Positions 1-64,000 of a stretch of 64,000 nt of DNA are shown in pieces. The stretch is from Candidatus Omnitrophota bacterium (GTDB lineage: Bacteria > Omnitrophota > Gorgyraeia > JAUYCX01). The notes beneath the pieces were generated by a model that worked only from the letters and a program-made list of their open reading frames with translations, made no database searches and had not been told where the DNA came from. The position numbers and the translations under genes were made by a program. Every line of letters starts with the position of its first letter. The stretch's first letter is position 1. Location: contig JAUYCX010000045.1 of NCBI GenBank assembly GCA_030692045.1, forward strand, positions 1 through 64,000, given 5' to 3'.

Positions 1-2
1 AC

Positions 3-125
3 ACAGACTTTTCAAAGATCGATAAAGAAAAATTAAAGGATGTTCAGGACGAATTAAATGACCGCCCGCGTAAATCATTAAACTGGTATACGCCTCATGA
101 AAAATTCGCTGAATTGTTGCAATAG
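3..125 (+). CDS. IS30-family transposase, C-terminal end (cut by window edge)
   Basis: The frame is open from the window edge and encodes about 40 residues ending in DRPRKSLNWYTPHEKFAELL-Q. The NxRPRKxLxxxTPxE pattern is typical of the last residues of IS30-family DDE transposases (integrase core). The rest of the gene lies upstream of the window, so it cannot be judged intact. No clear terminal inverted repeat was seen downstream. It marks the left edge as an accessory, insertion-prone zone. Confidence 0.75.
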   Translation, partial: TDFSKIDKEKLKDVQDELNDRPRKSLNWYTPHEKFAELLQ

Positions 126-259
126 GAGCTTGAATCTACCCCGTTTCTATCTATCTCTTTACTGCTCATAAGTTTTTGCATGAACTGTCCCCCTCAATCC
201 TTCGCTTGCGCTTATTTACAAGGCTATTAAATGACAAACTTGCCTGGCTGTGTACTGCT

Positions 260-472
260 TCATAATATTTTTCCCGCCCAGAGCTGTTCTAAAAAAATCT
301 CCCAGGGAAATATTTCTATGCTGCCGCGCAGCCTCTTTTCTTTTTCGTTACAGATTATGATGCTTCTTTTTGGAGAATACTCCTGTATAAAAGCCTCTAA
401 GCCGTTTATATCTTTTTTGTCAATTTGCCCGGATCCTTTTATTTCTATTTTCCGGGGACGCGTACCTATTTA
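260..472 (-). pseudogene. Remnant of a DUF4143-type AAA ATPase (C-terminus only)
   Basis: On the minus strand an open stretch encodes about 65 residues: RKIEIKGSGQIDKKDING, then LEAFIQEYSPKRSIIICN and, at the end, IEIFPWEIFLEQLWAGKIL before a TGA at 260-262. EIK followed by a Lys-rich 'L.AF...' segment and a final 'iPW..Fl..LW.g.i' is the usual ending of DUF4143 ATPases. A TAA precedes the fragment and there is no ATPase domain upstream. It is a different subgroup from the intact DUF4143 gene just to the right, whose tail has no PW...LW motif. I infer a decayed gene. Confidence 0.6.
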
Positions 473-509
473 CATAGCTCCGCGTTCAAAACGCCGGCAG
501 GCATCTTCT

Positions 510-537
510 GCGCACTTTTCATTAATGAAAAGTGCGC
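510..537. repeat. 28-bp perfect palindrome
   Basis: Each half is GCGCACTTTTCATT and the second half is its exact reverse complement, with no spacer. It lies just outside the DUF4143 remnant. It could be a recombination scar, a site for a dimeric protein or the tip of a lost element. No T-run follows, so it is not a classical terminator. Confidence 0.8.
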
Positions 538-607
538 TCCGAGTGCTTTTAAAATTTTACATTGAAAATTTATTGGCTTAGGTCCTTGCGAGGAATACGA
601 GCAAGAA

Positions 608-643
608 CCCATTTTCCGAATATTAAAAACGAGGGAAAATGGG
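608..643. repeat. Inverted repeat with 10-bp arms
   Basis: CCCATTTTCC at 608-617 is matched by GGAAAATGGG at 634-643 across a 16-nt loop. It is in gene-free sequence between the DUF4143 remnant and the intact DUF4143 gene. No uridine tract follows on either strand. I saw no gene in 126-259 or 473-757. Confidence 0.7.
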
Positions 644-757
644 GTACTTGAAGAGATTCGAATTCAGAGAAGTTCGCGTCCCTTCAACCTTCCTTATACG
701 AATTTATTTTCTTTCTCATCGACACCCCTACACAAAAGTCGCTTTGTCCTTAAAAAA

Positions 758-1897
758 CTAACAAGACAATATTTCCGGAAGTTTTCTTAAGGCGTCTTTT
801 ATAGGAAGGATTTCTATATCGCCGTCCCGAAAAATGCGCTCTCCCCCATAAACAAAATATGCTTTAGATTGGGGGTAATCTTTCTGAAAAGCTTTTAATC
901 CTTTCAACATTGAACTGGAAACCTTGGCTGTTCTTTTAATCTCAAAAGCCAGAATACCTTTGTTTCCGTACAGCACAAAATCTACTTCCGTTTTGTTGGA
1001 TGCCATCCAATAAAATATATTGTAACCAAACCTTAAATAGGCATTTACCGCTGTTAATTCCTGCAGAAAAAGCGTTTCGAGAACATGCCCACCGATTTCT
1101 TCCGGCACATCAAGAGGCCCTGCTGGTCTTAAGGTACGATAAAGTCCGACGTCGAAAAAATAAAATTTTGGATGGGAAACCAATCGCCTTTTAGCTCTTT
1201 TAGTAAAGACAGGAATTCTATAGGCTATTAAAAGATCTTCTAATATTATGAAATAACTTTCAACCACTTTGCGCTCAACGCTACAGTCGCGCGCCACCGA
1301 TGAAATATTCAAGACCGACCCTTGCGAGAAGCTAGCTGCTTCTAAAAACCGGGAAAACGCCCCTAAATTTCTGGTAAAGCCTTCCTGCCGAATTTCCTCA
1401 TCGAGATAGGTTTTAACATAACTTTCTAGATATGCTTTTGGGTTTTCCTCAGTATAAACGCAGGGAAGATGGCCGTAAGCTAAAGAATGATTAAGGTCAA
1501 AATCATTTTTGAGTTCCACAGTAGTAAGTGGATAGAGATTATATGATAGAGCGCGCCCCGCCAGTAAGTTTACTCCCTTTCTCCTTATCTTTCTGGCGCT
1601 AGAGCCGGTTAAAATAAATTTATATTTCTTTTTCTCAATAAGCCGATGAATTTCATTAAGTAACTCGGGAATCCTCTGAACTTCATCTATAATAACCCAA
1701 TCGTTAAAATCTTTTGGTATAAAATTTTCAAGCCTTTGAGGGTTAGCCAGAAGATCGTTAAAAAGTTCAGCTTCTAGAAGATCTAAATAGAGCGCCTTGG
1801 GAAATTTTGATTTAACCCACGTGGTCTTGCCTGTACCGCGAGGGCCGAATAAAAAGAAACTTTTATATTTTGGTGGCTCTATCAATCTGGAATACAT
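758..1897 (-). CDS. DUF4143-domain AAA ATPase
   Basis: The 379-residue protein has an AAA_14-type ATPase domain with Walker A GPRGTGKT (18-25), Walker B VIIDEVQ (68-74) and a sensor-like LTGSSAR (96-102). A winged-helix-like region follows around 195-230. The C-terminal DUF4143 part has the PD-(D/E)XK-like trio E304, D306 and E319-I-K321. Proteins of this family are common, patchily distributed and of uncertain function; links to toxin or nuclease systems have been proposed. The gene stands alone, flanked by decayed sequence, and its promoter places +1 at or next to the ATG. The length is normal for the family. I infer an intact accessory gene. Confidence 0.88.
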   Translation of the reverse strand: MYSRLIEPPKYKSFFLFGPRGTGKTTWVKSKFPKALYLDLLEAELFNDLLANPQRLENFIPKDFNDWVIIDEVQRIPELLNEIHRLIEKKKYKFILTGSSARKIRRKGVNLLAGRALSYNLYPLTTVELKNDFDLNHSLAYGHLPCVYTEENPKAYLESYVKTYLDEEIRQEGFTRNLGAFSRFLEAASFSQGSVLNISSVARDCSVERKVVESYFIILEDLLIAYRIPVFTKRAKRRLVSHPKFYFFDVGLYRTLRPAGPLDVPEEIGGHVLETLFLQELTAVNAYLRFGYNIFYWMASNKTEVDFVLYGNKGILAFEIKRTAKVSSSMLKGLKAFQKDYPQSKAYFVYGGERIFRDGDIEILPIKDALRKLPEILSC

Positions 1898-1903
1898 GAT
1901 TCC

Positions 1904-1931
1904 ATATTACATGTATTTTTGGAATTGTCAA
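1904..1931 (-). promoter_or_regulatory. Promoter of the DUF4143 ATPase gene, leaderless arrangement
   Basis: On the minus strand TTGACA (1931-1926), a 16-nt spacer and TAATAT (1909-1904) are followed after only 6 nt by the ATG at 1897. Transcription would start at about the A of the ATG. There is no Shine-Dalgarno sequence. Confidence 0.6.
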
Positions 1932-2013
1932 TTAAAATCTTTGCCCTTGTGCTTTAAATGAACCATCATGCCCACTTCGCAAGCCTCTCTCTTTTATTCA
2001 ATTTTCCTCGCGT

Positions 2014-2091
2014 TTAGTTTATGGCTCATTTTTGAAGATAAAAACTCGATAATGTCGACGAATATAGCATAAACTAACCGCCATAAACTAA
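2014..2091. repeat. Inverted repeat with 12-bp arms
   Basis: TTAGTTTATGGC (2014-2025) and GCCATAAACTAA (2080-2091) are exact reverse complements. The flanks continue the symmetry loosely, with CCTCTCT at 1984 and AGAGAGG at 2091-2097. It lies in the 396-bp gap between the DUF4143 gene and tRNA-His, where I see no gene. It may be a decayed palindromic mobile element. Confidence 0.65.
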
Positions 2092-2219
2092 GAGAGGATT
2101 TGCGCTATTTTTTAAAAATTCTCTCTCAATTTTTCCTCTTTCCCTACGGAAATCTTGTTATAAAATATTGCGGAAATCTCCGACGGGAATAATGCCCCAA
2201 GTCTTTAACCCCCTAGGAC

Positions 2220-2258
2220 ATAAAAATAGCGCTGATCCTGTTTAAGAATCAACGCTAT
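2220..2258 (-). terminator. Intrinsic terminator after tRNA-His
   Basis: Read on the minus strand, ATAGCGTTGAT pairs with ATCAGCGCTAT (11 bp, one G-T) and is followed by TTTTTA. It lies 36 nt past the tRNA-His 3' end, as expected for the end of the minus-strand unit that includes the AsmA-like gene and the tRNA. Confidence 0.75.
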
Positions 2259-2293
2259 CATCCGCTTGCCTCTCCCGTCGAGAGGCATATTAC

Positions 2294-2371
2294 TGGGGTG
2301 GGTAACCGGGATCGAACCGGCAACCCCGAGAGCCACAGTCTCGTGCTCTAACCAATTGAGCTATACCCACC
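2294..2371 (-). tRNA. tRNA-His (anticodon GTG)
   Basis: The minus strand folds as a full cloverleaf: acceptor GTGGGTA/TACCCAC, D arm GCTC/GAGC, anticodon stem CGAGA/TCTCG with loop CTGTGGC, and T arm GCCGG/CCGGT with loop TTCGATC. A G at position -1 faces C73, the hallmark of tRNA-His. CCA is encoded (2296-2294), unlike the other tRNAs in this window. Confidence 0.95.
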
Positions 2372-2427
2372 ACAAAAACTCAAAACTAAGAAGTAAAAAG
2401 AAAAAACTTAAAATTAAAAGTTAGAAA

Positions 2428-3516
2428 TTATTGACCTTCTTGATTTCCTTTTGCTCCAAAAATCTCTTCGGCTTTTTTCTTAAGCATTTCCTTGCCAAAA
2501 GATTCAAAATCCTTGCCTATTCCCTTTATCTTTTCAATAGTTTCCTCAGGATTTTTTATCATTGACTGCCCCAAAGATTTTGCTACCACGCTTCCGGTTA
2601 GCTTTGCCACATCAATTCTGGGCTCGTCTAATTTTGTTTTAACTGTAAAGTCTAATGTAATTTCTTGATTTTCATTCTTAAGTCCGCCGGTTACAATATC
2701 CAAAAATGAAACTGCGGGGCTTTTTTCCTCATCCTTTTTTTCAAACATCAAATCCTCAACTTTCAGATGGCAGTCTGCATTTAAGTCATTATTTTTGGCA
2801 ATTAAATCAGAATTAAAAAATATCCTGCCGCTTTTTAAAGAAGAAGGAAGATATTTCTCGTAATAGGGTAGAAACGCCAGCGCATCCAAATCGGTTAATT
2901 TAATTTCTCCCTTCATATCTTTCTTAAGCCAGTTAATCCAACCATCGGCGCTGATTGTGCCGGTAGTTTTTTCATCCTTTGAAGGAACATTTGCTTTTAA
3001 AAAAAAGCTTACATTTAAAGGCGAAGTAGATAAAAGCGAGGTATGTAAATTTAGCTCTATCTCTTTTACCTTAAAGGAAAAACCCGACGGTTCAACCCGT
3101 TTGTCAATTAAATTTAAAATGCCGTTTTTAATAATTATGCCGGCTATAAAAACCTTGCCCTTACCCTTTGATACAGGTAAATTCCAGCTGGCATCTTCAT
3201 TTCTCACCAGAAAAAATTCTGGGTCTATTAATTGCATTTGATTTAAACCCAAGCGTCCAGAAACAAAACCAATAATACTGGGCGTGATGATAATACGCTT
3301 GGCTGTGACTAAATTTTCTATATTCAGATTGTTTATTTCAATAGAAAAAGGAAATCTCGCTTTAATTGATTCAAGCTCAACCTTGCGGTTTAAGGATTTT
3401 TGCATCAAATCCTTGGCAATGGATTTACCTCTAAAGGCTACAAAAACTGACAAGATAACAAATGCAAGCAAAAAAATAATTACTATAATAAGCAAGATTT
3501 TTTTAAGTTTTTTCAT
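2428..3516 (-). CDS. AsmA-like envelope protein
   Basis: The 362-residue protein has a Lys-rich start and one membrane segment (about 7-29), followed by a soluble, repetitive beta-rich body. RKVELESIKARFPFSIEINN near residue 45 and DPEFFLVRNEDASWNLPV near 100 are the typical AsmA-family opening (membrane anchor, then 'r.v.l.....l....i.i..l' and 'p.....r...g.wNl'). AsmA/DUF748 proteins are bridge-like beta-groove proteins tied to lipid transport or outer-membrane homeostasis in diderms. GGAG precedes the ATG. It lies just upstream of tRNA-His and may be co-transcribed with it. It is about half the length of the AsmA-like gene at 4.4 kb, so the two may be paralogs. The substrate is unknown. Confidence 0.75.
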   Translation of the reverse strand: MKKLKKILLIIVIIFLLAFVILSVFVAFRGKSIAKDLMQKSLNRKVELESIKARFPFSIEINNLNIENLVTAKRIIITPSIIGFVSGRLGLNQMQLIDPEFFLVRNEDASWNLPVSKGKGKVFIAGIIIKNGILNLIDKRVEPSGFSFKVKEIELNLHTSLLSTSPLNVSFFLKANVPSKDEKTTGTISADGWINWLKKDMKGEIKLTDLDALAFLPYYEKYLPSSLKSGRIFFNSDLIAKNNDLNADCHLKVEDLMFEKKDEEKSPAVSFLDIVTGGLKNENQEITLDFTVKTKLDEPRIDVAKLTGSVVAKSLGQSMIKNPEETIEKIKGIGKDFESFGKEMLKKKAEEIFGAKGNQEGQ

Positions 3517-3548
3517 TTTTTCTCCAATTTAAGAATGTTGTTTATTAA

Positions 3549-3622
3549 CGTCCCCGGCCCGAATTGAACGGGCAACCCTCTGCTTAGAAGGCAGATGCTC
3601 TATCCTATTGAGCTACGGGGAC
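3549..3622 (-). tRNA. tRNA-Arg (anticodon TCT)
   Basis: The acceptor stem GTCCCCG/CGGGGAC, anticodon stem CTGCC/aaGCAG region with loop containing TCT, and T arm with TTCAATT give a standard cloverleaf on the minus strand. The discriminator is G and CCA is not encoded. It lies just upstream of the AsmA-like gene on the same strand. Confidence 0.93.
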
Positions 3623-3658
3623 ATTAAATTTACCGGCTATAACATATTGTAAATTCAG

Positions 3659-3672
3659 TCGGGGAGGTGAGA
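3659..3672 (-). repeat. Copy of the tRNA-Pro 3' end
   Basis: The 14-bp TCGGGGAGGTGAGA is identical to 3852-3865, the 3' end (discriminator, acceptor and T arm) of the intact tRNA-Pro, and is in the same orientation. The similarity stops there. It looks like a partial duplication or an old attachment-site copy. The rest of 3673-3814 shows no gene. Confidence 0.7.
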
Positions 3673-3814
3673 CTTGCGAGCCGCCTTCACCAACTCACAT
3701 TTATGCGGCGAAGTGCCGAGGCTTTCTAATGCAAATCTTAAGAGCCAAGGCAAACCGCTGGCATATTCCCACTATCCTCCCTCGTTACTTACTTTCTTTG
3801 CCACAGCAACTCGG

Positions 3815-3853
3815 GATTAAATTCGCACACAATAAGTTATGGCGAATTTAATC
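3815..3853. repeat. Inverted repeat abutting the tRNA-Pro 3' end
   Basis: GATTAAATTCGC (3815-3826) and GCGAATTTAATC (3842-3853) are exact reverse complements around a 15-nt loop, overlapping the last two bases of tRNA-Pro. On the minus strand this hairpin follows the tRNA directly. There is no T-run, so a 3'-processing or repeat role is more likely than intrinsic termination. Confidence 0.7.
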
Positions 3854-3926
3854 GGGGAGGTGAGATTTGAACTCACGACCTCTTGGTCCCAAACCAAGCG
3901 CTCTAGCCAAACTGAGCCACTCCCCG
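3852..3926 (-). tRNA. tRNA-Pro (anticodon TGG)
   Basis: The minus-strand cloverleaf has acceptor CGGGGAG/CTCCCCG, anticodon stem CTTGG/CCAAG with loop TTTGGGA, T arm GTGAG/CTCAC with loop TTCAAAT, and discriminator A. CCA is not encoded. Both of its ends have extra partial copies nearby (3659-3672 and 4237-4256), and a GIY-YIG gene sits directly upstream. Confidence 0.95.
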
Positions 3927-3932
3927 AAAAAT

Positions 3933-4175
3933 TCATTTTTTAATTAACAGATTCTTTATTACTTCGCGACCTTTGCCTGTTTTTAAGAATCTTTCTCTTT
4001 TTAATGCCACTCCTTTATTAGTATACTCTTCTTTAATAACTAATTCCCAAGGTCTATAGGCTTTAGTAGACCTATTTTCACCTCTATTATGCTGTTGAAA
4101 TCGTAACTTAACATTTTCTGTTAACCCAACATAAAAGCGATTATTCTTTTTACTCTGTATAACATAAACATACAT
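3933..4175 (-). CDS. Small GIY-YIG domain nuclease-like protein
   Basis: The 80-residue protein starts MYVYVIQSKKNNRFYVGLTE, with the 'YVY...FYVG' form of GIY-YIG. It then has the R-x3-H motif in VKLRFQQHNRG and K/E residues near AYRPWEL and RERFLKTGKGRE. Stand-alone proteins of this size (UPF0213-like) are widespread in environmental bacteria and their cellular role is unsettled. The gene ends 6 nt before tRNA-Pro on the same strand and has a tRNA-Pro 5'-end copy on its other side. That bracketing suggests it may have arrived as a small insertion next to the tRNA. Confidence 0.9.
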   Translation of the reverse strand: MYVYVIQSKKNNRFYVGLTENVKLRFQQHNRGENRSTKAYRPWELVIKEEYTNKGVALKRERFLKTGKGREVIKNLLIKK

Positions 4176-4190
4176 AACATTCTAAGCCAT

Positions 4191-4235
4191 CCGCCACCAA
4201 AGATTTGGCGGATGCCCGCCAATCTTTGTGGCGGG
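4191..4235. repeat. GC-rich REP-like hairpin
   Basis: CCGCCACCAAAGATTTGGCGG and CCGCCAATCTTTGTGGCGG are near-perfect reverse complements, and each arm is itself a small CCGCCA/TGGCGG palindrome. Related CCGCCA...TGGCGG hairpins occur at 54656-54676 and inside the element at 61860-62109. It is far richer in GC than its surroundings. Confidence 0.75.
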
Positions 4236-4236
4236 C

Positions 4237-4256
4237 AAACTGAACCACTCCCCGAA
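4237..4256 (-). repeat. Copy of the tRNA-Pro 5' end
   Basis: AAACTGAACCACTCCCCGAA matches 3909-3928, the 5' end of tRNA-Pro plus two upstream bases, at 19 of 20 positions and in the same orientation. Together with the intact tRNA it brackets the GIY-YIG gene as a direct repeat. Confidence 0.72.
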
Positions 4257-4384
4257 TTGCCCTAATTTTTAAAATCAGCAATTCGGTACCGAGCCTTAAT
4301 TTTCAAACATCATAAGCCGAGGAACCTGCTAATGATTTTCAAGTAATTGCGTATTATAACACGCTAAACATTTCTTTGCAATCA

Positions 4385-4413
4385 TTGAACAAAACAGGAA
4401 ATTGCAGTATAAT
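4385..4413 (+). promoter_or_regulatory. Promoter of the 829-aa AsmA-like gene
   Basis: TTGAAC (4385-4390), a 17-nt spacer and a perfect TATAAT (4408-4413) lie 8 nt before the ATG at 4422. No Shine-Dalgarno sequence is present, so the transcript is probably leaderless or has only 1-2 extra bases. Confidence 0.7.
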
Positions 4414-4421
4414 GGTTAGTC

Positions 4422-6911
4422 ATGAAAAAGAAAATATTTATATTGTTTATTTTCTTTATAATTCTGTTTAGCGGCTTTATTATTTATCTAAATATTGTTC
4501 TTTTGCCAATTAAATTAAAAGCCATCCTGATTAAGAATATCGAATCCGTTCTACAAAGAAAGGTTAGTTTAGAATCATTACATTATCATCTTTTAAAGGG
4601 CATTATACTTCAAGGCATAACTATTTTTGAAAACCAGAATTTTAATCAAGCGCCTTTTATAAAAATCAAGGAAATATCTTTTAATCTGTTGTATCTGCCC
4701 TTATTTAAAGAAAAAAAGATTATCATCCCCAGTTTACGAATTGACTCTGCGGAATTTAAGTTAATTAGAGAAAAAGATAACCTTTGGAATTTTTCTGACC
4801 TTTTAAATTTGAAATCCTCCGACAATAAATCCAAACAAAAGCTCTCATTCCTAATTTATAAAGTTAGCATCCTTCATAGTAAAGCCATATTGGAAGACAA
4901 AACAGTTGAGCCTCATTTTTCTAAGGAGCTGCAAAATCTTAATATTCGAATAAACTTTGCTCTGCCTTCGAAATTAAAATTTATCTTTGATGGAAAGATA
5001 CTTAATCAAAATTCATTCAGTTTAATTGCCTTAAAAGGTGAATTTGACATTCTTAAGCAAAAGCTTAATGCCTCTTTATTAGCCAAAGATATCGTCTTAA
5101 TTGATTACAGCTCTTATTATCAGAATCTTCCATTTGTTTTAAAATCCGGAAAGGTTAATAATCTCAACCTTAATCTTAAGTTTGAGGATAAAAAATTCAA
5201 CATTCTTGCAAAGATTGAGAGCGATGATATGGATATAGCAAAGGATGCCTATGAATTCAAAGGCAGCCCTATTGTAAATGTAAATATTCTTTACAGCCCG
5301 GAGGCAAAAGAAAAAATTGATTATTCAGGGGAGATTAATCCTAACGGCTCTAATATTAGCGGCGTTAATTTTTTAAATTCCCTTAAGAATTTGACTGGCA
5401 AGATTAATTTTGATAGCCATAAAATTCAATTTTCTAATCTTCAGGGCAATGCCTTTGATACATTAGTTAATATTTCAGGCGCTTTAGAAAACTTTGCCAA
5501 TCCCTCGCTCAACTTAAATATAACCTCTGATGTTGAAGTATCTCGGTTAAGAGAAATCTTTAAGCAACAATTAAAAGATATAACTGTAAATGTCGAGGGC
5601 AAAACTCATCTTAATTTGCAGCTTACCGGCTTACTAAATGAAATTTCAACCTTAGAACTCAATGGAGAAGCCACATTCTTGAATTTAGTGGCTAGTCTAC
5701 CAGATTTACCTCAACAGATTAAAAACTTAAGTGGCCAAATTAATTTTGATTTAAATGGCCTTAACTGGAAAAACTTAAAAGCGCAATACGCCAACAGCGA
5801 ATACATTTCAAACGGCGTTCTTAAAAACTTTCTTTCGCCTACTATTGAAGCAGATTTAAAATCAGGGTTATTATTCTTAACTACTAAATTTAATCTTGAA
5901 AATGATAAGTTATTTCTCGAAAAGATTGAAGGTAATTTTCTTGATTCAAATTTTAAGCTATATGGCGAAGCTGATATTAGAAACAAGGAAAATCCTTTCT
6001 TTGATATCAGCTTAGAACTAAGCGGGCAATTAAAAGACCTAAAACAGGCTCTGCCGAAATTCAAAGACGATTTAGAAAAGATTAAGCCTCAAGGATTAAT
6101 TAAACTTATAGGAAGTTTTGCAGGAAATTTAAAAGATAGGAAGTTTTGGCAAACTCATTTAAAGGCAGACTCGCAAGAGATTTCTCTATGGGGACTTAAA
6201 TTGGATAATTTATCTTTTAGTTATATTTTAGACGAGGCAACTGCTGATAACCTGAAAATTTCTGCGGATGTTTATAGTGGGAAAATAGCTGTTTTGGGTA
6301 AGATTGACTTGCGACAAGAAGATTTGCCCTTTGAGCTAAAAGGTCAAATTACAGATTTGGATTTGGCTAAATTAAAATTAGATACCCCCTTTAAAGATAA
6401 ATCGCTGTATGGGATTTTTTCAGGAGAGATAATGTTGAGCGGCCTTGCCCAAAATTTAGAAAGCTGGCAAGGCCGCTCATCTTTTATTTTTAAAGACGGA
6501 AATCTTTGGGAACTAAATCTTTTTAAGGGCTTAGGAAAGTTTTTGCTTATACCGGAATTTGAAAAGATTGTCTTTAATGAAGCCGCGGGAGATTTTTCTA
6601 TGGCTAACAAAAATATCACAACCGACAATCTGGAGCTTAAAAGCAATGAACTGATTCTTGACGGCAAAGGAAGTGTGGATTTTTCTGGAAATATTAACCT
6701 AAGGTTGCTCACTCAATTTAGCGAGCAATTTATTCAGAATTCCGCCTCACTTAAAACATTTCTTACAAATATCTTAACTACTGCCAGCCAAGTTTTAACC
6801 ATAAAGGTAACAGGCACACTTCAAAACCCAAAATTCTCTGTTAAACCAATTGTAACGGATATTCTTAAGAATTTACCGGGGATTATTTTTGAGAATATTC
6901 TGAAAAGATAG
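4422..6911 (+). CDS. Large AsmA-family protein
   Basis: The 829-residue protein has one N-terminal membrane helix (about 4-26) and a long beta-rich body. The AsmA signature region is near 105-130 (IPSLRIDSAEFKLIREKD then NLWNFSDLL). The C-terminal third resembles the AsmA_2 region, with repeated 'l.G.g..dfsG.i.l' patterns and LKTFLTNILTTASQVLTIKV before the end. AsmA-like proteins are thought to span the periplasm and help move phospholipids or tune outer-membrane assembly. The gene has its own promoter, is one of the few plus-strand genes here, and its 3' end overlaps the convergent rdgB by 29 bp. The substrate cannot be told from sequence. Confidence 0.78.
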   Translation: MKKKIFILFIFFIILFSGFIIYLNIVLLPIKLKAILIKNIESVLQRKVSLESLHYHLLKGIILQGITIFENQNFNQAPFIKIKEISFNLLYLPLFKEKKIIIPSLRIDSAEFKLIREKDNLWNFSDLLNLKSSDNKSKQKLSFLIYKVSILHSKAILEDKTVEPHFSKELQNLNIRINFALPSKLKFIFDGKILNQNSFSLIALKGEFDILKQKLNASLLAKDIVLIDYSSYYQNLPFVLKSGKVNNLNLNLKFEDKKFNILAKIESDDMDIAKDAYEFKGSPIVNVNILYSPEAKEKIDYSGEINPNGSNISGVNFLNSLKNLTGKINFDSHKIQFSNLQGNAFDTLVNISGALENFANPSLNLNITSDVEVSRLREIFKQQLKDITVNVEGKTHLNLQLTGLLNEISTLELNGEATFLNLVASLPDLPQQIKNLSGQINFDLNGLNWKNLKAQYANSEYISNGVLKNFLSPTIEADLKSGLLFLTTKFNLENDKLFLEKIEGNFLDSNFKLYGEADIRNKENPFFDISLELSGQLKDLKQALPKFKDDLEKIKPQGLIKLIGSFAGNLKDRKFWQTHLKADSQEISLWGLKLDNLSFSYILDEATADNLKISADVYSGKIAVLGKIDLRQEDLPFELKGQITDLDLAKLKLDTPFKDKSLYGIFSGEIMLSGLAQNLESWQGRSSFIFKDGNLWELNLFKGLGKFLLIPEFEKIVFNEAAGDFSMANKNITTDNLELKSNELILDGKGSVDFSGNINLRLLTQFSEQFIQNSASLKTFLTNILTTASQVLTIKVTGTLQNPKFSVKPIVTDILKNLPGIIFENILKR

Positions 6912-7479
6912 GCCTGAGTTTCTTTAAAGCCTTAGCCCTGTGGCTAATTCTTCTCTTGATTTCCGGATTAAGCTTGCCGAATGTCTCTTTAAAACCTTTG
7001 GGAATAAACAAGGGGTCATAACCAAAACCAAATTTACCTCTACTTCTTAAACCAATTTTACCTTCGCATTTTCCAGTGGTTAAATAAATTATTTTTTTTC
7101 TGTCAACCAAGGCAACACTGCATTTATAGACAGCTACTCTTTTATCCAAAGGAATATTTCTTAACAATCTTAATAATTTTAGATTATTTTTTTTATCAGT
7201 AGCATTTTCTCCTGAAAAACGCGAGGAATAAATTCCTGGCTTATTTTTAAGTGCCTTTACTTCTAATCCAGAATCCTCACCCAAGGTTAATTTTTTGGTG
7301 TACATTGCAATAGTAGCAGCCTTCTTAATGGCATTTTGCTCAAATGTTTTGCCATCCTCCTCGATTTTTGGCGCATCAGGAAAATCTGCTAAAGAAAAGA
7401 TTTCTAAATTCAAACCTTGCAATAAATCCTTAATCTCAATTAATTTCTTTTTATTTTTGGTGGCGACAATCAGTTGCAT
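6883..7479 (-). CDS. rdgB: XTP/dITP diphosphatase (RdgB/Ham1 family)
   Basis: The 198-residue protein has family-typical motifs: VATKNKKKLIEI at the N-terminus, LTLGEDSGLEVKALKNKPG with SSRFSG near residue 65-90, and FGYDPLFIPKGFKETFGKL near 150-170, then SHRAKALKKL. The enzyme hydrolyses non-canonical purine triphosphates (dITP, XTP) to monophosphates and so keeps the nucleotide pool clean. The length is normal. It is the last gene of the minus-strand run that includes rph, and it overlaps the convergent AsmA-like gene by 29 bp at its 3' end. Confidence 0.95.
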   Translation of the reverse strand: MQLIVATKNKKKLIEIKDLLQGLNLEIFSLADFPDAPKIEEDGKTFEQNAIKKAATIAMYTKKLTLGEDSGLEVKALKNKPGIYSSRFSGENATDKKNNLKLLRLLRNIPLDKRVAVYKCSVALVDRKKIIYLTTGKCEGKIGLRSRGKFGFGYDPLFIPKGFKETFGKLNPEIKRRISHRAKALKKLRPIFSEYSQK

Positions 7480-7485
7480 TGAATT

Positions 7486-8256
7486 TTATTCAATAGAGCA
7501 TCTTAAGGAAACATTCACAGTGATAGCAATTCTTCCGGCAATTAATGTTGTGGATGTGTCTGCTTCTCCTCTTGCCATAGAAGGAACAAATTGTTGCATC
7601 TGAGAATATACTGGCCGTGAGTATTCTAAATTGCTGCCAATCATTGTATATGCCTTTATGGCAACTCCCGAAGTTTTTGCAATTATCTCGGCATTTGAAA
7701 TAGCAGCCTTAACAGCCAGCGTCAAAGCGTTTCTCTTATCAGCTGAATCATCCTCTTTAAAGAATTCTATATTTTCTATGATATTTACGCCATTGTTTAA
7801 TGCTGTATCAATAACCAATCCCGCATCCTTGGATAAAATAATTGCATCGTTACTCTGTAATAACACTGTAAAATACTGCATTACCTTATATCCAATAATT
7901 TTCGGTAAGCGTCCTTGCCTTGTGGCATCGTGTTCGGGCTCTTTGACCAAAGAAACATTGTAATTAGGTGCCTTAATTAACATACCCTTTATGTTAAGAG
8001 ATTTCAAGGCCTCAATTATTTCTTTAATTGTTGCTGCATTTTCTTCTCGACCCAAATCAATTGTTTCTCTCATAGTCTCAACACCTAAATACACTCTTGC
8101 CCTATCTGGCTCAATCCATACCTTGGCTTCTCCAGTTGTAGAAATTTCTCTTACATCTTGTTTTTTCTCCTCGGCATTGGCTAAAGAGTAAACTTTGCCT
8201 AAGCTTATCACAAAGAACAAGGCTAAACTTAAAATTATTAATGAAAATTTTCTCAT
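7486..8256 (-). CDS. SIMPL (DUF541) domain protein, exported
   Basis: The 256-residue protein has a signal peptide (MRKFSLIILSLALFFVISL, likely cleaved near residue 25-29). The SIMPL domain follows, with the typical ISTTGEAKVWIEPDRARVYL opening and a C-terminal IAITVNVSLRCSIE strand. SIMPL proteins form periplasmic oligomers of unclear function, some linked to oxidative stress. A strong GGGGG purine run precedes the ATG. It sits between rph and rdgB with short gaps, so co-transcription is likely. Nothing in this context fixes its role. Confidence 0.85.
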   Translation of the reverse strand: MRKFSLIILSLALFFVISLGKVYSLANAEEKKQDVREISTTGEAKVWIEPDRARVYLGVETMRETIDLGREENAATIKEIIEALKSLNIKGMLIKAPNYNVSLVKEPEHDATRQGRLPKIIGYKVMQYFTVLLQSNDAIILSKDAGLVIDTALNNGVNIIENIEFFKEDDSADKRNALTLAVKAAISNAEIIAKTSGVAIKAYTMIGSNLEYSRPVYSQMQQFVPSMARGEADTSTTLIAGRIAITVNVSLRCSIE

Positions 8257-8279
8257 CTTTTCCCCCTTTCTAAGATTGT

Positions 8280-8993
8280 TTATAAAATATCCTTTAAGAG
8301 ATTCCTTTGCATATCAATCAATTCTCCAATACCTTTTTTTGCCAATTCTAAAAGTTTATCCATCTGCTCTTTGCTAAAAGCATTTTTCTCAGAGGTGCCT
8401 TGCACCTCGATAAATTTGCCATCGCCTGTCATCACAACATTCATATCTACATCCGCTTTAGAATCTTCCTCGTAGGTTAAATCCAAAAGTAAATTTCCGC
8501 CAAGTATTCCTACGCTGGTTGCAACTACAAAATCTTTAATAGAAATTTTTTGTATTAGCCCATCTTTTTTAATTTTATTTAAGGCATCCGCTAAGGCAAT
8601 GAAACTTCCGGTAATAGAAGCAGTGCGAGTTCCTCCATCTGCCTGAATAACATCACAGTCAATCCAAATAGTGCGCTCACCTAAAGATGACATTTCTGTA
8701 ACTGCACGCAAAGACCTGCCTATTAAACGCTGGATTTCATAAGTTCGGCCTGAGTCCTTTCTACGTTGAATGCGCATTTGACAGGAGCGCGGAAGCATGC
8801 CATATTCTGCAGTGACCCAGCCTGTGCCGCTGCCTTTTAAAAATGAAGGCACAGACTCTTCAACCGAAGCAGTGCAAATAACCCGAGTATTACCCAATTC
8901 AATTAGACAGGAACCCTCTGCAAATTTCATATAGTTTCTTTGGATATTTACCCGACGCAATTTATCCGCTGACCTGCCATCTTGTCTTATCAT
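8280..8993 (-). CDS. rph: Ribonuclease PH
   Basis: The protein is about 237 residues from the chosen start and begins [20 protein letters not shown]. It has [14 protein letters not shown], the phosphate-binding [20 protein letters not shown] region and [19 protein letters not shown], all diagnostic of RNase PH. It trims tRNA 3' ends by phosphorolysis. An upstream in-frame ATG at 9008 exists, but GGGAG lies 8 nt before the ATG at 8993 and homologs start with M-R-x-D-G-R, so 8993 is preferred. It still overlaps the fumarase beta gene by 32 bp. rph-rdgB proximity is common in bacteria. This matters here because three of the four tRNAs lack an encoded CCA. Confidence 0.95.
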
Positions 8994-9507
8994 AGATATC
9001 TCTCCCATTTTTATCTACTGCCACGATAACTGGAAAATCCTTTACCTCTAATTTATAAATTGCCTCTGGGCCTAAATCTTTAAAAGCAATGGGGGTAACT
9101 TTTTTGACTTTTTGGGATAATAATGCGCCGCAACCTGCGTAAGTTAAAAAATCTACTGCCTTGTATTTTTTTATGGCAGAAACCACCTCTTTAGAACGCC
9201 TGCCCTTGCCAATCATGCCTTTTAGGCCTGCTTTAAGTAAAGTAGGTGTAAAACTATCCATTCTGGAAGATGTGGTTGGGCCGCAGGAACCAATGGATTT
9301 ACCTTTAGGAGTTTTAGTTGGACCGCAGTAATAAATAATTTGGCCTCTTAAATCAAATGGCAATTTATTTTTCTTAATAATTGCATCTACAAGGCGCTTG
9401 TGCGCCTGGTCGCGGGCAGTGTAAATTGTGCCGCTTAAAAGCAGCTCATCTCCTGCCTTAAAAGTTCTAACTTTATCTTTTGTCAATGGCGTATCTATCT
9501 TCTCCAT
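8962..9507 (-). CDS. fumB: Fumarate hydratase class I, beta subunit
   Basis: The 181-residue protein matches the C-terminal (beta) half of class I iron-sulfur fumarase/tartrate dehydratase. It has [20 protein letters not shown], then [20 protein letters not shown] with TSSRMD, and [15 protein letters not shown]. The beta subunit contributes substrate-binding residues while the alpha subunit holds the [4Fe-4S] cluster. The enzyme interconverts fumarate and malate. The alpha subunit is encoded 164 bp upstream, separated by an odd A/T-rich inverted repeat. The symbol is used loosely, since E. coli FumB is a single-chain enzyme. Confidence 0.93.
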
Positions 9508-9524
9508 ATTGCTTTCTACTTTTA

Positions 9525-9656
9525 AACCCTAAATACTAAACTCTAAACCCCAAATAAACTCAAAATTCAAAACACAAAATCCAAGACTAGTTTTGGGTTT
9601 TGGAAATTTGGGTTTTGGATTTGTTTAGTGTTTAGGGTTTTGAGTTTAGAGTTTAA
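9525..9656. repeat. Long imperfect inverted repeat of telomere-like AAACCCTAAA units
   Basis: The left arm runs AAACCCTAAATACTAAACTC, then TAAACCCCAAATAAACTCAA. The right arm runs TTGGGTTTTGG, GGATTTGTTTAGTGTTTAGG and GTTTTGAGTTTAGAGTTTAA. The two arms of about 60 bp are imperfect reverse complements made of degenerate (T/A)AAACCC/GGGTTT(A/T) units. They fill the gap between the two fumarase subunit genes. Read from the minus strand this would be a long hairpin within one operon. Confidence 0.75.
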
Positions 9657-9671
9657 CATCATTTTCAAATT

Positions 9672-10526
9672 CTATATAGTCTTTGTCGCGCTTCTTAAGG
9701 CATGACAGCTAATATTTACCGCAACAGGCAATCCTGCAATATGAGTGGGATAGGTTTCGATATTCACTGCTAATGCTGTAGTTTTTCCTCCCAAACCCAT
9801 TGGACCGATGCTTAGTTTATTTATTGCCTTCAATGAATCTAGTTCTAACTTACGTGTTCCGGATAACCGGGTAACCGGATAACCGGGTAACCGGATTAAT
9901 TTCTTTAGCAGAGCTTTCTTTGCCAAATACATCGCATAATCCGCTGTCCCGCCAATTCCTACTCCCACCACAAACGGCGGACAGGCATCTGGTCCAGCGG
10001 CTTTAACCGCCTCAATAATAAACTTTTTAATCTCATCGAGAGAAACCGTGGGATTAAACATCTTCAGCTGGCTTTTATTCTCGCAGCCAAAGCCTTTAGG
10101 TAAAACTGTTAATTTTAATTTATTTCCTTTGACTATATCGATATGAATTACTGCCGGAGAATATTTGGATTTGCCTCGAAATAAAGGGTCAGCAATTATA
10201 GAATTTCTTAAAGATGCTTTTTTATATCCTATTTCAATGCCTTTATTTATTGCTCTCTTTAAATCGCCGATTATTCTTACATTTTGTCCAATTTCCACAA
10301 AAACACAAGGCAAACCTGTATCCTGACAAATCGCTAATCTTTCTTTTCTGGCAATTGCCGCGTTATCGATAATTGCCTTAAGCATTCTTTTGGCTTTGGA
10401 ATTTGTCTCTTTGCGATAAGCACTCTTTAAAGCTGACAAAACATCTCTACGCAAACTAAAATTCGCCTCTGCGCAAAGTTGGCTGACGATTTTTGTAACG
10501 GTATTTGTATTTATAGTCCTAGCCAA
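9672..10526 (-). CDS. fumA: Fumarate hydratase class I, alpha subunit
   Basis: The 284-residue protein carries the iron-sulfur half of class I fumarase: AICQDTGLPCVFVEIG, GFGCENKSQLKMF and DACPPFVVGVGIGG provide the expected cluster cysteines. The C-terminus IGPMGLGGKTTALAVNIETY, then AGLPVAVNISCHALR, is diagnostic. The variable loop between AKKALLKK and KLELDSL contains LIRLPGYPVTRLSGTR, encoded by a 16-bp tandem repeat (9859-9896), where homologs usually have a short GE.N.D.E-type segment. The frame is kept, so the enzyme is probably functional. The partner subunit is encoded downstream. Confidence 0.93.
   Translation of the reverse strand: MARTINTNTVTKIVSQLCAEANFSLRRDVLSALKSAYRKETNSKAKRMLKAIIDNAAIARKERLAICQDTGLPCVFVEIGQNVRIIGDLKRAINKGIEIGYKKASLRNSIIADPLFRGKSKYSPAVIHIDIVKGNKLKLTVLPKGFGCENKSQLKMFNPTVSLDEIKKFIIEAVKAAGPDACPPFVVGVGIGGTADYAMYLAKKALLKKLIRLPGYPVTRLSGTRKLELDSLKAINKLSIGPMGLGGKTTALAVNIETYPTHIAGLPVAVNISCHALRSATKTI
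9859..9896. repeat. 16-bp tandem repeat inside the fumarase alpha gene
   Basis: CCGGATAACCGGGTAA occurs twice in a row, followed by CCGGAT. The unit is not a multiple of three, yet the total insertion keeps the reading frame and encodes a loop rich in Pro, Gly and Arg. The CCGG-rich repeat stands out from the local AT-rich sequence. Confidence 0.9.
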
Positions 10527-10573
10527 ATCATTGCTCCTCTTTAAACTGCTCTTTTACTTCCGGGAGGTTGAAG

Positions 10574-10936
10574 TCATTTCACGAAAAAATAAAATATGAT
10601 CGCCAGAACAAGCGGAACCCCAATTATAAGACCCAAACCCAATAGAATACCTAGTATTATATTTTTTGGTTTAGTTATCTTTCTATCTACTTCTTCAGGA
10701 TTAAGATGACGGTCTTTTAAAGGAATTAATACAAGAAGTCCAATTATACCTAATATGCCAAAAAGACCAAAATATCCAGAATGCCCTTTAGCTTTAGCAT
10801 AGTATGCTAGTCCAATTATCAACAACACAGTACCCAGAAGTGCAATTAGCGGATTAATGAACAAGAAAATTGATTGAATCAAAATCCCAGGAACTCCAAA
10901 AGCTAAACTTTTATTGTTTAATTCTTTTATCATCAT
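10574..10936 (-). CDS. Small multi-pass membrane protein of unknown function
   Basis: The 120-residue protein has about four hydrophobic segments (roughly 12-30, 33-46, 53-71 and 92-118), separated by short polar loops such as AKAKGHSGYFG and KDRHLNPEEVDRKI. I do not recognise the family; the central part resembles small Gly-rich membrane proteins annotated only as hypothetical. It lies between queF and the fumarase genes on the same strand, with short gaps, and could be a passenger in that operon. Confidence 0.65.
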   Translation of the reverse strand: MMIKELNNKSLAFGVPGILIQSIFLFINPLIALLGTVLLIIGLAYYAKAKGHSGYFGLFGILGIIGLLVLIPLKDRHLNPEEVDRKITKPKNIILGILLGLGLIIGVPLVLAIIFYFFVK

Positions 10937-10955
10937 ACCCTCCTCTCCGCTATCT

Positions 10956-11348
10956 TCATCTTTCTTTATACATTACAGATACCATCGTTTTTATTCCGCC
11001 GCGCACATTCATTTCTACTTCTATTCGTGCAAAGCGCGGCTTGCAGGCTTTCACAAAATCATCCAATATCTTATTTGCTAAGTGCTCATGAAAAATTCCC
11101 ACATTGCGATAGGAAGTTAAATAGAGTTTAAATGATTTTAACTCCAGGCAAAATTTATGGGGAATATATTGTATTTTAATTCTAGCAAAATCTGGAAGGC
11201 CTGTTTTTGGACAAATGCAAGTAAACTCAGAGGTATCTAATGATACCAAATATTCTTTATGCGGATATTGATTTTGCCAAACCTCTATTTCTGGAGCTTT
11301 CAGTCTGCGTATATTTTCTTGCAGGCCTTCGTAAGAGGATTTTCTCAT
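10956..11348 (-). CDS. queF: NADPH-dependent 7-cyano-7-deazaguanine reductase
   Basis: The 130-residue protein is a type I (single-domain) QueF. It has FTCICPKTGLPDFA with the catalytic Cys46, the E69-L-K-S-F-K motif that binds NADPH in this family, and FHEH at 86-89. It reduces preQ0 to preQ1, the last step before insertion of the base into tRNA. The gene overlaps queE by 4 bp (ATGA-type) and ends the queD-queC-queE-queF series. No preQ1 riboswitch-like hairpin was noticed upstream. Confidence 0.95.
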   Translation of the reverse strand: MRKSSYEGLQENIRRLKAPEIEVWQNQYPHKEYLVSLDTSEFTCICPKTGLPDFARIKIQYIPHKFCLELKSFKLYLTSYRNVGIFHEHLANKILDDFVKACKPRFARIEVEMNVRGGIKTMVSVMYKER

Positions 11349-12025
11349 TTTACTCCTACAATTTTATGAAGTTGTGGTATAGCTCTTACATCACAAAGAT
11401 AGTCTTTACTATATCTTTTAAACTCTTGCAATTTATCAGCTAAATCTCTTCCCAGCTCAGATGTATTGGGCTGTAAAACAAAAGTTATCTTGGAATTTAT
11501 ATTTGAGACTAAATCCACAGCCTTTTTAAAATCATCCAATGTGGTATTGATACAAATTATCGCTTTAACAAAAGTATCTCTGTCCTTTGATATTTTCAAA
11601 AATTCTGCGTGCTCTTTCCAAAAGGGTCTTTGTTTTGTGGAGCTGGGGAGCTTTATATCCATAGAAATGATATCCACATAATCTATAATATCAAACAATT
11701 CATCGTGTAAAACACCATTGGTCTCAAGATAAACACTAAATCCTTCGGTTTTTAACTTAGGGAGAAATTCCAAAAGAAAATCCCTTTGTAATAATGGCTC
11801 TCCTCCAGTGATAGAAACAGTTTTAATTTCAGCCTCACCAATTGTTTCTTTTATTTTACCAATCAATTCAAAAGAGGTATATTCGCTAAAGGTATTCATT
11901 TTTGTGTCGCAGAATTCACAATTTAAATTACAGTCATAAAACCTAACAAAGCACTGCTCTTGGCCTATAAATTTTCCTTCCCCTTGAAAACTGACAAAGA
12001 TATCGTTGATTTTTGCTTTAGGCAT
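11345..12025 (-). CDS. queE: 7-carboxy-7-deazaguanine synthase (radical SAM)
   Basis: The 226-residue protein has the radical SAM cluster motif C32-x3-C36-x2-C39 (DCNLNCEFCDTK), preceded by the family-typical FVSFQGEGKFIG with F/Q/G/E/G spacing. SITGGEPLLQ (71-80) binds SAM. It converts carboxytetrahydropterin to carboxydeazaguanine. It overlaps queC by 8 bp and queF by 4 bp. Confidence 0.95.
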   Translation of the reverse strand: MPKAKINDIFVSFQGEGKFIGQEQCFVRFYDCNLNCEFCDTKMNTFSEYTSFELIGKIKETIGEAEIKTVSITGGEPLLQRDFLLEFLPKLKTEGFSVYLETNGVLHDELFDIIDYVDIISMDIKLPSSTKQRPFWKEHAEFLKISKDRDTFVKAIICINTTLDDFKKAVDLVSNINSKITFVLQPNTSELGRDLADKLQEFKRYSKDYLCDVRAIPQLHKIVGVK

Positions 12026-12683
12026 AATTCACCTTTGAAAGAGGGTCTTTAATTTTTGCTTTTAAAAAACCCTTTGCACGCAGTTTACAACTATCACAAG
12101 TTCCGCAAGGTCGAGAGTCCCCTTTATAACAAGACCAAGTCAATTCCAAGGGTACCCTTAACTTTACGGCCAACAAAATAATTTCTTTTTTACTTTTGTT
12201 TATTAAAGGAGTTTGTATAATTATGGACTTACTTTCTTGGCCAACCTTTGTGGCTAATTTGCTGAGCTTATTAAAAACTTTATAGTAAATCGGACGACAA
12301 TCTGGATAGCCTGAAAAATCAACTGCATTTGCTCCCATAAAAATTGCCTGGGCTTTAGCTGCCTCTGCAAACGATAAGGCAAAACTTAAAAATATAGTAT
12401 TTCTTGCCGGGACATAAGTATTAGGAATACCTGATTTGGTTATCTTAGGAATAGAAATATTTCTATCTAAAAGCGCTGAACCCTTCCAAGGTAAATTAAA
12501 TTTTATAATTTTAAATTGTGAATTTGATAGATTAGCAATTCTTTTGGCAAAAGAGATTTCTTTTTTGTGCCTTTGCCCATAGTCAAAAATAAGGCAAAGG
12601 CACTTATATCCTCTTTTTTTCGCTAAATAAAGAGTAGTTGAGGAGTCTAAGCCGCCGGAAAGTAAAACTATCGCTCTTTTCAT
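12018..12683 (-). CDS. queC: 7-cyano-7-deazaguanine synthase
   Basis: The 221-residue protein has the PP-loop SGGLDSS (9-15) and the C-terminal zinc site formed by WSCYKGDSRPCGTCDSC. It makes preQ0 from carboxydeazaguanine with ammonia and ATP. FMGANAVDFSGYPDCRP in the middle matches the substrate region of the family. Overlaps of a few bases with queD and queE show tight operon packing. Confidence 0.95.
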   Translation of the reverse strand: MKRAIVLLSGGLDSSTTLYLAKKRGYKCLCLIFDYGQRHKKEISFAKRIANLSNSQFKIIKFNLPWKGSALLDRNISIPKITKSGIPNTYVPARNTIFLSFALSFAEAAKAQAIFMGANAVDFSGYPDCRPIYYKVFNKLSKLATKVGQESKSIIIQTPLINKSKKEIILLAVKLRVPLELTWSCYKGDSRPCGTCDSCKLRAKGFLKAKIKDPLSKVNYA

Positions 12684-13045
12684 TTCTTAGAATAAGTAGC
12701 TGCGGCGCTGTCAGATTCCCAAACCGTAACACTTTCTAATTTAAGCTTGAGGGAAGATGAATTAAATTTATCAAAGATATATTTTGCAATATTTTCAGAG
12801 GTAGGGTTATGCTTTTTAAAATAGGCTAAATCATTTAAATAGCTATGGTCTAAATCTTTTAAAATGTTATTAAGCCTTTCTTTCAATTCTTTAAAATCAG
12901 AAGTCATTCCTAATTTATCTAATTTAGAGCCACAAACCATAAGCTCTACCTTCCAGTTATGTCCGTGAAGTGCTTCGCATTTGCCTTTGTAGCCGCGCAA
13001 TCTATGCGCAGAAGAAAATTCAGACTTTACTGTTAAATTATACAC
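12680..13045 (-). CDS. queD: 6-carboxy-5,6,7,8-tetrahydropterin synthase
   Basis: The 121-residue protein has the zinc ligands H14, H27 and H29 (SSAHRLRG and ALHGHNW) and the catalytic Cys23, plus LDHSYLND near 65-72. It performs the first queuosine-specific step from dihydroneopterin triphosphate. It follows murI with an 8-bp overlap and begins the queuosine block. Confidence 0.95.
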   Translation of the reverse strand: MYNLTVKSEFSSAHRLRGYKGKCEALHGHNWKVELMVCGSKLDKLGMTSDFKELKERLNNILKDLDHSYLNDLAYFKKHNPTSENIAKYIFDKFNSSSLKLKLESVTVWESDSAAATYSKK

Positions 13046-13835
13046 TTTGAATCTTCCTTACATTCTTCAAGGAGTAACCTAAAAACCTTTTAGCTAATTC
13101 CTTAAATTTATTCGGCTCATCGCTAACCCAGAAATTATAGTATGGCTTGCCATTACTTTTTGCCTTACTTAAACCTTCCTCCAAAATAACCTGCTTAACC
13201 TCTGCGGCAACAAGCTTTGCAGAATCTATCAATCTAACATCCCTGCCCATTGCCTTTTTGATTAAAGATTTAAGCAAAGGATAATGAGTGCAACCTAAAA
13301 TCAGAGTATCTACTCTTGCTTCTTCTAAAGGTTTAAGATACTTTAACACAATATCAAAGGCAATTTTTTGTTTAAGCCAACCCTCTTCAACCAGCGGAAC
13401 AAATAAAGGACAGGCCAACGCAAATACAGAAATTGAGCTATCAATGCGTTTTATTTCATTAGTATATGCCAGACTATTTATGGTGGCAGATGTGGCAATT
13501 ACGCCTACACGTTTATTTTTTGTGGCGTAAACTGCCTCTTTTACGCCCGCAGATATAACTCCCATAATCGGAATTTTAAAATGACGTTTTAAAGTAGTAA
13601 GGGCAATGCTCGACGATGTATTGCAAGCTACAACTATAAGCTTAACCTCCTGCCTTAATAAAAATAAAATATTTTCCAGAGAGAATCTGATGATAGTTTC
13701 TTTTGACTTTGTGCCATATGGAACACGGGCTGTGTCACCAAAATAGATTATGTCTTCATTTGGCAGCTGGCGCATCAACTCCTTAACTACGGTCAATCCC
13801 CCAACACCGGAATCAAAAACACCTATTGCTTTCAT
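13038..13835 (-). CDS. murI: Glutamate racemase
   Basis: The 265-residue protein starts MKAIGVFDSGVGGLTVVKEL. Its two catalytic cysteines are in VACNTSS (about 70-76) and ILGCTHYPLL (about 182-191), with FGDTARVPYG in between. It supplies D-glutamate for peptidoglycan. It directly follows an amidase lipoprotein gene (5-bp gap), so wall synthesis and wall remodelling genes are adjacent. Confidence 0.95.
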   Translation of the reverse strand: MKAIGVFDSGVGGLTVVKELMRQLPNEDIIYFGDTARVPYGTKSKETIIRFSLENILFLLRQEVKLIVVACNTSSSIALTTLKRHFKIPIMGVISAGVKEAVYATKNKRVGVIATSATINSLAYTNEIKRIDSSISVFALACPLFVPLVEEGWLKQKIAFDIVLKYLKPLEEARVDTLILGCTHYPLLKSLIKKAMGRDVRLIDSAKLVAAEVKQVILEEGLSKAKSNGKPYYNFWVSDEPNKFKELAKRFLGYSLKNVRKIQSV

Positions 13836-13840
13836 CCTAA

Positions 13841-14920
13841 TTATCTCTCATGCAATTTTCTACTCTTCTGGAAATTTAACAGCCCCTGAGCAAGAGATTC
13901 TGCTAACTGCCGGCGATAAAAACTGTTTTTTAGATAGCGCTCCTCAACAGCGTTAGAGACAAATCCAATCTCTATAAGTATGGCAGGAATATGCGTGTTC
14001 TTCAAGACAAAAAAATTCGCGCTTTTTATGCCTCGATTTTTTAAACTTAATTCTCTGGCAGTTGATGAGGAAATGCATTGAGCCAAGCCCAAAGCCCAAG
14101 CGCGATTCTGGGTATAAATCATATCCAATAAAATTTCCCTAACAGTTCTAGAAGATCTATTCATTGCCAAATTCTTAAAAAGATAATCAAAATCCCCTGA
14201 ATTCGCCAATTTATTTATAACGGAATCTGTAAACTCCCTCAAACAATAAATCTCAAAACCCTGAATTCTTCTGGCGCGGCTAGAATTTACATGAATGCTT
14301 ATAAATAAATCTGCTTTAGATGTGTTGGCAATTTTAGAGCGCCTGGCTAAAGAAATAAATCTGTCGCTTTCTCGAGTCATAACTACCTCTATACCCTGTG
14401 CCTCTAATTCATCTTTTAATCTTCTGACAATATCCAAGGTAATATCCTTTTCTCTTAAGCCATATCTGCCTATGGCACCTGGGTCTTTGCCGCCGTGTCC
14501 AGCATCAATTACAACCCTATTTATGGGGATTATGGGAATGTAAGAAACTTCTTTTGAGGGCGCTATCTTAATTAACTTAGCAATTACCTCTTGCCTAAAA
14601 CCTGTTGGCACAACCACAATTCCCTTATAAAGAATGGGAACAGACTTAATTTCAATTGCTTTCTCATTTATTTGAGCTGTTGATGCGCCAACTTGTACTC
14701 TGGCTCGCAGGTTATCCTTCTTTAAATCCACTGTTTGAGCAAAACTATCCCACTGCCAATCTATGCCTTTTAAATCGCAGAGATTTTTTAAGGGAATATA
14801 AATTTTTCCAGAAATATTAAAGGTTGGAAGAATAGCTTCTTCGCGCGGCAAAGTCGCGCATCCGGCAGTAAATATTAAAATTATTAAAATAAAAAAACTG
14901 AAAAATTTTTTAATAATCAT
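13841..14920 (-). CDS. N-acetylmuramoyl-L-alanine amidase, lipoprotein
   Basis: The 359-residue protein has a lipobox at IFTAGC (C21). A copper-amine-oxidase-N-like domain (about 40-120, with SGKIYIPLKNLCDLKGIDWQ) precedes an Amidase_3 domain from VVIDAGHGGKDPGAIG onward. The zinc ligands H, E, H and the catalytic E lie in AGHGG, the REKDI region, ISIHVNSS and LIEIGFVSN. It should cut the amide bond between MurNAc and the peptide stem in the periplasm. It overlaps the secretin gene by 4 bp, suggesting wall opening to seat the secretion machine. Confidence 0.93.
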   Translation of the reverse strand: MIIKKFFSFFILIILIFTAGCATLPREEAILPTFNISGKIYIPLKNLCDLKGIDWQWDSFAQTVDLKKDNLRARVQVGASTAQINEKAIEIKSVPILYKGIVVVPTGFRQEVIAKLIKIAPSKEVSYIPIIPINRVVIDAGHGGKDPGAIGRYGLREKDITLDIVRRLKDELEAQGIEVVMTRESDRFISLARRSKIANTSKADLFISIHVNSSRARRIQGFEIYCLREFTDSVINKLANSGDFDYLFKNLAMNRSSRTVREILLDMIYTQNRAWALGLAQCISSSTARELSLKNRGIKSANFFVLKNTHIPAILIEIGFVSNAVEERYLKNSFYRRQLAESLAQGLLNFQKSRKLHER

Positions 14921-16533
14921 TCACTAATTTTTGCTGATTCTAATGCTTGGTTAGTACTATTATCTCCGTAAGTTATATGAGGTGTTAAAAAGATTACCAG
15001 TTCAGATTTCCTAACCAGCTTATCCTTACTTCTAAAGGCAAGTCCCACAAGTGGTATATCTCCTAACAAAGGTACCTTTTTAACTGTTTCAATAAGTTCG
15101 TCCTTAATTAAACCGCCAATTACAATTGTTACACCGTCCTTAACCATTACGCTTGTTTCAGCTTGTGAAGTTTCTACAATTGGAATTTTGTTATTTTGGC
15201 TTGTGGTTAAATAACTGGTTACAGAACTTACCTCAGGCTTTATCTTCATGGTAATAAAATTATCTTTGTTGATGGTAGGTGTTACATAGAGCTTTACACC
15301 CACATCAATAAAATTAACTGCCTCGGCGGTTGTGGTGGGACCCGAAGCAGGGGTAGTGGTAGTAGTTGTAACATAGGGTTCAGTTGAGCCAACAAGAATT
15401 TTTGCCTCCTCATTGTTTAAAGCAGTTATACGAGGGCTGGAAAGAGTATTGGTGGTACCGACCTCTTCAAGGGCTTCCACCAAAGCAGTATATTTATCCT
15501 CAGCAAGTGTGCCAATACTAATTTTTCCTTTTTTGTCAGTTGTAGTTAAAACGCTAAAACTATTCTGAACTGTTAAATCCCCATATTTGGCAATAATTCC
15601 CTCCCAATCAACACCCATTCTATACTGGTCGCTTAAGACGATTTTTACTATCTTTGCTTCAATTAAAACCTCGCGATGTTTTTCATCAAAGGCAGACACG
15701 ATTCTTTCAATTTCCGCCATTTTTGTGGGCGTATCTGTTGCAAACATCTTATTCGAACGAATATCAACTTTAAGCTTGCCCACATTTTTGGTTAACACCT
15801 CACTTATCTTCTTTTCCAAATCGTCTGCCTTGGCATAATTCAAATTAAAAATCTTGGTAACTATGGGAACATCTATTTCTTTTATGAAATTCTGCATTTT
15901 AATCAATCTGTCAGTTGTATCAATTAACACAGCGGTATTAGACTTTTCATCAGCTATCACCTTGCCAATAATACTTTTCATTTGAGTTAAAGAAGAAATT
16001 AAATCTATGGCATTGGCGTATTTTAAAGAGATTATTTTTGTTTCAGTCTTATCGCTAAATTTTTTTCCGTAGGTTAATTCATACTCTCTGTCAGTCATCA
16101 CTTTGATGATGTTGCCCTCTTGTTCAAAGGCTAATTCATTGGTTTCTAAAATTATTTTAAGCGCATCCCAAACATCCACCTCCTTTAAGAATATGGCAAC
16201 CTTGCCTTTGACATTTTTGCTAGCTACAATATTTAAGCCGCTTTTTCGGGAAATTAGTTTTAGCACATCCAAAATATCCATATCCCTTAACTCCAGAACA
16301 TCGATAATAATCTTTGGTCTTAAGGGAATTTCCACATAGGCAAGTACGTCTTTCTCTTCATCAATAACCGAGGGAACTTGCTTTGTTTTTTCTGCCTTAT
16401 CCAAAGCTTGGGAAATAATCAGTTCCAAATAATCCTCCTCTTGAGTTGCTTTTGGCTCTTGAGCAGACAAGTTAAGATTAAAACAATTAAAGAAAATAAA
16501 GACTGAACACGCAAAGAAAATTAAACTTTTCAT
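14917..16533 (-). CDS. Secretin, GspD/PilQ-like
   Basis: The 538-residue protein has a signal peptide ending near AQEPKA, an N-terminal STN/N-domain region (LELRDMDILDVLKLISRKSG, about 80-130), secretin_N repeats and a C-terminal secretin domain. That last domain is marked by VGSTEPYVTTTTTTP and the final TIVIGGLIKDELIETVKKVP, then LLGDIPLVGLAF. It forms the outer-membrane ring through which pseudopili or pili pass. It is somewhat shorter than classical GspD (around 650), with fewer N domains, closer to the compact secretins of environmental phyla. The gene lies next to GspC-like and ExeA-like genes. Confidence 0.92.
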   Translation of the reverse strand: MKSLIFFACSVFIFFNCFNLNLSAQEPKATQEEDYLELIISQALDKAEKTKQVPSVIDEEKDVLAYVEIPLRPKIIIDVLELRDMDILDVLKLISRKSGLNIVASKNVKGKVAIFLKEVDVWDALKIILETNELAFEQEGNIIKVMTDREYELTYGKKFSDKTETKIISLKYANAIDLISSLTQMKSIIGKVIADEKSNTAVLIDTTDRLIKMQNFIKEIDVPIVTKIFNLNYAKADDLEKKISEVLTKNVGKLKVDIRSNKMFATDTPTKMAEIERIVSAFDEKHREVLIEAKIVKIVLSDQYRMGVDWEGIIAKYGDLTVQNSFSVLTTTDKKGKISIGTLAEDKYTALVEALEEVGTTNTLSSPRITALNNEEAKILVGSTEPYVTTTTTTPASGPTTTAEAVNFIDVGVKLYVTPTINKDNFITMKIKPEVSSVTSYLTTSQNNKIPIVETSQAETSVMVKDGVTIVIGGLIKDELIETVKKVPLLGDIPLVGLAFRSKDKLVRKSELVIFLTPHITYGDNSTNQALESAKISE

Positions 16534-16555
16534 ATCTCATTCCTCCTGCGTAATA

Positions 16556-16588
16556 AGTTACTTTAGGTTACGGTAACCGTTAGTAACT
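16556..16588 (-). repeat. Nested hairpin between the GspC-like and secretin genes
   Basis: On the minus strand AGTTACT pairs with AGTAACT, and inside it GGTTACCGTAACC forms a second small palindrome. It lies in the 61-bp gap before the secretin ATG. It could tune mRNA stability between the two genes. The secretin SD (AGGAGG) follows it and is free. Confidence 0.55.
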
Positions 16589-16594
16589 TTCTTC

Positions 16595-17230
16595 CTACGG
16601 CACCAACTCAATTTTCTCTTCTTGATAGATTAGAATAACCTTGCTTTCTTGTATCTCCTCAACCTTAATATCTCCAATATAATCGCCTTTATTCAAGAAA
16701 TATGTTTTTTTAGTCTTTGTATCTTCAATAATTGCCTGCGGCTGTTTATCTAAAATTATTCCTGTAAGCCTTAAATTTGCAATTAACTCTTGAAGGGTTG
16801 CATTTACGCTAGTTTGGTCTGAAGGTTGTTCCTTTTCCAACGGCGATTTAAATATATCCCTTTTTGCAATCTGTTTAGAGTAATAATCTAAAGGCACTGG
16901 TTCTGATAAACCTGAATCTTTCTTCAAGGCAGCTAAATTAGACTCGGCAGGTTGTGTTGATTTACCTTGCCTTTCTTCTTGTGAAAAAAAGAATTGAAAG
17001 ATTATAGAGCTTAATAAAAAACCAATTACCAAGAACAAAATGACATGGATATTCTTCAGGGTTAAAACCTTTTGCGCTAATCTGTATCTTAAGTTAACAA
17101 TTTTTGAAACAGGTACAACTACACCTTCGCCAGAAGATTGGGTTGGCTTAATTGTTGTTGCTTTAACTTCTTTATTTTTATTTCTGATTAACTTTAGTAA
17201 TCTTTCTTCTGGGGTTGATTGACCTTCCAT
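16595..17230 (-). CDS. GspC/PilP-like inner-membrane clamp protein
   Basis: The 211-residue protein has a cytoplasmic N-terminus (about 1-58), one membrane helix (HVILFLVIGFLLSSIIFQFF, about 59-80), a linker and a C-terminal domain. Near the end LRLTGIILDKQPQAIIEDT, TYFLNKGDYIGDIKVEEIQE and KVILIYQEEKIELVP match the homology-region fold of GspC/PilP. Such proteins bind the secretin N-domains and couple inner- and outer-membrane parts. The position between the ATPase and secretin genes agrees. The exact family (GspC or PilP) is open. Confidence 0.8.
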   Translation of the reverse strand: MEGQSTPEERLLKLIRNKNKEVKATTIKPTQSSGEGVVVPVSKIVNLRYRLAQKVLTLKNIHVILFLVIGFLLSSIIFQFFFSQEERQGKSTQPAESNLAALKKDSGLSEPVPLDYYSKQIAKRDIFKSPLEKEQPSDQTSVNATLQELIANLRLTGIILDKQPQAIIEDTKTKKTYFLNKGDYIGDIKVEEIQESKVILIYQEEKIELVP

Positions 17231-17236
17231 TTACGC

Positions 17237-18061
17237 TTAGCTCCATTTACTTTCTTCCAAGATTAAGGTTTTAACTATATCTGTGTCAATTATATCTTTT
17301 CCTAACATAATCATCCGCTCAAGGCAATTGTGGCAGATAAGAGCAATTTGGCGCGGATACCCTGAGCTAAACTCATAAATTAATTTTATAGCTTCTTCGC
17401 TAAATAGTGTTCGGGAGTTATCAAAACCAGCTTGGGCTAAACGAAACAATATCATTTCTCGGGTTTCATTTTCATCCAAGGGATTAATGATATATTTAAG
17501 GCTAACCCTATCCATAAAATTATGGATTTTCTTGACGCGCGGCAAAAGTTCTATTTGCGCCATAATTACTAACTGCAGGAGTTTATATTCGTTGGTTTCA
17601 TAATTTAAAAGTGTGCGCAAAATCTCCAAATAGGGTTGGCTTAATTTTTGGCCCTCATCGATTAAAAGAACTATGGTTTTATTCTCTTCCACGCCCTTCT
17701 GAAATAAATATTTCTCTATGGCATCCCGATAATCCAGGGTAGAACGGCTATCCGGCATAATTCCAAATACCTTTGTTAAGTTATAAATAAATTGATATTC
17801 CGACTTAAAATCTGGGTCTAAAATCATATTAAAAATAAAATTATCCTCTTCGCCATTAAAGGCCTGAAAGAGCGTGCGTGAAAGTGTGGTTTTTCCTGTG
17901 CCCACATCTCCTAAAATAAGGCTTAATCCCCGGCGCAGGCGAATAGCAATTTCCAATCTTTTAAGTGCAGTTGTATGTTCAGTGGAGTGATAAAAAAATG
18001 CAGGGTCAGGGCTGGTGGAAAAGGGTTCCTTGTTTAAACCTAAAACTTCATAATAGCTCAT
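17237..18061 (-). CDS. ExeA/GspA-like AAA ATPase
   Basis: From the chosen start the protein is 274 residues, MSYYEVLGLNKEPFSTSPDP onward. It has Walker A GDVGTGKT (about 51-58) and Walker B VLLIDEGQ near 130, the layout of ExeA (GspA) and related type II secretion ATPases that remodel peptidoglycan for secretin assembly. The frame stays open to 18121, but those 20 extra codons fall in CGCAAA-type repeats and give an implausible Leu/Arg-rich start, so the ATG at 18061 is preferred. No peptidoglycan-binding domain is present at the C-terminus; the amidase two genes downstream may supply that function. Confidence 0.88.
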   Translation of the reverse strand: MSYYEVLGLNKEPFSTSPDPAFFYHSTEHTTALKRLEIAIRLRRGLSLILGDVGTGKTTLSRTLFQAFNGEEDNFIFNMILDPDFKSEYQFIYNLTKVFGIMPDSRSTLDYRDAIEKYLFQKGVEENKTIVLLIDEGQKLSQPYLEILRTLLNYETNEYKLLQLVIMAQIELLPRVKKIHNFMDRVSLKYIINPLDENETREMILFRLAQAGFDNSRTLFSEEAIKLIYEFSSGYPRQIALICHNCLERMIMLGKDIIDTDIVKTLILEESKWS

Positions 18062-18090
18062 TTTATTAATTAATTGAAGTATTTCAACAC

Positions 18091-18330
18091 CGCAAAGGCG
18101 CAAAAATCCGCTAAGCCGCAAAGGTCTAAAGAAGCTTATCAGACGATCAGACTATCAGTAGGTAGAGTATCAGAAAACCAGAATATCAGATTCTTAAGAT
18201 TCTTTATCTGATACACTGATTTCTGATATCCTACATTCTGATTTCCTGATAATCTGATATGCGCTTTTAACATACCTATATTTGCTTTTTACTTTTTGCG
18301 TTTTTGCGGTATTTTGCGGTTTAGCGGTGT
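18091..18330. repeat. Palindromic repeat array (ATCAG/CTGAT units inside CGCAAA arms)
   Basis: CCGCTAAGCCGCAAA (18108-18122) faces TTTGCGGTTTAGCGG (18313-18327), 15-bp arms with one mismatch, and both flanks carry further CGCAAA units. Inside, five ATCAG units run left of centre (18138-18190) and six CTGAT units run right of it (18207-18262), so the whole block is roughly symmetrical about TTCTTAAGATTC. No gene is visible. It separates the MerR-like gene from the ExeA-like gene. Confidence 0.8.
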
Positions 18331-18342
18331 AACTTAATCTCT

Positions 18343-18567
18343 TTACAGATTTAGGCGCAGGCCAATCTCTTTTAACGAAAGGCCATCTGAACGCAACTGT
18401 TTAATTTTTCTTAATAGCTCCAAAGACGAATCATCAAAATAGCGATAATTGGTCTCTGGGCTCCTGCCGATTTCTCTTAAAAGACCCATTTTAAGATAGA
18501 ATTTAAGCGTGTAGGTGGACTGCCCGCTCATCCTGGATATGTCTTTCAGAAGGTATATATTCATCAT
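18343..18567 (-). CDS. MerR-like DNA-binding protein, short form
   Basis: The 74-residue protein is one MerR-type winged helix: YLLKDISRMSGQSTYTLKFY, then LLREIGRSPETNYRYFDDSS and LRKIKQLRSDGLSLKEIGLR. There is no long dimerisation helix or effector domain. Its own promoter region has a TACTCTCT-GGGT-AGAGAGTA palindrome, which suggests autoregulation. The downstream gene on the same strand is the ExeA-like ATPase of the secretion locus, separated by a repeat array, so control of that locus is possible but unproven. Confidence 0.82.
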   Translation of the reverse strand: MMNIYLLKDISRMSGQSTYTLKFYLKMGLLREIGRSPETNYRYFDDSSLELLRKIKQLRSDGLSLKEIGLRLNL

Positions 18568-18578
18568 AAGTTATGCTC

Positions 18579-18626
18579 TACTCTCTGGGTAGAGAGTAAT
18601 ATACATCTTACCACCCATATTGTCAA
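18579..18626 (-). promoter_or_regulatory. Promoter and operator-like palindrome of the MerR-like gene
   Basis: On the minus strand TTGACA (18626-18621), a 17-nt spacer and TATATT (18603-18598) form a strong promoter. A palindrome with 8-bp arms (TACTCTCT/AGAGAGTA, 18579-18598) starts at the end of the -10 box and covers the expected start site. A repressor bound there would block initiation. MerR activators usually bind between -35 and -10 instead, so this looks like an autorepression site. Confidence 0.65.
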
Positions 18627-18699
18627 GAAAAATCTGTTTTATTTGACAGGCCAAAACCTCAGCTTAAAATATCAAAACAGCGACTTTCGATTCTAAAAT

Positions 18700-18838
18700 T
18701 TAAAAGGTAAAATTATTAATGGGTATCTTGGTTACCAAAAGATAGGCCTTAAGGGTGGCAATGCCGCTGATGGGCTTCTACAGAGGCACCTTCTCAGCTT
18801 TTAAAAGATGTGGGGGGCTTTGCAGAGCGCCTGCGAAG
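18700..18838 (-). pseudogene. Fragment of a pilO-like gene 3' end
   Basis: The minus strand reads LQSPPHLLKAEKVPL, a stop, then KPISGIATLKAYLLVTK. It aligns without gaps to the C-terminus of the intact PilO-like protein at 24017-24556 (LQSPPHLLKAEKVRL then EKTTSGSQTLKSYLLVTK). At DNA level 18723-18827 and 24031-24135 match at about 81 of 105 positions with no indels. An in-frame TAG and the lack of the rest of the gene make it a remnant. The two copies are direct repeats around the 5-kb exopolysaccharide block. Confidence 0.85.
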
Positions 18839-18852
18839 GCGAATAAAACTTC

Positions 18853-18880
18853 TTTACAATTCATGGCTTCACAATATAAT
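18853..18880 (+). promoter_or_regulatory. Promoter of the GT-C-like membrane protein gene
   Basis: TTTACA (18853-18858), a 16-nt spacer and TATAAT (18875-18880) precede the ATG at 18892 by 11 nt. The predicted leader is about 4 nt and there is no Shine-Dalgarno sequence. Confidence 0.55.
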
Positions 18881-18891
18881 ATTAGACAAAA

Positions 18892-20076
18892 ATGTTTAAA
18901 CGCATAACTCAACAAAAAATTTTTAAGTTTCTAACTTTTACAGCGAGTTTTTGGTTTATCTTTGTCTGCGCGGCCCATCTTTTTTCTCTAAGGCCATTAT
19001 GGGGCGACGAAGAGGCCGTATTATATAATCTCAAAAACTTAAGTGGAAAAGCCTTATTTGGGCCACTTTTAGCAGGCCAAGTCTTTCCAAGATTATATCT
19101 ACTTCTCATCCATTGGATAGCCGGGGTTTTCAATTATCACCTGCTTAGTTTAAAGATTCTTCCTTTTATATTTATGATTTCCGGTTATTTTGTTTGGTTA
19201 AAGATTTACCAACATGAAAAACTCTTGGATTTACAGTGCGTATTGATTGCATTATCGTGGTCGGCATCACGCTATCTTGTATATTATTCTGCAGAATTAA
19301 AACAATACTCTTGCGATGTTTTTGTGGCAGCGATTTTTACGCTTTTTTTATATAAACAAAAACAACTATTAAATGAGAGAAGCATAACAAATTGGGAGAG
19401 ATTTTCCATATTTTTACCGATTCTTTTGTTATTTTCATACACGGGATTTTTATTTGTTTGGATTCCACTTTATAATATTATTCTTGCAATCAAGGATAAT
19501 AAAAAGAATCTTTATCTTGGCATCTGTTATTTATCATCACTTATATTATTTGCTTTCCTGGTTTATTATTTTGATATACGTTTTTATACCGGTTATGTTC
19601 ATGCTTATTGGCGCGACTATTTTCTGCCCCTTGATTCTTTTTATGAATTTCTTAAAAGTTTCACAGAGGGAATAAATAATTTGATGTCATGTTGGTTTGC
19701 GGAGGTAAAATTCATAAAATGTATTGCCCGCCTCTTTGCAGTATTTGGCCTATATTCGATTTTTCATTTTTTTGTATTGTCATTTAGAAAAAAGATATTT
19801 AAGATTCACTCCGTCGATACACTAACTTTTGTCTTATTTGTTGAGTTAATGTTACTGGGAATCCTGAAAATTTATCCATTTACTGGAGAAAGAGTGACAT
19901 TATTCTTTGCGCCATTTGTTTTATTAGCGATAATCAAAGGAATTTATTTATTAAGGAAGGTAAATCCTGCATTGTTTACAACTGTGCTTAGCACTTATGG
20001 TATTTTTTTATTTTCGGTTGCAGTTTTTCACTTAAGAGAATTTTGTTTACTTTTTTACAAATTAATTATTAAATAA
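18892..20076 (+). CDS. Polytopic membrane protein, GT-C glycosyltransferase-like
   Basis: The 394-residue protein has about ten hydrophobic segments. After the first one the loop has LWGDEEAVLYN, an acidic D-E pair in the place where GT-C (PMT/ArnT-like) transferases hold catalytic acids. YYSAELKQYSCDVFVAAIF near residue 145 is a pattern common in uncharacterised GT-C proteins. This suggests a lipid-linked sugar donor and a role in envelope or exopolysaccharide glycosylation. It is the only plus-strand gene between 7 and 34 kb and converges on the exopolysaccharide cassette. The function is inferred from topology and one motif only. Confidence 0.65.
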   Translation: MFKRITQQKIFKFLTFTASFWFIFVCAAHLFSLRPLWGDEEAVLYNLKNLSGKALFGPLLAGQVFPRLYLLLIHWIAGVFNYHLLSLKILPFIFMISGYFVWLKIYQHEKLLDLQCVLIALSWSASRYLVYYSAELKQYSCDVFVAAIFTLFLYKQKQLLNERSITNWERFSIFLPILLLFSYTGFLFVWIPLYNIILAIKDNKKNLYLGICYLSSLILFAFLVYYFDIRFYTGYVHAYWRDYFLPLDSFYEFLKSFTEGINNLMSCWFAEVKFIKCIARLFAVFGLYSIFHFFVLSFRKKIFKIHSVDTLTFVLFVELMLLGILKIYPFTGERVTLFFAPFVLLAIIKGIYLLRKVNPALFTTVLSTYGIFLFSVAVFHLREFCLLFYKLIIK

Positions 20077-20094
20077 GAGCGGTAGGAGCAGTAG

Positions 20095-20121
20095 CGGTCC
20101 TGATTTCGGTCCTGATTTCGG
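20095..20121. repeat. 12-bp-period tandem repeat, inverted copy at 23724-23738
   Basis: CGGTCCTGATTTCGG occurs twice with a 12-bp period (20095 and 20107). Its exact 15-bp reverse complement is at 23724-23738, just upstream of the third gene of the exopolysaccharide cassette. The three genes of 20175-23715 are thus bounded by inverted repeats. Confidence 0.75.
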
Positions 20122-20174
20122 ATAAGTTGTACCAGTTCTTAAGAGAGGGTTCCAGTATAAGAGAAGGAAACAAA

Positions 20175-21746
20175 CTAGAACTTAAATCTAAAAGTGGCTT
20201 TCATGCTTAGCGCATGGTATTTATCCCTAGTGCCAAAATAACTTGCTTCTCCAACAATCGAACTATTTTCACTCAAGGTATATTCGCTGCCCAATAAATA
20301 ATAAGAAGTATCATTATGATCGCTATTCTCGCTAAATTTAAAGAGTGCGTAAACGTACTCCTTATTAAATGCCTTGCCAGAATAAACTGAGTAGACTATG
20401 GAAGAAAGGTTTTGGGGTGAATAATACAATGGGGAGTTCGTTTTAAAATCGCGATTACGATATCCAACTCCGACATTTAAGTCAGGATTTTTCTTAAGAA
20501 GCGAAAAGTTGAACGCATGATATTGATCAATGCTATTGTTATTATCAGAAAAATCATTAAAAGCAAAAGAGTCATTTAAATTAATATAGTTACCCAAGAA
20601 AACGCTTGACTCTGCAATATAACGATTATTCTTTATCTTATCAAAGACATCAAAAACTTCACGATTATATTTAAACGCCAAGGTATTCTTTTGAAAGTAT
20701 TTGAAGGTTGAAGATATATCCCCTCCGGCAAAGAAGTTAATACCGTTACTATAACTTCTCATATTTATAGAACCAAATAAATCAACAAATTTGTTAAGGG
20801 CATACTTCCCACCCATTTCTGCTACATTTCCAATTTGATACGTATATCCAGTTTCCCTATTATTAGAAACATAATAGCTGGCGGACACATTGTTATTATG
20901 TTCAAGTAATTTTGAAGCTCTATATCCGTATATTATCGCAGATGCACGCCAATCATTAGCATCAACTTCCCTTAAGTAACTAAAAATAAGCTCTTGCCTT
21001 GGCTTTTGAAGTTTCTCGATATTCTCAAGACCTTTAATCGCTGTAGAATTTTTTGGATCAATCTTGATGACCTGCTCATATTCAACTTGAGCTTTTGACC
21101 ATGAAGCCATCAAGATGTAAATCTTTGCCAAACCTAGATGAAAATCAATGTCATCAGGAGAAGTTTTAAGCGCCTTAAGATAGAGATCTTCGGCTTCAGC
21201 TAAGCGATTATCCCAAACATACGTTTCAACCAAACCTCTATAAACACCTTTATTACGAGGATCTTCCTTGAGCAACTCCTCATACTGCTTAACTGATTCT
21301 TTCCGAAAACCTGCCCATAAATACGCCTCTGCCAGGCCAATTTTTATACCTTTATTCTTAGGGTCGACCCTAAGAGCTTTCTGGTATAAATCAATTGAAT
21401 CTTTATAACGTCCGTTTTGGGCATAAGTCTTCGCAAGAAACATCATAACCACGGTATCATTTGGACTTAATCTAAGGAGCTTATTGAAAACTTTCTCAGC
21501 ATCATTGTTCTTGTCCAAATACATAAATGTTTTACCTAAACCTAGAAGGGCTTCTTTATTTTCGGGGTCAAGATCAACAGCCTTTTGAAAACTAGCCTCG
21601 GCTTCATTAAGTTTATCTTGAGCACTAAGTTGCCATCCCTCTCTAATGTATTGCGTAATATTTTTACTGGACTCTTGCTCTCCATAAGAAAGTGAACTCA
21701 TAGAAAGAAACAGAAGTGTAACTAGCCATATTATTTTTCTTTTCAT
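20175..21746 (-). CDS. TPR plus outer-membrane barrel protein, exopolysaccharide exporter-like
   Basis: The 523-residue protein has a signal peptide (cleavage near SYG-EQ, residue 22). About six TPR units follow (35-255, with A.. ...LDPENKEALLGLGKTF-type helices). Then comes a region of alternating strands ending in the outer-membrane signature FRFKF. TPR-then-barrel is the plan of PgaA and BcsC, which guide and export poly-GlcNAc or cellulose. Here the barrel part is about 250 residues, closer to a YaiO-type barrel. It is encoded right after a family 2 synthase, which supports an exporter role. Confidence 0.8.
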   Translation of the reverse strand: MKRKIIWLVTLLFLSMSSLSYGEQESSKNITQYIREGWQLSAQDKLNEAEASFQKAVDLDPENKEALLGLGKTFMYLDKNNDAEKVFNKLLRLSPNDTVVMMFLAKTYAQNGRYKDSIDLYQKALRVDPKNKGIKIGLAEAYLWAGFRKESVKQYEELLKEDPRNKGVYRGLVETYVWDNRLAEAEDLYLKALKTSPDDIDFHLGLAKIYILMASWSKAQVEYEQVIKIDPKNSTAIKGLENIEKLQKPRQELIFSYLREVDANDWRASAIIYGYRASKLLEHNNNVSASYYVSNNRETGYTYQIGNVAEMGGKYALNKFVDLFGSINMRSYSNGINFFAGGDISSTFKYFQKNTLAFKYNREVFDVFDKIKNNRYIAESSVFLGNYINLNDSFAFNDFSDNNNSIDQYHAFNFSLLKKNPDLNVGVGYRNRDFKTNSPLYYSPQNLSSIVYSVYSGKAFNKEYVYALFKFSENSDHNDTSYYLLGSEYTLSENSSIVGEASYFGTRDKYHALSMKATFRFKF

Positions 21747-21762
21747 CGATACTCACCCTTAC

Positions 21763-23046
21763 TTACCACTTCTTTTTAAATGAAAGCAATTCTTTTACAT
21801 ATCCAATTACGCATATAGGAGACATAATAATCTGATAAATTAAAATATAAAATACAACTGCTATAGGATTAAATCTAATCTTTAGGCCTGCATAATTCAT
21901 AAAATGCCTCTGTGCATTAAACATAATAATGCTAATTCCAATAGTAATAGGAAGAACTAAAAGAGTCATCGGGCCAGCAATATAGAATTTACCAAAACAA
22001 GCAAGAACCACTCCGGGAATAAAAACAAAAGTAAAAAATGAATCAATAATAGGGAATAGCAAGTCTATAGCAACAAAATAAGATGAATAAATCTTGCCTT
22101 TCCAAATTAACTCAAGATGATCCCGCAAGCCCTCAATCATACCTCTAGCCCAACGTTGGCGCTGTTTAAAAAAATTGAAGTAGTCTGGAGGGGCAACAGT
22201 AAAAGCAAAAGCCGTTGGTTCATATCCAACATTATGACCGTTCTTTAATAAAGCCCAGGTTAAAACTATATCTTCTCCTAGTCTCTCTTGCCAACCCTTT
22301 GCTTCTAATAATGCTTGCTTTCTAAAAACACTAAATGCGCCCTGCGCTACTAGTGTTCCACCAAAGAAAGATTGCTGCCTTTTAGATGCAGATATCCCTA
22401 ACATATAATCCCAAGACTGTATTCGTACCATTCGTGAAGTACGTTCGTTTTTTGTTAAAATGTTCCCTGCTACCGCGGCATAATTTAAGTTGCTCATAAT
22501 CCTGGCAACTATTCTAGTAATTGCATTTTTGTAAAGAAAGGTATCCGCATCTATAGTAACAATAATTTCATTTGAAGATGCATTTAGTCCAAGATTCAAG
22601 GCGTTTGCTTTTCCTCTATGCTCACCATTAATAATCTTTAAATTATCAAGCTTAGCTTTTCGAACTTCTTCAATTGTATTATCAGTAGAACCATCGTCAA
22701 CTATAATTATTTCTATTTTATTTGGATAATCCTGCAGTTTTATCCCGCGGCAAGTCTCTTTAATAGATTCCTCTTCATTATAAGCAGGTATGATGAGCGT
22801 TATAGGAGAAAAATCCTCCCTCTTCATTTTAACTTCCTCGTATTTATAAGTAAGTAGGGAAGCTAAAAGCAGCATATTTATATAGCCAGGCACAATAGCT
22901 ATGAACATAATTATAATAAGGCTTAGATTATAATTATTTAATGCGGCCGACAAAGAATCAATCCATGGTTGAGCCAAAAAATAGGAAGCTACAGCATACA
23001 TTAAAGCCAAAAAGTTAACCAAAATAAAACGCTGCGCAAGATTCAT
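21763..23046 (-). CDS. Processive family 2 glycosyltransferase (PgaC/BcsA-like)
   Basis: The 427-residue protein has two N-terminal membrane segments (about 7-25 and 42-66), a GT-A domain and three or four C-terminal segments. The motifs are LIIPAYNEEESI, VDDGSTDNT, IDADTF, GEDIVLTWALL and QRQRWARG. These correspond to D, D, D, (T/G)ED and Q(Q/R)xRW of processive beta-glycan synthases. PgaC makes poly-beta-1,6-GlcNAc; the product here cannot be assigned from sequence. No c-di-GMP-binding PilZ domain is fused. The flanking TPR-barrel gene completes a synthesis-export pair. Confidence 0.9.
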   Translation of the reverse strand: MNLAQRFILVNFLALMYAVASYFLAQPWIDSLSAALNNYNLSLIIIMFIAIVPGYINMLLLASLLTYKYEEVKMKREDFSPITLIIPAYNEEESIKETCRGIKLQDYPNKIEIIIVDDGSTDNTIEEVRKAKLDNLKIINGEHRGKANALNLGLNASSNEIIVTIDADTFLYKNAITRIVARIMSNLNYAAVAGNILTKNERTSRMVRIQSWDYMLGISASKRQQSFFGGTLVAQGAFSVFRKQALLEAKGWQERLGEDIVLTWALLKNGHNVGYEPTAFAFTVAPPDYFNFFKQRQRWARGMIEGLRDHLELIWKGKIYSSYFVAIDLLFPIIDSFFTFVFIPGVVLACFGKFYIAGPMTLLVLPITIGISIIMFNAQRHFMNYAGLKIRFNPIAVVFYILIYQIIMSPICVIGYVKELLSFKKKW

Positions 23047-23049
23047 ATC

Positions 23050-23715
23050 TTATTTTATTATTTTATCCTCAAAGAAATTTGCCAAAATAACCATTTTATC
23101 TAAAATCTGGAGGGCAATTTTTGGTCTAGTCAAATAACTATCATAACGTTCAGACAACCTTATTCGACTATCTTTACCAAAAAGCAGGAATCTAAAATCA
23201 TGCATTAAACCTAAAAAAACAGATTTAACCGCTTGCTCATTCATCAAATGGGTAAAAACAGCCTTATCTTCACCAGCTACAATGAATTTATTAAGTAAAT
23301 CTTGATTTTCTGAACCTTTGATATTCCTTCGAACGATGATTAATTCGATTTCTTTCTTGATAGAAAATGAGAATTCTATCAAATGGTCTAATTTCCAGTC
23401 AACAGAATGACTAATCTGACAGAGTCTATCTGCATATAAGAATTTTATGCTGTGTGGCACAGCAAAAATATAGTTTCCCTTTCTTATTTTCCCGTGAGCC
23501 TTCTTCAGAATAAGAAGTAAATTCTCATAAATCCTGAGATAAATATAATACCAATATATGCCGACAATAAATAAAAAGGTTAATAATACCAAAAATACCT
23601 GCATCCATTTTAAGCTAGAACGAGAAAAATACAAATAAATACTGCCAGAAAATAAAAGAAACCCGAAAAACAATCTAGAAATTAACTTAATTTTATAATC
23701 TCTTATGCTTTTCAT
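23050..23715 (-). CDS. Membrane protein of unknown function in the exopolysaccharide cassette
   Basis: The 221-residue protein has two N-terminal membrane segments (about 13-31 and 38-58) followed by a soluble part rich in Lys, Ile and Phe, with no motif I can name. The two-helix start and the position just upstream of a PgaC-like gene (4-bp gap) resemble PgaD-type accessory subunits, but the soluble tail is longer. I cannot assign it further. A role as synthase partner is inferred from context only. Confidence 0.6.
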   Translation of the reverse strand: MKSIRDYKIKLISRLFFGFLLFSGSIYLYFSRSSLKWMQVFLVLLTFLFIVGIYWYYIYLRIYENLLLILKKAHGKIRKGNYIFAVPHSIKFLYADRLCQISHSVDWKLDHLIEFSFSIKKEIELIIVRRNIKGSENQDLLNKFIVAGEDKAVFTHLMNEQAVKSVFLGLMHDFRFLLFGKDSRIRLSERYDSYLTRPKIALQILDKMVILANFFEDKIIK

Positions 23716-23723
23716 AACAACAC

Positions 23724-23738
23724 CCGAAATCAGGACCG
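23724..23738. repeat. Inverted copy of the 20095-20121 repeat
   Basis: CCGAAATCAGGACCG is the exact reverse complement of the 15-bp unit at 20095 and 20107. It lies just before the first gene of the cassette, in its presumed promoter region. Confidence 0.75.
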
Positions 23739-23844
23739 GGCAGATTAAAGTGTTGCACTAGATCCTTTAACCTACTTATCTGTTTAATTGCTTGATTATA
23801 TCAGACTTAGAAATAAATTCTGTTCACAATCAATCCCCCGACCG

Positions 23845-23890
23845 TCCTTTAGGATTGATGGTGAGCAAAGTCGAACCATTAATCCTCGTA
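23845..23890. repeat. REP-like hairpin with TGAGC/TCGAA core
   Basis: GGATTGATGGT and ACCATTAATCC (11-bp arms, one G-T) enclose GAGCAAAGTCGA. ATCAATCC also occurs just to the left, giving a second alternative stem. A GGTTCGACT...GCTCACC-type core is widespread as intergenic repeat text in bacteria. The rest of the 300-bp gap 23716-24016 shows no gene. Confidence 0.6.
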
Positions 23891-24016
23891 ACCCGATAAA
23901 AGTCTTGCTCAAAGTCAACAGTTCGCCTTTATTAAGCTATAGTTATTGGCTAATTTCCGTGAATAAATTGGTGAATATTATTTCAACACTCTCTATCAAC
24001 GAACTATTAAATAAAT

Positions 24017-24556
24017 CTACTGCGGAATAAGTATCTTGGTTACCAGAAGATATGACTTTAGGGTTTGGCTGCCAGAAGTTGTCTTTTCCAGACGAACTTT
24101 TTCAGCCTTTAAAAGATGTGGCGGGCTTTGCAGAGTATAGATAAATTTGGTAATCTCTTGTAATTTACCTTCAGCCTCAATTTCTACGGCAAAACTATTA
24201 TAAAAATCTATCCTTTTTGTTTTACGCGGTTTCATATCATTTAACTTAATATTAATCTGGTGGGCAACCGCCTCTATTTCTGATAAGAGTGCTGCCATTT
24301 CTTGTTCGTCAGAAGAATTTTGCTTTAAATATTTGTCATATTTTTCAAACTCGCCTTCAACAGACAGCTCTTGGCTTAAAATCTTTTGACTTTTCTTAAG
24401 CTTTAGCTCTTTAGTTTCTATCTCCTTGTTTAAAGCAGACAATTTTTCAGTTAAAGGTTGAAATAAAAAATAATAGCAGACAAAAATAAACAGCAATATC
24501 ACAATAATTATCAAAATATTTCTTTCTCTTTGAGATACATTTAATAGGTGTGGCAT
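24017..24556 (-). CDS. PilO/GspM-like assembly protein
   Basis: The 179-residue protein has one membrane helix (about 14-32), a coiled-coil stretch (TEKLSALNKEIETKELKLKK) and a C-terminal ferredoxin-like domain (NSFAVEIEAEGKLQEITKFI, then YTLQSPPHLLKAEKVRL). This is the PilO/GspM layout. It should join the PilM/N-like protein in the inner-membrane platform. It ends the GspE-to-PilO gene run. Its last 105 bp are duplicated, with divergence, at 18723-18827. Confidence 0.85.
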   Translation of the reverse strand: MPHLLNVSQRERNILIIIVILLFIFVCYYFLFQPLTEKLSALNKEIETKELKLKKSQKILSQELSVEGEFEKYDKYLKQNSSDEQEMAALLSEIEAVAHQINIKLNDMKPRKTKRIDFYNSFAVEIEAEGKLQEITKFIYTLQSPPHLLKAEKVRLEKTTSGSQTLKSYLLVTKILIPQ

Positions 24557-24559
24557 ATT

Positions 24560-26008
24560 TTATGGCTTTTTAATATTTTCCTTATCCACCGCGCAACTAA
24601 TGCGAAAATCTGTTATTTCGGTCTGCTTAATCTTACGTTTACTGGCATATTTAACTTCCACATTTTTAAAGTAAGGAGATTTCTCTAAGATGCTCTGAAA
24701 ATTAAACACATCAGACATTGCCAAAGAAATCCCCTGTAAGGTTATAAATTCATTTTCCTCAAAACTAAATATGCTCAAAGACAGCCCCTCTGGAATAAGA
24801 TTGTACAACTCATAAATCACATCAATGCTCGAACCGCGCGGGTTTAATCTTTCCTTTACCAAGGATAATTTCTTAATGGTTGCTTCGGTCTTTTTTGCTT
24901 TAGGGCTGATTTCTTTTAAGTTAGAGTCGAGTTTTTTAATATACGTATCCTTTTTATAAATTTTGGTAGCTAATATACCGGCAGATAAAATTAGCGATAA
25001 AAATAAAAGTATGGCTAATGATATCAATTCCTTTATTTTACTTTTGTGTTCCTGCTCTTTTTTTAACTCCGCTGGTAATAGATTGATTTTATTTTTTGTC
25101 TCGAGCAAAACCAGTCCTAAAATTGATGTGCTAGAGCATGCGCTTTGGCTTAAAGCTAGAGGGACAATTAGTTCTTTTTCCAATTCAACCTCTGTTAATG
25201 GATTTATTGCTTCAACCTCGTAAGGAAACTCAAGCCTTAGCTTATCCATTAAAGACTTGGACTCTTGTGCAGACGTTGTAATCACAATCTTAGATATCTG
25301 AGAAATTATTTGTTCCTTTTGTAAGGTAGAAAAAGTTTTACGAAGCTCTTCTATTAAAATTTCTAATTTTTCTAGTTTAATGTCCGCCTTGCCAAAGGAA
25401 ATAGAACGGGTAAAAAGCACGTTTTCTTTGTGATAAAAACAGATGTCTGTATTTTGTGCGTCAATATCAAGGAGAACCACCGGCTTAATTTCTTGAAAAT
25501 TTTTTCTATACATAAAATTCTGATACCAATTGCACACTCCCTGAGAGCTTAATGTAAAAAGATTAACCTTTAAATTTAGAGAAGAAGTAATTTTAAGATA
25601 CCTGTTAATCACCTCTTTCTGGCAGATAACCAATAAAACCTGAGAATAACCTAAGGTGTCTCTATCAACAATTAAATAATCTGCAACAATTTCTTCACGA
25701 GGGTAAGGAATTTGCTTAGAAATTTGAAGCTCGACCATTTTTTCAATTTCTTGATTGTTCGAAGACGGAAGCCTTACTGTGCGAAGAGTCAATAGCTGTC
25801 TGGGTAAAGCTAAAATAATCGAAGACGCCTTTATCTTTAAGGAAGAAAGCATCTCTCTAAGTGATTTTGTAATATCGTCTGGAGAACTTGAAGTAAGGGT
25901 CTCCACCATTAACTTCTTAATTATTCTGCCTTGAGAATTAGGCTGTGATTGAGCTAATTTTATATGGGTTGAGGTAATCTCTAAGGCAGTAATTAACTTG
26001 TTTAACAT
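24560..26008 (-). CDS. PilM/PilN fusion or GspL-like platform protein
   Basis: From the chosen start the protein is 482 residues. The first 300 or so resemble the actin-like PilM/GspL cytoplasmic domain (MLNKLITALEITSTHIKLAQ, VDRDTLGYSQVLLVICQKEV). One membrane helix follows near residue 325-345 (ELISLAILLFLSLILSAGIL), then a PilN/GspL-type periplasmic part with coiled coil and ferredoxin-like fold. The frame extends to 26056, but GAGG lies before the ATG at 26008, homologs start there, and it sits one base past the gspK stop. PilM and PilN are usually separate, so the fused form is GspL-like. Confidence 0.88.
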   Translation of the reverse strand: MLNKLITALEITSTHIKLAQSQPNSQGRIIKKLMVETLTSSSPDDITKSLREMLSSLKIKASSIILALPRQLLTLRTVRLPSSNNQEIEKMVELQISKQIPYPREEIVADYLIVDRDTLGYSQVLLVICQKEVINRYLKITSSLNLKVNLFTLSSQGVCNWYQNFMYRKNFQEIKPVVLLDIDAQNTDICFYHKENVLFTRSISFGKADIKLEKLEILIEELRKTFSTLQKEQIISQISKIVITTSAQESKSLMDKLRLEFPYEVEAINPLTEVELEKELIVPLALSQSACSSTSILGLVLLETKNKINLLPAELKKEQEHKSKIKELISLAILLFLSLILSAGILATKIYKKDTYIKKLDSNLKEISPKAKKTEATIKKLSLVKERLNPRGSSIDVIYELYNLIPEGLSLSIFSFEENEFITLQGISLAMSDVFNFQSILEKSPYFKNVEVKYASKRKIKQTEITDFRISCAVDKENIKKP

Positions 26009-26009
26009 T

Positions 26010-27080
26010 TTAATCCTCATGCCAAAAAAGAGGAAAAGGATTTCCCCGTTCAACAATTGCTAAGATTTGGCTTTTAATTTTCTTGTCTTTAAAAGTAGCC
26101 TGCGCATTAACCCTAAAGTAATTGGATTGAGCAATAAAGAAGTTGCTGTTTCTTAAATTGGCAAATAAAGTTGTTTCGGGCTGATTTAAATTTAATCTTC
26201 TTTCACTTTCAGGATTATTCAATTCCACAAAACGGTCATCAGCAGTTGCTATTATATTATCATTGCCTTTGCGATAGTCAATTATCTTTTGGGCGAGATT
26301 ATCAGCGTCAGTCTTATCCACATTAGCCCAGGAATTGGCTAAAGCAAACAAAACTGGCTCTTCTACAGTATTGACATTAACCTGCAAGAAATTTATTTGT
26401 TTAGGAAAAATGGTGATATAATTCTTTATTTTTTGAAAAATCTCTTTATTTACTCCTCTAACCAACAAAAGCTCTTCTAAGCTTTGAAAATTAGTATTTT
26501 GACAATGGTAACTGGATTCCAGTGCCGTATAATAACTATCCTCAGCGCCATAGCCAGCATCTGTCGTAACTGAATCGCTATCTCGCCAATCTGCAACTGA
26601 AGCAGATATAGTTTCTGCGGCCTCTCTATCAATTTCAAAAAACAACATTAGATTAAGCAAGGCTTTATAATTCTGTGCATTTATGGCATTTAAATTAAGC
26701 CTTCTTTCTTCATCCTCTAAGCCATAAATTATGCGAGGCTGATTATTTTCATCTTGAACTAAAGCATAACCAATTGTAAAAGAACCATCCGGCTGTGCTA
26801 TTTCTTTAAAAATATTTTCAGGACTTTCCTGCTCTTTAAGACTTACGCCGCATTGGTATATTGAATCGAATTCTCTGGCTTGATTATCTTGGCTATCCTT
26901 TTCCAGACGCGCAACTGCAAATACTATCCCTGCTTTTGCCACGAAATAACTTTTTAACTTATCCACGCTGTAGCGAGTTAAAAGTAAATCCATATTGACA
27001 CTGCGCCCCATGCTTAAAGCAAATAAGGTCAAAATTACCAAAATCCAAAGTGTAACTATCAGAATTACTCCTTTATTCAT
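26010..27080 (-). CDS. GspK-like minor pseudopilin
   Basis: The 356-residue protein has a short N-terminus and a hydrophobic helix (MNKGVILIVTLWILVILTLF). A large domain follows, containing a helix-hairpin-helix-like SAM-fold insertion: LNLNAINAQNYKALLNLML, VADWRDSDSVTTDAGYGAED and a second LEELLLVRGV segment. This matches GspK (T2SK), the pseudopilus tip protein. It lies between the GspJ-like and GspL-like genes as in classical type II operons. Confidence 0.9.
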   Translation of the reverse strand: MNKGVILIVTLWILVILTLFALSMGRSVNMDLLLTRYSVDKLKSYFVAKAGIVFAVARLEKDSQDNQAREFDSIYQCGVSLKEQESPENIFKEIAQPDGSFTIGYALVQDENNQPRIIYGLEDEERRLNLNAINAQNYKALLNLMLFFEIDREAAETISASVADWRDSDSVTTDAGYGAEDSYYTALESSYHCQNTNFQSLEELLLVRGVNKEIFQKIKNYITIFPKQINFLQVNVNTVEEPVLFALANSWANVDKTDADNLAQKIIDYRKGNDNIIATADDRFVELNNPESERRLNLNQPETTLFANLRNSNFFIAQSNYFRVNAQATFKDKKIKSQILAIVERGNPFPLFWHED

Positions 27081-27081
27081 C

Positions 27082-27801
27082 TTATTCTGACTGTAGCATT
27101 GTGCCTGTGGGTATAAAAATAATTTTAGTAAATGTTTTTTCCTGTTTTAAATTTTTAGGATTCAATAAAGTCAAGTTTACTTTTATGATTTTAGGAATTT
27201 GATTTTGGCTTTCCCAATTATCCTTCCAGACCAATGTTTCTAAAGATTCTGAATCTGTTGTCTTATAGGCATAACTAAACTTAAGGCCTGAGTCTTTGAC
27301 GAGCGAAGTCAAGTTACGATTTTCAACCGTAGCTACTAAACTGCTTAAGAAATCCTGCTCTTTTCTCTTTAAAGAAAAAAGGCTTTCTGCACTCTGTTTA
27401 TAATTATCGATAATCTTATCAGGCATTGCGCCTCTTTTACCAATAACAATTTTATGAATCTTGCCAAAATCCGGTTTTTCTAAGAAGTAGCTAACTCTCT
27501 TTAAGCCAGAATCTGTGGCAATGAGAAAAGATATCTTATCCGTCTCTGCCTTAAATAGTTTTAAATCAGGATAATTTAGGGAAAAATCAAAAAATGCCGC
27601 ATTCTTAAGCGACTGTGAAATATCATCTAAACACCACTTTGCCTCAAAATAAATCCTATTGGCATCCTTTGAACGCCTCCAAGCTAAACTGGCAGCGCTA
27701 AAGATGGAATAAAGGCTTAAGGCAATAATCGAGAAAATCAACAATCCCATCATTACTTCAATAAATGTAAAGCCTTTGAAGTAATTACTCGCCTTCTTCA
27801 T
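27082..27801 (-). CDS. GspJ-like minor pseudopilin
   Basis: The 239-residue protein has a class III signal MKKASNYFKG before FTFIEVMMGLLIFSII, with cleavage after G10 and E at +5. The globular part has a long beta domain (LDDISQSLKNAAFFDFS, LKVNLTLLNPKN). The order J-K-L on the strand supports GspJ. It overlaps gspI by 17 bp. Confidence 0.85.
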   Translation of the reverse strand: MKKASNYFKGFTFIEVMMGLLIFSIIALSLYSIFSAASLAWRRSKDANRIYFEAKWCLDDISQSLKNAAFFDFSLNYPDLKLFKAETDKISFLIATDSGLKRVSYFLEKPDFGKIHKIVIGKRGAMPDKIIDNYKQSAESLFSLKRKEQDFLSSLVATVENRNLTSLVKDSGLKFSYAYKTTDSESLETLVWKDNWESQNQIPKIIKVNLTLLNPKNLKQEKTFTKIIFIPTGTMLQSE

Positions 27802-28210
27802 TTTTCTTATTTCTCAAATACGTAGCAACTGAAATGCTTCTGTCTTTCTTCTGTGCAGGCCAAGAAACACTCGCCGCTACCTGATTTAAAAAACCGACTT
27901 CTCCATCTTCTTTTAAATTCTGCGAATTTAATTTAAACTTAAAACTTTCATAGGGCGGCTTAAAGTTCTCTTCTAAATGCAAATCATCGTCAATCTCAAC
28001 CTGGCTTTCTAATAGACTAAAGTTGCTCTCAAGAAGTTGCCCGGCCTCAATATAATAAACAGCGACCTTGCCAGCCTGAAGGCTGGTTAAAAATGAGCGC
28101 ACAAAAAAGGTTAAACAAGTGGAAAGTATGACAATGGTCAAAAGTGCCTCAATCAATAAAAATGATCGCTCTCTCTTAAGTTTTGAAGTCCAAAATATCA
28201 ACATAGCCAA
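27785..28210 (-). CDS. GspI-like minor pseudopilin
   Basis: The 141-residue protein has a prepilin-type start: KLKRERS before FLLIEALLTIVILSTCL, with Ser instead of Gly at the -1 position and the conserved Glu at +5. The remainder is a small domain without clear motifs. Its position between gspH- and gspJ-like genes supports GspI. It overlaps the gspH-like gene by 35 bp; ATGs at 28210 and 28204 are both possible starts. Confidence 0.78.
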   Translation of the reverse strand: MAMLIFWTSKLKRERSFLLIEALLTIVILSTCLTFFVRSFLTSLQAGKVAVYYIEAGQLLESNFSLLESQVEIDDDLHLEENFKPPYESFKFKLNSQNLKEDGEVGFLNQVAASVSWPAQKKDRSISVATYLRNKKNEEGE

Positions 28211-28670
28211 TTTGCCCTTCGGTTGAAACTGTAACGGTTTTATTGTTTTTATTTTTAAGATAAATACTTATGCCATCAATTTTGCCATCAGGATAAAAAT
28301 TAACAAGCTCAGACTCAGATTCAATTTCAATATCTTTGGGCAAAATAAGACTTTTGCCGAGTCTTGAGGAAACTGCTTCAAATGTGTTGGGAGCTCCTTC
28401 CAATTGTTTTGTTAACCAACAGCGCTTTTCTCTTAAATCAAAATTTAATCTATAGATTCTACGTTCTAAAACTGAATGTGCCTGGGCATAACGCATCAAA
28501 AGGGCAAGGTTATTGGCAGAATTATCTAGTTCTAAATTAAGATATGTTTTTCGAAAGGAAGGAATAGCAATTCCGGCAATAATACTTAAGATAATCACAA
28601 CTAACAATAATTCAACAAGGGTATAGCTATTCTTTTTCGTGGGAAGAAGCCTCCTCCCAGTTGGTAACAT
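28176..28670 (-). CDS. GspH-like minor pseudopilin
   Basis: From the ATG at 28670 the protein is 164 residues. It has a leader MLPTGRRLLPTKKNS before YTLVELLLVVIILSIIAG, then LALLMRYAQAHSVLERRIYR and a beta domain, typical of GspH/FimT. The frame opens at 28703. The 28670 start overlaps gspG by 44 bp. A very strong GGAGGAGG lies further in, but no ATG, GTG or TTG follows it at a suitable distance, only ACG 9 nt on. The residue before the cleavage site is Ser rather than Gly. Confidence 0.8.
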   Translation of the reverse strand: MLPTGRRLLPTKKNSYTLVELLLVVIILSIIAGIAIPSFRKTYLNLELDNSANNLALLMRYAQAHSVLERRIYRLNFDLREKRCWLTKQLEGAPNTFEAVSSRLGKSLILPKDIEIESESELVNFYPDGKIDGISIYLKNKNNKTVTVSTEGQIGYVDILDFKT

Positions 28671-29076
28671 CGTCTCCGCCGCCCTCGACACCGTCAGGAC
28701 CAAAAGAAAATAAATCGTAATCCTCTTTATTATGTACGCCTGGACTTACATATTTATAGGGCCTACCCCAGGGATCATGAGGAATTTTTCTTTTCTTTAA
28801 ATAAGGCCCATTCCAATTTTCTGGAACTGGCGAAGAGGAAGACTCTGTTATCAAGGCATCTAAACCCTGTTCGGTTGTAGGATAATTGCCATTATCCAAT
28901 TCGTATAAATCCAAGGCAATAGCTAAATTTGCCTCGATATCTGCCTGGGATGCAGCGCGTCTGGCCTGTTCACTTCTTCCAGCAATACGCGGTACAACCA
29001 TAGCTACCAATATGCCAATTATGATTACAACCAGCATCAGCTCAACCAAAGTGAATGCTTGTTTTCTATCACGCAT
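28627..29076 (-). CDS. gspG: Major pseudopilin GspG-like
   Basis: From the chosen ATG the protein is 149 residues: MRDRKQA before FTLVELMLVVIIIGILVAMV, with Ala at -1 where Gly is usual. The body has NGNYPTTEQGLDALI, GPYLKKRKIPHDPWGRPYKY and YDLFSFGPDGVEGGGDD, the GspG hallmarks including the calcium-site region. GGAGGT lies 5 nt before this ATG; the earlier ATG at 29088 would sit inside the SD. It is the main subunit of the pseudopilus. Confidence 0.94.
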   Translation of the reverse strand: MRDRKQAFTLVELMLVVIIIGILVAMVVPRIAGRSEQARRAASQADIEANLAIALDLYELDNGNYPTTEQGLDALITESSSSPVPENWNGPYLKKRKIPHDPWGRPYKYVSPGVHNKEDYDLFSFGPDGVEGGGDDVTNWEEASSHEKE

Positions 29077-29090
29077 CATAACCTCCATTT

Positions 29091-30311
29091 TTAACGCACA
29101 ATCAAATTAATCTGAAATATTGGTAAAAGCATGGCCACAACAATAAAGCCTACAGCTGAACCAATTACCACAATCATTATCGGCTCTAATAGCGAAGTAA
29201 TTATTTTGACGGTTCTGTCCGCTTGGCGTTCATAAGAATCTGCGATTTTAAAAAGCGATTTCTCCAGATTCCCGCCCTCCTCGCCTACTGCTACCATATT
29301 CATTACTACATCTGGAAAAAAAGTGCTATTAACCAAGGCATTGGTAAGGCTTGAACCGTCACTAATATCTTTAAGCATTCTTTCAATATCTCGACGTAAA
29401 ACTTCATTCTCTGCAACCTGCGAGACTACCTCCATAGCTAGAATGATTGTTATGCCATTGGCCAAAAGCGTGCCTAATGTTCTGGCAAAACGTGCAAGCT
29501 CTACCTTCTTGATAAAATCTCCAAAAAAGGGAATTTTAAGCTTAAATTTATCAATTGCAAATTTACCCTCTTTGTTTTTTTGCCTTCTTTTTAATAATGC
29601 AAAAAACAGCGCAATTACAATTATTATTAACCACCAGAATTTAGCAAAAAAACTGCTTGTACCTATCAATATTCTGGTGGGTAAAGGCAATGCCTGTGAT
29701 AATTCCACAAACAAAGAAATCAAGCGCGGCACAACAAAGGTAATCAAAATAAATATTGTTGAAGTTCCTACAATTGCCATAAGCAAAGGATAAGCAAGAC
29801 TTGCGCGTATCTTTGAACGAGTTTCTTCTTCTTGGTCATAAAAATCTGCTAATCTATTTAAGACAACATCCATTGTTCCGCTTACCTCACCCGACTTTAC
29901 CATACTGACATAAACCTGCGAAAAGAATTTCGTATGACGATTAAGGCCTTCGGCTAATGTCCCTCCGTCTCGTACAAAATCTCTGATATCCAAGATTATC
30001 GTCTTTAAATGGAGATTGTGAGTTTGATTGTAGATAATTTCTAAAGCCCTTAAAACTACAATGCCAGAATTGAGTAAATCCGCTAATTGTCGGGTAAAAA
30101 TACTTATGTCAGAGGAAGTAACTTTTTTAAATAAAGAAAAGGAGAGGCCGCCTGAAAGTTTCTTCTCTGGCGGCCTCTCCTCTTTTACCTCAATAGGAAA
30201 ATAACCTAATTTTGAAATTTTATTTAAAGCTAATTCTTTTGTTTCAGCTTCAATTGAGCCCTCTATTAAATCTTTTGGTCCTTTTTTTGCCTTATAATAG
30301 AATTTTGCCAT
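29091..30311 (-). CDS. gspF: GspF-like inner-membrane platform protein
   Basis: The 406-residue protein has two T2SSF domains (about 70-195 and 272-395) separated and ended by membrane helices (LLMAIVGTSTIFILITFVVP; IMIVVIGSAVGFIVVAMLLP). FTRQLADLLNSGIVVLRALE and FARTLGTLLANGITIILAME are the duplicated domain signatures. It anchors the assembly ATPase. A candidate promoter lies just upstream, so F to O may be transcribed separately from gspE. Confidence 0.94.
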   Translation of the reverse strand: MAKFYYKAKKGPKDLIEGSIEAETKELALNKISKLGYFPIEVKEERPPEKKLSGGLSFSLFKKVTSSDISIFTRQLADLLNSGIVVLRALEIIYNQTHNLHLKTIILDIRDFVRDGGTLAEGLNRHTKFFSQVYVSMVKSGEVSGTMDVVLNRLADFYDQEEETRSKIRASLAYPLLMAIVGTSTIFILITFVVPRLISLFVELSQALPLPTRILIGTSSFFAKFWWLIIIVIALFFALLKRRQKNKEGKFAIDKFKLKIPFFGDFIKKVELARFARTLGTLLANGITIILAMEVVSQVAENEVLRRDIERMLKDISDGSSLTNALVNSTFFPDVVMNMVAVGEEGGNLEKSLFKIADSYERQADRTVKIITSLLEPIMIVVIGSAVGFIVVAMLLPIFQINLIVR

Positions 30312-30330
30312 AAATTTTATTATCTTTTTA

Positions 30331-30359
30331 ATTCTAACACAGCAAAAATTCTATTGCAA
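30331..30359 (-). promoter_or_regulatory. Candidate promoter before the gspF-like gene
   Basis: On the minus strand TTGCAA (30359-30354), a 17-nt spacer and TAGAAT (30336-30331) lie in the 135-bp gap after gspE. The start would be about 12-13 nt upstream of the ATG. The boxes are imperfect. Confidence 0.4.
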
Positions 30360-30446
30360 GGTAAATTGGGGGATAAATTCCCTAGCAAAATTTCTCTCAA
30401 TGAATTGAATATAAAAATTATGGAATATAGTTTTAGTAGGCGGGGA

Positions 30447-32150
30447 TTATTCTTCCTGCTGGGTTACTCTAATGACCTCTGAAACAGTAGTTATGCCTTT
30501 GGTTACTTCTTGCCAGCCGTCTTGTCTTAAGGTTCGCATACCCAGAGAAACTGCTTTCTTTTTTATCTGGTTTGCTGGAAGGCGTTGTAAAACCATCTCT
30601 CTAATTGCATCATTGACAACTAAAAATTCATAAATACCGGTCCTGCCTTTATAGCCAGTAAACTTGCAGGCCTCACATCCCTTTCCTTCAAAAATTTCAA
30701 GTTTTGATAAATCCACATCCGCTAAATCAAACTCCTTAAGTATCTCTTCTTTAAATAACTGCTCCTTGACAGGAACCTGAAATTTACATTCTGGACAGAT
30801 TAAACGCACCAGTCTTTGGGCAATAAAGCACTCAACCGAGCTAGAAACTAAATATGGTTCAATACCCATATCCAAAAGCCGAGTTATGGCAGTAGCAGCA
30901 TCATTAGTATGCAGGGTAGAAAAAACCAAATGCCCGGTTAAGGCAACTCTAATTGTAATCTCTGCGGTTTCAAAATCTCTAACCTCTCCAACCATCATTA
31001 TATCCGGGTCGTGGCGTAACATCGAACGTAACCCCTGAGCAAATGTCAAACCAATGCGAGGATAAACTTGAATTTGCGTAATTCCCAGCAATTGATATTC
31101 TATAGGGTCCTCAATAGTAAGTATCTTGTTTTCTGTTTTATTAATTTTAGAAAGGCAAGCATAGAGGGTTGTGGTTTTGCCACTGCCAGTTGGTCCTGTA
31201 ACAAAGATAATTCCGTGTGGTTTTTTAATCAAACTATCCAGAATCTTTAAATCGCCTTGCGAAAGCCCTAAATCTTCTAAGCTATAAAGAATTGCCGAGC
31301 TTAAAAGTCTGATTACCACACTTTCTCCAAAGGGTGTAGGTAGAAAAGAAACCCTAAGGTCCAAATCTACATCGCCTACTTTTACCTTTATACGTCCATC
31401 CTGAGGCAAGCGTTTTTCCGCAATATTTAAACCTGCCATAATTTTTATACGAGAGTTTATGGCTGATTGAAAATGCTTTATTGTAGGAGGAACCTTGGCA
31501 TCATAGAGTATGCCGTCAATTCGGTAGCGCACTCTTAGCTCATCTTCATATGGCTCAATATGAATGTCTGTTGCTCTATCTTTATAGGCTTCCAGCAATA
31601 TCTGATTCACAAATTTTCCTATGGAAGCATCCGTGGCTAAATCTTCAATATCTTCGGTCTTGGGTAAAGCTCTTTCATTTACCCCTTCGCTGTCAATTAT
31701 CTGTTCAATAGTTTCAGCACCCACACCATAATATTTCCTGATTGCCTCTAAGATGTCCTTTTCTCCGGCTAAAACAGCCTTAATCTTCATACCCACCAAA
31801 AGGCCAACCTCGTCAAGCACATGAATATCCAAGGGATTGTTTACGGCGATAGTTAAGGTGTCTTCGGTTAATTTTATGGGCATTAATTTGTAATGGTAGA
31901 CTAATTTGGCTGGAACCTTTTTTATTGCCTCGTGGTCAATTTTAATTTCTTTAAGCTTGACATAATCAATCTCTAATTGCTCTGAAAGAATTGGCCAAAT
32001 TTCCTCTTCTGTGGCAAAACCCAATTTGATTAAGGCAATGCTTAAGAAATCTCCGGTTTTTTTCTGTTCTTTTAAAGCGGTTTCCAGCTCCTCCTTAGAG
32101 ATAATTCCTTTTCCAATAAGCATATCGCCTAATCGAGCTTTCTCTTTCAT
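30447..32150 (-). CDS. gspE: GspE/PilB-like assembly ATPase
   Basis: The 567-residue protein has an N-terminal GSPII_E_N domain (about 1-150) and an ATPase core: Walker A GPTGSGKTTTLY (about 320-331), an Asp box with EDPIEYQ, Walker B MMVGEVRDFETAE and a His box (STLHTND). It also has a C-terminal zinc site, ICPECK and CEACKFTGYKGRTG. It powers pseudopilus assembly. It is the first gene of the minus-strand secretion operon and lies 65 bp downstream of the tmRNA 3' end. Confidence 0.95.
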   Translation of the reverse strand: MKEKARLGDMLIGKGIISKEELETALKEQKKTGDFLSIALIKLGFATEEEIWPILSEQLEIDYVKLKEIKIDHEAIKKVPAKLVYHYKLMPIKLTEDTLTIAVNNPLDIHVLDEVGLLVGMKIKAVLAGEKDILEAIRKYYGVGAETIEQIIDSEGVNERALPKTEDIEDLATDASIGKFVNQILLEAYKDRATDIHIEPYEDELRVRYRIDGILYDAKVPPTIKHFQSAINSRIKIMAGLNIAEKRLPQDGRIKVKVGDVDLDLRVSFLPTPFGESVVIRLLSSAILYSLEDLGLSQGDLKILDSLIKKPHGIIFVTGPTGSGKTTTLYACLSKINKTENKILTIEDPIEYQLLGITQIQVYPRIGLTFAQGLRSMLRHDPDIMMVGEVRDFETAEITIRVALTGHLVFSTLHTNDAATAITRLLDMGIEPYLVSSSVECFIAQRLVRLICPECKFQVPVKEQLFKEEILKEFDLADVDLSKLEIFEGKGCEACKFTGYKGRTGIYEFLVVNDAIREMVLQRLPANQIKKKAVSLGMRTLRQDGWQEVTKGITTVSEVIRVTQQEE

Positions 32151-32214
32151 GGGATTATTCCTAATAAAAAATGTTGTGCTTCATACAAATAAATGGTGAA
32201 CAACGTTTAAACCA

Positions 32215-32633
32215 TGGTGGAGGTGGCGGGATTCGAACCCGCGTCCTTAAATAGTTAGATAAAGCTTCTACATGCTTATTCTGTCTTTTAAATCTTACTG
32301 TTTATTTCTCCGACAGACAGGATACATAAACAGCCAGCCTTTTTGTTTTCGCTAAACCCCTAAAGGCTAATAGAGCTTAACTATCCTGTTTACCCCGCCA
32401 AAGGCGGGGTAATCCGCATTGATTAGCCGCCAGGAGAGACTAATCAAAGGCCCTACCTTATCTTAAGATAGGGGCTGGTGCAAAAACTGGGGCAACAATT
32501 GCCTCAGCCCTTGCTAATAAACGCGTATTTTCTTTTGCGTTTAGTTTTGCCTGGATTTTTTAGCGAGGCCAACCAAGCATTCCTCGGCATGCAACATTTA
32601 CCTAAATTACTTAAGTCGAAACCTTTCACCCCC
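32215..32633 (-). ncRNA. ssrA: tmRNA (SsrA), one-piece form
   Basis: The 5' end GGGGGTGAAAGGTTTCGACT and 3' end GGTTCGAATCCCGCCACCTC-CACCA pair in a tRNA-like acceptor arm (7 bp, one G-T), with CCA encoded. GTTGCATGCCGAGG...TTGGCCTCG near the 5' end matches the conserved tmRNA helix and pseudoknot 1 region. GGGGGTG starts at 32633. The message part most likely resumes at GCA 32550 or 32538 and runs to TAA 32458-32460, giving a 30- or 26-residue tag rich in Ala and Pro that does not end in LAA. tmRNA with SmpB rescues stalled ribosomes. smpB is the next gene upstream. A palindromic element separates the RNA from its promoter. Confidence 0.93.
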
Positions 32634-32635
32634 TT

Positions 32636-32891
32636 CAATGAGCAGATAACTTATGGAATCCGCCGAAGGCGGAGACATAAGTTATAGCGTCTATCATTCT
32701 ACTTGTATATCAGCGTCTGCGAATTGAATCAAGCACTAATTTTACCAAAAAACTTAATAATAAAAATTTGGAATTTAGCCAAATGAAACCACTTTATTTT
32801 GAAACCAGCACTATCAGTAAAATTAGTGCTGGGTCAAATTCAGACTTATAACTTAGCTTCGCTAACGCTCGCTAAGTTATGTCTTCATTTG
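32636..32891. mobile_element. 256-bp composite palindromic element inserted at the tmRNA 5' end
   Basis: It is bounded by a 15-bp direct repeat, ACCTTTCACCCCCTT, at 32621-32635 and 32892-32906. The ends are imperfect inverted repeats (CAATGAGCAGATAAC and, reversed, CAAATGAAGACATAAC). Left hairpin: ATAACTTATG...CATAAGTTAT around CCGCCGAAGGCGG. Centre: AGCACTAATTTT...AAAATTAGTGCT. Right hairpin: ATAACTTAGC...GCTAAGTTAT. It encodes no protein. It resembles a REPIN or MITE. The same architecture is found at 61860-62109. Confidence 0.85.
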
Positions 32892-32940
32892 ACCTTTCAC
32901 CCCCTTTATAAATTATACACGAAAGTTTAAGGTTTTTCAA
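32892..32940 (-). promoter_or_regulatory. tmRNA promoter, followed by a duplicate tmRNA 5' end
   Basis: On the minus strand TTGAAA (32940-32935), a 17-nt spacer and TATAAT (32917-32912) are followed 7 nt later by GGGGGTGAAAGGT (from 32904), identical to the first 13 nt of mature tmRNA. The -35 box begins right after the smpB stop codon. This is a textbook start for tmRNA, yet the real RNA body begins 271 bp downstream because of the element insertion. Confidence 0.8.
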
Positions 32941-32941
32941 C

Positions 32942-33400
32942 CTACCTATCCTTTCTCCTTAAAGCGCGCTTTATCTCTAAATTTATCTCCTTTTTCTTTA
33001 AGGCCTCGCGTTTATCATAGAGTCGCTTTCCCTTGGTTAAAGCAAGTTCTAACTTAACAAAACCTCGTTTATTGAAATATAATTTTAGAGGAACTAAAGT
33101 TAATCTTTTCTGATTTACCTCATTTGATAGACGCTGAATTTGAGCATTATGCAAAAGCAAGCGCCTGGTTCTTGTAGGCGCAACATTTAGATAACTTGCC
33201 TGTTCGTAGGGGCTAATATGCATATTGTAAAGAAAAAACTCTTTGCCCTCAATTCTGGCAAAGCTATCTTTAAGATTGACATTTCCTGCTCTAATGGATT
33301 TAACTTCGCTTCCCTTTAATTCTATGCCGCATTCGAATGTTTCTAATATAGTGTAGTCTCTAAAAGCCTTTCTATTGGTTGCAGAGAATCTTTCTTTCAT
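32942..33400 (-). CDS. smpB: SsrA-binding protein
   Basis: The 152-residue protein has the SmpB opening (NRKAFRDYTILETFECGIEL, KGSEVKSIRAGNVNLKDSFA) and the C-terminal basic tail (KGKRLYDKREALKKKEINLE, IKRALRRKDR) that folds in the ribosome mRNA channel. It binds the tRNA-like part of tmRNA. The gene directly precedes ssrA on the same strand, an arrangement seen in several bacteria. Confidence 0.97.
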   Translation of the reverse strand: MKERFSATNRKAFRDYTILETFECGIELKGSEVKSIRAGNVNLKDSFARIEGKEFFLYNMHISPYEQASYLNVAPTRTRRLLLHNAQIQRLSNEVNQKRLTLVPLKLYFNKRGFVKLELALTKGKRLYDKREALKKKEINLEIKRALRRKDR

Positions 33401-33409
33401 AATTTTTAA

Positions 33410-34372
33410 CTAAAACAAAATTACGAATTTGCCATAAATTCCTAAGAAAAGAGGAATTGTAATTAGGCTAATGACGTGAGTTATAAAGATACCCTGGTTT
33501 ATAAATTCTTCTTCCAGGCGATGATGGCGCGCAATTAACGATAAAGATGTCGCTGAAGGCATAGCCGCTTGCAATAAAATTAAAAACCCAACCATTGGGT
33601 CAACCTTAAATAGAAATAAAATAACCAACGCTAAAAAAGGTAAGAATATTAATTTGCCAAATACCAGAAGTGAAATAGCAATTTTATTTGGCTTAAATAT
33701 TTTAATCTTGGCTAAACCCGCCCCTACAACAAGCATTGCCAAAGGAAGAGTACAATCACCCAACAATTTTAAGGGCTTAAGGATAAACTGAGGAAGAAAT
33801 TTATTTAAACCCAGCATAATTAAAAAAAGCGAAATTAAAATTGCTAAAACCGGCGGACTAAGTATTTCATTTATTAGTTTCAGGGATTTACCTTTTGTCT
33901 TAAGCAAAAACCTAACTCCTAACGACCAGATAACTAAGTTAAATCCCAGCAAAAACAAAAAAAGATAAATAAACATTGCCTCTTTTTGACTTGTTGGTAG
34001 AATTGTTGCTACCAAAATCAGCGGAAGATATCCAGAGTTTTGAAATCCTAAAAGACTCAAGAATTCTTTTTTGTAAGGCATATTTTTATAGAAAACTAAA
34101 ATAAGCCTTCCCACTAAAAATCCTACAGCCGTAATGATTAGGCTTAAAATTGGGAAAAACCACCAATTTTGATAATTAGAGAAATTGAAGTGTTCAATTA
34201 GCTGGCAAAAGATAAAAAGCGGCAGGGTAAACTTAATTACCAAACAACTCAAGAAGCTTAAATCCTCATCGGTTATTAAATTCTTCTTTACAAGTGCAAA
34301 CCCAAAGCTGCCTAACAAAAATATCTGCAAGATAGCTTGAAATGTAATTTTAAACGATAAAATTGTATTCAT
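33410..34372 (-). CDS. AEC-family (auxin efflux carrier-like) transporter
   Basis: From the chosen start the protein is 320 residues with about ten membrane helices in two halves, the AEC plan: ILQIFLLGSFGFALVKKNLI at the start, GFQNSGYLPLILVATILPTS in the first half and GAGLAKIKIFKPNKIAISLL, then LLQAAMPSATSLSLIARHHR, in the second. Members export organic acids or similar small anions; the substrate is unknown. The frame extends to 34510 across the tRNA-Leu gene, which cannot be coding. A promoter 10 nt before the ATG at 34372 fixes the start. Confidence 0.88.
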   Translation of the reverse strand: MNTILSFKITFQAILQIFLLGSFGFALVKKNLITDEDLSFLSCLVIKFTLPLFIFCQLIEHFNFSNYQNWWFFPILSLIITAVGFLVGRLILVFYKNMPYKKEFLSLLGFQNSGYLPLILVATILPTSQKEAMFIYLFLFLLGFNLVIWSLGVRFLLKTKGKSLKLINEILSPPVLAILISLFLIMLGLNKFLPQFILKPLKLLGDCTLPLAMLVVGAGLAKIKIFKPNKIAISLLVFGKLIFLPFLALVILFLFKVDPMVGFLILLQAAMPSATSLSLIARHHRLEEEFINQGIFITHVISLITIPLFLGIYGKFVILF

Positions 34373-34382
34373 AATGGAATTT

Positions 34383-34411
34383 ATTATAACAATAAAGCTT
34401 AACCTTATCAA
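34383..34411 (-). promoter_or_regulatory. Promoter of the AEC transporter gene
   Basis: On the minus strand TTGATA (34411-34406), a 17-nt spacer and TATAAT (34388-34383) precede the ATG at 34372 by 10 nt. The predicted leader is about 3 nt. It is divergent from the tRNA-Leu promoter. Confidence 0.65.
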
Positions 34412-34442
34412 CCTAAGAAAAAAATAGAAAAAATTCCAGAGA

Positions 34443-34471
34443 TTGACAGTTATGTATTTTCTAATTATACT
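34443..34471 (+). promoter_or_regulatory. tRNA-Leu promoter
   Basis: TTGACA (34443-34448), a 17-nt spacer and TATACT (34466-34471) lie 13 nt before the tRNA, giving a short 5' leader for RNase P. Confidence 0.75.
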
Positions 34472-34484
34472 TGGTATAGATAAA

Positions 34485-34567
34485 GCCGAAGTGGTGAAAT
34501 TGGCATACACGCAGCGTTCAGGGCGCTGTTCCCTTTGGGATTGTGGGTTCGACTCCCACCTTCGGCA
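34485..34567 (+). tRNA. tRNA-Leu (anticodon CAG)
   Basis: It has acceptor GCCGAAG/CTTCGGC, anticodon stem CAGCG/CGCTG with loop TTCAGGG, a long class II variable arm (TTCCCTTTGGGATTG region), T arm with TTCGACTC and discriminator A. CCA is not encoded. Confidence 0.95.
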
Positions 34568-34622
34568 TAAAATTTCATCCGCAAAAAACCTGCAAGGCTT
34601 TTTTGTGGTGAAGCGTTAACAG

Positions 34623-34829
34623 ATGATTCTTAAGCAATTTAATTTTAAATATTTAGTAGAACTAATATTAAATAATGTTGGCGAATTTCTAATTACAACC
34701 ATAGAAATAGTAATATTGTGCGCAATACTGTGGTTACTATTTGGGAAGGTTATTTGTAAACATTGCAAGAAATTAATTTCTAGAAGAGAAGTTGTGTGTC
34801 CCTATTGTTTAAACCGATTGAGAAAATGA
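34623..34829 (+). CDS. Small membrane protein with C-terminal zinc ribbon
   Basis: The 68-residue protein has one hydrophobic helix (about 19-42) followed by VICKHCKKLISRREVVCPYC, a CxxC...CxxC zinc-ribbon-like knuckle, and a basic tail. I do not recognise a named family. It starts 55 bp after tRNA-Leu and may share its transcript. The paired CxxC motifs argue that the frame is real despite its small size. Confidence 0.6.
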   Translation: MILKQFNFKYLVELILNNVGEFLITTIEIVILCAILWLLFGKVICKHCKKLISRREVVCPYCLNRLRK

Positions 34830-34834
34830 TTGGT

Positions 34835-35617
34835 TTAGTTTTTATCCAAATTTAAATAATCCTTAAAATCTATCTGGCCAAAGACTTCTTGTTTTACCAC
34901 GGCTATGCGCTGCGAAAGATAAGGGTGTGTTCGCCAATAGCTTAAAGGCCTAAGCGGCTCTTTCTGATGAATTTCCTTTAACTTCTCTAAAAAGCTAACT
35001 ATTCCTTCTGGTTTAAATCCTGCCTTTTTTGTATATTTAACCGCCAACTTATCAGCCAACAGTTCATCCTCTCGAGAATAGCCGGTAAGTATCTCTAAAA
35101 AAGCCAAATCTACACCTTGTTTAAAATCAGGGTTAGTGGTTGCTGCTGTTAAGATACTTAAAAGTGTATAACCGTACATTGCCTGCAATTTTTTTATACT
35201 ATGTTTGGCTGTAATGTGCCCAACCTCATGTGCCAAAACGCCTGCCAATTCATCATCATTAGCAGTATTCTCAACCAAGCCCTTATTTACATAAACAAAT
35301 CCCCCGGGCAAGCTCACAGCATTTACTTCCTTTTCATCCACTACTTTAAAATGATAAAGTAAATCTTTGCGGTCGCAAACTACGGCAATTCTTTGACCAA
35401 TATCATTTATACGTGTTTGCAAGGCAACATCCTCTGTAGGTTTATATTTTAATTCATATTGTCTCGATAAAGTATATCCTAGCTGAATCTCTTTTTCAGT
35501 ACCAAACATCAATGTCTCTTGACGCTGTGTGGCAATATTATATTCTGTGGCACAACCAAGAACAGAAGACAGAAAACAGAAAACAGAAAACATAAGAAAA
35601 AGATTCTTAGAATACAT
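34835..35617 (-). CDS. M48-family metalloprotease, lipoprotein
   Basis: The 260-residue protein has a lipobox VLGC (C22), then a peptidase M48 domain with HEVGH (130-134) and the downstream EDELLAD glutamate as third zinc ligand (near 184). The NAVSLPGGFVYVNKGLVENT segment is typical of BepA/LoiP-like periplasmic proteases that maintain outer-membrane proteins. There are no TPR repeats, so it is LoiP-like rather than BepA-like. It overlaps maf by 11 bp. Repetitive CAGAAAA-type text encodes part of the upstream leader. Confidence 0.9.
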   Translation of the reverse strand: MYSKNLFLMFSVFCFLSSVLGCATEYNIATQRQETLMFGTEKEIQLGYTLSRQYELKYKPTEDVALQTRINDIGQRIAVVCDRKDLLYHFKVVDEKEVNAVSLPGGFVYVNKGLVENTANDDELAGVLAHEVGHITAKHSIKKLQAMYGYTLLSILTAATTNPDFKQGVDLAFLEILTGYSREDELLADKLAVKYTKKAGFKPEGIVSFLEKLKEIHQKEPLRPLSYWRTHPYLSQRIAVVKQEVFGQIDFKDYLNLDKN

Positions 35618-36188
35618 CTACACCTACCTTTTTTAGGATTCTGGCTAATCTTGATAGGGGAAGACCCACAACATTATAGAAACAACCCTCAATCCTGCGA
35701 ATAAAGATACTGCCTTTATTTTGAATATCAAAGGCTCCGGCTTTATCTAACGGCCAAACATGTGAAAAATATCTGTCAATCTCTTTTAAGGAAAGCCTTT
35801 GCATAAAAACCTTTGTCTTTTCATAGGCAGTGTAGGATTTTTTATCAGTGATATCCACAACAGCCAAACCCGTATAAACCCACTGCGGCTTACGAGATAA
35901 TTCTTTTAACATATTTTTTGCCTCTGTTAAATTTTTGGGTTTACCAAATATCTTTTTAGTGCCGGATAAAACAACTGTATCTGCGGCAATTACAATGCCA
36001 GATTTTAATTTTTTTGCCACATCCCTGGCCTTGGCTAAAGCATTTCCTTTAACCAAACTGGAGCAATTTGCGGAAATTCTTCTTTCTTCTTGGATATGGC
36101 TTGGTTTAACCTTAAAATTAATGCCTAAAAGCTTAAGTAATTTCTGTCTTTGTTTGGATTGCGAGGCTAAAAATATTGGCTTCTTCAA
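35607..36188 (-). CDS. maf: Maf-family nucleotide pyrophosphatase
   Basis: The 193-residue protein has the Maf signatures FLASQSKQRQKLLKLLGINF, IAADTVVL, YTGLAVV and KAGAFDIQNKGSIFIRRIEG. Maf proteins hydrolyse dTTP/UTP or modified nucleotides and have been linked to septation. It overlaps the flavoprotein gene upstream (ATGA) and the M48 gene downstream. Confidence 0.93.
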   Translation of the reverse strand: MKKPIFLASQSKQRQKLLKLLGINFKVKPSHIQEERRISANCSSLVKGNALAKARDVAKKLKSGIVIAADTVVLSGTKKIFGKPKNLTEAKNMLKELSRKPQWVYTGLAVVDITDKKSYTAYEKTKVFMQRLSLKEIDRYFSHVWPLDKAGAFDIQNKGSIFIRRIEGCFYNVVGLPLSRLARILKKVGVDVF

Positions 36189-37432
36189 TTTAAACTTTCT
36201 GCAGCGTTCTTCCCTGCCAGATAGCCGGTAGAAAATGCTGCCTGCAAATTATAGCCGCCAGTGTCGGCATCTATATCAATTATCTCTCCGCAAAAGTATA
36301 AACCTTCGTGAAGACGAGACTCCATGGTGCGAGGATTAATTTCTTTTGTACAAACTCCTCCCTTTGTAATAATTGCCTCAGAAAGAGGCCGGGGCCTAGT
36401 CAGGGTTAAACTCCAACCTTTAAAAAATTTAATCAAGTTATCTCTCTCTGGGGAGCTAATCTGGTTTGCTTTTTTATTGGCCGCAATACCGCAATCTTCT
36501 ACGCAAATATCAATTAGTCTCTTTGGCAAAAACTCCTTTAAGAGATTCTTTAATGAACGGTTGCCAAAATTTGTAAAATCCCTTATCAGGCGATTATTCA
36601 GCTGCTCTTCAGTTAAACCTGGTTTAAGGTCGATTTTTAAGGTAAGTTGCTTACTGTTAGAAAACCAGTCTATAACTTTACTGCTTAACTCTAAAACCAG
36701 AGGTCCTGAAACTCCAAAATGAGTAAAAATCATCTCTCCTATTTCTGAGGAAATCTTTTTATCTGCCTGCGATATAGAAATCCTAATATTCTTTAAACTT
36801 AATCCTGCCAAATCTCTAACCCAAGATTCTTTTGTCTCTAAAGGAACTAACCCTGGCCTTAAAGGAACAATCGTGTGGCCTAATTTTGCAGCAATTTTAA
36901 ATCCATCTCCGGTTGAGCCAGTTAAAGGATAACTTGCAGCTCCTGTTGCAAGAATTACTCTTCTTGCTTTTATAACTTTTGAATCGGATAATTCGATAAA
37001 CCAACTTAAAAGTTCTTTTCTTAAGTCTTTCACCCCTGCCTCATATAATAAATGCACATTTAACCTTTTAAGCTCTTTTCTTAAAATAGCTAAAACGGCT
37101 GAGGACTTGTCATTTATTGGAAAAACCCTTCCGCCCCGTTCTATCTTTAATCTTAAGCCCTCTTTTTCAAAAAATTCCAGAAGTTGCGTGTTAAAAAATT
37201 CATTGAAGGCACTACGCAAAAACTCTCCTGTTGAACTAAAATGCTCCAAAAAGTTATCCAAACTTCCAATGTTGGTTAAATTGCATCTTCCCTTGCCGCT
37301 AATCAAAAGTTTCTTGCCTAAAGACTCATTCTTCTCTAACAAAACTACATTGCTTGTAAAATTAGCGGCAGTAATTGCTGACATCATTCCAGCTGGACCA
37401 GCGCCAATCACTGCGATTGAATATCCTTCCAT
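36185..37432 (-). CDS. HI0933-family flavoprotein
   Basis: The 415-residue protein starts with an FAD-binding Rossmann motif (IAVIGAGPAGMMSAITAANF). It has GKGRCNLTN (about 66-74), ATGAASYPLTGSTGDGFKIA and the C-terminal ITKGGVCTKEINPRTMESRL, then GEIIDIDADTGGYNLQAAFS. These place it in the HI0933/YhiN family of FAD-dependent oxidoreductases (sometimes called BaiN-like or aminoacetone oxidase-like). The substrate is unknown. Confidence 0.93.
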   Translation of the reverse strand: MEGYSIAVIGAGPAGMMSAITAANFTSNVVLLEKNESLGKKLLISGKGRCNLTNIGSLDNFLEHFSSTGEFLRSAFNEFFNTQLLEFFEKEGLRLKIERGGRVFPINDKSSAVLAILRKELKRLNVHLLYEAGVKDLRKELLSWFIELSDSKVIKARRVILATGAASYPLTGSTGDGFKIAAKLGHTIVPLRPGLVPLETKESWVRDLAGLSLKNIRISISQADKKISSEIGEMIFTHFGVSGPLVLELSSKVIDWFSNSKQLTLKIDLKPGLTEEQLNNRLIRDFTNFGNRSLKNLLKEFLPKRLIDICVEDCGIAANKKANQISSPERDNLIKFFKGWSLTLTRPRPLSEAIITKGGVCTKEINPRTMESRLHEGLYFCGEIIDIDADTGGYNLQAAFSTGYLAGKNAAESLN

Positions 37433-37452
37433 AGAATTTTATAAGTAATTAT

Positions 37453-38013
37453 TTATTTTAAGAATTCAGAGGCTTTAAAAATTGAGATGAGGGAACAATT
37501 TTTCTTGGTCAAATTATGAGCAGCTCCTTCTTGACGGTCAACGATTACAATTGCCTTATCTACCTTAATACCGTCTTGCCTTAAAACTTCTACTGCCTCC
37601 AAAATTGATTTTCCAGTTGTAGCTACATCGTCAATAACAATAACCCTTGAGCCTTTTTTAATTTGCGGGCCCTCAATACGGCGCATCTTACCATGTAATT
37701 TAGGCGCCTTACGGACGATAAAGGTATTTATGGGAGCCTTATTTAAATAACCTAAGGTAGCAATAGCGCCAACCAGTGGATCTGCGCCTAAGGTTGGACC
37801 ACCTACAGCAGCAATATTCTCTTGCTTTATCATTGCCAAAATAATCTTGGCAGATAAATATGACCCTTTGGAGCTTAAAGTCACCATACGGCAATCAATA
37901 TAATAATTGGCTCTCTTGCCAGAAGATAAAGTTATTTTTTCCCTAAAAAAAGCATTGCTCTTTAATTCCTTAAATAACTCTTTTTTTAGAGAATTTAATT
38001 CTTCTTTCATCAT
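37453..38013 (-). CDS. pyrE: Orotate phosphoribosyltransferase
   Basis: From the chosen start the protein is 186 residues. It has the PRPP-binding motif VIVIDDVATTGKSI (about 116-129), GGPTLGADPLVGAIA and FIVRKAPKLHGKMRRIEGP. It makes OMP from orotate in pyrimidine synthesis. The frame extends to 38052, but TTGACA-N17-TAAAAT ends 7 nt before the ATG at 38013, placing that upstream stretch inside the promoter. No other pyr gene is nearby. Confidence 0.95.
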   Translation of the reverse strand: MMKEELNSLKKELFKELKSNAFFREKITLSSGKRANYYIDCRMVTLSSKGSYLSAKIILAMIKQENIAAVGGPTLGADPLVGAIATLGYLNKAPINTFIVRKAPKLHGKMRRIEGPQIKKGSRVIVIDDVATTGKSILEAVEVLRQDGIKVDKAIVIVDRQEGAAHNLTKKNCSLISIFKASEFLK

Positions 38014-38020
38014 TGTAGTA

Positions 38021-38049
38021 ATTTTACTATCTCTTAATTGCTGTGTCAA
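38021..38049 (-). promoter_or_regulatory. pyrE promoter, leaderless arrangement
   Basis: On the minus strand TTGACA (38049-38044), a 17-nt spacer and TAAAAT (38026-38021) lie 7 nt before the ATG at 38013, so transcription should begin at the start codon. Confidence 0.7.
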
Positions 38050-38166
38050 CACATTCGTATCACGCGAGGAAACATTATTATAGTTAACTTTCTAAAATAT
38101 GAATACTTTAGTGTAATACTTAAGGCGACTTCATAAAACATATTGTCGCCGAGTGTATCAATTACT

Positions 38167-38195
38167 TTGACAATGATAACAAGTCATGTTAATAT
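38167..38195 (+). promoter_or_regulatory. comF-lptFG promoter, leaderless arrangement
   Basis: TTGACA (38167-38172), a 17-nt spacer and TAATAT (38190-38195) are followed after 8 nt by GTG at 38204. The in-frame ATG at 38186 lies between the two boxes and would not be transcribed. Confidence 0.68.
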
Positions 38196-38203
38196 ATTTT
38201 GTT

Positions 38204-38926
38204 GTGCTTAAAGAAATCTTTGCGCCACTAGTAGATTTAATCTATCCCCATAATTGCCTTATCTGCCATAAGTTTTTATCCGAGCGTAGTCAAAATAATC
38301 CTGTATGCAAAGCCTGTTGGGAAAAAATTGAATTGAATTTACCGCCGTTTTGCCTTAAATGCGGCAGGCATGTAAGCGAAATAGAATCAATTTGTAAAAG
38401 CTGTAAGAAAAAAGAATATAAATTCAAGCGCTGTTTTAGTGTGGCAAATTATACCGGTGTAATTCGAGATTTAATTCATCTTTTCAAATATAAAAATAAA
38501 ACATCTCTGTCAAAATCTCTCGCAAGGCTTATGGTAAATTTTTTTCAAACATATAATCTCTCAAGATTTAAATTTGACTACTTAGTCGCACTACCGCTAC
38601 ACACAACAAGATTGCGGGAAAGAGAATACAATCAAACAGAACTTCTAACAAGAGAAATGAGCAAAATGCTGGGTTTAAATTTGTCTTTAAATAATTTAAA
38701 GCGCATTAAACATACAACTCCTCAAAGTGCCTTAAAAGAAGATTTACGGATATATAATATCATGGGTGCTTTTGCGCTAAAAAACCCGGATGAATTTGCA
38801 CAAAAAAATATACTGCTTGTTGATGACCTCTTAACAACCGGTGCAACCTGCACTGAAGCGGCTCAAGTTTTAAATGAAGCTTGTGTAAACGATATTTATG
38901 TCTTAACCTTGGCAATAACACCATGA
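38204..38926 (+). CDS. comF: ComF-family phosphoribosyltransferase-like protein
   Basis: From GTG 38204 the protein is 240 residues. The N-terminal zinc finger has CLICHKFL, CKACW, CLKCGRH and CKSCKKK cysteine pairs. The PRTase-like domain has LPLHTTRLREREYNQTELLT and the PRPP-loop NILLVDDLLTTGATC. ComF proteins take part in DNA uptake and processing in competent bacteria, often with pilus systems. A type II/IV-like locus is present elsewhere in this window. The ATG at 38186 lies between the promoter boxes, hence the GTG choice. The stop overlaps the lptF start. Confidence 0.9.
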   Translation: MLKEIFAPLVDLIYPHNCLICHKFLSERSQNNPVCKACWEKIELNLPPFCLKCGRHVSEIESICKSCKKKEYKFKRCFSVANYTGVIRDLIHLFKYKNKTSLSKSLARLMVNFFQTYNLSRFKFDYLVALPLHTTRLREREYNQTELLTREMSKMLGLNLSLNNLKRIKHTTPQSALKEDLRIYNIMGAFALKNPDEFAQKNILLVDDLLTTGATCTEAAQVLNEACVNDIYVLTLAITP

Positions 38927-40011
38927 GAATAATAAGAAACTACATTTTAAGAGAAACAATTGCACCTTTTATTATCTCCTTATCTGTATTGACGGGTGTT
39001 ATGCTTATGGGAAATTTAATCCGCCTAGCTGACTTAATCATCAATAAAGGAATAAATATATTCTTGGTAATGAAATTATTTGCGTATCTAATGCCTTTTA
39101 TCCTTAGCTATACGCTGCCTATCGCATGTTTATCCTCTGTATTATTAACATTTAGCCGCTTTTCTTCGGATAATGAAATTATTGCGATAAGAAGCTCTGG
39201 CATTAACCTCATAAAAATAGCTTCGCCGCTTATATTAATGGGTTTAATCTTAAGCCTTTTTTGTATTATATTAAATAATAAGCTTATTCCTTATACGCAT
39301 TTTGCCTCTCGTCGATTATTATCCGATATTGGCTCAAAAAACCCTGCCGCTGCTTTGGAAGCAGGCACCTTTATCAACTCCTTCCAAAATAATATCCTAT
39401 TTATCTATCGTATTGATGGAAATAAATTGGAAAATATTCGTATTTATCAACCTCAAGGAGAAGGTAAGCCCACCCGCACAATTGTTGCCAAAAAGGGGGA
39501 ATTTATTTCTTATCCAAATGAGGGAAAAATAAAATTAAAACTCATTGATGGAACCTCTGATGAGCCAGACTTTAAGAACCCTAATAATTTCTTTAAATTG
39601 AATTTTAGAAATTATTTCTTAACCTTGGATTTATTAAAGAATAATACGATTGACAAGAAGCCAAAAGATATGACAATCAAGGAATTAGCTTATGAAATAA
39701 ATAAGTATAAAACATTAAATATAGAAACCGCTGTGTTTTTTACTGAAATGCATAAAAAGATTTCAACTGCTTTCTCTTGTTTTATATTTATTCTTTTTGG
39801 CATGCCGTTGGCAATCATTACACATAGCCGTCAGAAGGCAATAAATTTCTCTATTATTTTTATGGTGGTTGTGGCTTATTATCTTTTGTCCATTGGTTTT
39901 GAGGCTTTAAGCATTCAAAATGTAATTTTGCCGGCAGGCGCGATGTGGGCTACAAACATAATTATGGGGGGCGCTGGGTTAATCCTTACTTTTAGATTAT
40001 GCGAATATTAG
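38923..40011 (+). CDS. lptF: LPS export permease LptF
   Basis: From the ATG that overlaps the comF stop (ATGA) the protein is 362 residues. It starts MRIIRNYILRETIAPFIISL and has the YjgP/YjgQ layout: three helices, a periplasmic jellyroll-like domain (about 120-265), then three helices. FGMPLAIITHSRQKAINFSI is the conserved coupling region. With LptG it forms the transmembrane part of the ABC transporter that extracts lipopolysaccharide. LptB is not in this window. Confidence 0.92.
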   Translation: MRIIRNYILRETIAPFIISLSVLTGVMLMGNLIRLADLIINKGINIFLVMKLFAYLMPFILSYTLPIACLSSVLLTFSRFSSDNEIIAIRSSGINLIKIASPLILMGLILSLFCIILNNKLIPYTHFASRRLLSDIGSKNPAAALEAGTFINSFQNNILFIYRIDGNKLENIRIYQPQGEGKPTRTIVAKKGEFISYPNEGKIKLKLIDGTSDEPDFKNPNNFFKLNFRNYFLTLDLLKNNTIDKKPKDMTIKELAYEINKYKTLNIETAVFFTEMHKKISTAFSCFIFILFGMPLAIITHSRQKAINFSIIFMVVVAYYLLSIGFEALSIQNVILPAGAMWATNIIMGGAGLILTFRLCEY

Positions 40012-41099
40012 ATAGATATATTTTAAAATCATTGGTTAGTATATTTGTCGCATCGCTTTTAGCATTCTGTTTTCTTTATCTAATTATCGATATTTTTAGC
40101 AACCTTGATGAACTTATAAAACTTAAGGTTTCTCTTATAACTGTTAGAAATTATTATTTATCTTTTTTGCCAATTATATTTTCACAAGTGGCTCCCTTTG
40201 CCTGTCTAATTGCTTCTCTTTTTAGTTTAGGGAAACTTAACAGCAACAATGAATTAATCGCCACTCGCACTGCAGGTTTAAACTTCTGGCAGATAACAAA
40301 ATCCGTGATTTACTTTGGCCTGATAATAAGTGCCGTTATCTTTGCAGTGAATGAAAAGATAGTGCCTTTGAGCATGGCGATTTCGGATACAATCAAAGAG
40401 GAAAAAATGTCCCTTGAGCGAAAGACAAAAGAAAAAAGACAGATAATTAAAAACCTTACCTTTTGTGGTCTTAAGAACAGGTTATACTTTATTGATACAT
40501 TCGACGCAAATAACAATTCTCTACAAGGCATAACTATTCTAGAGCAGGATAAGAATCAGAATTTAAGTGCAAAAATAGTTGCCCTTAAAGGAGAGTGGCT
40601 TGAAAACAACTGGGTTTTCCAGCAATGCCAAATATTCTATTTTGATACTAATGGCCAAATGAACGACCGTATTGAATATTTTGATAAGAAAATTATGGAT
40701 ATCAGTGAAAACCCTCAAGACTTTTTAAGACAGAGAATTCAAATTTCTTCTATGAATATTCACCAACTTAAAGAATTAATAGTAAAATTCTCTGATAGCG
40801 GAGCAAAGTCGATTCTTAGAAACCTACGCGTAGACCTACATCAAAAAATCGCTTACCCATTTAGCAATCTGGTGATTATGTTTGTGGGGATGCCGTTTGC
40901 AATGATGACTAAACGCCGAAAAGGAATGACCCTTGCACACTTAGGAATCTTTATAAGCATTGGCTTTTTTTATTATGTAATTAATGCGATTGGCTTGGCA
41001 TTTGGTAAGGGAGGGTTACTGGAACCTATTGCCTCGGCGTGGCTGGCAAATATTGTGTTTTTCTTATCTGCAATATACCTTATAACTAAAATTCATTAA
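39999..41099 (+). CDS. lptG: LPS export permease LptG
   Basis: The 366-residue protein starts MRILDRYILKSLVSIFVASL and has the same six-helix plus periplasmic domain plan as LptF; VGMPFAMMTKRRKGMTLAHL matches the coupling helix region. It overlaps lptF by 13 bp and ends convergently with alr, overlapping it by 4 bp. It indicates an outer membrane with LPS or an LPS-like lipid. Confidence 0.92.
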   Translation: MRILDRYILKSLVSIFVASLLAFCFLYLIIDIFSNLDELIKLKVSLITVRNYYLSFLPIIFSQVAPFACLIASLFSLGKLNSNNELIATRTAGLNFWQITKSVIYFGLIISAVIFAVNEKIVPLSMAISDTIKEEKMSLERKTKEKRQIIKNLTFCGLKNRLYFIDTFDANNNSLQGITILEQDKNQNLSAKIVALKGEWLENNWVFQQCQIFYFDTNGQMNDRIEYFDKKIMDISENPQDFLRQRIQISSMNIHQLKELIVKFSDSGAKSILRNLRVDLHQKIAYPFSNLVIMFVGMPFAMMTKRRKGMTLAHLGIFISIGFFYYVINAIGLAFGKGGLLEPIASAWLANIVFFLSAIYLITKIH

Positions 41100-42232
41100 G
41101 TCTTATAAAACCTTGGCACGCTATTACCGATTGCGCAGACAATTTCATAAGGAATGGTTTTGGCTAATCGGCTTAGCTCCTCAGCGCTAATAGTCATATT
41201 TTTATTTGTGCCAAGTAAAGTAACAACTTTACCTACCTTAAATTCGCTATCCCCCAAATTCACCATCAATTGGTCCATACAAATTCTGCCAGCTACTTTA
41301 TAGCGCTCACCATCAATTATCACTTCAGATTTATTGGAGAGACTTCTTAGATATCCATCGTTATAACCAACCGGAATTGTAGCGATAACCGTTGTTTTCA
41401 AAGTGGTAAATGTAGCGCCATAGCTAATGGTCCTACCCTTGGGTATTTTTTTAACAAATATAATTCTGGATTTTAAACTAAGGGCGCTTTTAAGCTTAAC
41501 TTTAGATATAAGGCTATTTTTCGGATATAGTCCATAAAGCATAAGGCCCGGTCTAACCATATTCAAATGACTTTCTTTATAACCAATAATTCCCATGCTA
41601 TTTGCTATATGACACAAGGGAATATGAATTTTACCCTGTCTTAATTTATTTATTAATTCCTTAAACTTACTTATTTGGTTTAAGGTGAATTTTCTATCTG
41701 TGTCTGCGCAAGGTAAATGCGTATAAAGGCCTTCAATATTTAAATAGGAAAACGCTCGAATTTTTTTAATAAAATCTAACGCATGCTCGTGCCAAATGCC
41801 TAACCTGCCCATACCCGTATCTACTTTAATATGAACATTAATCTTTTTTTTGCATTTTGTAGCATTAGTATTTAAAGAGCGAACCAAATCTAAAGAGCAG
41901 ACAGTGGGTGTTATGTCATAATCTATAATGGCTTTTGTATGTGAGGCGAAAGTGCTTTCAAAAATTAGTAACGGTTTTTTGATACCTGACTTACGCAGGC
42001 ACACTGCTTCATCAATACTGGCTACACCTAAGAAATCTATTTCCTTAACTATACGGTGGGCCACCCTTAACATTCCATGGCCATAGGCATCTGATTTTAC
42101 AACAGCCAATACTTTTACGCGAGGCCCGACTATCTTTTTAACTAATTTTAAATTATAGTCAATTGCCGATAAATTAATCTCTGCCCAAGTGGGGCGGTAC
42201 AACTTACTTTCTTTAATTAAAAGATTATTCAT
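41096..42232 (-). CDS. alr: Alanine racemase
   Basis: The 378-residue protein has the PLP lysine in VKSDAYGHG (K46), the catalytic tyrosine in ISYGATFTT (about 266-274), and PIGYNDGYLR-type text (TIPVGYNDGYLRSLSNK). It makes D-alanine for peptidoglycan. It is the last gene of the long minus-strand run that starts at mcsA. The gap to tsaB is 3 bp. Confidence 0.96.
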   Translation of the reverse strand: MNNLLIKESKLYRPTWAEINLSAIDYNLKLVKKIVGPRVKVLAVVKSDAYGHGMLRVAHRIVKEIDFLGVASIDEAVCLRKSGIKKPLLIFESTFASHTKAIIDYDITPTVCSLDLVRSLNTNATKCKKKINVHIKVDTGMGRLGIWHEHALDFIKKIRAFSYLNIEGLYTHLPCADTDRKFTLNQISKFKELINKLRQGKIHIPLCHIANSMGIIGYKESHLNMVRPGLMLYGLYPKNSLISKVKLKSALSLKSRIIFVKKIPKGRTISYGATFTTLKTTVIATIPVGYNDGYLRSLSNKSEVIIDGERYKVAGRICMDQLMVNLGDSEFKVGKVVTLLGTNKNMTISAEELSRLAKTIPYEIVCAIGNSVPRFYKT

Positions 42233-42235
42233 ATT

Positions 42236-42919
42236 TTAAGTCTTTCTTATTTGACATTCCTTAGGATATAGATAAATCGGTACAAGGCTATCAGGGTTAT
42301 CAAAGTAGCCCTTTTTAAAATATATGTCAGCAATCTTAGATAGATTTTCTATCTTAGGGTACCAAAATTCTTCTTTTGCAAAAAAACTAACCCTTTTCTT
42401 TTGCTGAATAATTTTAGTCTTATACAGCTTAAGCGCATCGCCCACAAACATTGTCTTTTTATTAATTCTCTTCAATAATTTATCGAAATTAACTAACAAG
42501 TAAGGAGTTATTTTTTTTAAGCCCTTGTCATTTCTTTCATACAGACAGGAATAGACGTTTTGGCGCTTAGCATCAATAATCGGACAGATTTGATAACGAC
42601 GCTCTTCTATAGCGCTTGCTAAAATATCTAATGATGAGACGCCCTTCAATGGTTTTTTTGTAGCAAAGGAAAGTGTTTTTGCGCAAGTTACTCCAATTCT
42701 TAAACCAGTAAATGAACCAGGCCCTACATCTACTGCAAATCCATCTATGGAATTTATGGATAAATTTACCTTCCCTAACAGTCTCTTTATTGCTGGCACT
42801 GTTTCCTCCGATAAATCTTCAACAAAATCAATCTTTTCTTTTGAAATTATATTGAGATTATCAGAAATAGACAAATTTAATGCTTGTCCAATAGATGTAT
42901 CAATGGATAATATTTTCAT
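42236..42919 (-). CDS. tsaB: tRNA t6A biosynthesis protein TsaB
   Basis: The 227-residue protein has [12 protein letters not shown] and [20 protein letters not shown] (about 62-81), then [20 protein letters not shown], the TsaB (YeaZ) signature. It partners TsaD in adding threonylcarbamoyl to A37. tsaE lies directly upstream with a 20-bp overlap, while tsaC and tsaD are not in the window. Confidence 0.95.
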
Positions 42920-43364
42920 AAAGCTTGATTAGATTTTTGTAACGAACTCCCTTATAAGAAAATTTAATTAATCTTACTTCTGGGCTTTTAAAATTAAATC
43001 CTATCTTCAGATAACTATCCAAAAATTCTTTACCCAAATGCTTTGCCCATTCAATGACGCAGACTGCATCATCAAATAAATACTCCTCTAAACCCAAACT
43101 AAGAATTTCTTTTAAATTTTTTATTCGGTAAAGATCGAAATGAAAAAAAGGTAACCTTCCCTTAAACTCTTTAATTAAAACAAATGAGGGGCTATTAACG
43201 ACATTACTTTTTATGCCTAAACCATGCGCTAGACCTTTTACAAAAGTTGTCTTGCCTGTTCCTAAGCCTCCGAATAAACAAATAATATCCCCTTTTTTAA
43301 AAAATGGCGATAGCTTCTTACCTAAATTTATAGTTTGTTGAGGACTGCGTGATAAAATCTGCAT
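42900..43364 (-). CDS. tsaE: tRNA t6A biosynthesis ATPase TsaE
   Basis: The 154-residue protein has Walker [16 protein letters not shown] (about 32-46), then [19 protein letters not shown] and VIEWAKHLG, all TsaE (YjeE) hallmarks. It regulates the TsaBD complex. It shares overlapping ends with thiL (1 bp) and tsaB. Confidence 0.95.
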
Positions 43365-44293
43365 TAGAAATGAGTAAAGCCTTTGGGAATTAAGAATTTT
43401 ATTTTATTAAAACGGTCAATTAATAAGATTTGCATTTTTTTAGATGTAATTTCTCCAATAAGCGAAATAGGTATTTTAATTTCATTTTTATTTAAACTAT
43501 TGAGAAATAACTTAGCTTTATTTTTTGCCATTGTAAAAATCAACTCGAAATCTTCTCCATCATAAAGCGCTTCTTTTAAAGATGCATCTTTACTACGCGG
43601 GATAAGCCTTTCATAAATAACTGCCCCCACACCACTTAATTCTAAGATATGACTTAAATCTAAAACCAATCCGTCAGAAATATCAATCATTGCCGAGGGT
43701 TTAAATCTTTTTACCAAAAATCTACTTGTTTCTATCCGAGGGACGAATTCTAAATGTCTTCCACTAACATATGACCGGCCTAAGTTTCCGCTTACAAAAA
43801 TTAAATCATTACATTTTGCACCGCTTCTTAAGGTAAGAAACCTTTTTTTCACTTCGCCCAATAAGGAAATATTTATAATTATATTTTTGGATTGGTTAGT
43901 ATCTCCTCCCACAATATTAACCTTAAATTTTCTGGCAAACTCCAGCATGCCTTTGTAAATTTTTTTTACGAATGCTAAACTTAAGTCCTTAGGTAGTCCC
44001 AAAGATATAACTGCATATCTTGGCAAGCCTCCCATACTAGCGATATCACTTAGATTAACTGCCAAGGCTTTCTGGCCAATTGCCTCTGGGTTCATTTTTC
44101 TTGTAAAATGCACATTTTCGATGAGCATGTCAGTGGTAAACAAAAGATATTTATCTTTTGTATATTTTAAAACAGCCGCATCGTCATTAATGCCGCAAAT
44201 AACACTTTTGTCCTTCTTTTTGATTAAGTAAGCAAGCTGTTTTATCAATCCAAATTCTCCGATATCTTTAATTTTTTTATTATTAAATTGCAT
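43364..44293 (-). CDS. thiL: Thiamine-monophosphate kinase
   Basis: The 309-residue protein has IKDIGEFGLIKQLAYLIKKK, GINDDAAVLKY, TTDMLIENVHF, GGDTNQSKNIIINISLLGEV and MIDISDGLVLDLSHIL, then YDGEDFELIFT, matching ThiL throughout. It makes thiamine pyrophosphate with ATP. The start overlaps mtnA by 11 bp. Confidence 0.95.
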   Translation of the reverse strand: MQFNNKKIKDIGEFGLIKQLAYLIKKKDKSVICGINDDAAVLKYTKDKYLLFTTDMLIENVHFTRKMNPEAIGQKALAVNLSDIASMGGLPRYAVISLGLPKDLSLAFVKKIYKGMLEFARKFKVNIVGGDTNQSKNIIINISLLGEVKKRFLTLRSGAKCNDLIFVSGNLGRSYVSGRHLEFVPRIETSRFLVKRFKPSAMIDISDGLVLDLSHILELSGVGAVIYERLIPRSKDASLKEALYDGEDFELIFTMAKNKAKLFLNSLNKNEIKIPISLIGEITSKKMQILLIDRFNKIKFLIPKGFTHF

Positions 44294-45332
44294 TTCTTAC
44301 TAATATTTCCTTGATATTCTCTTTAAAGGGAGATTCTATGATACCGCGCTCTGTAATTATGGCTGTAATTAATTTATGCGGCGTTACATCAAAAGCAGGA
44401 TTGTATGTCTTAATGCCAGAGGGTGCTATTGACCTACCAAAAATGTGTGTAATTTCTCGGCCGCTTCTATTTTCGATTGGTATTTGATTACCGGATTGAA
44501 TTCCTAAATCAAATGTAGAAGCGGGAGCTACAACATAAAATGGTATCTTATGATATTTTGCCAAGACTGCCAAGTTATAAGTGCCAATTTTATTTGCGGT
44601 ATCACCATTTGCGGCAATACGGTCAGCGCCTACAAATATCTTATCTATTTTTTTATTTGCCATTAATGAGGCGGCCATATTATCGCAAATAAGAGTAGTG
44701 TCAATATTTTCTTTTAAAAGTTCCCAGGTTGTAAGTCTAGCGCCTTGCAGAAGTGGGCGTGTTTCACAGGAGAAAACCTTTATTGACTTTCCCTCCTCTT
44801 TCGCACGATATATAACCCCTAAGGCAGTTCCGTAATCTGCAGTTGCTAAAGCGCCGGCATTACAGATGGTTAGAATTCTGTCATTGTCTTTAATGAGCCT
44901 TGCACCAAATTTTGCCATCTTACGGCAGACTAATTTATCCTCCTTAATTATTGCCATTGCTTCTTTAAATAACAACTTTTTTAATTTTACAACTGAGGCA
45001 TAAGAATTCTCCCGAACAATTGCCTCCATTCTTTTCAAGGCACTAAAAAGATTAACTGCAGTGGGACGAGCTGTTGAAAGATACCGTATTGCCTTATCTA
45101 ATTGCTTCTTAAATCTCGCCCTATCCTTTGTCTTTGAATGTCGCGTTGTTAAAACAATGCCCAAAGCAGCAGCTATGCCTAATGCCGGAGCACCTCTTAC
45201 CTGTAAGGTTTTAATCGCCTTATAGAGTGCTTTTATATCCCGGCAATAAATAAACTCCAATTTAGAAGGGAGAATCTTCTGATTGATAATCTTTACAGAA
45301 TTATTTACCCAGTCGATAGTGGGAATAGACAT
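44283..45332 (-). CDS. mtnA: S-methyl-5-thioribose-1-phosphate isomerase
   Basis: From the chosen start the protein is 349 residues, MSIPTIDWVNNSVKIINQKI onward. It has VRGAPALGIAAALG, ICNAGALATADYGTALGVIY with the catalytic Cys, TRPLLQGARLT, VGADRIAANGDTANKIGTY and the IENRSGREI loop. It acts in methionine salvage, or on related sugar phosphates. An upstream ATG at 45350 is possible, but homologs start near the chosen Met. The start lies inside the DUF362 gene's 3' end. Confidence 0.93.
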   Translation of the reverse strand: MSIPTIDWVNNSVKIINQKILPSKLEFIYCRDIKALYKAIKTLQVRGAPALGIAAALGIVLTTRHSKTKDRARFKKQLDKAIRYLSTARPTAVNLFSALKRMEAIVRENSYASVVKLKKLLFKEAMAIIKEDKLVCRKMAKFGARLIKDNDRILTICNAGALATADYGTALGVIYRAKEEGKSIKVFSCETRPLLQGARLTTWELLKENIDTTLICDNMAASLMANKKIDKIFVGADRIAANGDTANKIGTYNLAVLAKYHKIPFYVVAPASTFDLGIQSGNQIPIENRSGREITHIFGRSIAPSGIKTYNPAFDVTPHKLITAIITERGIIESPFKENIKEILVRNAI

Positions 45333-46452
45333 GATAAATACCTGAGGCAATTTTTGTAAAAAAGCTCTTTTTAACCTTTACCGCTGCGTGAGGACAGACC
45401 TCTTGGCAGCAAAAACAATAAATGCAGCGGTTATATTCAATACGCATATTTTGCGGTCTTTTAGAAATAGCTCCAACTGGACAGCTCTTAGCGCATATCT
45501 CACACATCTTACATAAATCATTATCTATTTTAGGATAGAAACGCACTAACTTCTTTAAAGTTTTAAGAATTGGCTTAGGCATTTTATTTAAAAAGTGTGT
45601 TTGCGGTAATTTAAAATCTGGCGTTATAAAATCTTCTAAGTTTTCACCAAAGATCTCAAAGTCCTTTAATTCTGCATTACCCAAGCCTCTTTCTTTGGCT
45701 TCTTTAGTGGTTAAAATATCTTCGGGCTTTAATCCCATTATTAATGCTAAAATACTATCCAGGCTTACAGCATCACTTCCAGCTAAAACTAAATTCATAT
45801 CTCGAAGCGTCCCTCCCGCTGCAGGGCCGTCGCCCTCCATGGCCACAATGCCATCAATAATTGAAAGTTTGGGCTTGGTTAACTCATAGATATCTACCAA
45901 AATTTTGGCGAAACTGGCAGAATCAAGTGCTTGTCTATGTAGTTGTGTCTTAGATAAACCCGGAACCATTCCAAATAAATTCTTTATAGCTCCTGTTAAT
46001 GTCATTAAATCATGGGTTTTAAATTTTGGTAAAGAAATAATACAGCTGCACATTTTTAAATATTCTGACAAAGCATAGCCATTGACTAAAATACTACGAT
46101 TAAGCTTAATTAAATTTATTTTCTCCTCCTCTGCAATACGTTTAATTCCTGAAACCTCATAAACTCCTTCCACATCTTCAGGTGTTCCCCACACACTAGG
46201 ATTATCCCCCAGAAAAATTTCAGCACCAGTTTCCTTTACCAACCTTACCGCTGCCCTGACAAATTCAGGATGGGTAACAATACCGGATTCTGGTGTTGAA
46301 GCAGATAAAAGATTTGGCTTAATTAAAACCTTGTCCTCTTTTTTAACAAAGGAATTTATCCCGCCTAAAAAATCAATGGCTTTTTTAATAGCATTATAAA
46401 CTTCTAATTGATTATAGCTTTTACATTTTATAATTGAAACTTGAGAATGCAT
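45301..46452 (-). CDS. DUF362 protein with two [4Fe-4S] ferredoxin motifs
   Basis: The 383-residue protein has a DUF362 domain (KPNLLSASTPESGIVTHPEF, LPKFKTHDLMTLTGAIKNLF, GIVAMEGDGPAAGG). A C-terminal ferredoxin part follows, with CKMCEICAKSCPVGAISKRP and CIYCFCCQEVCPHAAVKV (about 315-365). The reaction of DUF362 proteins is not established. Redox or metal-linked chemistry is inferred from the clusters. It lies between metG and mtnA. Confidence 0.92.
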   Translation of the reverse strand: MHSQVSIIKCKSYNQLEVYNAIKKAIDFLGGINSFVKKEDKVLIKPNLLSASTPESGIVTHPEFVRAAVRLVKETGAEIFLGDNPSVWGTPEDVEGVYEVSGIKRIAEEEKINLIKLNRSILVNGYALSEYLKMCSCIISLPKFKTHDLMTLTGAIKNLFGMVPGLSKTQLHRQALDSASFAKILVDIYELTKPKLSIIDGIVAMEGDGPAAGGTLRDMNLVLAGSDAVSLDSILALIMGLKPEDILTTKEAKERGLGNAELKDFEIFGENLEDFITPDFKLPQTHFLNKMPKPILKTLKKLVRFYPKIDNDLCKMCEICAKSCPVGAISKRPQNMRIEYNRCIYCFCCQEVCPHAAVKVKKSFFTKIASGIYHVYSHYRLGK

Positions 46453-46467
46453 AATAGGCGGTGTTGT

Positions 46468-47967
46468 CTATTTTTCTATAATTCGCGGGAATAAAGGCTT
46501 ACCTTTTATAATATTTTCCTTGCCAAACTGCTCTAATATAGACGTAGCTGTACTTGGCATAAAGGGCAAAAGTTCATTAGAAACTTCTCTAATTGCTTTA
46601 ACCAATAAATTTATAAATGCCTTGAGCTGCTCTTCTTTTCTCTCCTTAACCAAATTCCAAGGCTTTGTATCTTCAATATATTTATTTGCTAAATTTATTA
46701 ATTCCCAGACTTTTTCTAAAACCAAACTAAAATCAAAATCAGAGTTTGCTGTTAAATAAAGAACAATTTCCTTTGGCAAAAGCTCTATTCTTTCTATAAT
46801 CTTTTTTGCTTGGGGTTCGTTTGTAGCCAAATCGACATTAGGAATACGGCCATCAAAATATTTTTCAATCATCGTAAGAGTCCTATAGACAAGATTTCCT
46901 AAATCATTAGCCAGGTCGCTATTCAATCTTTTTACTATCGCTGCTTCTGAAAAATTTCCGTCGTGGCCAAAAGGCACATCCCGCAATAAAAAATATCTAT
47001 AAACATCTATACCGTAATTATCTGCCATTTCCAAGGGCGAGATAACATTTCCGCGCGATTTAGACATTTTGCTTTCACCAACTAACCACCAGCCATGGGC
47101 AAATATGGTTTGGGGTAGCTCAATATCTAACGCATGTAGAATTATTGGCCAATATATAGCATGCTGCCTTAAAATGTCTTTACCGATTAAATGCACATCT
47201 GCAGGCCACCATTCGGATTGATAGCTATCATTTGCATCAAATGTCCCAACAGCGCTTAAATAATTTATCAAAGCATCAAACCAAACATATGTAACATGCT
47301 CTTTGCTAAAGGGAAGCGGTATGCCCCAGCTTAAACGTTCCTTTGGACGCGAAATACACAAATCTACTAACTTATTTAATTCTAAAAAACTCAACACCTC
47401 TTGCCGACGATTTAAGGGTCTAATAAAATTCGCATGGTTTTTGATATATTCAATTAACCAGTTTTGATATTCGGATAATTTAAAGAAATAATTTTTCTCA
47501 GTAATTTTTTCTAAAGGCCTTTTACAGTCGGGACAATTTTGACTATCAAGCTGTGTCTCTTGCCAAAATGTTTCGCAGGGAGTACAATACCACCCCTCGT
47601 AAAGATCTTCATAGAGTCTGCCTCTTCTATACAAAATCTCCAAAGCCCTTTGAACAATTTTTATATGGCGTTCATCAGTTGTGCGAACAAAATCATCATA
47701 AGAGATATTTAATTTCTGCCAAAGCTCTTTAAATACTAAAACTGCTTTATCAGCAAAATCCCGAGGTTGTAATCCCTTATTTATTGCCGACTGCTGGACT
47801 TTCTGACCATGCTCATCAGTTCCAGTTAAAAAATGTACCTTATAGCCCTTAAGCCTATAGTAGCGAGCTAAACAATCAGAGGCAATGTTAGTATAAGAAT
47901 GCCCTATATGAGGAGAAGCATTAATATAATATATTGGTGTTGTAATATAGAATTTATCTTTTGACAT
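46468..47967 (-). CDS. metG: Methionyl-tRNA synthetase
   Basis: The 499-residue protein has TTPIYYINASPHIGHSYTNI (HIGH motif), a zinc knuckle CTPCETFWQETQLDSQNC-PDC in the connective domain, and KMSKSRGNVISP. The C-terminal dimerisation/OB domain found in longer MetG proteins is absent, the short form found in many bacteria. It attaches methionine to tRNA. The gene follows the PSP1 gene directly. Confidence 0.96.
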   Translation of the reverse strand: MSKDKFYITTPIYYINASPHIGHSYTNIASDCLARYYRLKGYKVHFLTGTDEHGQKVQQSAINKGLQPRDFADKAVLVFKELWQKLNISYDDFVRTTDERHIKIVQRALEILYRRGRLYEDLYEGWYCTPCETFWQETQLDSQNCPDCKRPLEKITEKNYFFKLSEYQNWLIEYIKNHANFIRPLNRRQEVLSFLELNKLVDLCISRPKERLSWGIPLPFSKEHVTYVWFDALINYLSAVGTFDANDSYQSEWWPADVHLIGKDILRQHAIYWPIILHALDIELPQTIFAHGWWLVGESKMSKSRGNVISPLEMADNYGIDVYRYFLLRDVPFGHDGNFSEAAIVKRLNSDLANDLGNLVYRTLTMIEKYFDGRIPNVDLATNEPQAKKIIERIELLPKEIVLYLTANSDFDFSLVLEKVWELINLANKYIEDTKPWNLVKERKEEQLKAFINLLVKAIREVSNELLPFMPSTATSILEQFGKENIIKGKPLFPRIIEK

Positions 47968-48753
47968 TTATTTGTAGATTATTTCTATCTGTTTTCCGTC
48001 GGAGCCAACCTCTACAACTACCGATCGTTTTAAGACATTTATGCTAATTACCTTGCCCTTTCCCTCTGGCGTATTTATCTTTTCACCTTCTTTGGGTAAG
48101 TCCAAAGACAATTTCTTATAAACTTCAAATTCATAAGATAAACAACACATAAGCCTTCCACAGACACCGGAAATCTTAGGGGGATTTAAAGGAAGGCCCT
48201 GCTCTTTTGCCATACGGATAGTAACTGGTTCGAAATCCTTTAAAAATCTCCTGCAGCAAAGTTCCCTGCCGCAAGTTCCAAAACCGCCGAATAATTTTGC
48301 TTCATCACGCACCCCTATTTGTCTTAATTCAATGCGCGCCTTAAAGATTCTTGCTAAATCCTTGACCAACTCCCTAAAATCAACCCTGCCTTCAGAAGTA
48401 AAATAAAAAATAATCTTACTGCGGTCAAAGGAATACTCTGCTTCTACAAGCTTCATATCTAAATTATGCTCTTCAATCTTCTTTAAACAATTACTGAAGG
48501 CATCTTTTATCTTTCCCCTATTATCTTGTATTTGCTTTAAATCTGGGGCATTGGCAACACGGATAATCTTTCTTACAGGCTCTTCATTTTTTTCTGAAAA
48601 AGCAGTTTCGAATTCCGACACTACTTGGCCATAATCAATACCCCTTTCAGCCTCTACGATAACAAAATCACAAACCTTGCAATCAATATTGGTGGCTTCA
48701 AAGTAAATTATTGGCCCGTATTCTCTTAATTTTACATAAACTTTTCTTTGCAT
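47968..48753 (-). CDS. PSP1/RicT (YaaT)-like protein
   Basis: The 261-residue protein has the PSP1 C-terminal domain with clustered cysteines in GTCGRELCCRRFL and GVCGRLMCCLSYE (about 165-215), and FSNCLKKIEEHNLDMKLVEA. In Bacillus the homolog YaaT (RicT) forms an iron-sulfur-containing complex with RicA and RicF and affects RNase Y activity and competence. The cysteines support cluster binding. It lies between holB and metG, the usual position in many genomes. Confidence 0.92.
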   Translation of the reverse strand: MQRKVYVKLREYGPIIYFEATNIDCKVCDFVIVEAERGIDYGQVVSEFETAFSEKNEEPVRKIIRVANAPDLKQIQDNRGKIKDAFSNCLKKIEEHNLDMKLVEAEYSFDRSKIIFYFTSEGRVDFRELVKDLARIFKARIELRQIGVRDEAKLFGGFGTCGRELCCRRFLKDFEPVTIRMAKEQGLPLNPPKISGVCGRLMCCLSYEFEVYKKLSLDLPKEGEKINTPEGKGKVISINVLKRSVVVEVGSDGKQIEIIYK

Positions 48754-49706
48754 AACTTCTCCCTAAGTAACGAAAGTGTTATTTTTAGATTAAGATTTTG
48801 CTCAAGAAAAATATTTGTATTTATTATATCTTTTAGCGCATTAATAACCTCTGCTATTGAATATCTGCCTTGTAACATTAATAAATCTTTTTTTCTATCA
48901 CAATTAACCAAATACGACAAATCTATGCCTAACTTTAAAAGCATTATGTCTCTAAACCAATATATAAGAATTAATAACGCCTCCCTTACTTTTTGTTTAT
49001 CCCCGAGCATGCTATCATCTAAAAAAACAGCATTAGATAAATTTGTAAAATTATTGATTATCTGGTTCTTGTCTTTCATTACATTTGCATTAATAAAACT
49101 TAATGTTTTTCCAAGTCTTCCCTCGTAAAAATAACTTAAGTAATGACTTATGTCTTCGCCTTGATTATACTCTCGAACAAGAATATCCTTTAAAATCTCA
49201 GGATGTATGCCTGAAAAAACAATTCTTAGGCAGCGAGAAATTAGCGTGGGAGACAATCTCTTTATCTGAGAAGTGGTTAGAATGATTAAACTACCAAAGG
49301 GCGGCTCTTCTAGTGTTTTTAAAAGGCAATTAGAGGCCTCTTCTGTTAAATTCTGTACATCTAAAATAATAAAAACCTTGGCTCTTGCCTCAAAGGGTTT
49401 GAGATTAATCTCTCGAGAAAGCCCTCGAACTTGTTCAATCTTAATAAAGCCAGAAGTATCGCTGACAATCCAGTGCACATCTGGATGATTTGCATTTTCA
49501 ATTTTTTGGCATGACAAACATTTTCCACAGGCTTCAAAATTATTCTTTTCACAATTTAATACTGAAGATAGGTACTTTGCAACACCCGCCTTGCCAATGC
49601 CGCTAGGACCTACAAATAGATAACTACAAGCCAAACGATTAGTTTTTAAGGAATTTAAAAGAATACTTATCGGCCTTTCATGGCCCTTTATTTCATTTAG
49701 CTTCAT
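48732..49706 (-). CDS. holB: DNA polymerase III delta-prime subunit
   Basis: The 324-residue protein has a clamp-loader AAA+ fold with a P-loop-like GPSGIGKAGVAKYL (33-46), a zinc module NCEKNNFEACGKCLSCQKIE, and KTLEEPPFGSLIILTTSQIK with SRCLRIVF. The Walker lysine is followed by Ala instead of Thr/Ser, as is often seen in delta-prime, which need not hydrolyse ATP. tmk directly upstream overlaps it by 4 bp, a classic pair. Confidence 0.93.
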   Translation of the reverse strand: MKLNEIKGHERPISILLNSLKTNRLACSYLFVGPSGIGKAGVAKYLSSVLNCEKNNFEACGKCLSCQKIENANHPDVHWIVSDTSGFIKIEQVRGLSREINLKPFEARAKVFIILDVQNLTEEASNCLLKTLEEPPFGSLIILTTSQIKRLSPTLISRCLRIVFSGIHPEILKDILVREYNQGEDISHYLSYFYEGRLGKTLSFINANVMKDKNQIINNFTNLSNAVFLDDSMLGDKQKVREALLILIYWFRDIMLLKLGIDLSYLVNCDRKKDLLMLQGRYSIAEVINALKDIINTNIFLEQNLNLKITLSLLREKLCKEKFM

Positions 49707-50314
49707 AATAATTCTTTAGTAAACTTTCTGATTATCTCTTGAGTTTTCATTTTATTTTCTGAAACCGGAACTAATTTTATACGTTTTGGCTCTAATCTAC
49801 TTAAATGCAAATAACCCCTTCTTACTCTTTTATGATAGACAAGGTTTTTTTGCTCAATTCTATCTTTGTATTTTCCAGCGCGCTCTAAACCCTTTTTTGC
49901 GTCAATATCCAGAAGAAATGTTAAATGCGGTTTTATGCCAGCTGTTACAAATCTCCCCAGTCGTTTGATTAAATCTATATCTAACCCTCCACCGTAACCT
50001 TGATAGCAAAGTGTGGCGTCAAGAAATCTGTCAGAGATGACGAATTTGCCTTTTTTAAGAGCTGGAATAATTATTTCTCTTACTAGTTGAGCGCGAGAAG
50101 CCATATAAAGCAACATTTCAGCTTCATCGCACATAGACTTATTTTTAGGGTCCAATAAAATTTTTCTTATCTTTTCGCTGATTTTAGTACTTCCTGGTTC
50201 GCGGATAAGAATTGCCGGCACACCTTGGTTTAAAAGATATTTTAAAAGCATTTTTGCCTGAGTGCTCTTGCCAGAACCCTCAGAACCTTCAAAGGTGATA
50301 AATTTACCCCTCAT
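49703..50314 (-). CDS. tmk: Thymidylate kinase
   Basis: The 203-residue protein has P-loop FEGSEGSGKSTQAKML (8-23), the DR motif in VISDRFLDATLCYQGYGGGL and a lid region with LDIDAKKGLERAGK. It phosphorylates dTMP to dTDP. It overlaps cysS upstream by 4 bp and holB downstream by 4 bp. Confidence 0.95.
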   Translation of the reverse strand: MRGKFITFEGSEGSGKSTQAKMLLKYLLNQGVPAILIREPGSTKISEKIRKILLDPKNKSMCDEAEMLLYMASRAQLVREIIIPALKKGKFVISDRFLDATLCYQGYGGGLDIDLIKRLGRFVTAGIKPHLTFLLDIDAKKGLERAGKYKDRIEQKNLVYHKRVRRGYLHLSRLEPKRIKLVPVSENKMKTQEIIRKFTKELL

Positions 50315-51750
50315 AATTTTCTCCAGAATACTCCATCTTTAGTGTCTTCCAAAATAATTCCCTTTTTTTCTAATTCTTTTCTAATTTTATCGGCCTCCTC
50401 AAAGTTTTTATTCTTACGTGCCTTATCCCGCTGTAAAACTTTTTCTTCAATTTCTTTTTCTGAAATTCCCATTTCTACATGAGGATTTAATATGGCCGCT
50501 TTGATTTTTAACGACTCTACTATCTTGATATTAACATTTATTCTTAAGGATATGCCTAAAACATTTAATAGTTCTTTTACGGTTTTATTGACGCTGTTGC
50601 TGAATTCGGAATTTTCAATATTTTTATTAGCAAAATTCACTAAGCCAAAGATAACAGCCAAAGCTTGAGGAGTATTAAAATCGTCATCCATTACTTCTAT
50701 AAACTTATTCTTTTTGCTTTCAATCTCATTAAATCTATGGGTCTCTAAATTATCACTGGGAACTTTGGCTATGATATTTATATTTGAAATTCTTTCCAAT
50801 TCCTTTTTCGCTTCTTGTATTCTCTCTTCAGAAAAATCTATAGGACTAGAATAATGCGACGACAAAAAGAATAATTTTAAAATATCTGCATTATTATATT
50901 TATTCATAAAGTCTTTTATCGTCACAAAATTCCCCAAAGACTTTGCCATTTTCTGACCATTGATGGTTAGAAGTCCATGATGAAGCCAATATTTGGCAAA
51001 TGGTTTACCAGTTATAGCTTCGCTTTGGGCAATCTCATTTTCATGATGCGGAAAGATTAAATCCCTTCCTCCGGCATGAATATCTAAGGTTTGGGTTTTT
51101 AAGAATTTTGAGCTCATCACTGAACATTCAATATGCCATCCGGGCCTTCCCTTTCCCCAAGGGCTTTCCCAATTGTGCTCGCCTTCCTTAGATTTTTTCC
51201 AGAGTGCGAAATCAAGCGGGTCTCTCTTTTTAGGGTCTTTTTCAATTCTTACAGCCTCAAGCATTTGTTCAATACTTTGTCCGGAAAGCCTGCCATAATC
51301 TTTAAATTGTCTGACACTAAAATAAACATCGCCCTCAACTTCATAGGCAAAGCCTCTTTCAATTAGTGCCCTGATATGCTCAATCATTTCAGGAATATTC
51401 TCTGTAGCTTTTGGCTCAGGATTTGTCTGGTCTATACCTAAACTCTTTAAATCCCTTTTATAGCTTTCTATATATTTTTGTGCAACCTCTGAAGTAGTTA
51501 TGCCCAATTCCTTTGCCTTATTTATAATTTTATCGTCGATATCTGTGATATTTCTTATAAAAGTTACTTCATAATTTCTATATTTTAAATATCTTGTAAT
51601 AACATCAAAGATATACAGGCTTCTTGCGTGTCCAATGTGACAATCATCATATACAGTTACACCGCAAGAATACATTTTGACCTTTCCTGTCTCAAGGGGA
51701 AAAAAATCAACCTTTTTCTTGGTTAAAGAATCGTAAATTCTAATTGGCAT
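50311..51750 (-). CDS. cysS: Cysteinyl-tRNA synthetase
   Basis: The 479-residue protein has CGVTVYDDCHIGHARSLYIF (HIGH motif with the zinc Cys), GWHIECSVMSSKFL, FPHHENEIAQSEA and KMAKSLGNFVT (KMSKS variant). It attaches cysteine to tRNA. cysE, which makes O-acetylserine for cysteine synthesis, lies directly upstream, so cysteine supply and use are adjacent. Confidence 0.96.
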   Translation of the reverse strand: MPIRIYDSLTKKKVDFFPLETGKVKMYSCGVTVYDDCHIGHARSLYIFDVITRYLKYRNYEVTFIRNITDIDDKIINKAKELGITTSEVAQKYIESYKRDLKSLGIDQTNPEPKATENIPEMIEHIRALIERGFAYEVEGDVYFSVRQFKDYGRLSGQSIEQMLEAVRIEKDPKKRDPLDFALWKKSKEGEHNWESPWGKGRPGWHIECSVMSSKFLKTQTLDIHAGGRDLIFPHHENEIAQSEAITGKPFAKYWLHHGLLTINGQKMAKSLGNFVTIKDFMNKYNNADILKLFFLSSHYSSPIDFSEERIQEAKKELERISNINIIAKVPSDNLETHRFNEIESKKNKFIEVMDDDFNTPQALAVIFGLVNFANKNIENSEFSNSVNKTVKELLNVLGISLRINVNIKIVESLKIKAAILNPHVEMGISEKEIEEKVLQRDKARKNKNFEEADKIRKELEKKGIILEDTKDGVFWRKL

Positions 51751-51780
51751 TTAATTTTAAGGAAAATTTAAGGAGTGGCT

Positions 51781-52464
51781 TTATTTGTTCTTCTTTTCTA
51801 ATGACTCAACTCTTCTTTCCAGCTCATCAATTATCTGCATAATGGGGTCGACGATATGGATATGGTCAAGGTCAATATCTATTTTTCTGCCGTCCTGTTT
51901 AGTGATTCTTCCAGGAACGCCCACAACTGTAGAATTGGCTGGCACATCTTTTATCACAACTGCATTAGCCCCAATATAAGAATTATCTCCCACGGTAATG
52001 TTTCCTAAAATCTTAGCCCCTGCACCCACAACTACATTATTGCCAAGCGTTGGATGGCGTTTGCCTTTTTCTCTTCCTGTTCCGCCTAAGGTTACTCCCT
52101 GATAAAGTAACACACCCTCTCCCAAGAGAGAAGTTTCACCAATCACAACACCCATGCCATGATCAATAAATAAGCCCTTACCAATTGTTGCTCCAGGATG
52201 AATTTCTATGCCTGTAATGTGTCTGGCTAACTGTGAAATTAAGCGAGGAATAATTGGTACCTTTCTTTTTAAAAGCCAATGGGCTATTTTATAGAAGATA
52301 ATTGCATGCAATCCGGAATAAAGTAAAATTATCTCTAAATTACTTTTTGCTGCCGGGTCTTTAGACTTTGCCGCGTTAATCTCTGGTACAAATAAAATAG
52401 AAATAATTAATATTTTTACCGCCGCCAATAAAAATATTATAAGTAGTATAGTCAACCAGAACAT
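51781..52464 (-). CDS. cysE: Serine O-acetyltransferase
   Basis: The 227-residue protein has an N-terminal hydrophobic helix (about 2-27), then a left-handed beta-helix acetyltransferase: [60 protein letters not shown]. It matches the EpsC-type CysE. It makes O-acetylserine from serine and acetyl-CoA. The membrane helix at the start is unusual for soluble CysE. Confidence 0.93.
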
Positions 52465-52478
52465 AAAACTAACCCCCT

Positions 52479-52955
52479 TTATTTCTGCAACAAAGCAATT
52501 GCATACGCAGCAATTGCCGAAGCCCCCCCACCAAAACCCATACCTTCTTGGGTTGTTGCTTTTATATTAATATCCTCAAAATCTATTTTTAAAGTCTTGC
52601 AAATTGTCTGGCGCATTTGATTTTTAAACGGGCCTATGGTTGGCCTATCGGCAATTACTACTGTATCTATATTTGTGATTTTGAAACCTTCATTTTCAAC
52701 TAACTTTATAACCTTCTTTAAAAGCTCGAGGCTACTGATATTGCAATATGCCTCATCGGTGTTAGGAAAATGCTCTCCGATATCCCCTTTGGAAAGCGCG
52801 CCTAACAAGGCATCGCAGATAGCGTGCAAAAGCACATCTGCATCTGAGTGGCCGAATAGTCCTTTTATATAAGGAATTTCTACTCCTCCTAAAATAAGTT
52901 TTCTTCCTTCAACCAAACGGTGGATATCGTAACCAATGCCAATTCTGTTTTCCAT
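52479..52955 (-). CDS. ispF: 2-C-methyl-D-erythritol 2,4-cyclodiphosphate synthase
   Basis: The 158-residue protein has the IspF motifs [20 protein letters not shown] with the metal Asp and His, [20 protein letters not shown] and [12 protein letters not shown]. It belongs to the MEP isoprenoid pathway. ispD is the gene directly upstream, 15 bp away, an order found in many bacteria. Confidence 0.96.
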
Positions 52956-52970
52956 TTTTATGAGACCTAT

Positions 52971-53657
52971 TTATGTCTTAAAATTTTTAACAATTCCCTC
53001 TGCGACAATCAAATCTTCAGGGGTTGTAATTTTGATATTTGTATAACTTCCCATAACCACTTTAACTCTGTATCCTAATCTTTCTAATAAAACAGCGTCG
53101 TCGGTAAAACTAAACTTTCTTAACCTATTGTAGCCACTCAAAATTAAATCTTTTCTAAATACTTGCGGGGTCATAACCTCACATAAGACATCTCTATTTA
53201 AGGTTTCCACCACCTCTGATTTATTTAAATCTACTTTTTTTATAGTTGCTTTTGCGGGGACTGCCAAGATTGCTGCACCAAATTTCTTAGCAGATTTTAC
53301 CACTTCTGAAATAGATTTTTGACTGATAAATGGCCTCACGGCGTCATGAATTAACACAAAATCTGTATCTTCACTTATTGCCTTAAGACCATTGGCAACT
53401 GATTGGCTTCTGGTTACACCACCCAGAATAATATTTTTAACCTTCTTAAGACCAAAGTGTTTAATATTTTTCCTAAAGGCATCTATGTAATTTCTGCTTA
53501 CCACCAAAATGATTTCATTAATTAATTTTGATTTAGACAGATTCTCTAAGGTGTGGATAACAATTGGTTTTCTATTTAAGAGCACAAGGGGTTTAGCGAT
53601 TTTCTTATTTAATCTTTCACCAAGGCCTGCCGAAGGAACTATTGCTGTTACTTTCAT
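52971..53657 (-). CDS. ispD: 2-C-methyl-D-erythritol 4-phosphate cytidylyltransferase
   Basis: The 228-residue protein has the nucleotide-binding AIVPSAGLGERLNKKIAKPL, where S-A-G-L-G-E-R replaces the commoner A-A-G-x-G-x-R. It also has LIHDAVRPFIS, VPAKATIKKV and TDDAVLLERLGY. It makes CDP-methylerythritol. It overlaps the PIN/TRAM gene by 4 bp. Confidence 0.95.
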   Translation of the reverse strand: MKVTAIVPSAGLGERLNKKIAKPLVLLNRKPIVIHTLENLSKSKLINEIILVVSRNYIDAFRKNIKHFGLKKVKNIILGGVTRSQSVANGLKAISEDTDFVLIHDAVRPFISQKSISEVVKSAKKFGAAILAVPAKATIKKVDLNKSEVVETLNRDVLCEVMTPQVFRKDLILSGYNRLRKFSFTDDAVLLERLGYRVKVVMGSYTNIKITTPEDLIVAEGIVKNFKT

Positions 53658-54637
53658 TTATTTTCTAATTTGGCAAAAATCATTCTACCTGCCTGAGTTT
53701 GCAAGACTGAAGTAACATTTACCTTAGCTAACTGCCCAATTAATTTGCGGGCATCCTCAACAACCACCATAGTTCCGTCATCCAAATAAGCCACAGCCTG
53801 ATTAAACTCCTTGCCTTCCTTTAAGAGTCTTACCTCCATTACCTCTCCCGGAAAAACTACTGGCTTTAAGGCATTGGCAAGTTCATTGATATTCAAAACC
53901 TTAACCCCCTGTAAAGCGGCAATGCGGTTTAAATTAAAATCGGTTGTAAATATCTTCGCCTCTAAAACCTTGGCTAAACGGACTAACTGTGCATCCACAT
54001 CTTCTGTGGTAGAGACATCCTCTTCATGAATTCTAATATCAATTGCAGTATCCTTTTGCATTGCCTGCAGCATCTCCAAACCACGCCTGCCGCGCTGGCG
54101 TTTTATAGGATCAGAAGAATCAGCAATATGCTGAAGTTCCCCTAACACAAAACGCGGCACAAGAAGCCTGGCTTCAAAAAACTTAGTCTTATAAATATCC
54201 ACAATTCTTCCGTCGATAATAGCGCTGGTATCTAAAATAATCATTTCCTCTTTAATGTCTTGCCGCCTAAACCTTATGTAGGGAATTATTATATTAAATT
54301 CATCCTTGCCCCTTATAGCCATAACTGCGCCTAAATAGGAAAATACCAATGTCAGAATTACCCTAAGTAACGAGGTAACTATAACCCCTAAAGGCAAAAT
54401 GGCAAATATGTCAGATATCAATTTTGCCATAATTATTCCCAGAATCAAACCAAATACTACACTGGACAAGCCTCTTACAGAGACCCTGCGCATACCAGAT
54501 TCTAGGAAAATAATTATCAAACTCGCAATCAATCCTATAACGATGCCTAAAAAAGTCATATCATTGATATTGCCAATCTGATAACCAATAACCATGCTTA
54601 TGATAATGAAAAAAATACGAATAAAAATTAATGTCAT
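53654..54637 (-). CDS. PIN-TRAM domain membrane protein (YacL-like)
   Basis: The 327-residue protein has four membrane segments (about 2-20, 26-46, 56-78 and 84-106). A PIN domain follows, with ILDTSAIIDGRIVDIYKTKF, LGELQHIADSSD, DAQLVRLAK and IFTTDFNLNRIAA acidic residues. The C-terminal TRAM domain spans about 265-325. This is the YacL family, membrane-bound proteins with a predicted nuclease core of unknown role. The genes order radA-yacL-ispD-ispF is the same as in Firmicutes. Confidence 0.93.
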   Translation of the reverse strand: MTLIFIRIFFIIISMVIGYQIGNINDMTFLGIVIGLIASLIIIFLESGMRRVSVRGLSSVVFGLILGIIMAKLISDIFAILPLGVIVTSLLRVILTLVFSYLGAVMAIRGKDEFNIIIPYIRFRRQDIKEEMIILDTSAIIDGRIVDIYKTKFFEARLLVPRFVLGELQHIADSSDPIKRQRGRRGLEMLQAMQKDTAIDIRIHEEDVSTTEDVDAQLVRLAKVLEAKIFTTDFNLNRIAALQGVKVLNINELANALKPVVFPGEVMEVRLLKEGKEFNQAVAYLDDGTMVVVEDARKLIGQLAKVNVTSVLQTQAGRMIFAKLENK

Positions 54638-54648
54638 AAGTCCTCCTC

Positions 54649-54686
54649 AAATGATTCCGCCACGAAACTTGGCGGACGAATTTGAC
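54649..54686. repeat. Single palindromic hairpin of the tandem-GA family
   Basis: TCAAATGATTCCGCCA pairs with TGGCGGACGAATTTGA around CGAAACT. The stem has a tandem G.A/A.G mismatch six base pairs from its base, just as in the arms of the elements at 32636-32891 and 61860-62109. It lies directly after the SD region of the PIN/TRAM gene. Confidence 0.75.
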
Positions 54687-54738
54687 CCCGCCCTTTTGGC
54701 AGTTTGTATTTTTTCCGCTTTTGCCAAAAGGGCGGGGT
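54685..54738 (-). terminator. Strong hairpin overlapping the radA stop codon
   Basis: ACCCCGCCCTTTTGGCA (54685-54701) and TGCCAAAAGGGCGGGGT (54722-54738) are perfect 17-bp reverse complements with a 20-nt loop. The last arm ends at the radA stop codon. No T-run follows on the minus strand, so it may act as an attenuator or mRNA-stabilising structure rather than a full terminator between radA and the PIN/TRAM gene. Confidence 0.6.
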
Positions 54739-56099
54739 TAAATTAACTCCAATGCCTCTTCTACCCAATCAATGCCTAAAATTTCAATCTTGCCATTTTT
54801 TAAATCGAGTTTACTCTTCAGATTATTATTAGGCAAAAGACAACGTTTAAAACCTAACTTTTGAGCTTCATTAATACGCACAATAGCCTGGCTAATACTT
54901 CTTACCTCTGATGCCAAACCCACCTCTCCCAAAAGAACTATCTCGGGGCTTACGTTTTTTTCCAGCAGGGCAGAAGCAATTGCAACTACAACGCCTAAAT
55001 CTGCAGCAGGGTCAATTATCTTTATACCCCCTGCAACATTTAAGAAAATATCCTTGTCAGCGAGGTGTAAACCAATTTTTTTTTCTAATACTGCAACTAA
55101 GAGTGACAGACGATTATAATCAAATCCCTGACTTCTGCGGCGAACCATTCCAAAACTGGCAGAGCTAACAAGTGCTTGAATTTCCACTAACATTGGTCTA
55201 GTTCCTTCCAAAATTGAAACTACCACTGACCCTGCCGTATCCTTTGGCCGCTCAGAGAGAAAAATCTCAGAAGGGTTTGTTACCTGTCTTAATCCTAAAC
55301 TTGTCATTTCAAAAACACCGATTTCATTTGTTGAGCCAAACCTGTTTTTGGTTGCCCTTAAAATCCGATAAATTGAATAACGTTCGCCTTCAAAATAGAG
55401 AACAGTATCTACAATATGTTCCAGCACGCGCGGGCCTGCCAAGGCACCCTCTTTGGTTACATGTCCAATGATAAATAAAGCAATTCCCTTAGTTTTAGCT
55501 AAGTGAGTTAAAATGCCGGCGCACTCCCTCACCTGACTGACACTTCCTGGGCTGCTGGAAATTTCAGGTTGATAAATTACCTGTATTGAATCAATAATCA
55601 CAACATCTGGAGAAAGCCGATTGATATATTCAATGATTAAATTTAAATCAATTTGATTTACAATGTAGAAATTGTCTTTCGGTTTTGTGCCAAGCCTATC
55701 AGCGCGTAATTTTGTCTGCTTAACAGATTCCTCTCCGCTTATATATAAAACCTTGTATCCGCCAAGACTTAAAAGGGAGCTGGCTTGTAGCGACAATGTA
55801 GATTTCCCAATTCCAGGGTCACCGCCAATTAAAATTACTGAGCCAGGAACAATCCCTCCACCTAAAACCCTGTCTAATTCTTCTATGCCAATTTTTAAAC
55901 GATGGTCTTCTTTTATATTAACTTCAGAAAGTAGAACTGGCGCATCCCCTGTATTAATTGTTTGACGCAAATTGGAGGGATTATCCACAAAATTCTCTTC
56001 GACAAAAGAATTCCAGCTACCGCAACCAGCGCATTTACCTACCCATTTTGGAGACTGAGCTGCGCAATTTTGACAGACAAATATAACTTTAGTCTTCAT
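54738..56099 (-). CDS. radA: DNA repair protein RadA
   Basis: The 453-residue protein has a zinc finger CQNCAAQSPKWVGKCAGC (9-26), Walker A GGDPGIGKSTL (about 92-102), the RadA-specific KNRFGSTNEIG and a Lon-like C-terminal domain (FLNVAGGIKIIDPAADLGVV). It drives branch migration during recombination. It overlaps mlaD by 4 bp. Confidence 0.96.
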   Translation of the reverse strand: MKTKVIFVCQNCAAQSPKWVGKCAGCGSWNSFVEENFVDNPSNLRQTINTGDAPVLLSEVNIKEDHRLKIGIEELDRVLGGGIVPGSVILIGGDPGIGKSTLSLQASSLLSLGGYKVLYISGEESVKQTKLRADRLGTKPKDNFYIVNQIDLNLIIEYINRLSPDVVIIDSIQVIYQPEISSSPGSVSQVRECAGILTHLAKTKGIALFIIGHVTKEGALAGPRVLEHIVDTVLYFEGERYSIYRILRATKNRFGSTNEIGVFEMTSLGLRQVTNPSEIFLSERPKDTAGSVVVSILEGTRPMLVEIQALVSSASFGMVRRRSQGFDYNRLSLLVAVLEKKIGLHLADKDIFLNVAGGIKIIDPAADLGVVVAIASALLEKNVSPEIVLLGEVGLASEVRSISQAIVRINEAQKLGFKRCLLPNNNLKSKLDLKNGKIEILGIDWVEEALELI

Positions 56100-56821
56100 T
56101 TATCCTTAACTTTTTTCTCTTTAGTTTTAAATAATAATTTCCAAGGATGTTTTTTGATGTCTTCGGCAAAGCTTTCCAAGTCATTGTAAATCTTCTCATC
56201 ATACAAAAGCTTTCCTACGGTTCCCTGGCCATCCTTGACCCTCGATAAAACAGTATTTGCCGAATCAGAAAGGTTCTTCAAATTCTCTATCATCTCTTTA
56301 AGACTCTTGCGATTTACCTCATCCTTTACTACCTCATTAAATCCTTCAAGGCTGTCTTCAAGTTTTAGAGCGATTTTTCTGCCCATCTCAGCCAGCTCTT
56401 CCATAGCTATAGGATCAACACCAACCAACTGGTCGCCAGTCTTTAAGAATGAGCTGTAATTTTTGCCTGGAATAATTTCCACGTATTTTTCTCCCAACAG
56501 GCCTAACTGGTTAATCCAAGCCTTGGAATCAACAGGCACCTTTGCATCAGCATTAAGCCAAGCTAAAATCTCAATCCGGGTTTTTTGCAAATTAGAATCA
56601 TAAAAGATCCTAATATCCTGAACCTTACCCATATCTACCCCAGCTAATCTTAAAGGTGCAGATTTTTTTAAACCATTAGCAAAACCAAAAATAATCTTTA
56701 AATTCCACCCTGGTTTAAACAATGAAATATCGCTAATCAAGAAAACAAATCCTGACAAAACTATTAAAGCAATTAAAACAAAGATGCCTACCTTTAGCTC
56801 TAAATTTTGTTCTACAGCCAT
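56096..56821 (-). CDS. mlaD: MlaD-like MCE-domain protein
   Basis: The 241-residue protein has one membrane helix (about 11-31) and an MCE domain (about 38-117, KIIFGFANGLKKSAPLRLAG, GLLGEKYVEIIPG). A helical tail follows with LSDSANTVLSRVKDGQGTVG and KLLYDEKIYNDLE. MlaD binds lipid in the periplasm and works with MlaE/MlaF, encoded next. It lies 12 bp after mlaF. Confidence 0.93.
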   Translation of the reverse strand: MAVEQNLELKVGIFVLIALIVLSGFVFLISDISLFKPGWNLKIIFGFANGLKKSAPLRLAGVDMGKVQDIRIFYDSNLQKTRIEILAWLNADAKVPVDSKAWINQLGLLGEKYVEIIPGKNYSSFLKTGDQLVGVDPIAMEELAEMGRKIALKLEDSLEGFNEVVKDEVNRKSLKEMIENLKNLSDSANTVLSRVKDGQGTVGKLLYDEKIYNDLESFAEDIKKHPWKLLFKTKEKKVKDK

Positions 56822-56833
56822 TTATTGACCTCC

Positions 56834-57607
56834 TTATTCCAAATGTCCAAACACTAAATTTTCTGCCTCAGTTATGGGACCAATGCTTGCGCCAGAGATA
56901 AATTGCTTAACAATTGGATGCGATGTATTACGAATATCCTCAGATCTACCTTCAGCAATTATCTTTCCGTGATACATCATGGCAATTGAATCAGCCACTT
57001 TATAGGCGCTATTCATATCGTGAGTAACAACAATTGAGGTAATCTTTAGTTTTTCTCGAGTCTCAATTATCAGATTATTTACAGCATCAGCAGTTATAGG
57101 GTCAACGCCGGTTGTAGGTTCATCGTAAAGAACAATCTTTGGCCTTATGCATAAGGCGCGGGCTAAGGCCACGCGCTTTCTCATTCCACCGCTCAAATCC
57201 GAAGGCATCATATCCTCAATGTCCTTTAGCCCCACCAAAGAAAGTGCTTCCCTAACCTTTTCCCGAACCATTTTTTTATCCAGTTTGTGAAATTCATTTA
57301 GCACAAATGCGACATTATCAGCCACACTTAATGAATCAAATAAAGCACCGCCTTGAAAAACCAAGCCAATACCCATGCGTACCTTGTTTAATTCCTTTTC
57401 GCTTAAATCCGTAATCTCCTGACCATCAATCTTAATAGAGCCGGAGTCGGGTTTTAAAATTCCGGTGATATGCTTTAAAAGCACGCTTTTCCCACAGCCT
57501 GACCTACCAATAATCACTTTTGTTTCCCCGCTTTTAATTGTCAGACTTAGATTATCCAAAACCATGTGTGCATTAAATGACCTGCAGATATTAGTTATTT
57601 CAATCAT
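56834..57607 (-). CDS. mlaF: MlaF-like ABC ATPase
   Basis: From the chosen start the protein is 257 residues. It has Walker A GRSGCGKSVLLKH, signature LSGGMRKRVALARAL, Walker B IVLYDEPTTGVDP and the H-loop TSIVVTHDM. It energises lipid movement between membranes. The frame extends to 57646, but the ATG at 57607 follows the mlaE stop and matches homolog starts (IEITNICRSF). Confidence 0.94.
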   Translation of the reverse strand: MIEITNICRSFNAHMVLDNLSLTIKSGETKVIIGRSGCGKSVLLKHITGILKPDSGSIKIDGQEITDLSEKELNKVRMGIGLVFQGGALFDSLSVADNVAFVLNEFHKLDKKMVREKVREALSLVGLKDIEDMMPSDLSGGMRKRVALARALCIRPKIVLYDEPTTGVDPITADAVNNLIIETREKLKITSIVVTHDMNSAYKVADSIAMMYHGKIIAEGRSEDIRNTSHPIVKQFISGASIGPITEAENLVFGHLE

Positions 57608-57609
57608 TA

Positions 57610-58389
57610 TTAAAAGATAAAATAAAATATGGCGGTAAATAAACAATCGCTGGTGATAATCAAGATAAAGGAAGTTACAACCGAAACCGTTGTTGCATGG
57701 CCCACACCTTCAGCTCCGCCTTTTGTTTTTAAACCTTCGTAGCAACCTACCAATGCAATAATCATGCCAAAAAATACAGTTTTAATTAAACCGGTCATCA
57801 CATCCTTTACTACCAGAGCATCCAAGGTCATATTTATATACATTTGAGAACCGATTGAAAGTTTATAAACACAAACAATATACCCCCCCAAAATACCGAT
57901 TATGTCTGCGTATACAGTCAAAACTGGCATCATAAATGCTAAAGCCAAAAAGCGAGGCACTACCAAATATTTTACAGGATTTGTTGCCAATGTTCGAAGG
58001 GCATCAATCTGTTCTGTAACTGTCATTGAGCCAATCTCTGCTGTTATGGCAGCCCCAATTCTTCCTGCTACAATCAATGCTGTTAAGACGGGTGCCAATT
58101 CCCTGGTGATAGACACCGCAACTAAATTGGCAATATATATTTCTGCAGAAAGCTTCTGCATCTGGTAGGCAGTCTGCAAAGCCAAAATCATACCAGTAAA
58201 TAACGCAACTAATGAAACAATCGGAAAGCTCTCAATCCCTACTAAACGCGCTTGGGACAATATCCTTTGTCTTTTTAAGGGTCTCTGAGTCAAGCAAAGC
58301 ATTGTTTGAGCAAAAAGAAGGGAAATGTCTCCCAGAAAACGTACAAAATAAATAACCCTTTCTCCTAATCTTCTAATCCATCTTTCCAT
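57610..58389 (-). CDS. mlaE: MlaE-like ABC permease
   Basis: The 259-residue protein has the MlaE fold with five or six membrane segments. ESFPIVSLVALFTGMILALQ, VLTALIVAGRIGAAITAEIG and TEQIDALRTLATNPVKYLVV are the conserved parts, including the coupling helix region. With MlaF and MlaD it forms a phospholipid transporter in the inner membrane. MlaB and MlaC are not seen here. Confidence 0.94.
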   Translation of the reverse strand: MERWIRRLGERVIYFVRFLGDISLLFAQTMLCLTQRPLKRQRILSQARLVGIESFPIVSLVALFTGMILALQTAYQMQKLSAEIYIANLVAVSITRELAPVLTALIVAGRIGAAITAEIGSMTVTEQIDALRTLATNPVKYLVVPRFLALAFMMPVLTVYADIIGILGGYIVCVYKLSIGSQMYINMTLDALVVKDVMTGLIKTVFFGMIIALVGCYEGLKTKGGAEGVGHATTVSVVTSFILIITSDCLFTAIFYFIF

Positions 58390-58460
58390 GTTTTTCTCTT
58401 TAAAAGATTTCTAAAAATTCTGTTAGAACACGTGTTAAAATTGCTTTTTCAAAGCGTTCT

Positions 58461-59438
58461 CTAAAATTTTATTTTATGCTCAACACCGAATATCTCTTGG
58501 TTTTCTTTAAATCTGAGGCCAAATGGGCGATTGGGTTTTAATTTATACTCAAACTCTAATTCATCATCTGAGCCAAACATCTGTTTGCGCCTAATCTTCC
58601 AGGACTGCCAATTAAAACCCTTTTCTTCAGAAGGGTAAATCTTTATTGAATGCTGCTGGCTATTAAAATTATTTAATTCCCGCAGGTCTAATTTACCCTC
58701 TAAATTATATGCCATACCATCTTCATCGATAATGCCAGAATCGATGATATTAATTTTCGGATAAGCGCCCTCTAAATTAACAAAAATGTCGCTATACTTA
58801 ATGTCTTGGATATTTCCGTTTGATGCCCAAAGCTTGCCTCGAAGCTTTAGATTAGAAAGGTTGCCTTCTATTTTTAATTTGCCCTTGACTAACCCTTCTA
58901 ACACCAAATCTTCAATTGGCAAGCCTAAAATCAATGCCAACTCCTTTACATCCATCTCATCTATTTCTAAAACCAATGCAAGGTTAAAAGGAGAGATTAA
59001 ATCAATATTTCCACTTACCAAAATATTTCCCCAAGAAAAAGTGACAAGAGAGAGCTGTTTTTGATTTAACTCAAAAGAGCCTGACATTTCATTGAAGGGT
59101 TTATAATTTAACAGAGAATAATTTGACCAAAACCATCCCTTTAAGGACTTTAGACTACCAGATGAGTCTTTGTAAACCAAACCAGTGCTTTCTAAGCTTG
59201 TGGAGAGGTCAAGATGCGAAACCTTAATGTGCTCTAAATTAGCATTGAAATAATAGTTATTATTAGCTAAAAGTTTAAGTTGAGTGGTAAACTTCTGGTT
59301 TCCTCTAAAATTTATCTGCATCTGAAAAATCCGCTGTAAAAAATTGGCGTCACCTTGAAACATACACAAAGTGTCTGCAAACACTGAAACTGATAAAGCA
59401 AAAATTATACTTAAGCTAATTGCTAACCTATTTCTCAT
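58461..59438 (-). CDS. Exported AsmA/TamB-like beta-rich protein
   Basis: The 325-residue protein has a signal peptide (MRNRLAISLSIIFALSVSVF, cut near A21). Repeats such as LVEGxxKGKLKIEGNLSNLK, LRGKLWASNGNIQDIKYSDI, FVNLEGAYPKINIIDSGIID and LEGKLDLRELNN follow. 'G.l.i.G.l.nl.l.G.l.a..g.i' is the TamB/AsmA C-terminal repeat pattern. It is shorter than TamB and lacks a membrane anchor. Neighbouring mlaE/F/D supports a lipid-transport theme. It overlaps the clpC stop by 4 bp. Confidence 0.68.
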   Translation of the reverse strand: MRNRLAISLSIIFALSVSVFADTLCMFQGDANFLQRIFQMQINFRGNQKFTTQLKLLANNNYYFNANLEHIKVSHLDLSTSLESTGLVYKDSSGSLKSLKGWFWSNYSLLNYKPFNEMSGSFELNQKQLSLVTFSWGNILVSGNIDLISPFNLALVLEIDEMDVKELALILGLPIEDLVLEGLVKGKLKIEGNLSNLKLRGKLWASNGNIQDIKYSDIFVNLEGAYPKINIIDSGIIDEDGMAYNLEGKLDLRELNNFNSQQHSIKIYPSEEKGFNWQSWKIRRKQMFGSDDELEFEYKLKPNRPFGLRFKENQEIFGVEHKIKF

Positions 59439-61846
59439 TCAAAGGTCAAAGAATCAAATTTTCTGCCAATCTTTACCTTTGCGCCATCTTTGAATTTGCC
59501 TGAGATGATTTCTTCGGCCAAGGGGTCTTCTAAGAAACGCTGTATGGTTCTCTTTAATGGCCTTGCTCCAAAAACCGGATCAAACCCCTTTTCAATCAAA
59601 AATTCTTTGGCCTCTAAGGTAAGCTCTAGGCTAATCCCCTGTTCTTGTAAACGTTTATCCAACTCTCCAATTTCAATTTCAATAATCTTAAACAAGTCAT
59701 CTCTGTTAAGCGGCCTAAAGACTATAATATCATCGATTCTATTTAAAAACTCCGGCTTAAATGTTTTTTTAACCTCATCCAAAAGTTTAACCTTCATATC
59801 CTCATAGGTAAGGGTTTCACTCTGTGATTTAAAACCTAATGAACCTTGCTTGCGGATAATATCAGCGCCAACATTTGAGGTCATAATCACAATTGTGTTT
59901 CTAAAGTCTACCTTTCTGCCAAAGCTATCGGTTAATCTGCCATCCTCAAGAACCTGAAGCAGAATATTAAACACATCTGGATGCGCCTTTTCAATCTCGT
60001 CAAGCAAGATTACTGAATAGGGCCTGCGCCTAACCCTCTCTGTAAGTTGCCCACCCTCTTCATAACCCACGTATCCCGGTGGCGCTCCAATAAGACGAGA
60101 TACATTGAATTTTTCCATATATTCTGACATATCCAGCTGAATTAGCGTATTTTCATCACCGAACATAAATTCAGACAAAACTCTGGCTAAGAGCGTTTTA
60201 CCAACTCCGGTAGGCCCCAAAAATATAAACGAGCCAATAGGCCGACGAGGGTCTTTAATTCTGGCACGTGAACGCCTCACCGCGTGTGCAATTGCAGATA
60301 TGGCTTCATCCTGACCAATGATACGTTTGTGAATTCCCTCTTCTATCTTTAAGAGCTTTTCGCTTTCTTTTTCTTCTAGCCGGATTAAAGGAATGCCGGT
60401 CCACTGCGAAACAATTCTGGCAATATCCTCCTCAAATAATTCTGGACGTATTTGGTCGCGCTTCTGATTCCAATCACGATTTATTGTATCCAGTTGGGCA
60501 CGCGCCTCTCTTTCTTGGTCGCGTAGTTTGGCAGCTTTTTCAAAATCCTGGCTCTTGATAAAGACCTCTTTTTCCTTTTTCAACTGTTCTATTTTATCTT
60601 CTAAATCTTTTATATTTGGGGGAATAGTCATAACCCCTAACCTTGCCCTGGAACCTGCTTCATCAATGATATCAATTGCCTTATCTGGAAGGAATCTTCC
60701 AGTAATATATCTATCGGATAATACTGCCGCAGACTTTAAGGCTTCGTCAGAAAATTTCACTTTGTGGTGTGATTCGTATCTATCTCTTAAACCTTTTAGA
60801 ATCAACACAGTTTCCTCAACAGAAGGGGGCTCTACAATAATTGTTTGGAATCTTCTTTCTAAAGCTGCGTCTTTCTCAATATGTTTTCTATATTCATCCA
60901 AAGTTGTTGCGCCGATACACTGTATTTCTCCCCTGGATAAGGCTGGCTTTAATATATTCGAGGCATCGATTGCGCCCTCAGCCGCACCTGCCCCTACAAG
61001 TGTGTGTAGCTCGTCGATAAAAATGATTACGTTCTCCGAACGCTTAATCTCATCCATCACTGTCTTGATGCGCTCTTCAAATTGTCCGCGGTATTTGGTA
61101 CCAGCAATCATCAAAGCCAAATCAATAATCACGATACGCTTATTCCTTAAAACCTCCGGAGCATTTCCTGCCACAATTTGCTGAGCTAACCCCTCCACAA
61201 TGGCGGTTTTTCCTACACCTGCTTCTCCTAATAACACGGGATTATTTTTGGTTCTGCGGCTTAAAATCTGAATAACCCTTTCAATCTCATTTTTTCGGTT
61301 AATCACTGGGTCTAACTTATTTTCTTTGGCTAACTGATTTAAATCCCGACCAAAGGCATCCAGGGCAGGAGTTTTAGTTTTTGTGCTTTGCGTTCCAAAA
61401 CCCGGAGTGGCAGAACCCAGAAGATTCATTACCTCGCTTCTTACTCTATTTAAATCCAAGCCTAAATTGATTAACACCTGAGCTGCCACACCCTCGCCTT
61501 CGCGAAGCAATCCTAAAAGAAGATGCTCAGTACCAATATAATTATGGCCCAAGGCACGCGCCTCCTCAGCAGATAACTCTAGGGTTTTTTTAGAACGGGG
61601 GGTAAATGGAATATCGCCCAAAACCTGTGTGGCTGGCCCTGGCTGAACAAGCTTCTCTACCTCAAGTCTAATTGTCTCTAAATTCAAGCCTAATTTCTGT
61701 AACACAGCAGCAGCCACACCCTCGCCTTCCCTGACCAAACCTAAAAGGATATGCTCTGTGCCAATATAGTCGTGATTAAATCTTCTGGCTTCCTCCTTAG
61801 CCAAAATAACAACCTTTCTTGCCCTCTCAGTAAATCTATTGAACAT
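59435..61846 (-). CDS. clpC: ClpC AAA+ unfoldase
   Basis: The 803-residue protein has a duplicated Clp N-domain (1-75 and 76-145), AAA1 with GEAGVGKTAIVEGLA (about 207-221), a UVR/M-domain (about 415-455), AAA2 with GPTGVGKTLLARVLSEF (about 540-556) and a ClpP-binding tail region. The N-domains carry the RRFNHDYIGTEHILLGL and RALGHNYIGTEHLLLGL repeats known in Bacillus to bind phospho-arginine. mcsB and mcsA upstream complete an arginine-phosphorylation degradation set. AGGAGG lies 7 nt before the ATG, at the edge of a palindromic element. Confidence 0.96.
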   Translation of the reverse strand: MFNRFTERARKVVILAKEEARRFNHDYIGTEHILLGLVREGEGVAAAVLQKLGLNLETIRLEVEKLVQPGPATQVLGDIPFTPRSKKTLELSAEEARALGHNYIGTEHLLLGLLREGEGVAAQVLINLGLDLNRVRSEVMNLLGSATPGFGTQSTKTKTPALDAFGRDLNQLAKENKLDPVINRKNEIERVIQILSRRTKNNPVLLGEAGVGKTAIVEGLAQQIVAGNAPEVLRNKRIVIIDLALMIAGTKYRGQFEERIKTVMDEIKRSENVIIFIDELHTLVGAGAAEGAIDASNILKPALSRGEIQCIGATTLDEYRKHIEKDAALERRFQTIIVEPPSVEETVLILKGLRDRYESHHKVKFSDEALKSAAVLSDRYITGRFLPDKAIDIIDEAGSRARLGVMTIPPNIKDLEDKIEQLKKEKEVFIKSQDFEKAAKLRDQEREARAQLDTINRDWNQKRDQIRPELFEEDIARIVSQWTGIPLIRLEEKESEKLLKIEEGIHKRIIGQDEAISAIAHAVRRSRARIKDPRRPIGSFIFLGPTGVGKTLLARVLSEFMFGDENTLIQLDMSEYMEKFNVSRLIGAPPGYVGYEEGGQLTERVRRRPYSVILLDEIEKAHPDVFNILLQVLEDGRLTDSFGRKVDFRNTIVIMTSNVGADIIRKQGSLGFKSQSETLTYEDMKVKLLDEVKKTFKPEFLNRIDDIIVFRPLNRDDLFKIIEIEIGELDKRLQEQGISLELTLEAKEFLIEKGFDPVFGARPLKRTIQRFLEDPLAEEIISGKFKDGAKVKIGRKFDSLTFE

Positions 61847-61859
61847 TGATTAACCTCCT

Positions 61860-62109
61860 TAAATGAGCAGACGATTTACGGAAGCGATAGCGACGTAAAT
61901 CGTAGTCCGCCACTGCTTCATTGGCGGACGTCTACGAATTTAACCTAGCACTAATTTTTGTAAAAGTGCAGTGTTCAAAATATTGGGGTAATATTAAATT
62001 TACCATTAGTCCTTAATAGAGTAGTCTTTCAAAAATTAGTGCTGGGTAAGTTCGTGCATACAATTTACGTCTCCGCCTTCGGCGGATTCCGTAAATTGTG
62101 CACTCACTT
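61860..62109. mobile_element. 250-bp composite palindromic element between mcsB and clpC
   Basis: It is bounded by the direct repeat ACCTCCT (61853-61859 and 62110-62116). Left part: outer stem TTAAATGAGCAGACG/CGTCTACGAATTTAA containing two hairpins, ACGATTTACG/CGTAAATCGT and GTCCGCCA/TGGCGGAC. Centre: AGCACTAATTTTTG...AAAAATTAGTGCT. Right: ACAATTTACG...CGTAAATTGT around CCGCCTTCGGCGG. It has no coding capacity and the same plan as the element at 32636-32891. It appears to supply the last codon and stop of mcsB. Confidence 0.85.
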
Positions 62110-63156
62110 ACCTCCTAACTTAGAACGAATTAAACTTGCCCTTTTATAATCACGCTCTGAGGAGCTTAATTTATTGCCCTCTCTCTTTTGCAAATGCGCT
62201 GGCTGAGTAATTATAAATAATTCATTGATAAAAGTTCTGTCAATATCTTTCACAATTCCTAAATCACTGCCAAGTCTTACCATAGAAAGAAGTTCTGTTG
62301 TTTCCTCACTGGAAATAATATATGAACTTCTAAGCGTGCCGTAAGCGCGCCATACACGGTCTTCCACAATCTCTCGACTCTGTAAAATTAGCGCCTGCCT
62401 TGCCTGTTCTTCCTGCTCAATAACCTGACGGATTAAACCTTTAAGATTTTCAAAAATCTCTGTTTCGCTATGCCCTAAAGAAACCTGATTGGAAATCTGG
62501 AAAAAGTTTCCGCTTGCCTGTGTGCCTTCTCCATAAAGGCCGCGCGTTGTAAAACTTAATTTCGCAATTGCTGCTAAGATTTTGTTTATCTGTTTGGTCA
62601 TTACCAATGCCGGTAAATGTAGCATAACCGAGCCGCGTAGAGCCGTCCCGGTATTTGTGGGACACGCGGTTAAATACCCCCATTCTGACAAAAAGGCAAA
62701 ATTAAGACTCTTTGCTAACTCATCATCCAGATTATCGATTATCCTCCAAGACTCATCCAAATCAAAACCTGAACGCATAACCTGTATACGCAGGTGGTCC
62801 TCTTCATTTATCATAATAGAGACAACCTCATCATTTGACACAACCAAAGCTTTGTTATTCGGTTTAAGTGCGTGTTCATGACTCATTAAATGTCGCTCAA
62901 TCAGAAACTGCTTATCCACACTATCAACTTGCTCTAGCTCCAAGAACAATGCATCCTTTAAGGAATCAATTGAAAGAATCGCCTCCTTTACAGATTTTAG
63001 AACATTTTGGCTTTCTTTTTTATTAGCCCGATTAGGAAAAGGAATGCCTTCTAAATTTCTGGCTAAACGCACACGACTAGACATCACTATATGAGAATTT
63101 GGGCCGCTACCCTTAAGCCACTCGCTGGTATGGTTAATCAAATCATTAAGACTCAT
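62104..63156 (-). CDS. mcsB: Protein-arginine kinase McsB
   Basis: The 350-residue protein belongs to the ATP:guanido phosphotransferase family: MSSRVRLARNLEGIPFPNRA, LMSHEHAL, EDHLRIQ and TACPTNTGTALRGSVMLHLP with the active-site Cys. The phosphoarginine-binding RDYKRA motif is present near the C-terminus. In Firmicutes McsB marks proteins with phospho-arginine for ClpCP. The C-terminal LGGK-stop falls at the boundary of the palindromic element, so the final Lys and stop may derive from it. It overlaps mcsA by 4 bp. Confidence 0.95.
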   Translation of the reverse strand: MSLNDLINHTSEWLKGSGPNSHIVMSSRVRLARNLEGIPFPNRANKKESQNVLKSVKEAILSIDSLKDALFLELEQVDSVDKQFLIERHLMSHEHALKPNNKALVVSNDEVVSIMINEEDHLRIQVMRSGFDLDESWRIIDNLDDELAKSLNFAFLSEWGYLTACPTNTGTALRGSVMLHLPALVMTKQINKILAAIAKLSFTTRGLYGEGTQASGNFFQISNQVSLGHSETEIFENLKGLIRQVIEQEEQARQALILQSREIVEDRVWRAYGTLRSSYIISSEETTELLSMVRLGSDLGIVKDIDRTFINELFIITQPAHLQKREGNKLSSSERDYKRASLIRSKLGGK

Positions 63157-63656
63157 AACTTCTCTTTCTCCTTTTGCTCTAATTCACGCATCTTGTCTCG
63201 CAGTTTTGCTGCCTCTTCAAATTCTTCCAATTGAATTGAACGTTGAAGTCTGGCTTTTAACTCCTGAAGTTCTGATTTTGCCTTGACTGCCTTTGTGGCT
63301 TTAATGGGAGTTTTACCTAAGTGTTGGCTTGAGCCGTGAATGTTTTTTAAAAGTGAAGCCAGATATTTTTTAAAAGAAACATAACAATCACTGCAACCAA
63401 GCCGCCCAAGTTTTCTAAAGTTTTCATAGCTTAGTCCACAACTTGAGCAGGTCAGTTTTACCTTTTCCTGGCTATCAACCTGTTTACCAAAGTCTGATAA
63501 GCCAGCCAAGAGTTCAGATAGTCCAAAACTCTGCTCCATCTGCAAACTTTTTTCTCGAGAGCAATTTTCGCAAAGATGAAGCTCTGACATCTGCTCATCT
63601 ACAATCTCAGTTAAGTGAACCGTTGCCTGATTCTTACCACAAATATCACAAAGCAT
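63153..63656 (-). CDS. mcsA: McsA-like activator with zinc fingers and UVR motif
   Basis: The 167-residue protein has two CxxC-type zinc modules (LCDICGKNQATVHLTEI with LCENCSREK; LTCSSCGLSYENF with GCSDCYVSF). It also has a C-terminal UVR motif (LQRSIQLEEFEEAAKLRDKM, about 138-157). McsA activates McsB and binds it with ClpC in Firmicutes. No CtsR gene was seen in this window. It overlaps the ilvE-like gene by 11 bp. Confidence 0.93.
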   Translation of the reverse strand: MLCDICGKNQATVHLTEIVDEQMSELHLCENCSREKSLQMEQSFGLSELLAGLSDFGKQVDSQEKVKLTCSSCGLSYENFRKLGRLGCSDCYVSFKKYLASLLKNIHGSSQHLGKTPIKATKAVKAKSELQELKARLQRSIQLEEFEEAAKLRDKMRELEQKEKEKL

Positions 63657-64000
63657 ATTTTACTCCTTCGGTTTTTGTACGCGCTTTGAAAAGTTTAGTT
63701 AATTTTAAAGTAATTTTCCCTGGTTTTCCATCACCAATTATCCTTCCATCCACTTTAACCACAGGAATAATTTCCGCGGCTGTGCCAGTTAAGAAACACT
63801 CATCTGAAATATACAATTCATGACGAGTTAACACATGTTCGTGTGTGGCGATTCTATTTTTAGAAGCAATTTCTAAAACCGTATCTCGGGTTATGCCTCG
63901 AAGGGTTCCCATACATTGCGGCGGAGTGTAAAGATGATTTTCTTTAACGATAAAAATATTGTCTCCTGTGCATTCTGCCACATACCCTAAATTATCCAGC
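63646..64000 (-). CDS. ilvE: Branched-chain amino acid aminotransferase, C-terminal part (cut by window edge)
   Basis: The minus-strand frame is open to the window edge and encodes about 118 residues: LDNLGYVAECTGDNIFIVKE, GTLRGITRDTVLEIA, SDECFLTGTAAEIIPVVKVD and the final GKITLKLTKLF region. TGDNIF, GITR and TGTAAEI are diagnostic of class IV PLP aminotransferases of the IlvE branch. The PLP lysine lies outside the window. A GTG at 63979-63981 is inside the conserved part and is not the start. Confidence 0.92.
   Translation of the reverse strand, partial: LDNLGYVAECTGDNIFIVKENHLYTPPQCMGTLRGITRDTVLEIASKNRIATHEHVLTRHELYISDECFLTGTAAEIIPVVKVDGRIIGDGKPGKITLKLTKLFKARTKTEGVKYAL

Follow-up and report, generated by a model that had tools for sequence, protein, structure and literature searches.

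Why does the tmRNA gene (ssrA) of an Omnitrophota bacterium have two copies of its start, and what is the palindromic sequence between them? We considered this locus within a 64,000-nucleotide stretch (hereafter, the window). The host is a MAG assigned to Candidatus Omnitrophota bacterium, phylum Omnitrophota, with an estimated contamination of 7.5%. Copies of the element described below are spread over many long contigs of this assembly, the window's own 158-kb contig among them.

Anatomy of the tmRNA locus

The tmRNA, its promoter and the insert all lie on the minus strand of the window (Table 1). A preliminary description of this DNA had proposed that the tmRNA start is repeated directly over 15 bp on either side of a 256-bp palindromic insert; the two 15-mers are indeed identical and separated by 256 bp, and GGGGGTGAAAGGT occurs in the window at these two sites only, even at one mismatch (expected number, 0.07). 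The reading of the repeat as a target-site duplication is supported, but its length has to be corrected: the hairpin pairing assigns 32634-32892 (259 bp) to the element, which leaves 12 bp (GGGGGTGAAAGG) as unambiguous duplication, and the remaining 3 nt match the element's own termini. The promoter upstream of the first copy, also described earlier, was recovered; when tmRNA promoters were compared across relatives, their mean score equaled that of shuffled sequences.

Table 1. Features of the smpB-tmRNA locus, in the order of transcription.
Feature	Position	Strand	Details
smpB, 152 aa, upstream of the promoter	32942..33400	-	PF01668, E 2e-57
tmRNA promoter TTGAAA-N17-TATAAT	32912..32940	-	11/12; 7 nt before the first start copy
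First tmRNA 5'-end copy AAGGGGGTGAAAGGT, upstream half of the target-site duplication	32892..32906	-	identical 15-mer
A-end hairpin TCAAAT-GA-AGAC...GTCT-GA-ATTTGA	32834..32892	-	tandem G.A mismatches on the tmRNA-sense strand
Inner arm A, CCCAGCACTAATTTT	32819..32833	-	
Non-coding centre	32744..32818	-	place of the GIY-YIG ORF in nuclease-coding copies
Inner arm B, inverted arm AAAATTAGTGCTTGA	32729..32743	-	2 changes relative to the consensus
B-end hairpin TTCAAT-GA-GCAG...CTGC-GA-ATTGAA	32634..32728	+	abuts the tmRNA start
Second AAGGGGGTGAAAGGT copy, actual tmRNA 5' end	32621..32635	-	identical 15-mer
tmRNA (ssrA), full length	32215..32633	-	ARAGORN; Rfam RF00023, 180 bits

The insert is a composite palindrome, as had been noticed, formed by two independent hairpins and a pair of 15-nt inverted arms. 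It folds much better than dinucleotide shuffles (z = -5.4 for RNA, z = -6.7 for DNA), and a scan for G.A-mismatch hairpins retrieved its two hairpins alone in 64 kb, with none in five shuffles. The Rfam search yielded no known RNA family over the insert.

A family of hairpin-bounded elements

Searching the host assembly at the DNA level produced 110 matching stretches. The distinct complete cores that could be delimited number 30, with lengths of 116-122 bp (26 cores) and 284 bp (four cores). Twenty-six of the 30 copies, the window copy included, have a roughly 120-bp non-coding centre, and in the other four the centre encodes a 79-aa GIY-YIG nuclease and nothing else. In total, 108 cores fall into three size groups (49-71, 107-124 and 275-286 bp), and the non-coding and coding (275-286 bp) copies have their hairpins and arms in common. 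The common layout comprises the A hairpin (TCAAAT-GA-NNNN...NNNN-GA-ATTTGA), the 15-bp arm CCCAGCACTAATTTT, the centre, the inverted arm and the B hairpin. The latter has the design of the A hairpin read from the opposite end, and hence the tandem G.A mismatches are on the 5'-terminal strand at both ends.

In 83 delimited copies, stem pairs 9-12 are Watson-Crick in 89-96% of cases and involve several pair types, as compared to 34-69% with shuffled partners, while the G.A positions 7-8 remain mismatched. The inner arm matches exactly in 177 of 216 instances, and the centre is not conserved. Five stretches of the host assembly (L009, L013, L015, L020, L030) carry the same B hairpin with a different centre (CCCCGAAGCC...), which suggests, from the sequences compared, a further non-coding subfamily.

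The arm pattern was found in at least 88 stretches of an 85,000-species collection, every one among the matches listed being from Omnitrophota. Within the class, 15 of 292 genomes contain it, the host assembly having by far the highest number (59 arm matches); the reversed control pattern gave no matches in the same 292 genomes.

Mobility and target sites

If the insert is a mobile element, related genomes should have the same loci without it. The joined flanks of six copies were compared with congeneric genomes, and five of them align across the junction to element-free loci. In the autonomous copy L088 the element is flanked by GGAGG on both sides, and the congener has a single AAGGAGG; similarly, L192 has GGAGG twice and its congener a single GGAGGT. 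About 2 nt are duplicated in L100, whereas L156 shows no duplication, its filled site being a few bases short. The empty sites in congeners at the loci of these other copies demonstrate, at the level of genome comparison, that the family is mobile.

Direct repeats of at least 6 nt anchored at both ends were observed in 15 of 83 copies, compared with a mean of 2.9 and a maximum of 8 in 300 shuffled pairings. The duplication length is variable, and many copies have none. The earlier suggestion that the window copy was inserted with a target-site duplication is thus upheld by the dispersed family, by the empty sites of other copies and by the enriched direct repeats. At the tmRNA gene, the empty site in a genome of the same family would read TATAAT-N7-GGGGGTGAAAGGTTTCG; other Omnitrophota genomes have the tmRNA without the element.

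As judged from the junctions, insertion favours Shine-Dalgarno sequences, AA^GGAGG. The B end is at most 30 nt away from a start codon (of an ORF of at least 60 aa) in 58 of 82 copies, as opposed to 20% of random positions; a start codon near the B end is absent in 24 of 83 delimited copies. This upstream-of-gene bias may reflect either a site preference or survival only at such sites, two possibilities that the data do not separate. ARAGORN, applied to joined and separate flanks, detected no tRNA or tmRNA next to the other delimited copies.

The strong bias in position and orientation upstream of start codons, together with the conserved hairpins, would also be expected of a non-mobile family of host regulatory leaders (structured 5' UTRs), the tmRNA duplication then being a local rearrangement. 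We regard this as very improbable. It is disfavoured by the empty sites, since congeners have the same loci without the element; besides, the downstream genes are unrelated, the centres are not conserved, some members encode a nuclease, and the distribution is patchy.

The GIY-YIG nuclease of the coding copies

Each 275-286-bp core contains a single ORF stretching from arm to arm in the A-to-B direction and encoding a GIY-YIG protein of 76-80 aa; two coding copies could not be oriented for this count. The ORF of one copy (L110) was scored in the opposite direction; the left end of this copy has B-type sequence, and we read the score as an ambiguous orientation call. The protein matches the Pfam GIY-YIG family (PF01541, E about 1e-9), with invariant residues Y7, Y18, Y19, Y21, R27, R28, H32, E49 and E56, among which are the conserved Tyr, Arg and Glu of the catalytic domain. 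Sequence comparison and the structural model (pLDDT 89) both give UPF0213, SLX1 and I-TevI as the best matches, none of the fold matches having an E-value under 0.001. In comparisons between genomes, dN amounts to about 0.06-0.25 and dS to about 1-2.8, demonstrating, as far as substitution rates can, that the nuclease is under purifying selection. Of the four coding copies in the host assembly, two are intact, one is cut short by a TAG, and the reading frame of the fourth contains a TGA. In this last copy (L008/L070, contig C98:20380-20607) the TGA comes early in the ORF at a position where other copies have TGG, and the copy may be read as decaying.

The nuclease and the arms co-segregate. 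All five genomes in which the cognate nuclease (E <= 1e-36) was observed carry the arms, and about 109 genomes that have no arms all lack it; in G091 a single arm match occurs with no cognate nuclease. A profile search for further GIY-YIG genes in 117 genomes of the class revealed arms or G.A hairpins at about 18 of 30 loci, and a perfect inverted repeat of 13-24 bp, most often starting with ACCC, at 21 of 22 loci examined. The arm CCCAGCACTAATTTT is paired with the protein ..LKHYGQARTHLKNRL.., and CCCCCACACCAATTAT with ..LKLRSRAFxQLKKRI..; the Mantel correlation between arm and protein is 0.55 for 20 loci and was reached in none of 5000 permutations. Hence, by this comparison, related GIY-YIG subfamilies have their own arms that co-vary with the protein. 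A search of viral contigs for the nuclease retrieved two distant relatives only.

Could another enzyme act in trans? The genome contains six Y1 transposase (Y1_Tnp) genes, and the mismatched hairpin ends, one of them with a GGAG motif, are reminiscent of REP sequences; accordingly, the insert might be a REP- or MITE-like element moved in trans by a Y1 (HUH) transposase (RAYT/TIRYT), with the GIY-YIG gene as a passenger. However, none of the six Y1 loci has G.A hairpins flanking the Y1 gene as in RAYT/REP systems, so that these transposases were rejected as bracketed partners. The GIY-YIG protein, in turn, is the only one encoded between the arms, is under purifying selection, and co-varies with the arm sequence. 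IS200/IS605-type insertion leaves no direct repeats, whereas here they are enriched. We therefore consider movement by a Y1 enzyme unlikely.

Other GIY-YIG genes adjoin tRNA genes. A different one, of 80 aa, is located in the window at 3933-4175 (minus strand). It has an intact tRNA-Pro (3851-3927) on one side and a 20/21-bp repeat of the 5' end of this tRNA (3908-3928 vs 4236-4256) on the other, as if it had been inserted with duplication of the tRNA-Pro start; a fragment resembling a tRNA 3' end is found nearby (3659-3676). Three free-standing GIY-YIG genes of the host assembly (L062, L064 and L065, at C14:287487, C51:10767 and C14:170634, respectively) also adjoin tRNA genes, one of them with an 18-bp tRNA-end repeat and one within a 14-bp perfect inverted repeat.

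Recurrence at tmRNA genes

The tmRNA start ATAAAGGGGGTGAAAGG (AAGGGGG) resembles AAGGAGG, mimicking in its sequence the Shine-Dalgarno-like target of the element. The B end abuts the tmRNA start in six of 384 genomes, about 0.2 being expected by chance (a rough estimate). In five of the six (the window, G003, G044, G091 and G304, representing four families) there is also a G.A hairpin at the tmRNA; the sixth, G034, has TCATTGA near the tmRNA and no G.A hairpin, and was left out. The window copy, alone among these five elements in having kept the duplicated tmRNA start, is hence probably the youngest. In the other four the inner sequences differ and no duplicate start is seen; they are therefore either members of sister subfamilies or older, decayed copies. 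In G091 and G044, long nested palindromes with inner arms TCCCGTT...AACGGGA lie between smpB and the tmRNA (L214 and L215), possibly, by their sequence, another hairpin-element subfamily. The host assembly has a second tmRNA with its own diverged smpB on a 4.5-kb contig (L208, C109:1-4456), which is probable contamination of the MAG.

Hairpin ends abutting the tmRNA in five genomes of four families would be explained if an insert of the same family had been exapted and now served the tmRNA in processing or regulation, or as an internal promoter; the element upstream of the tmRNA in G091 does contain a promoter-like site (10/12). On the other hand, no promoter scoring at least 10/12 was found inside the window element, a check that the preliminary description had called for, and the 11/12 promoter is situated upstream at the expected distance. 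Moreover, most sampled genomes have no element at the tmRNA, and resemblance to the target suffices for the recurrence. Exaptation thus appears quite unlikely.

Predicted consequence for the tmRNA transcript

A transcript initiated at 32904 would carry a structured leader of about 271 nt, and, by analogy with normal tmRNA maturation, this leader would be removed by RNase P. For the two competing 5' strands anticipated earlier, the support comes from a fold prediction. In the predicted ensemble, the 3' acceptor forms 7.0 expected pairs with the first copy and 0.05 with the second one, whose partner is instead the element's B end; relative to independent folding, the energy differs by about 5 kcal/mol. 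The prediction is thus that the acceptor pairs with the duplicated start in preference to the true 5' strand, although, as the model ignores pseudoknots and tertiary contacts, the fold shows such competition to be plausible only. The duplication provides a defined natural test of which of the two identical 5' strands is chosen by RNase P and by folding.

Proposed mechanism

Our preferred explanation, with a probability of roughly 0.7, is that the insert is a non-autonomous, MITE-like copy of an Omnitrophota family of mobile elements whose coding copies have one GIY-YIG nuclease of about 79 aa, related to UPF0213/SLX1, between the arms; this nuclease is the putative driver of movement into Shine-Dalgarno-like sites. 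We infer the catalytic role of the nuclease from its linkage, conservation and co-variation with the arms, all of them properties of sequence; another enzyme, such as one of the Y1 transposases, could act in trans.

The nuclease would bind both inner arms and cut at the extruded mismatched hairpins. The element would then join a purine-rich Shine-Dalgarno-like site, with the A end after ..AGG and the B end before GGAGG, presumably via two nicks with a variable stagger and in an order that we can only suggest, and after repair about 2-15 nt would remain as direct repeats. Its resemblance to the target would make the tmRNA start AAGGGGGTGAAAGG acceptable. Because the promoter is retained and an intact tmRNA start is restored when the element enters at the first transcribed base, the gene is expected to survive, with a leader in front of it.

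More tentatively, and at somewhat less than even odds, these elements may constitute a separate class of bacterial mobile elements, in which DNA bounded by G.A-mismatch hairpins is transposed, and aimed at Shine-Dalgarno-like motifs, by a GIY-YIG nuclease standing alone and not by an enzyme of the DDE, HUH, tyrosine or serine type. If the GIY-YIG enzyme does transpose the element, such aiming means that insertions upstream of genes would spare them. Ribosome-binding motifs as apparent safe insertion sites, along with repeated hits at tmRNA, would then be an unusual targeting strategy. In the open-access (PMC) literature searched, we found no description of such an element, which is weak evidence. 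Stand-alone UPF0213/COG2827-type GIY-YIG genes are, to our knowledge, common in bacteria, and their function is largely unknown; here, a set of GIY-YIG genes occurs in small mobile elements that have no other gene and whose ends, targets and non-coding derivatives are defined, so that the role of this type becomes testable.

Comparison with known systems

Group I introns and genomic islands occur in tmRNA genes (PMC11915505, PMC3146451) and, similarly to the Omnitrophota element, are mobile DNA targeting tmRNA. Unlike them, the element lies ahead of the mature RNA, at the base where transcription begins, and involves neither splicing nor an integrase att core.

The double-hairpin elements of fungal mitochondria, as far as we know, encode no enzyme, whereas coding copies exist in the Omnitrophota family. 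What the two have in common is that they are mobile and consist essentially of hairpins (for the fungal elements, see Paquin et al. 2000, cited in PMC7218506).

GIY-YIG homing endonucleases and Penelope-like retroelements are likewise selfish elements with a GIY-YIG nuclease (PMC1564403). In contrast to them, the element considered here has no intron or reverse transcriptase, enters numerous sites that have a short motif in common, and is accompanied by non-coding derivatives. Both candidates were rejected for the insert. For a homing endonuclease intron, the Rfam search gave no intron match to the insert in the window, and copies are mostly located just upstream of genes; for a Penelope-like element, the ORF fills the 275-286 bp from arm to arm, leaving no room for reverse transcriptase.

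REP/REPIN sequences with their RAYT (Y1) transposases resemble the family in having dispersed intergenic copies and mismatched hairpins that are likely recognised as folded single strands; RAYT-like genes flanked by terminal inverted repeats have been called 'TIRtrons' (PMC3733652). The Omnitrophota element, however, has no Y1 gene inside or adjacent to it, is larger, and possesses inner arms, direct repeats and an internal GIY-YIG gene.

MITEs with an autonomous partner provide a further comparison. In both cases short non-coding copies share termini with rarer coding copies, and there are inverted ends, direct repeats and many copies per genome. The differences are that the coding partner here has a GIY-YIG nuclease and no transposase, that the termini are structure-conserved hairpins, and that the duplication is of varying length. 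Three properties by which MITEs are recognised are observed in this family: dispersed copies sharing termini, inverted ends common to the coding copy, and presence/absence polymorphism accompanied by duplication.
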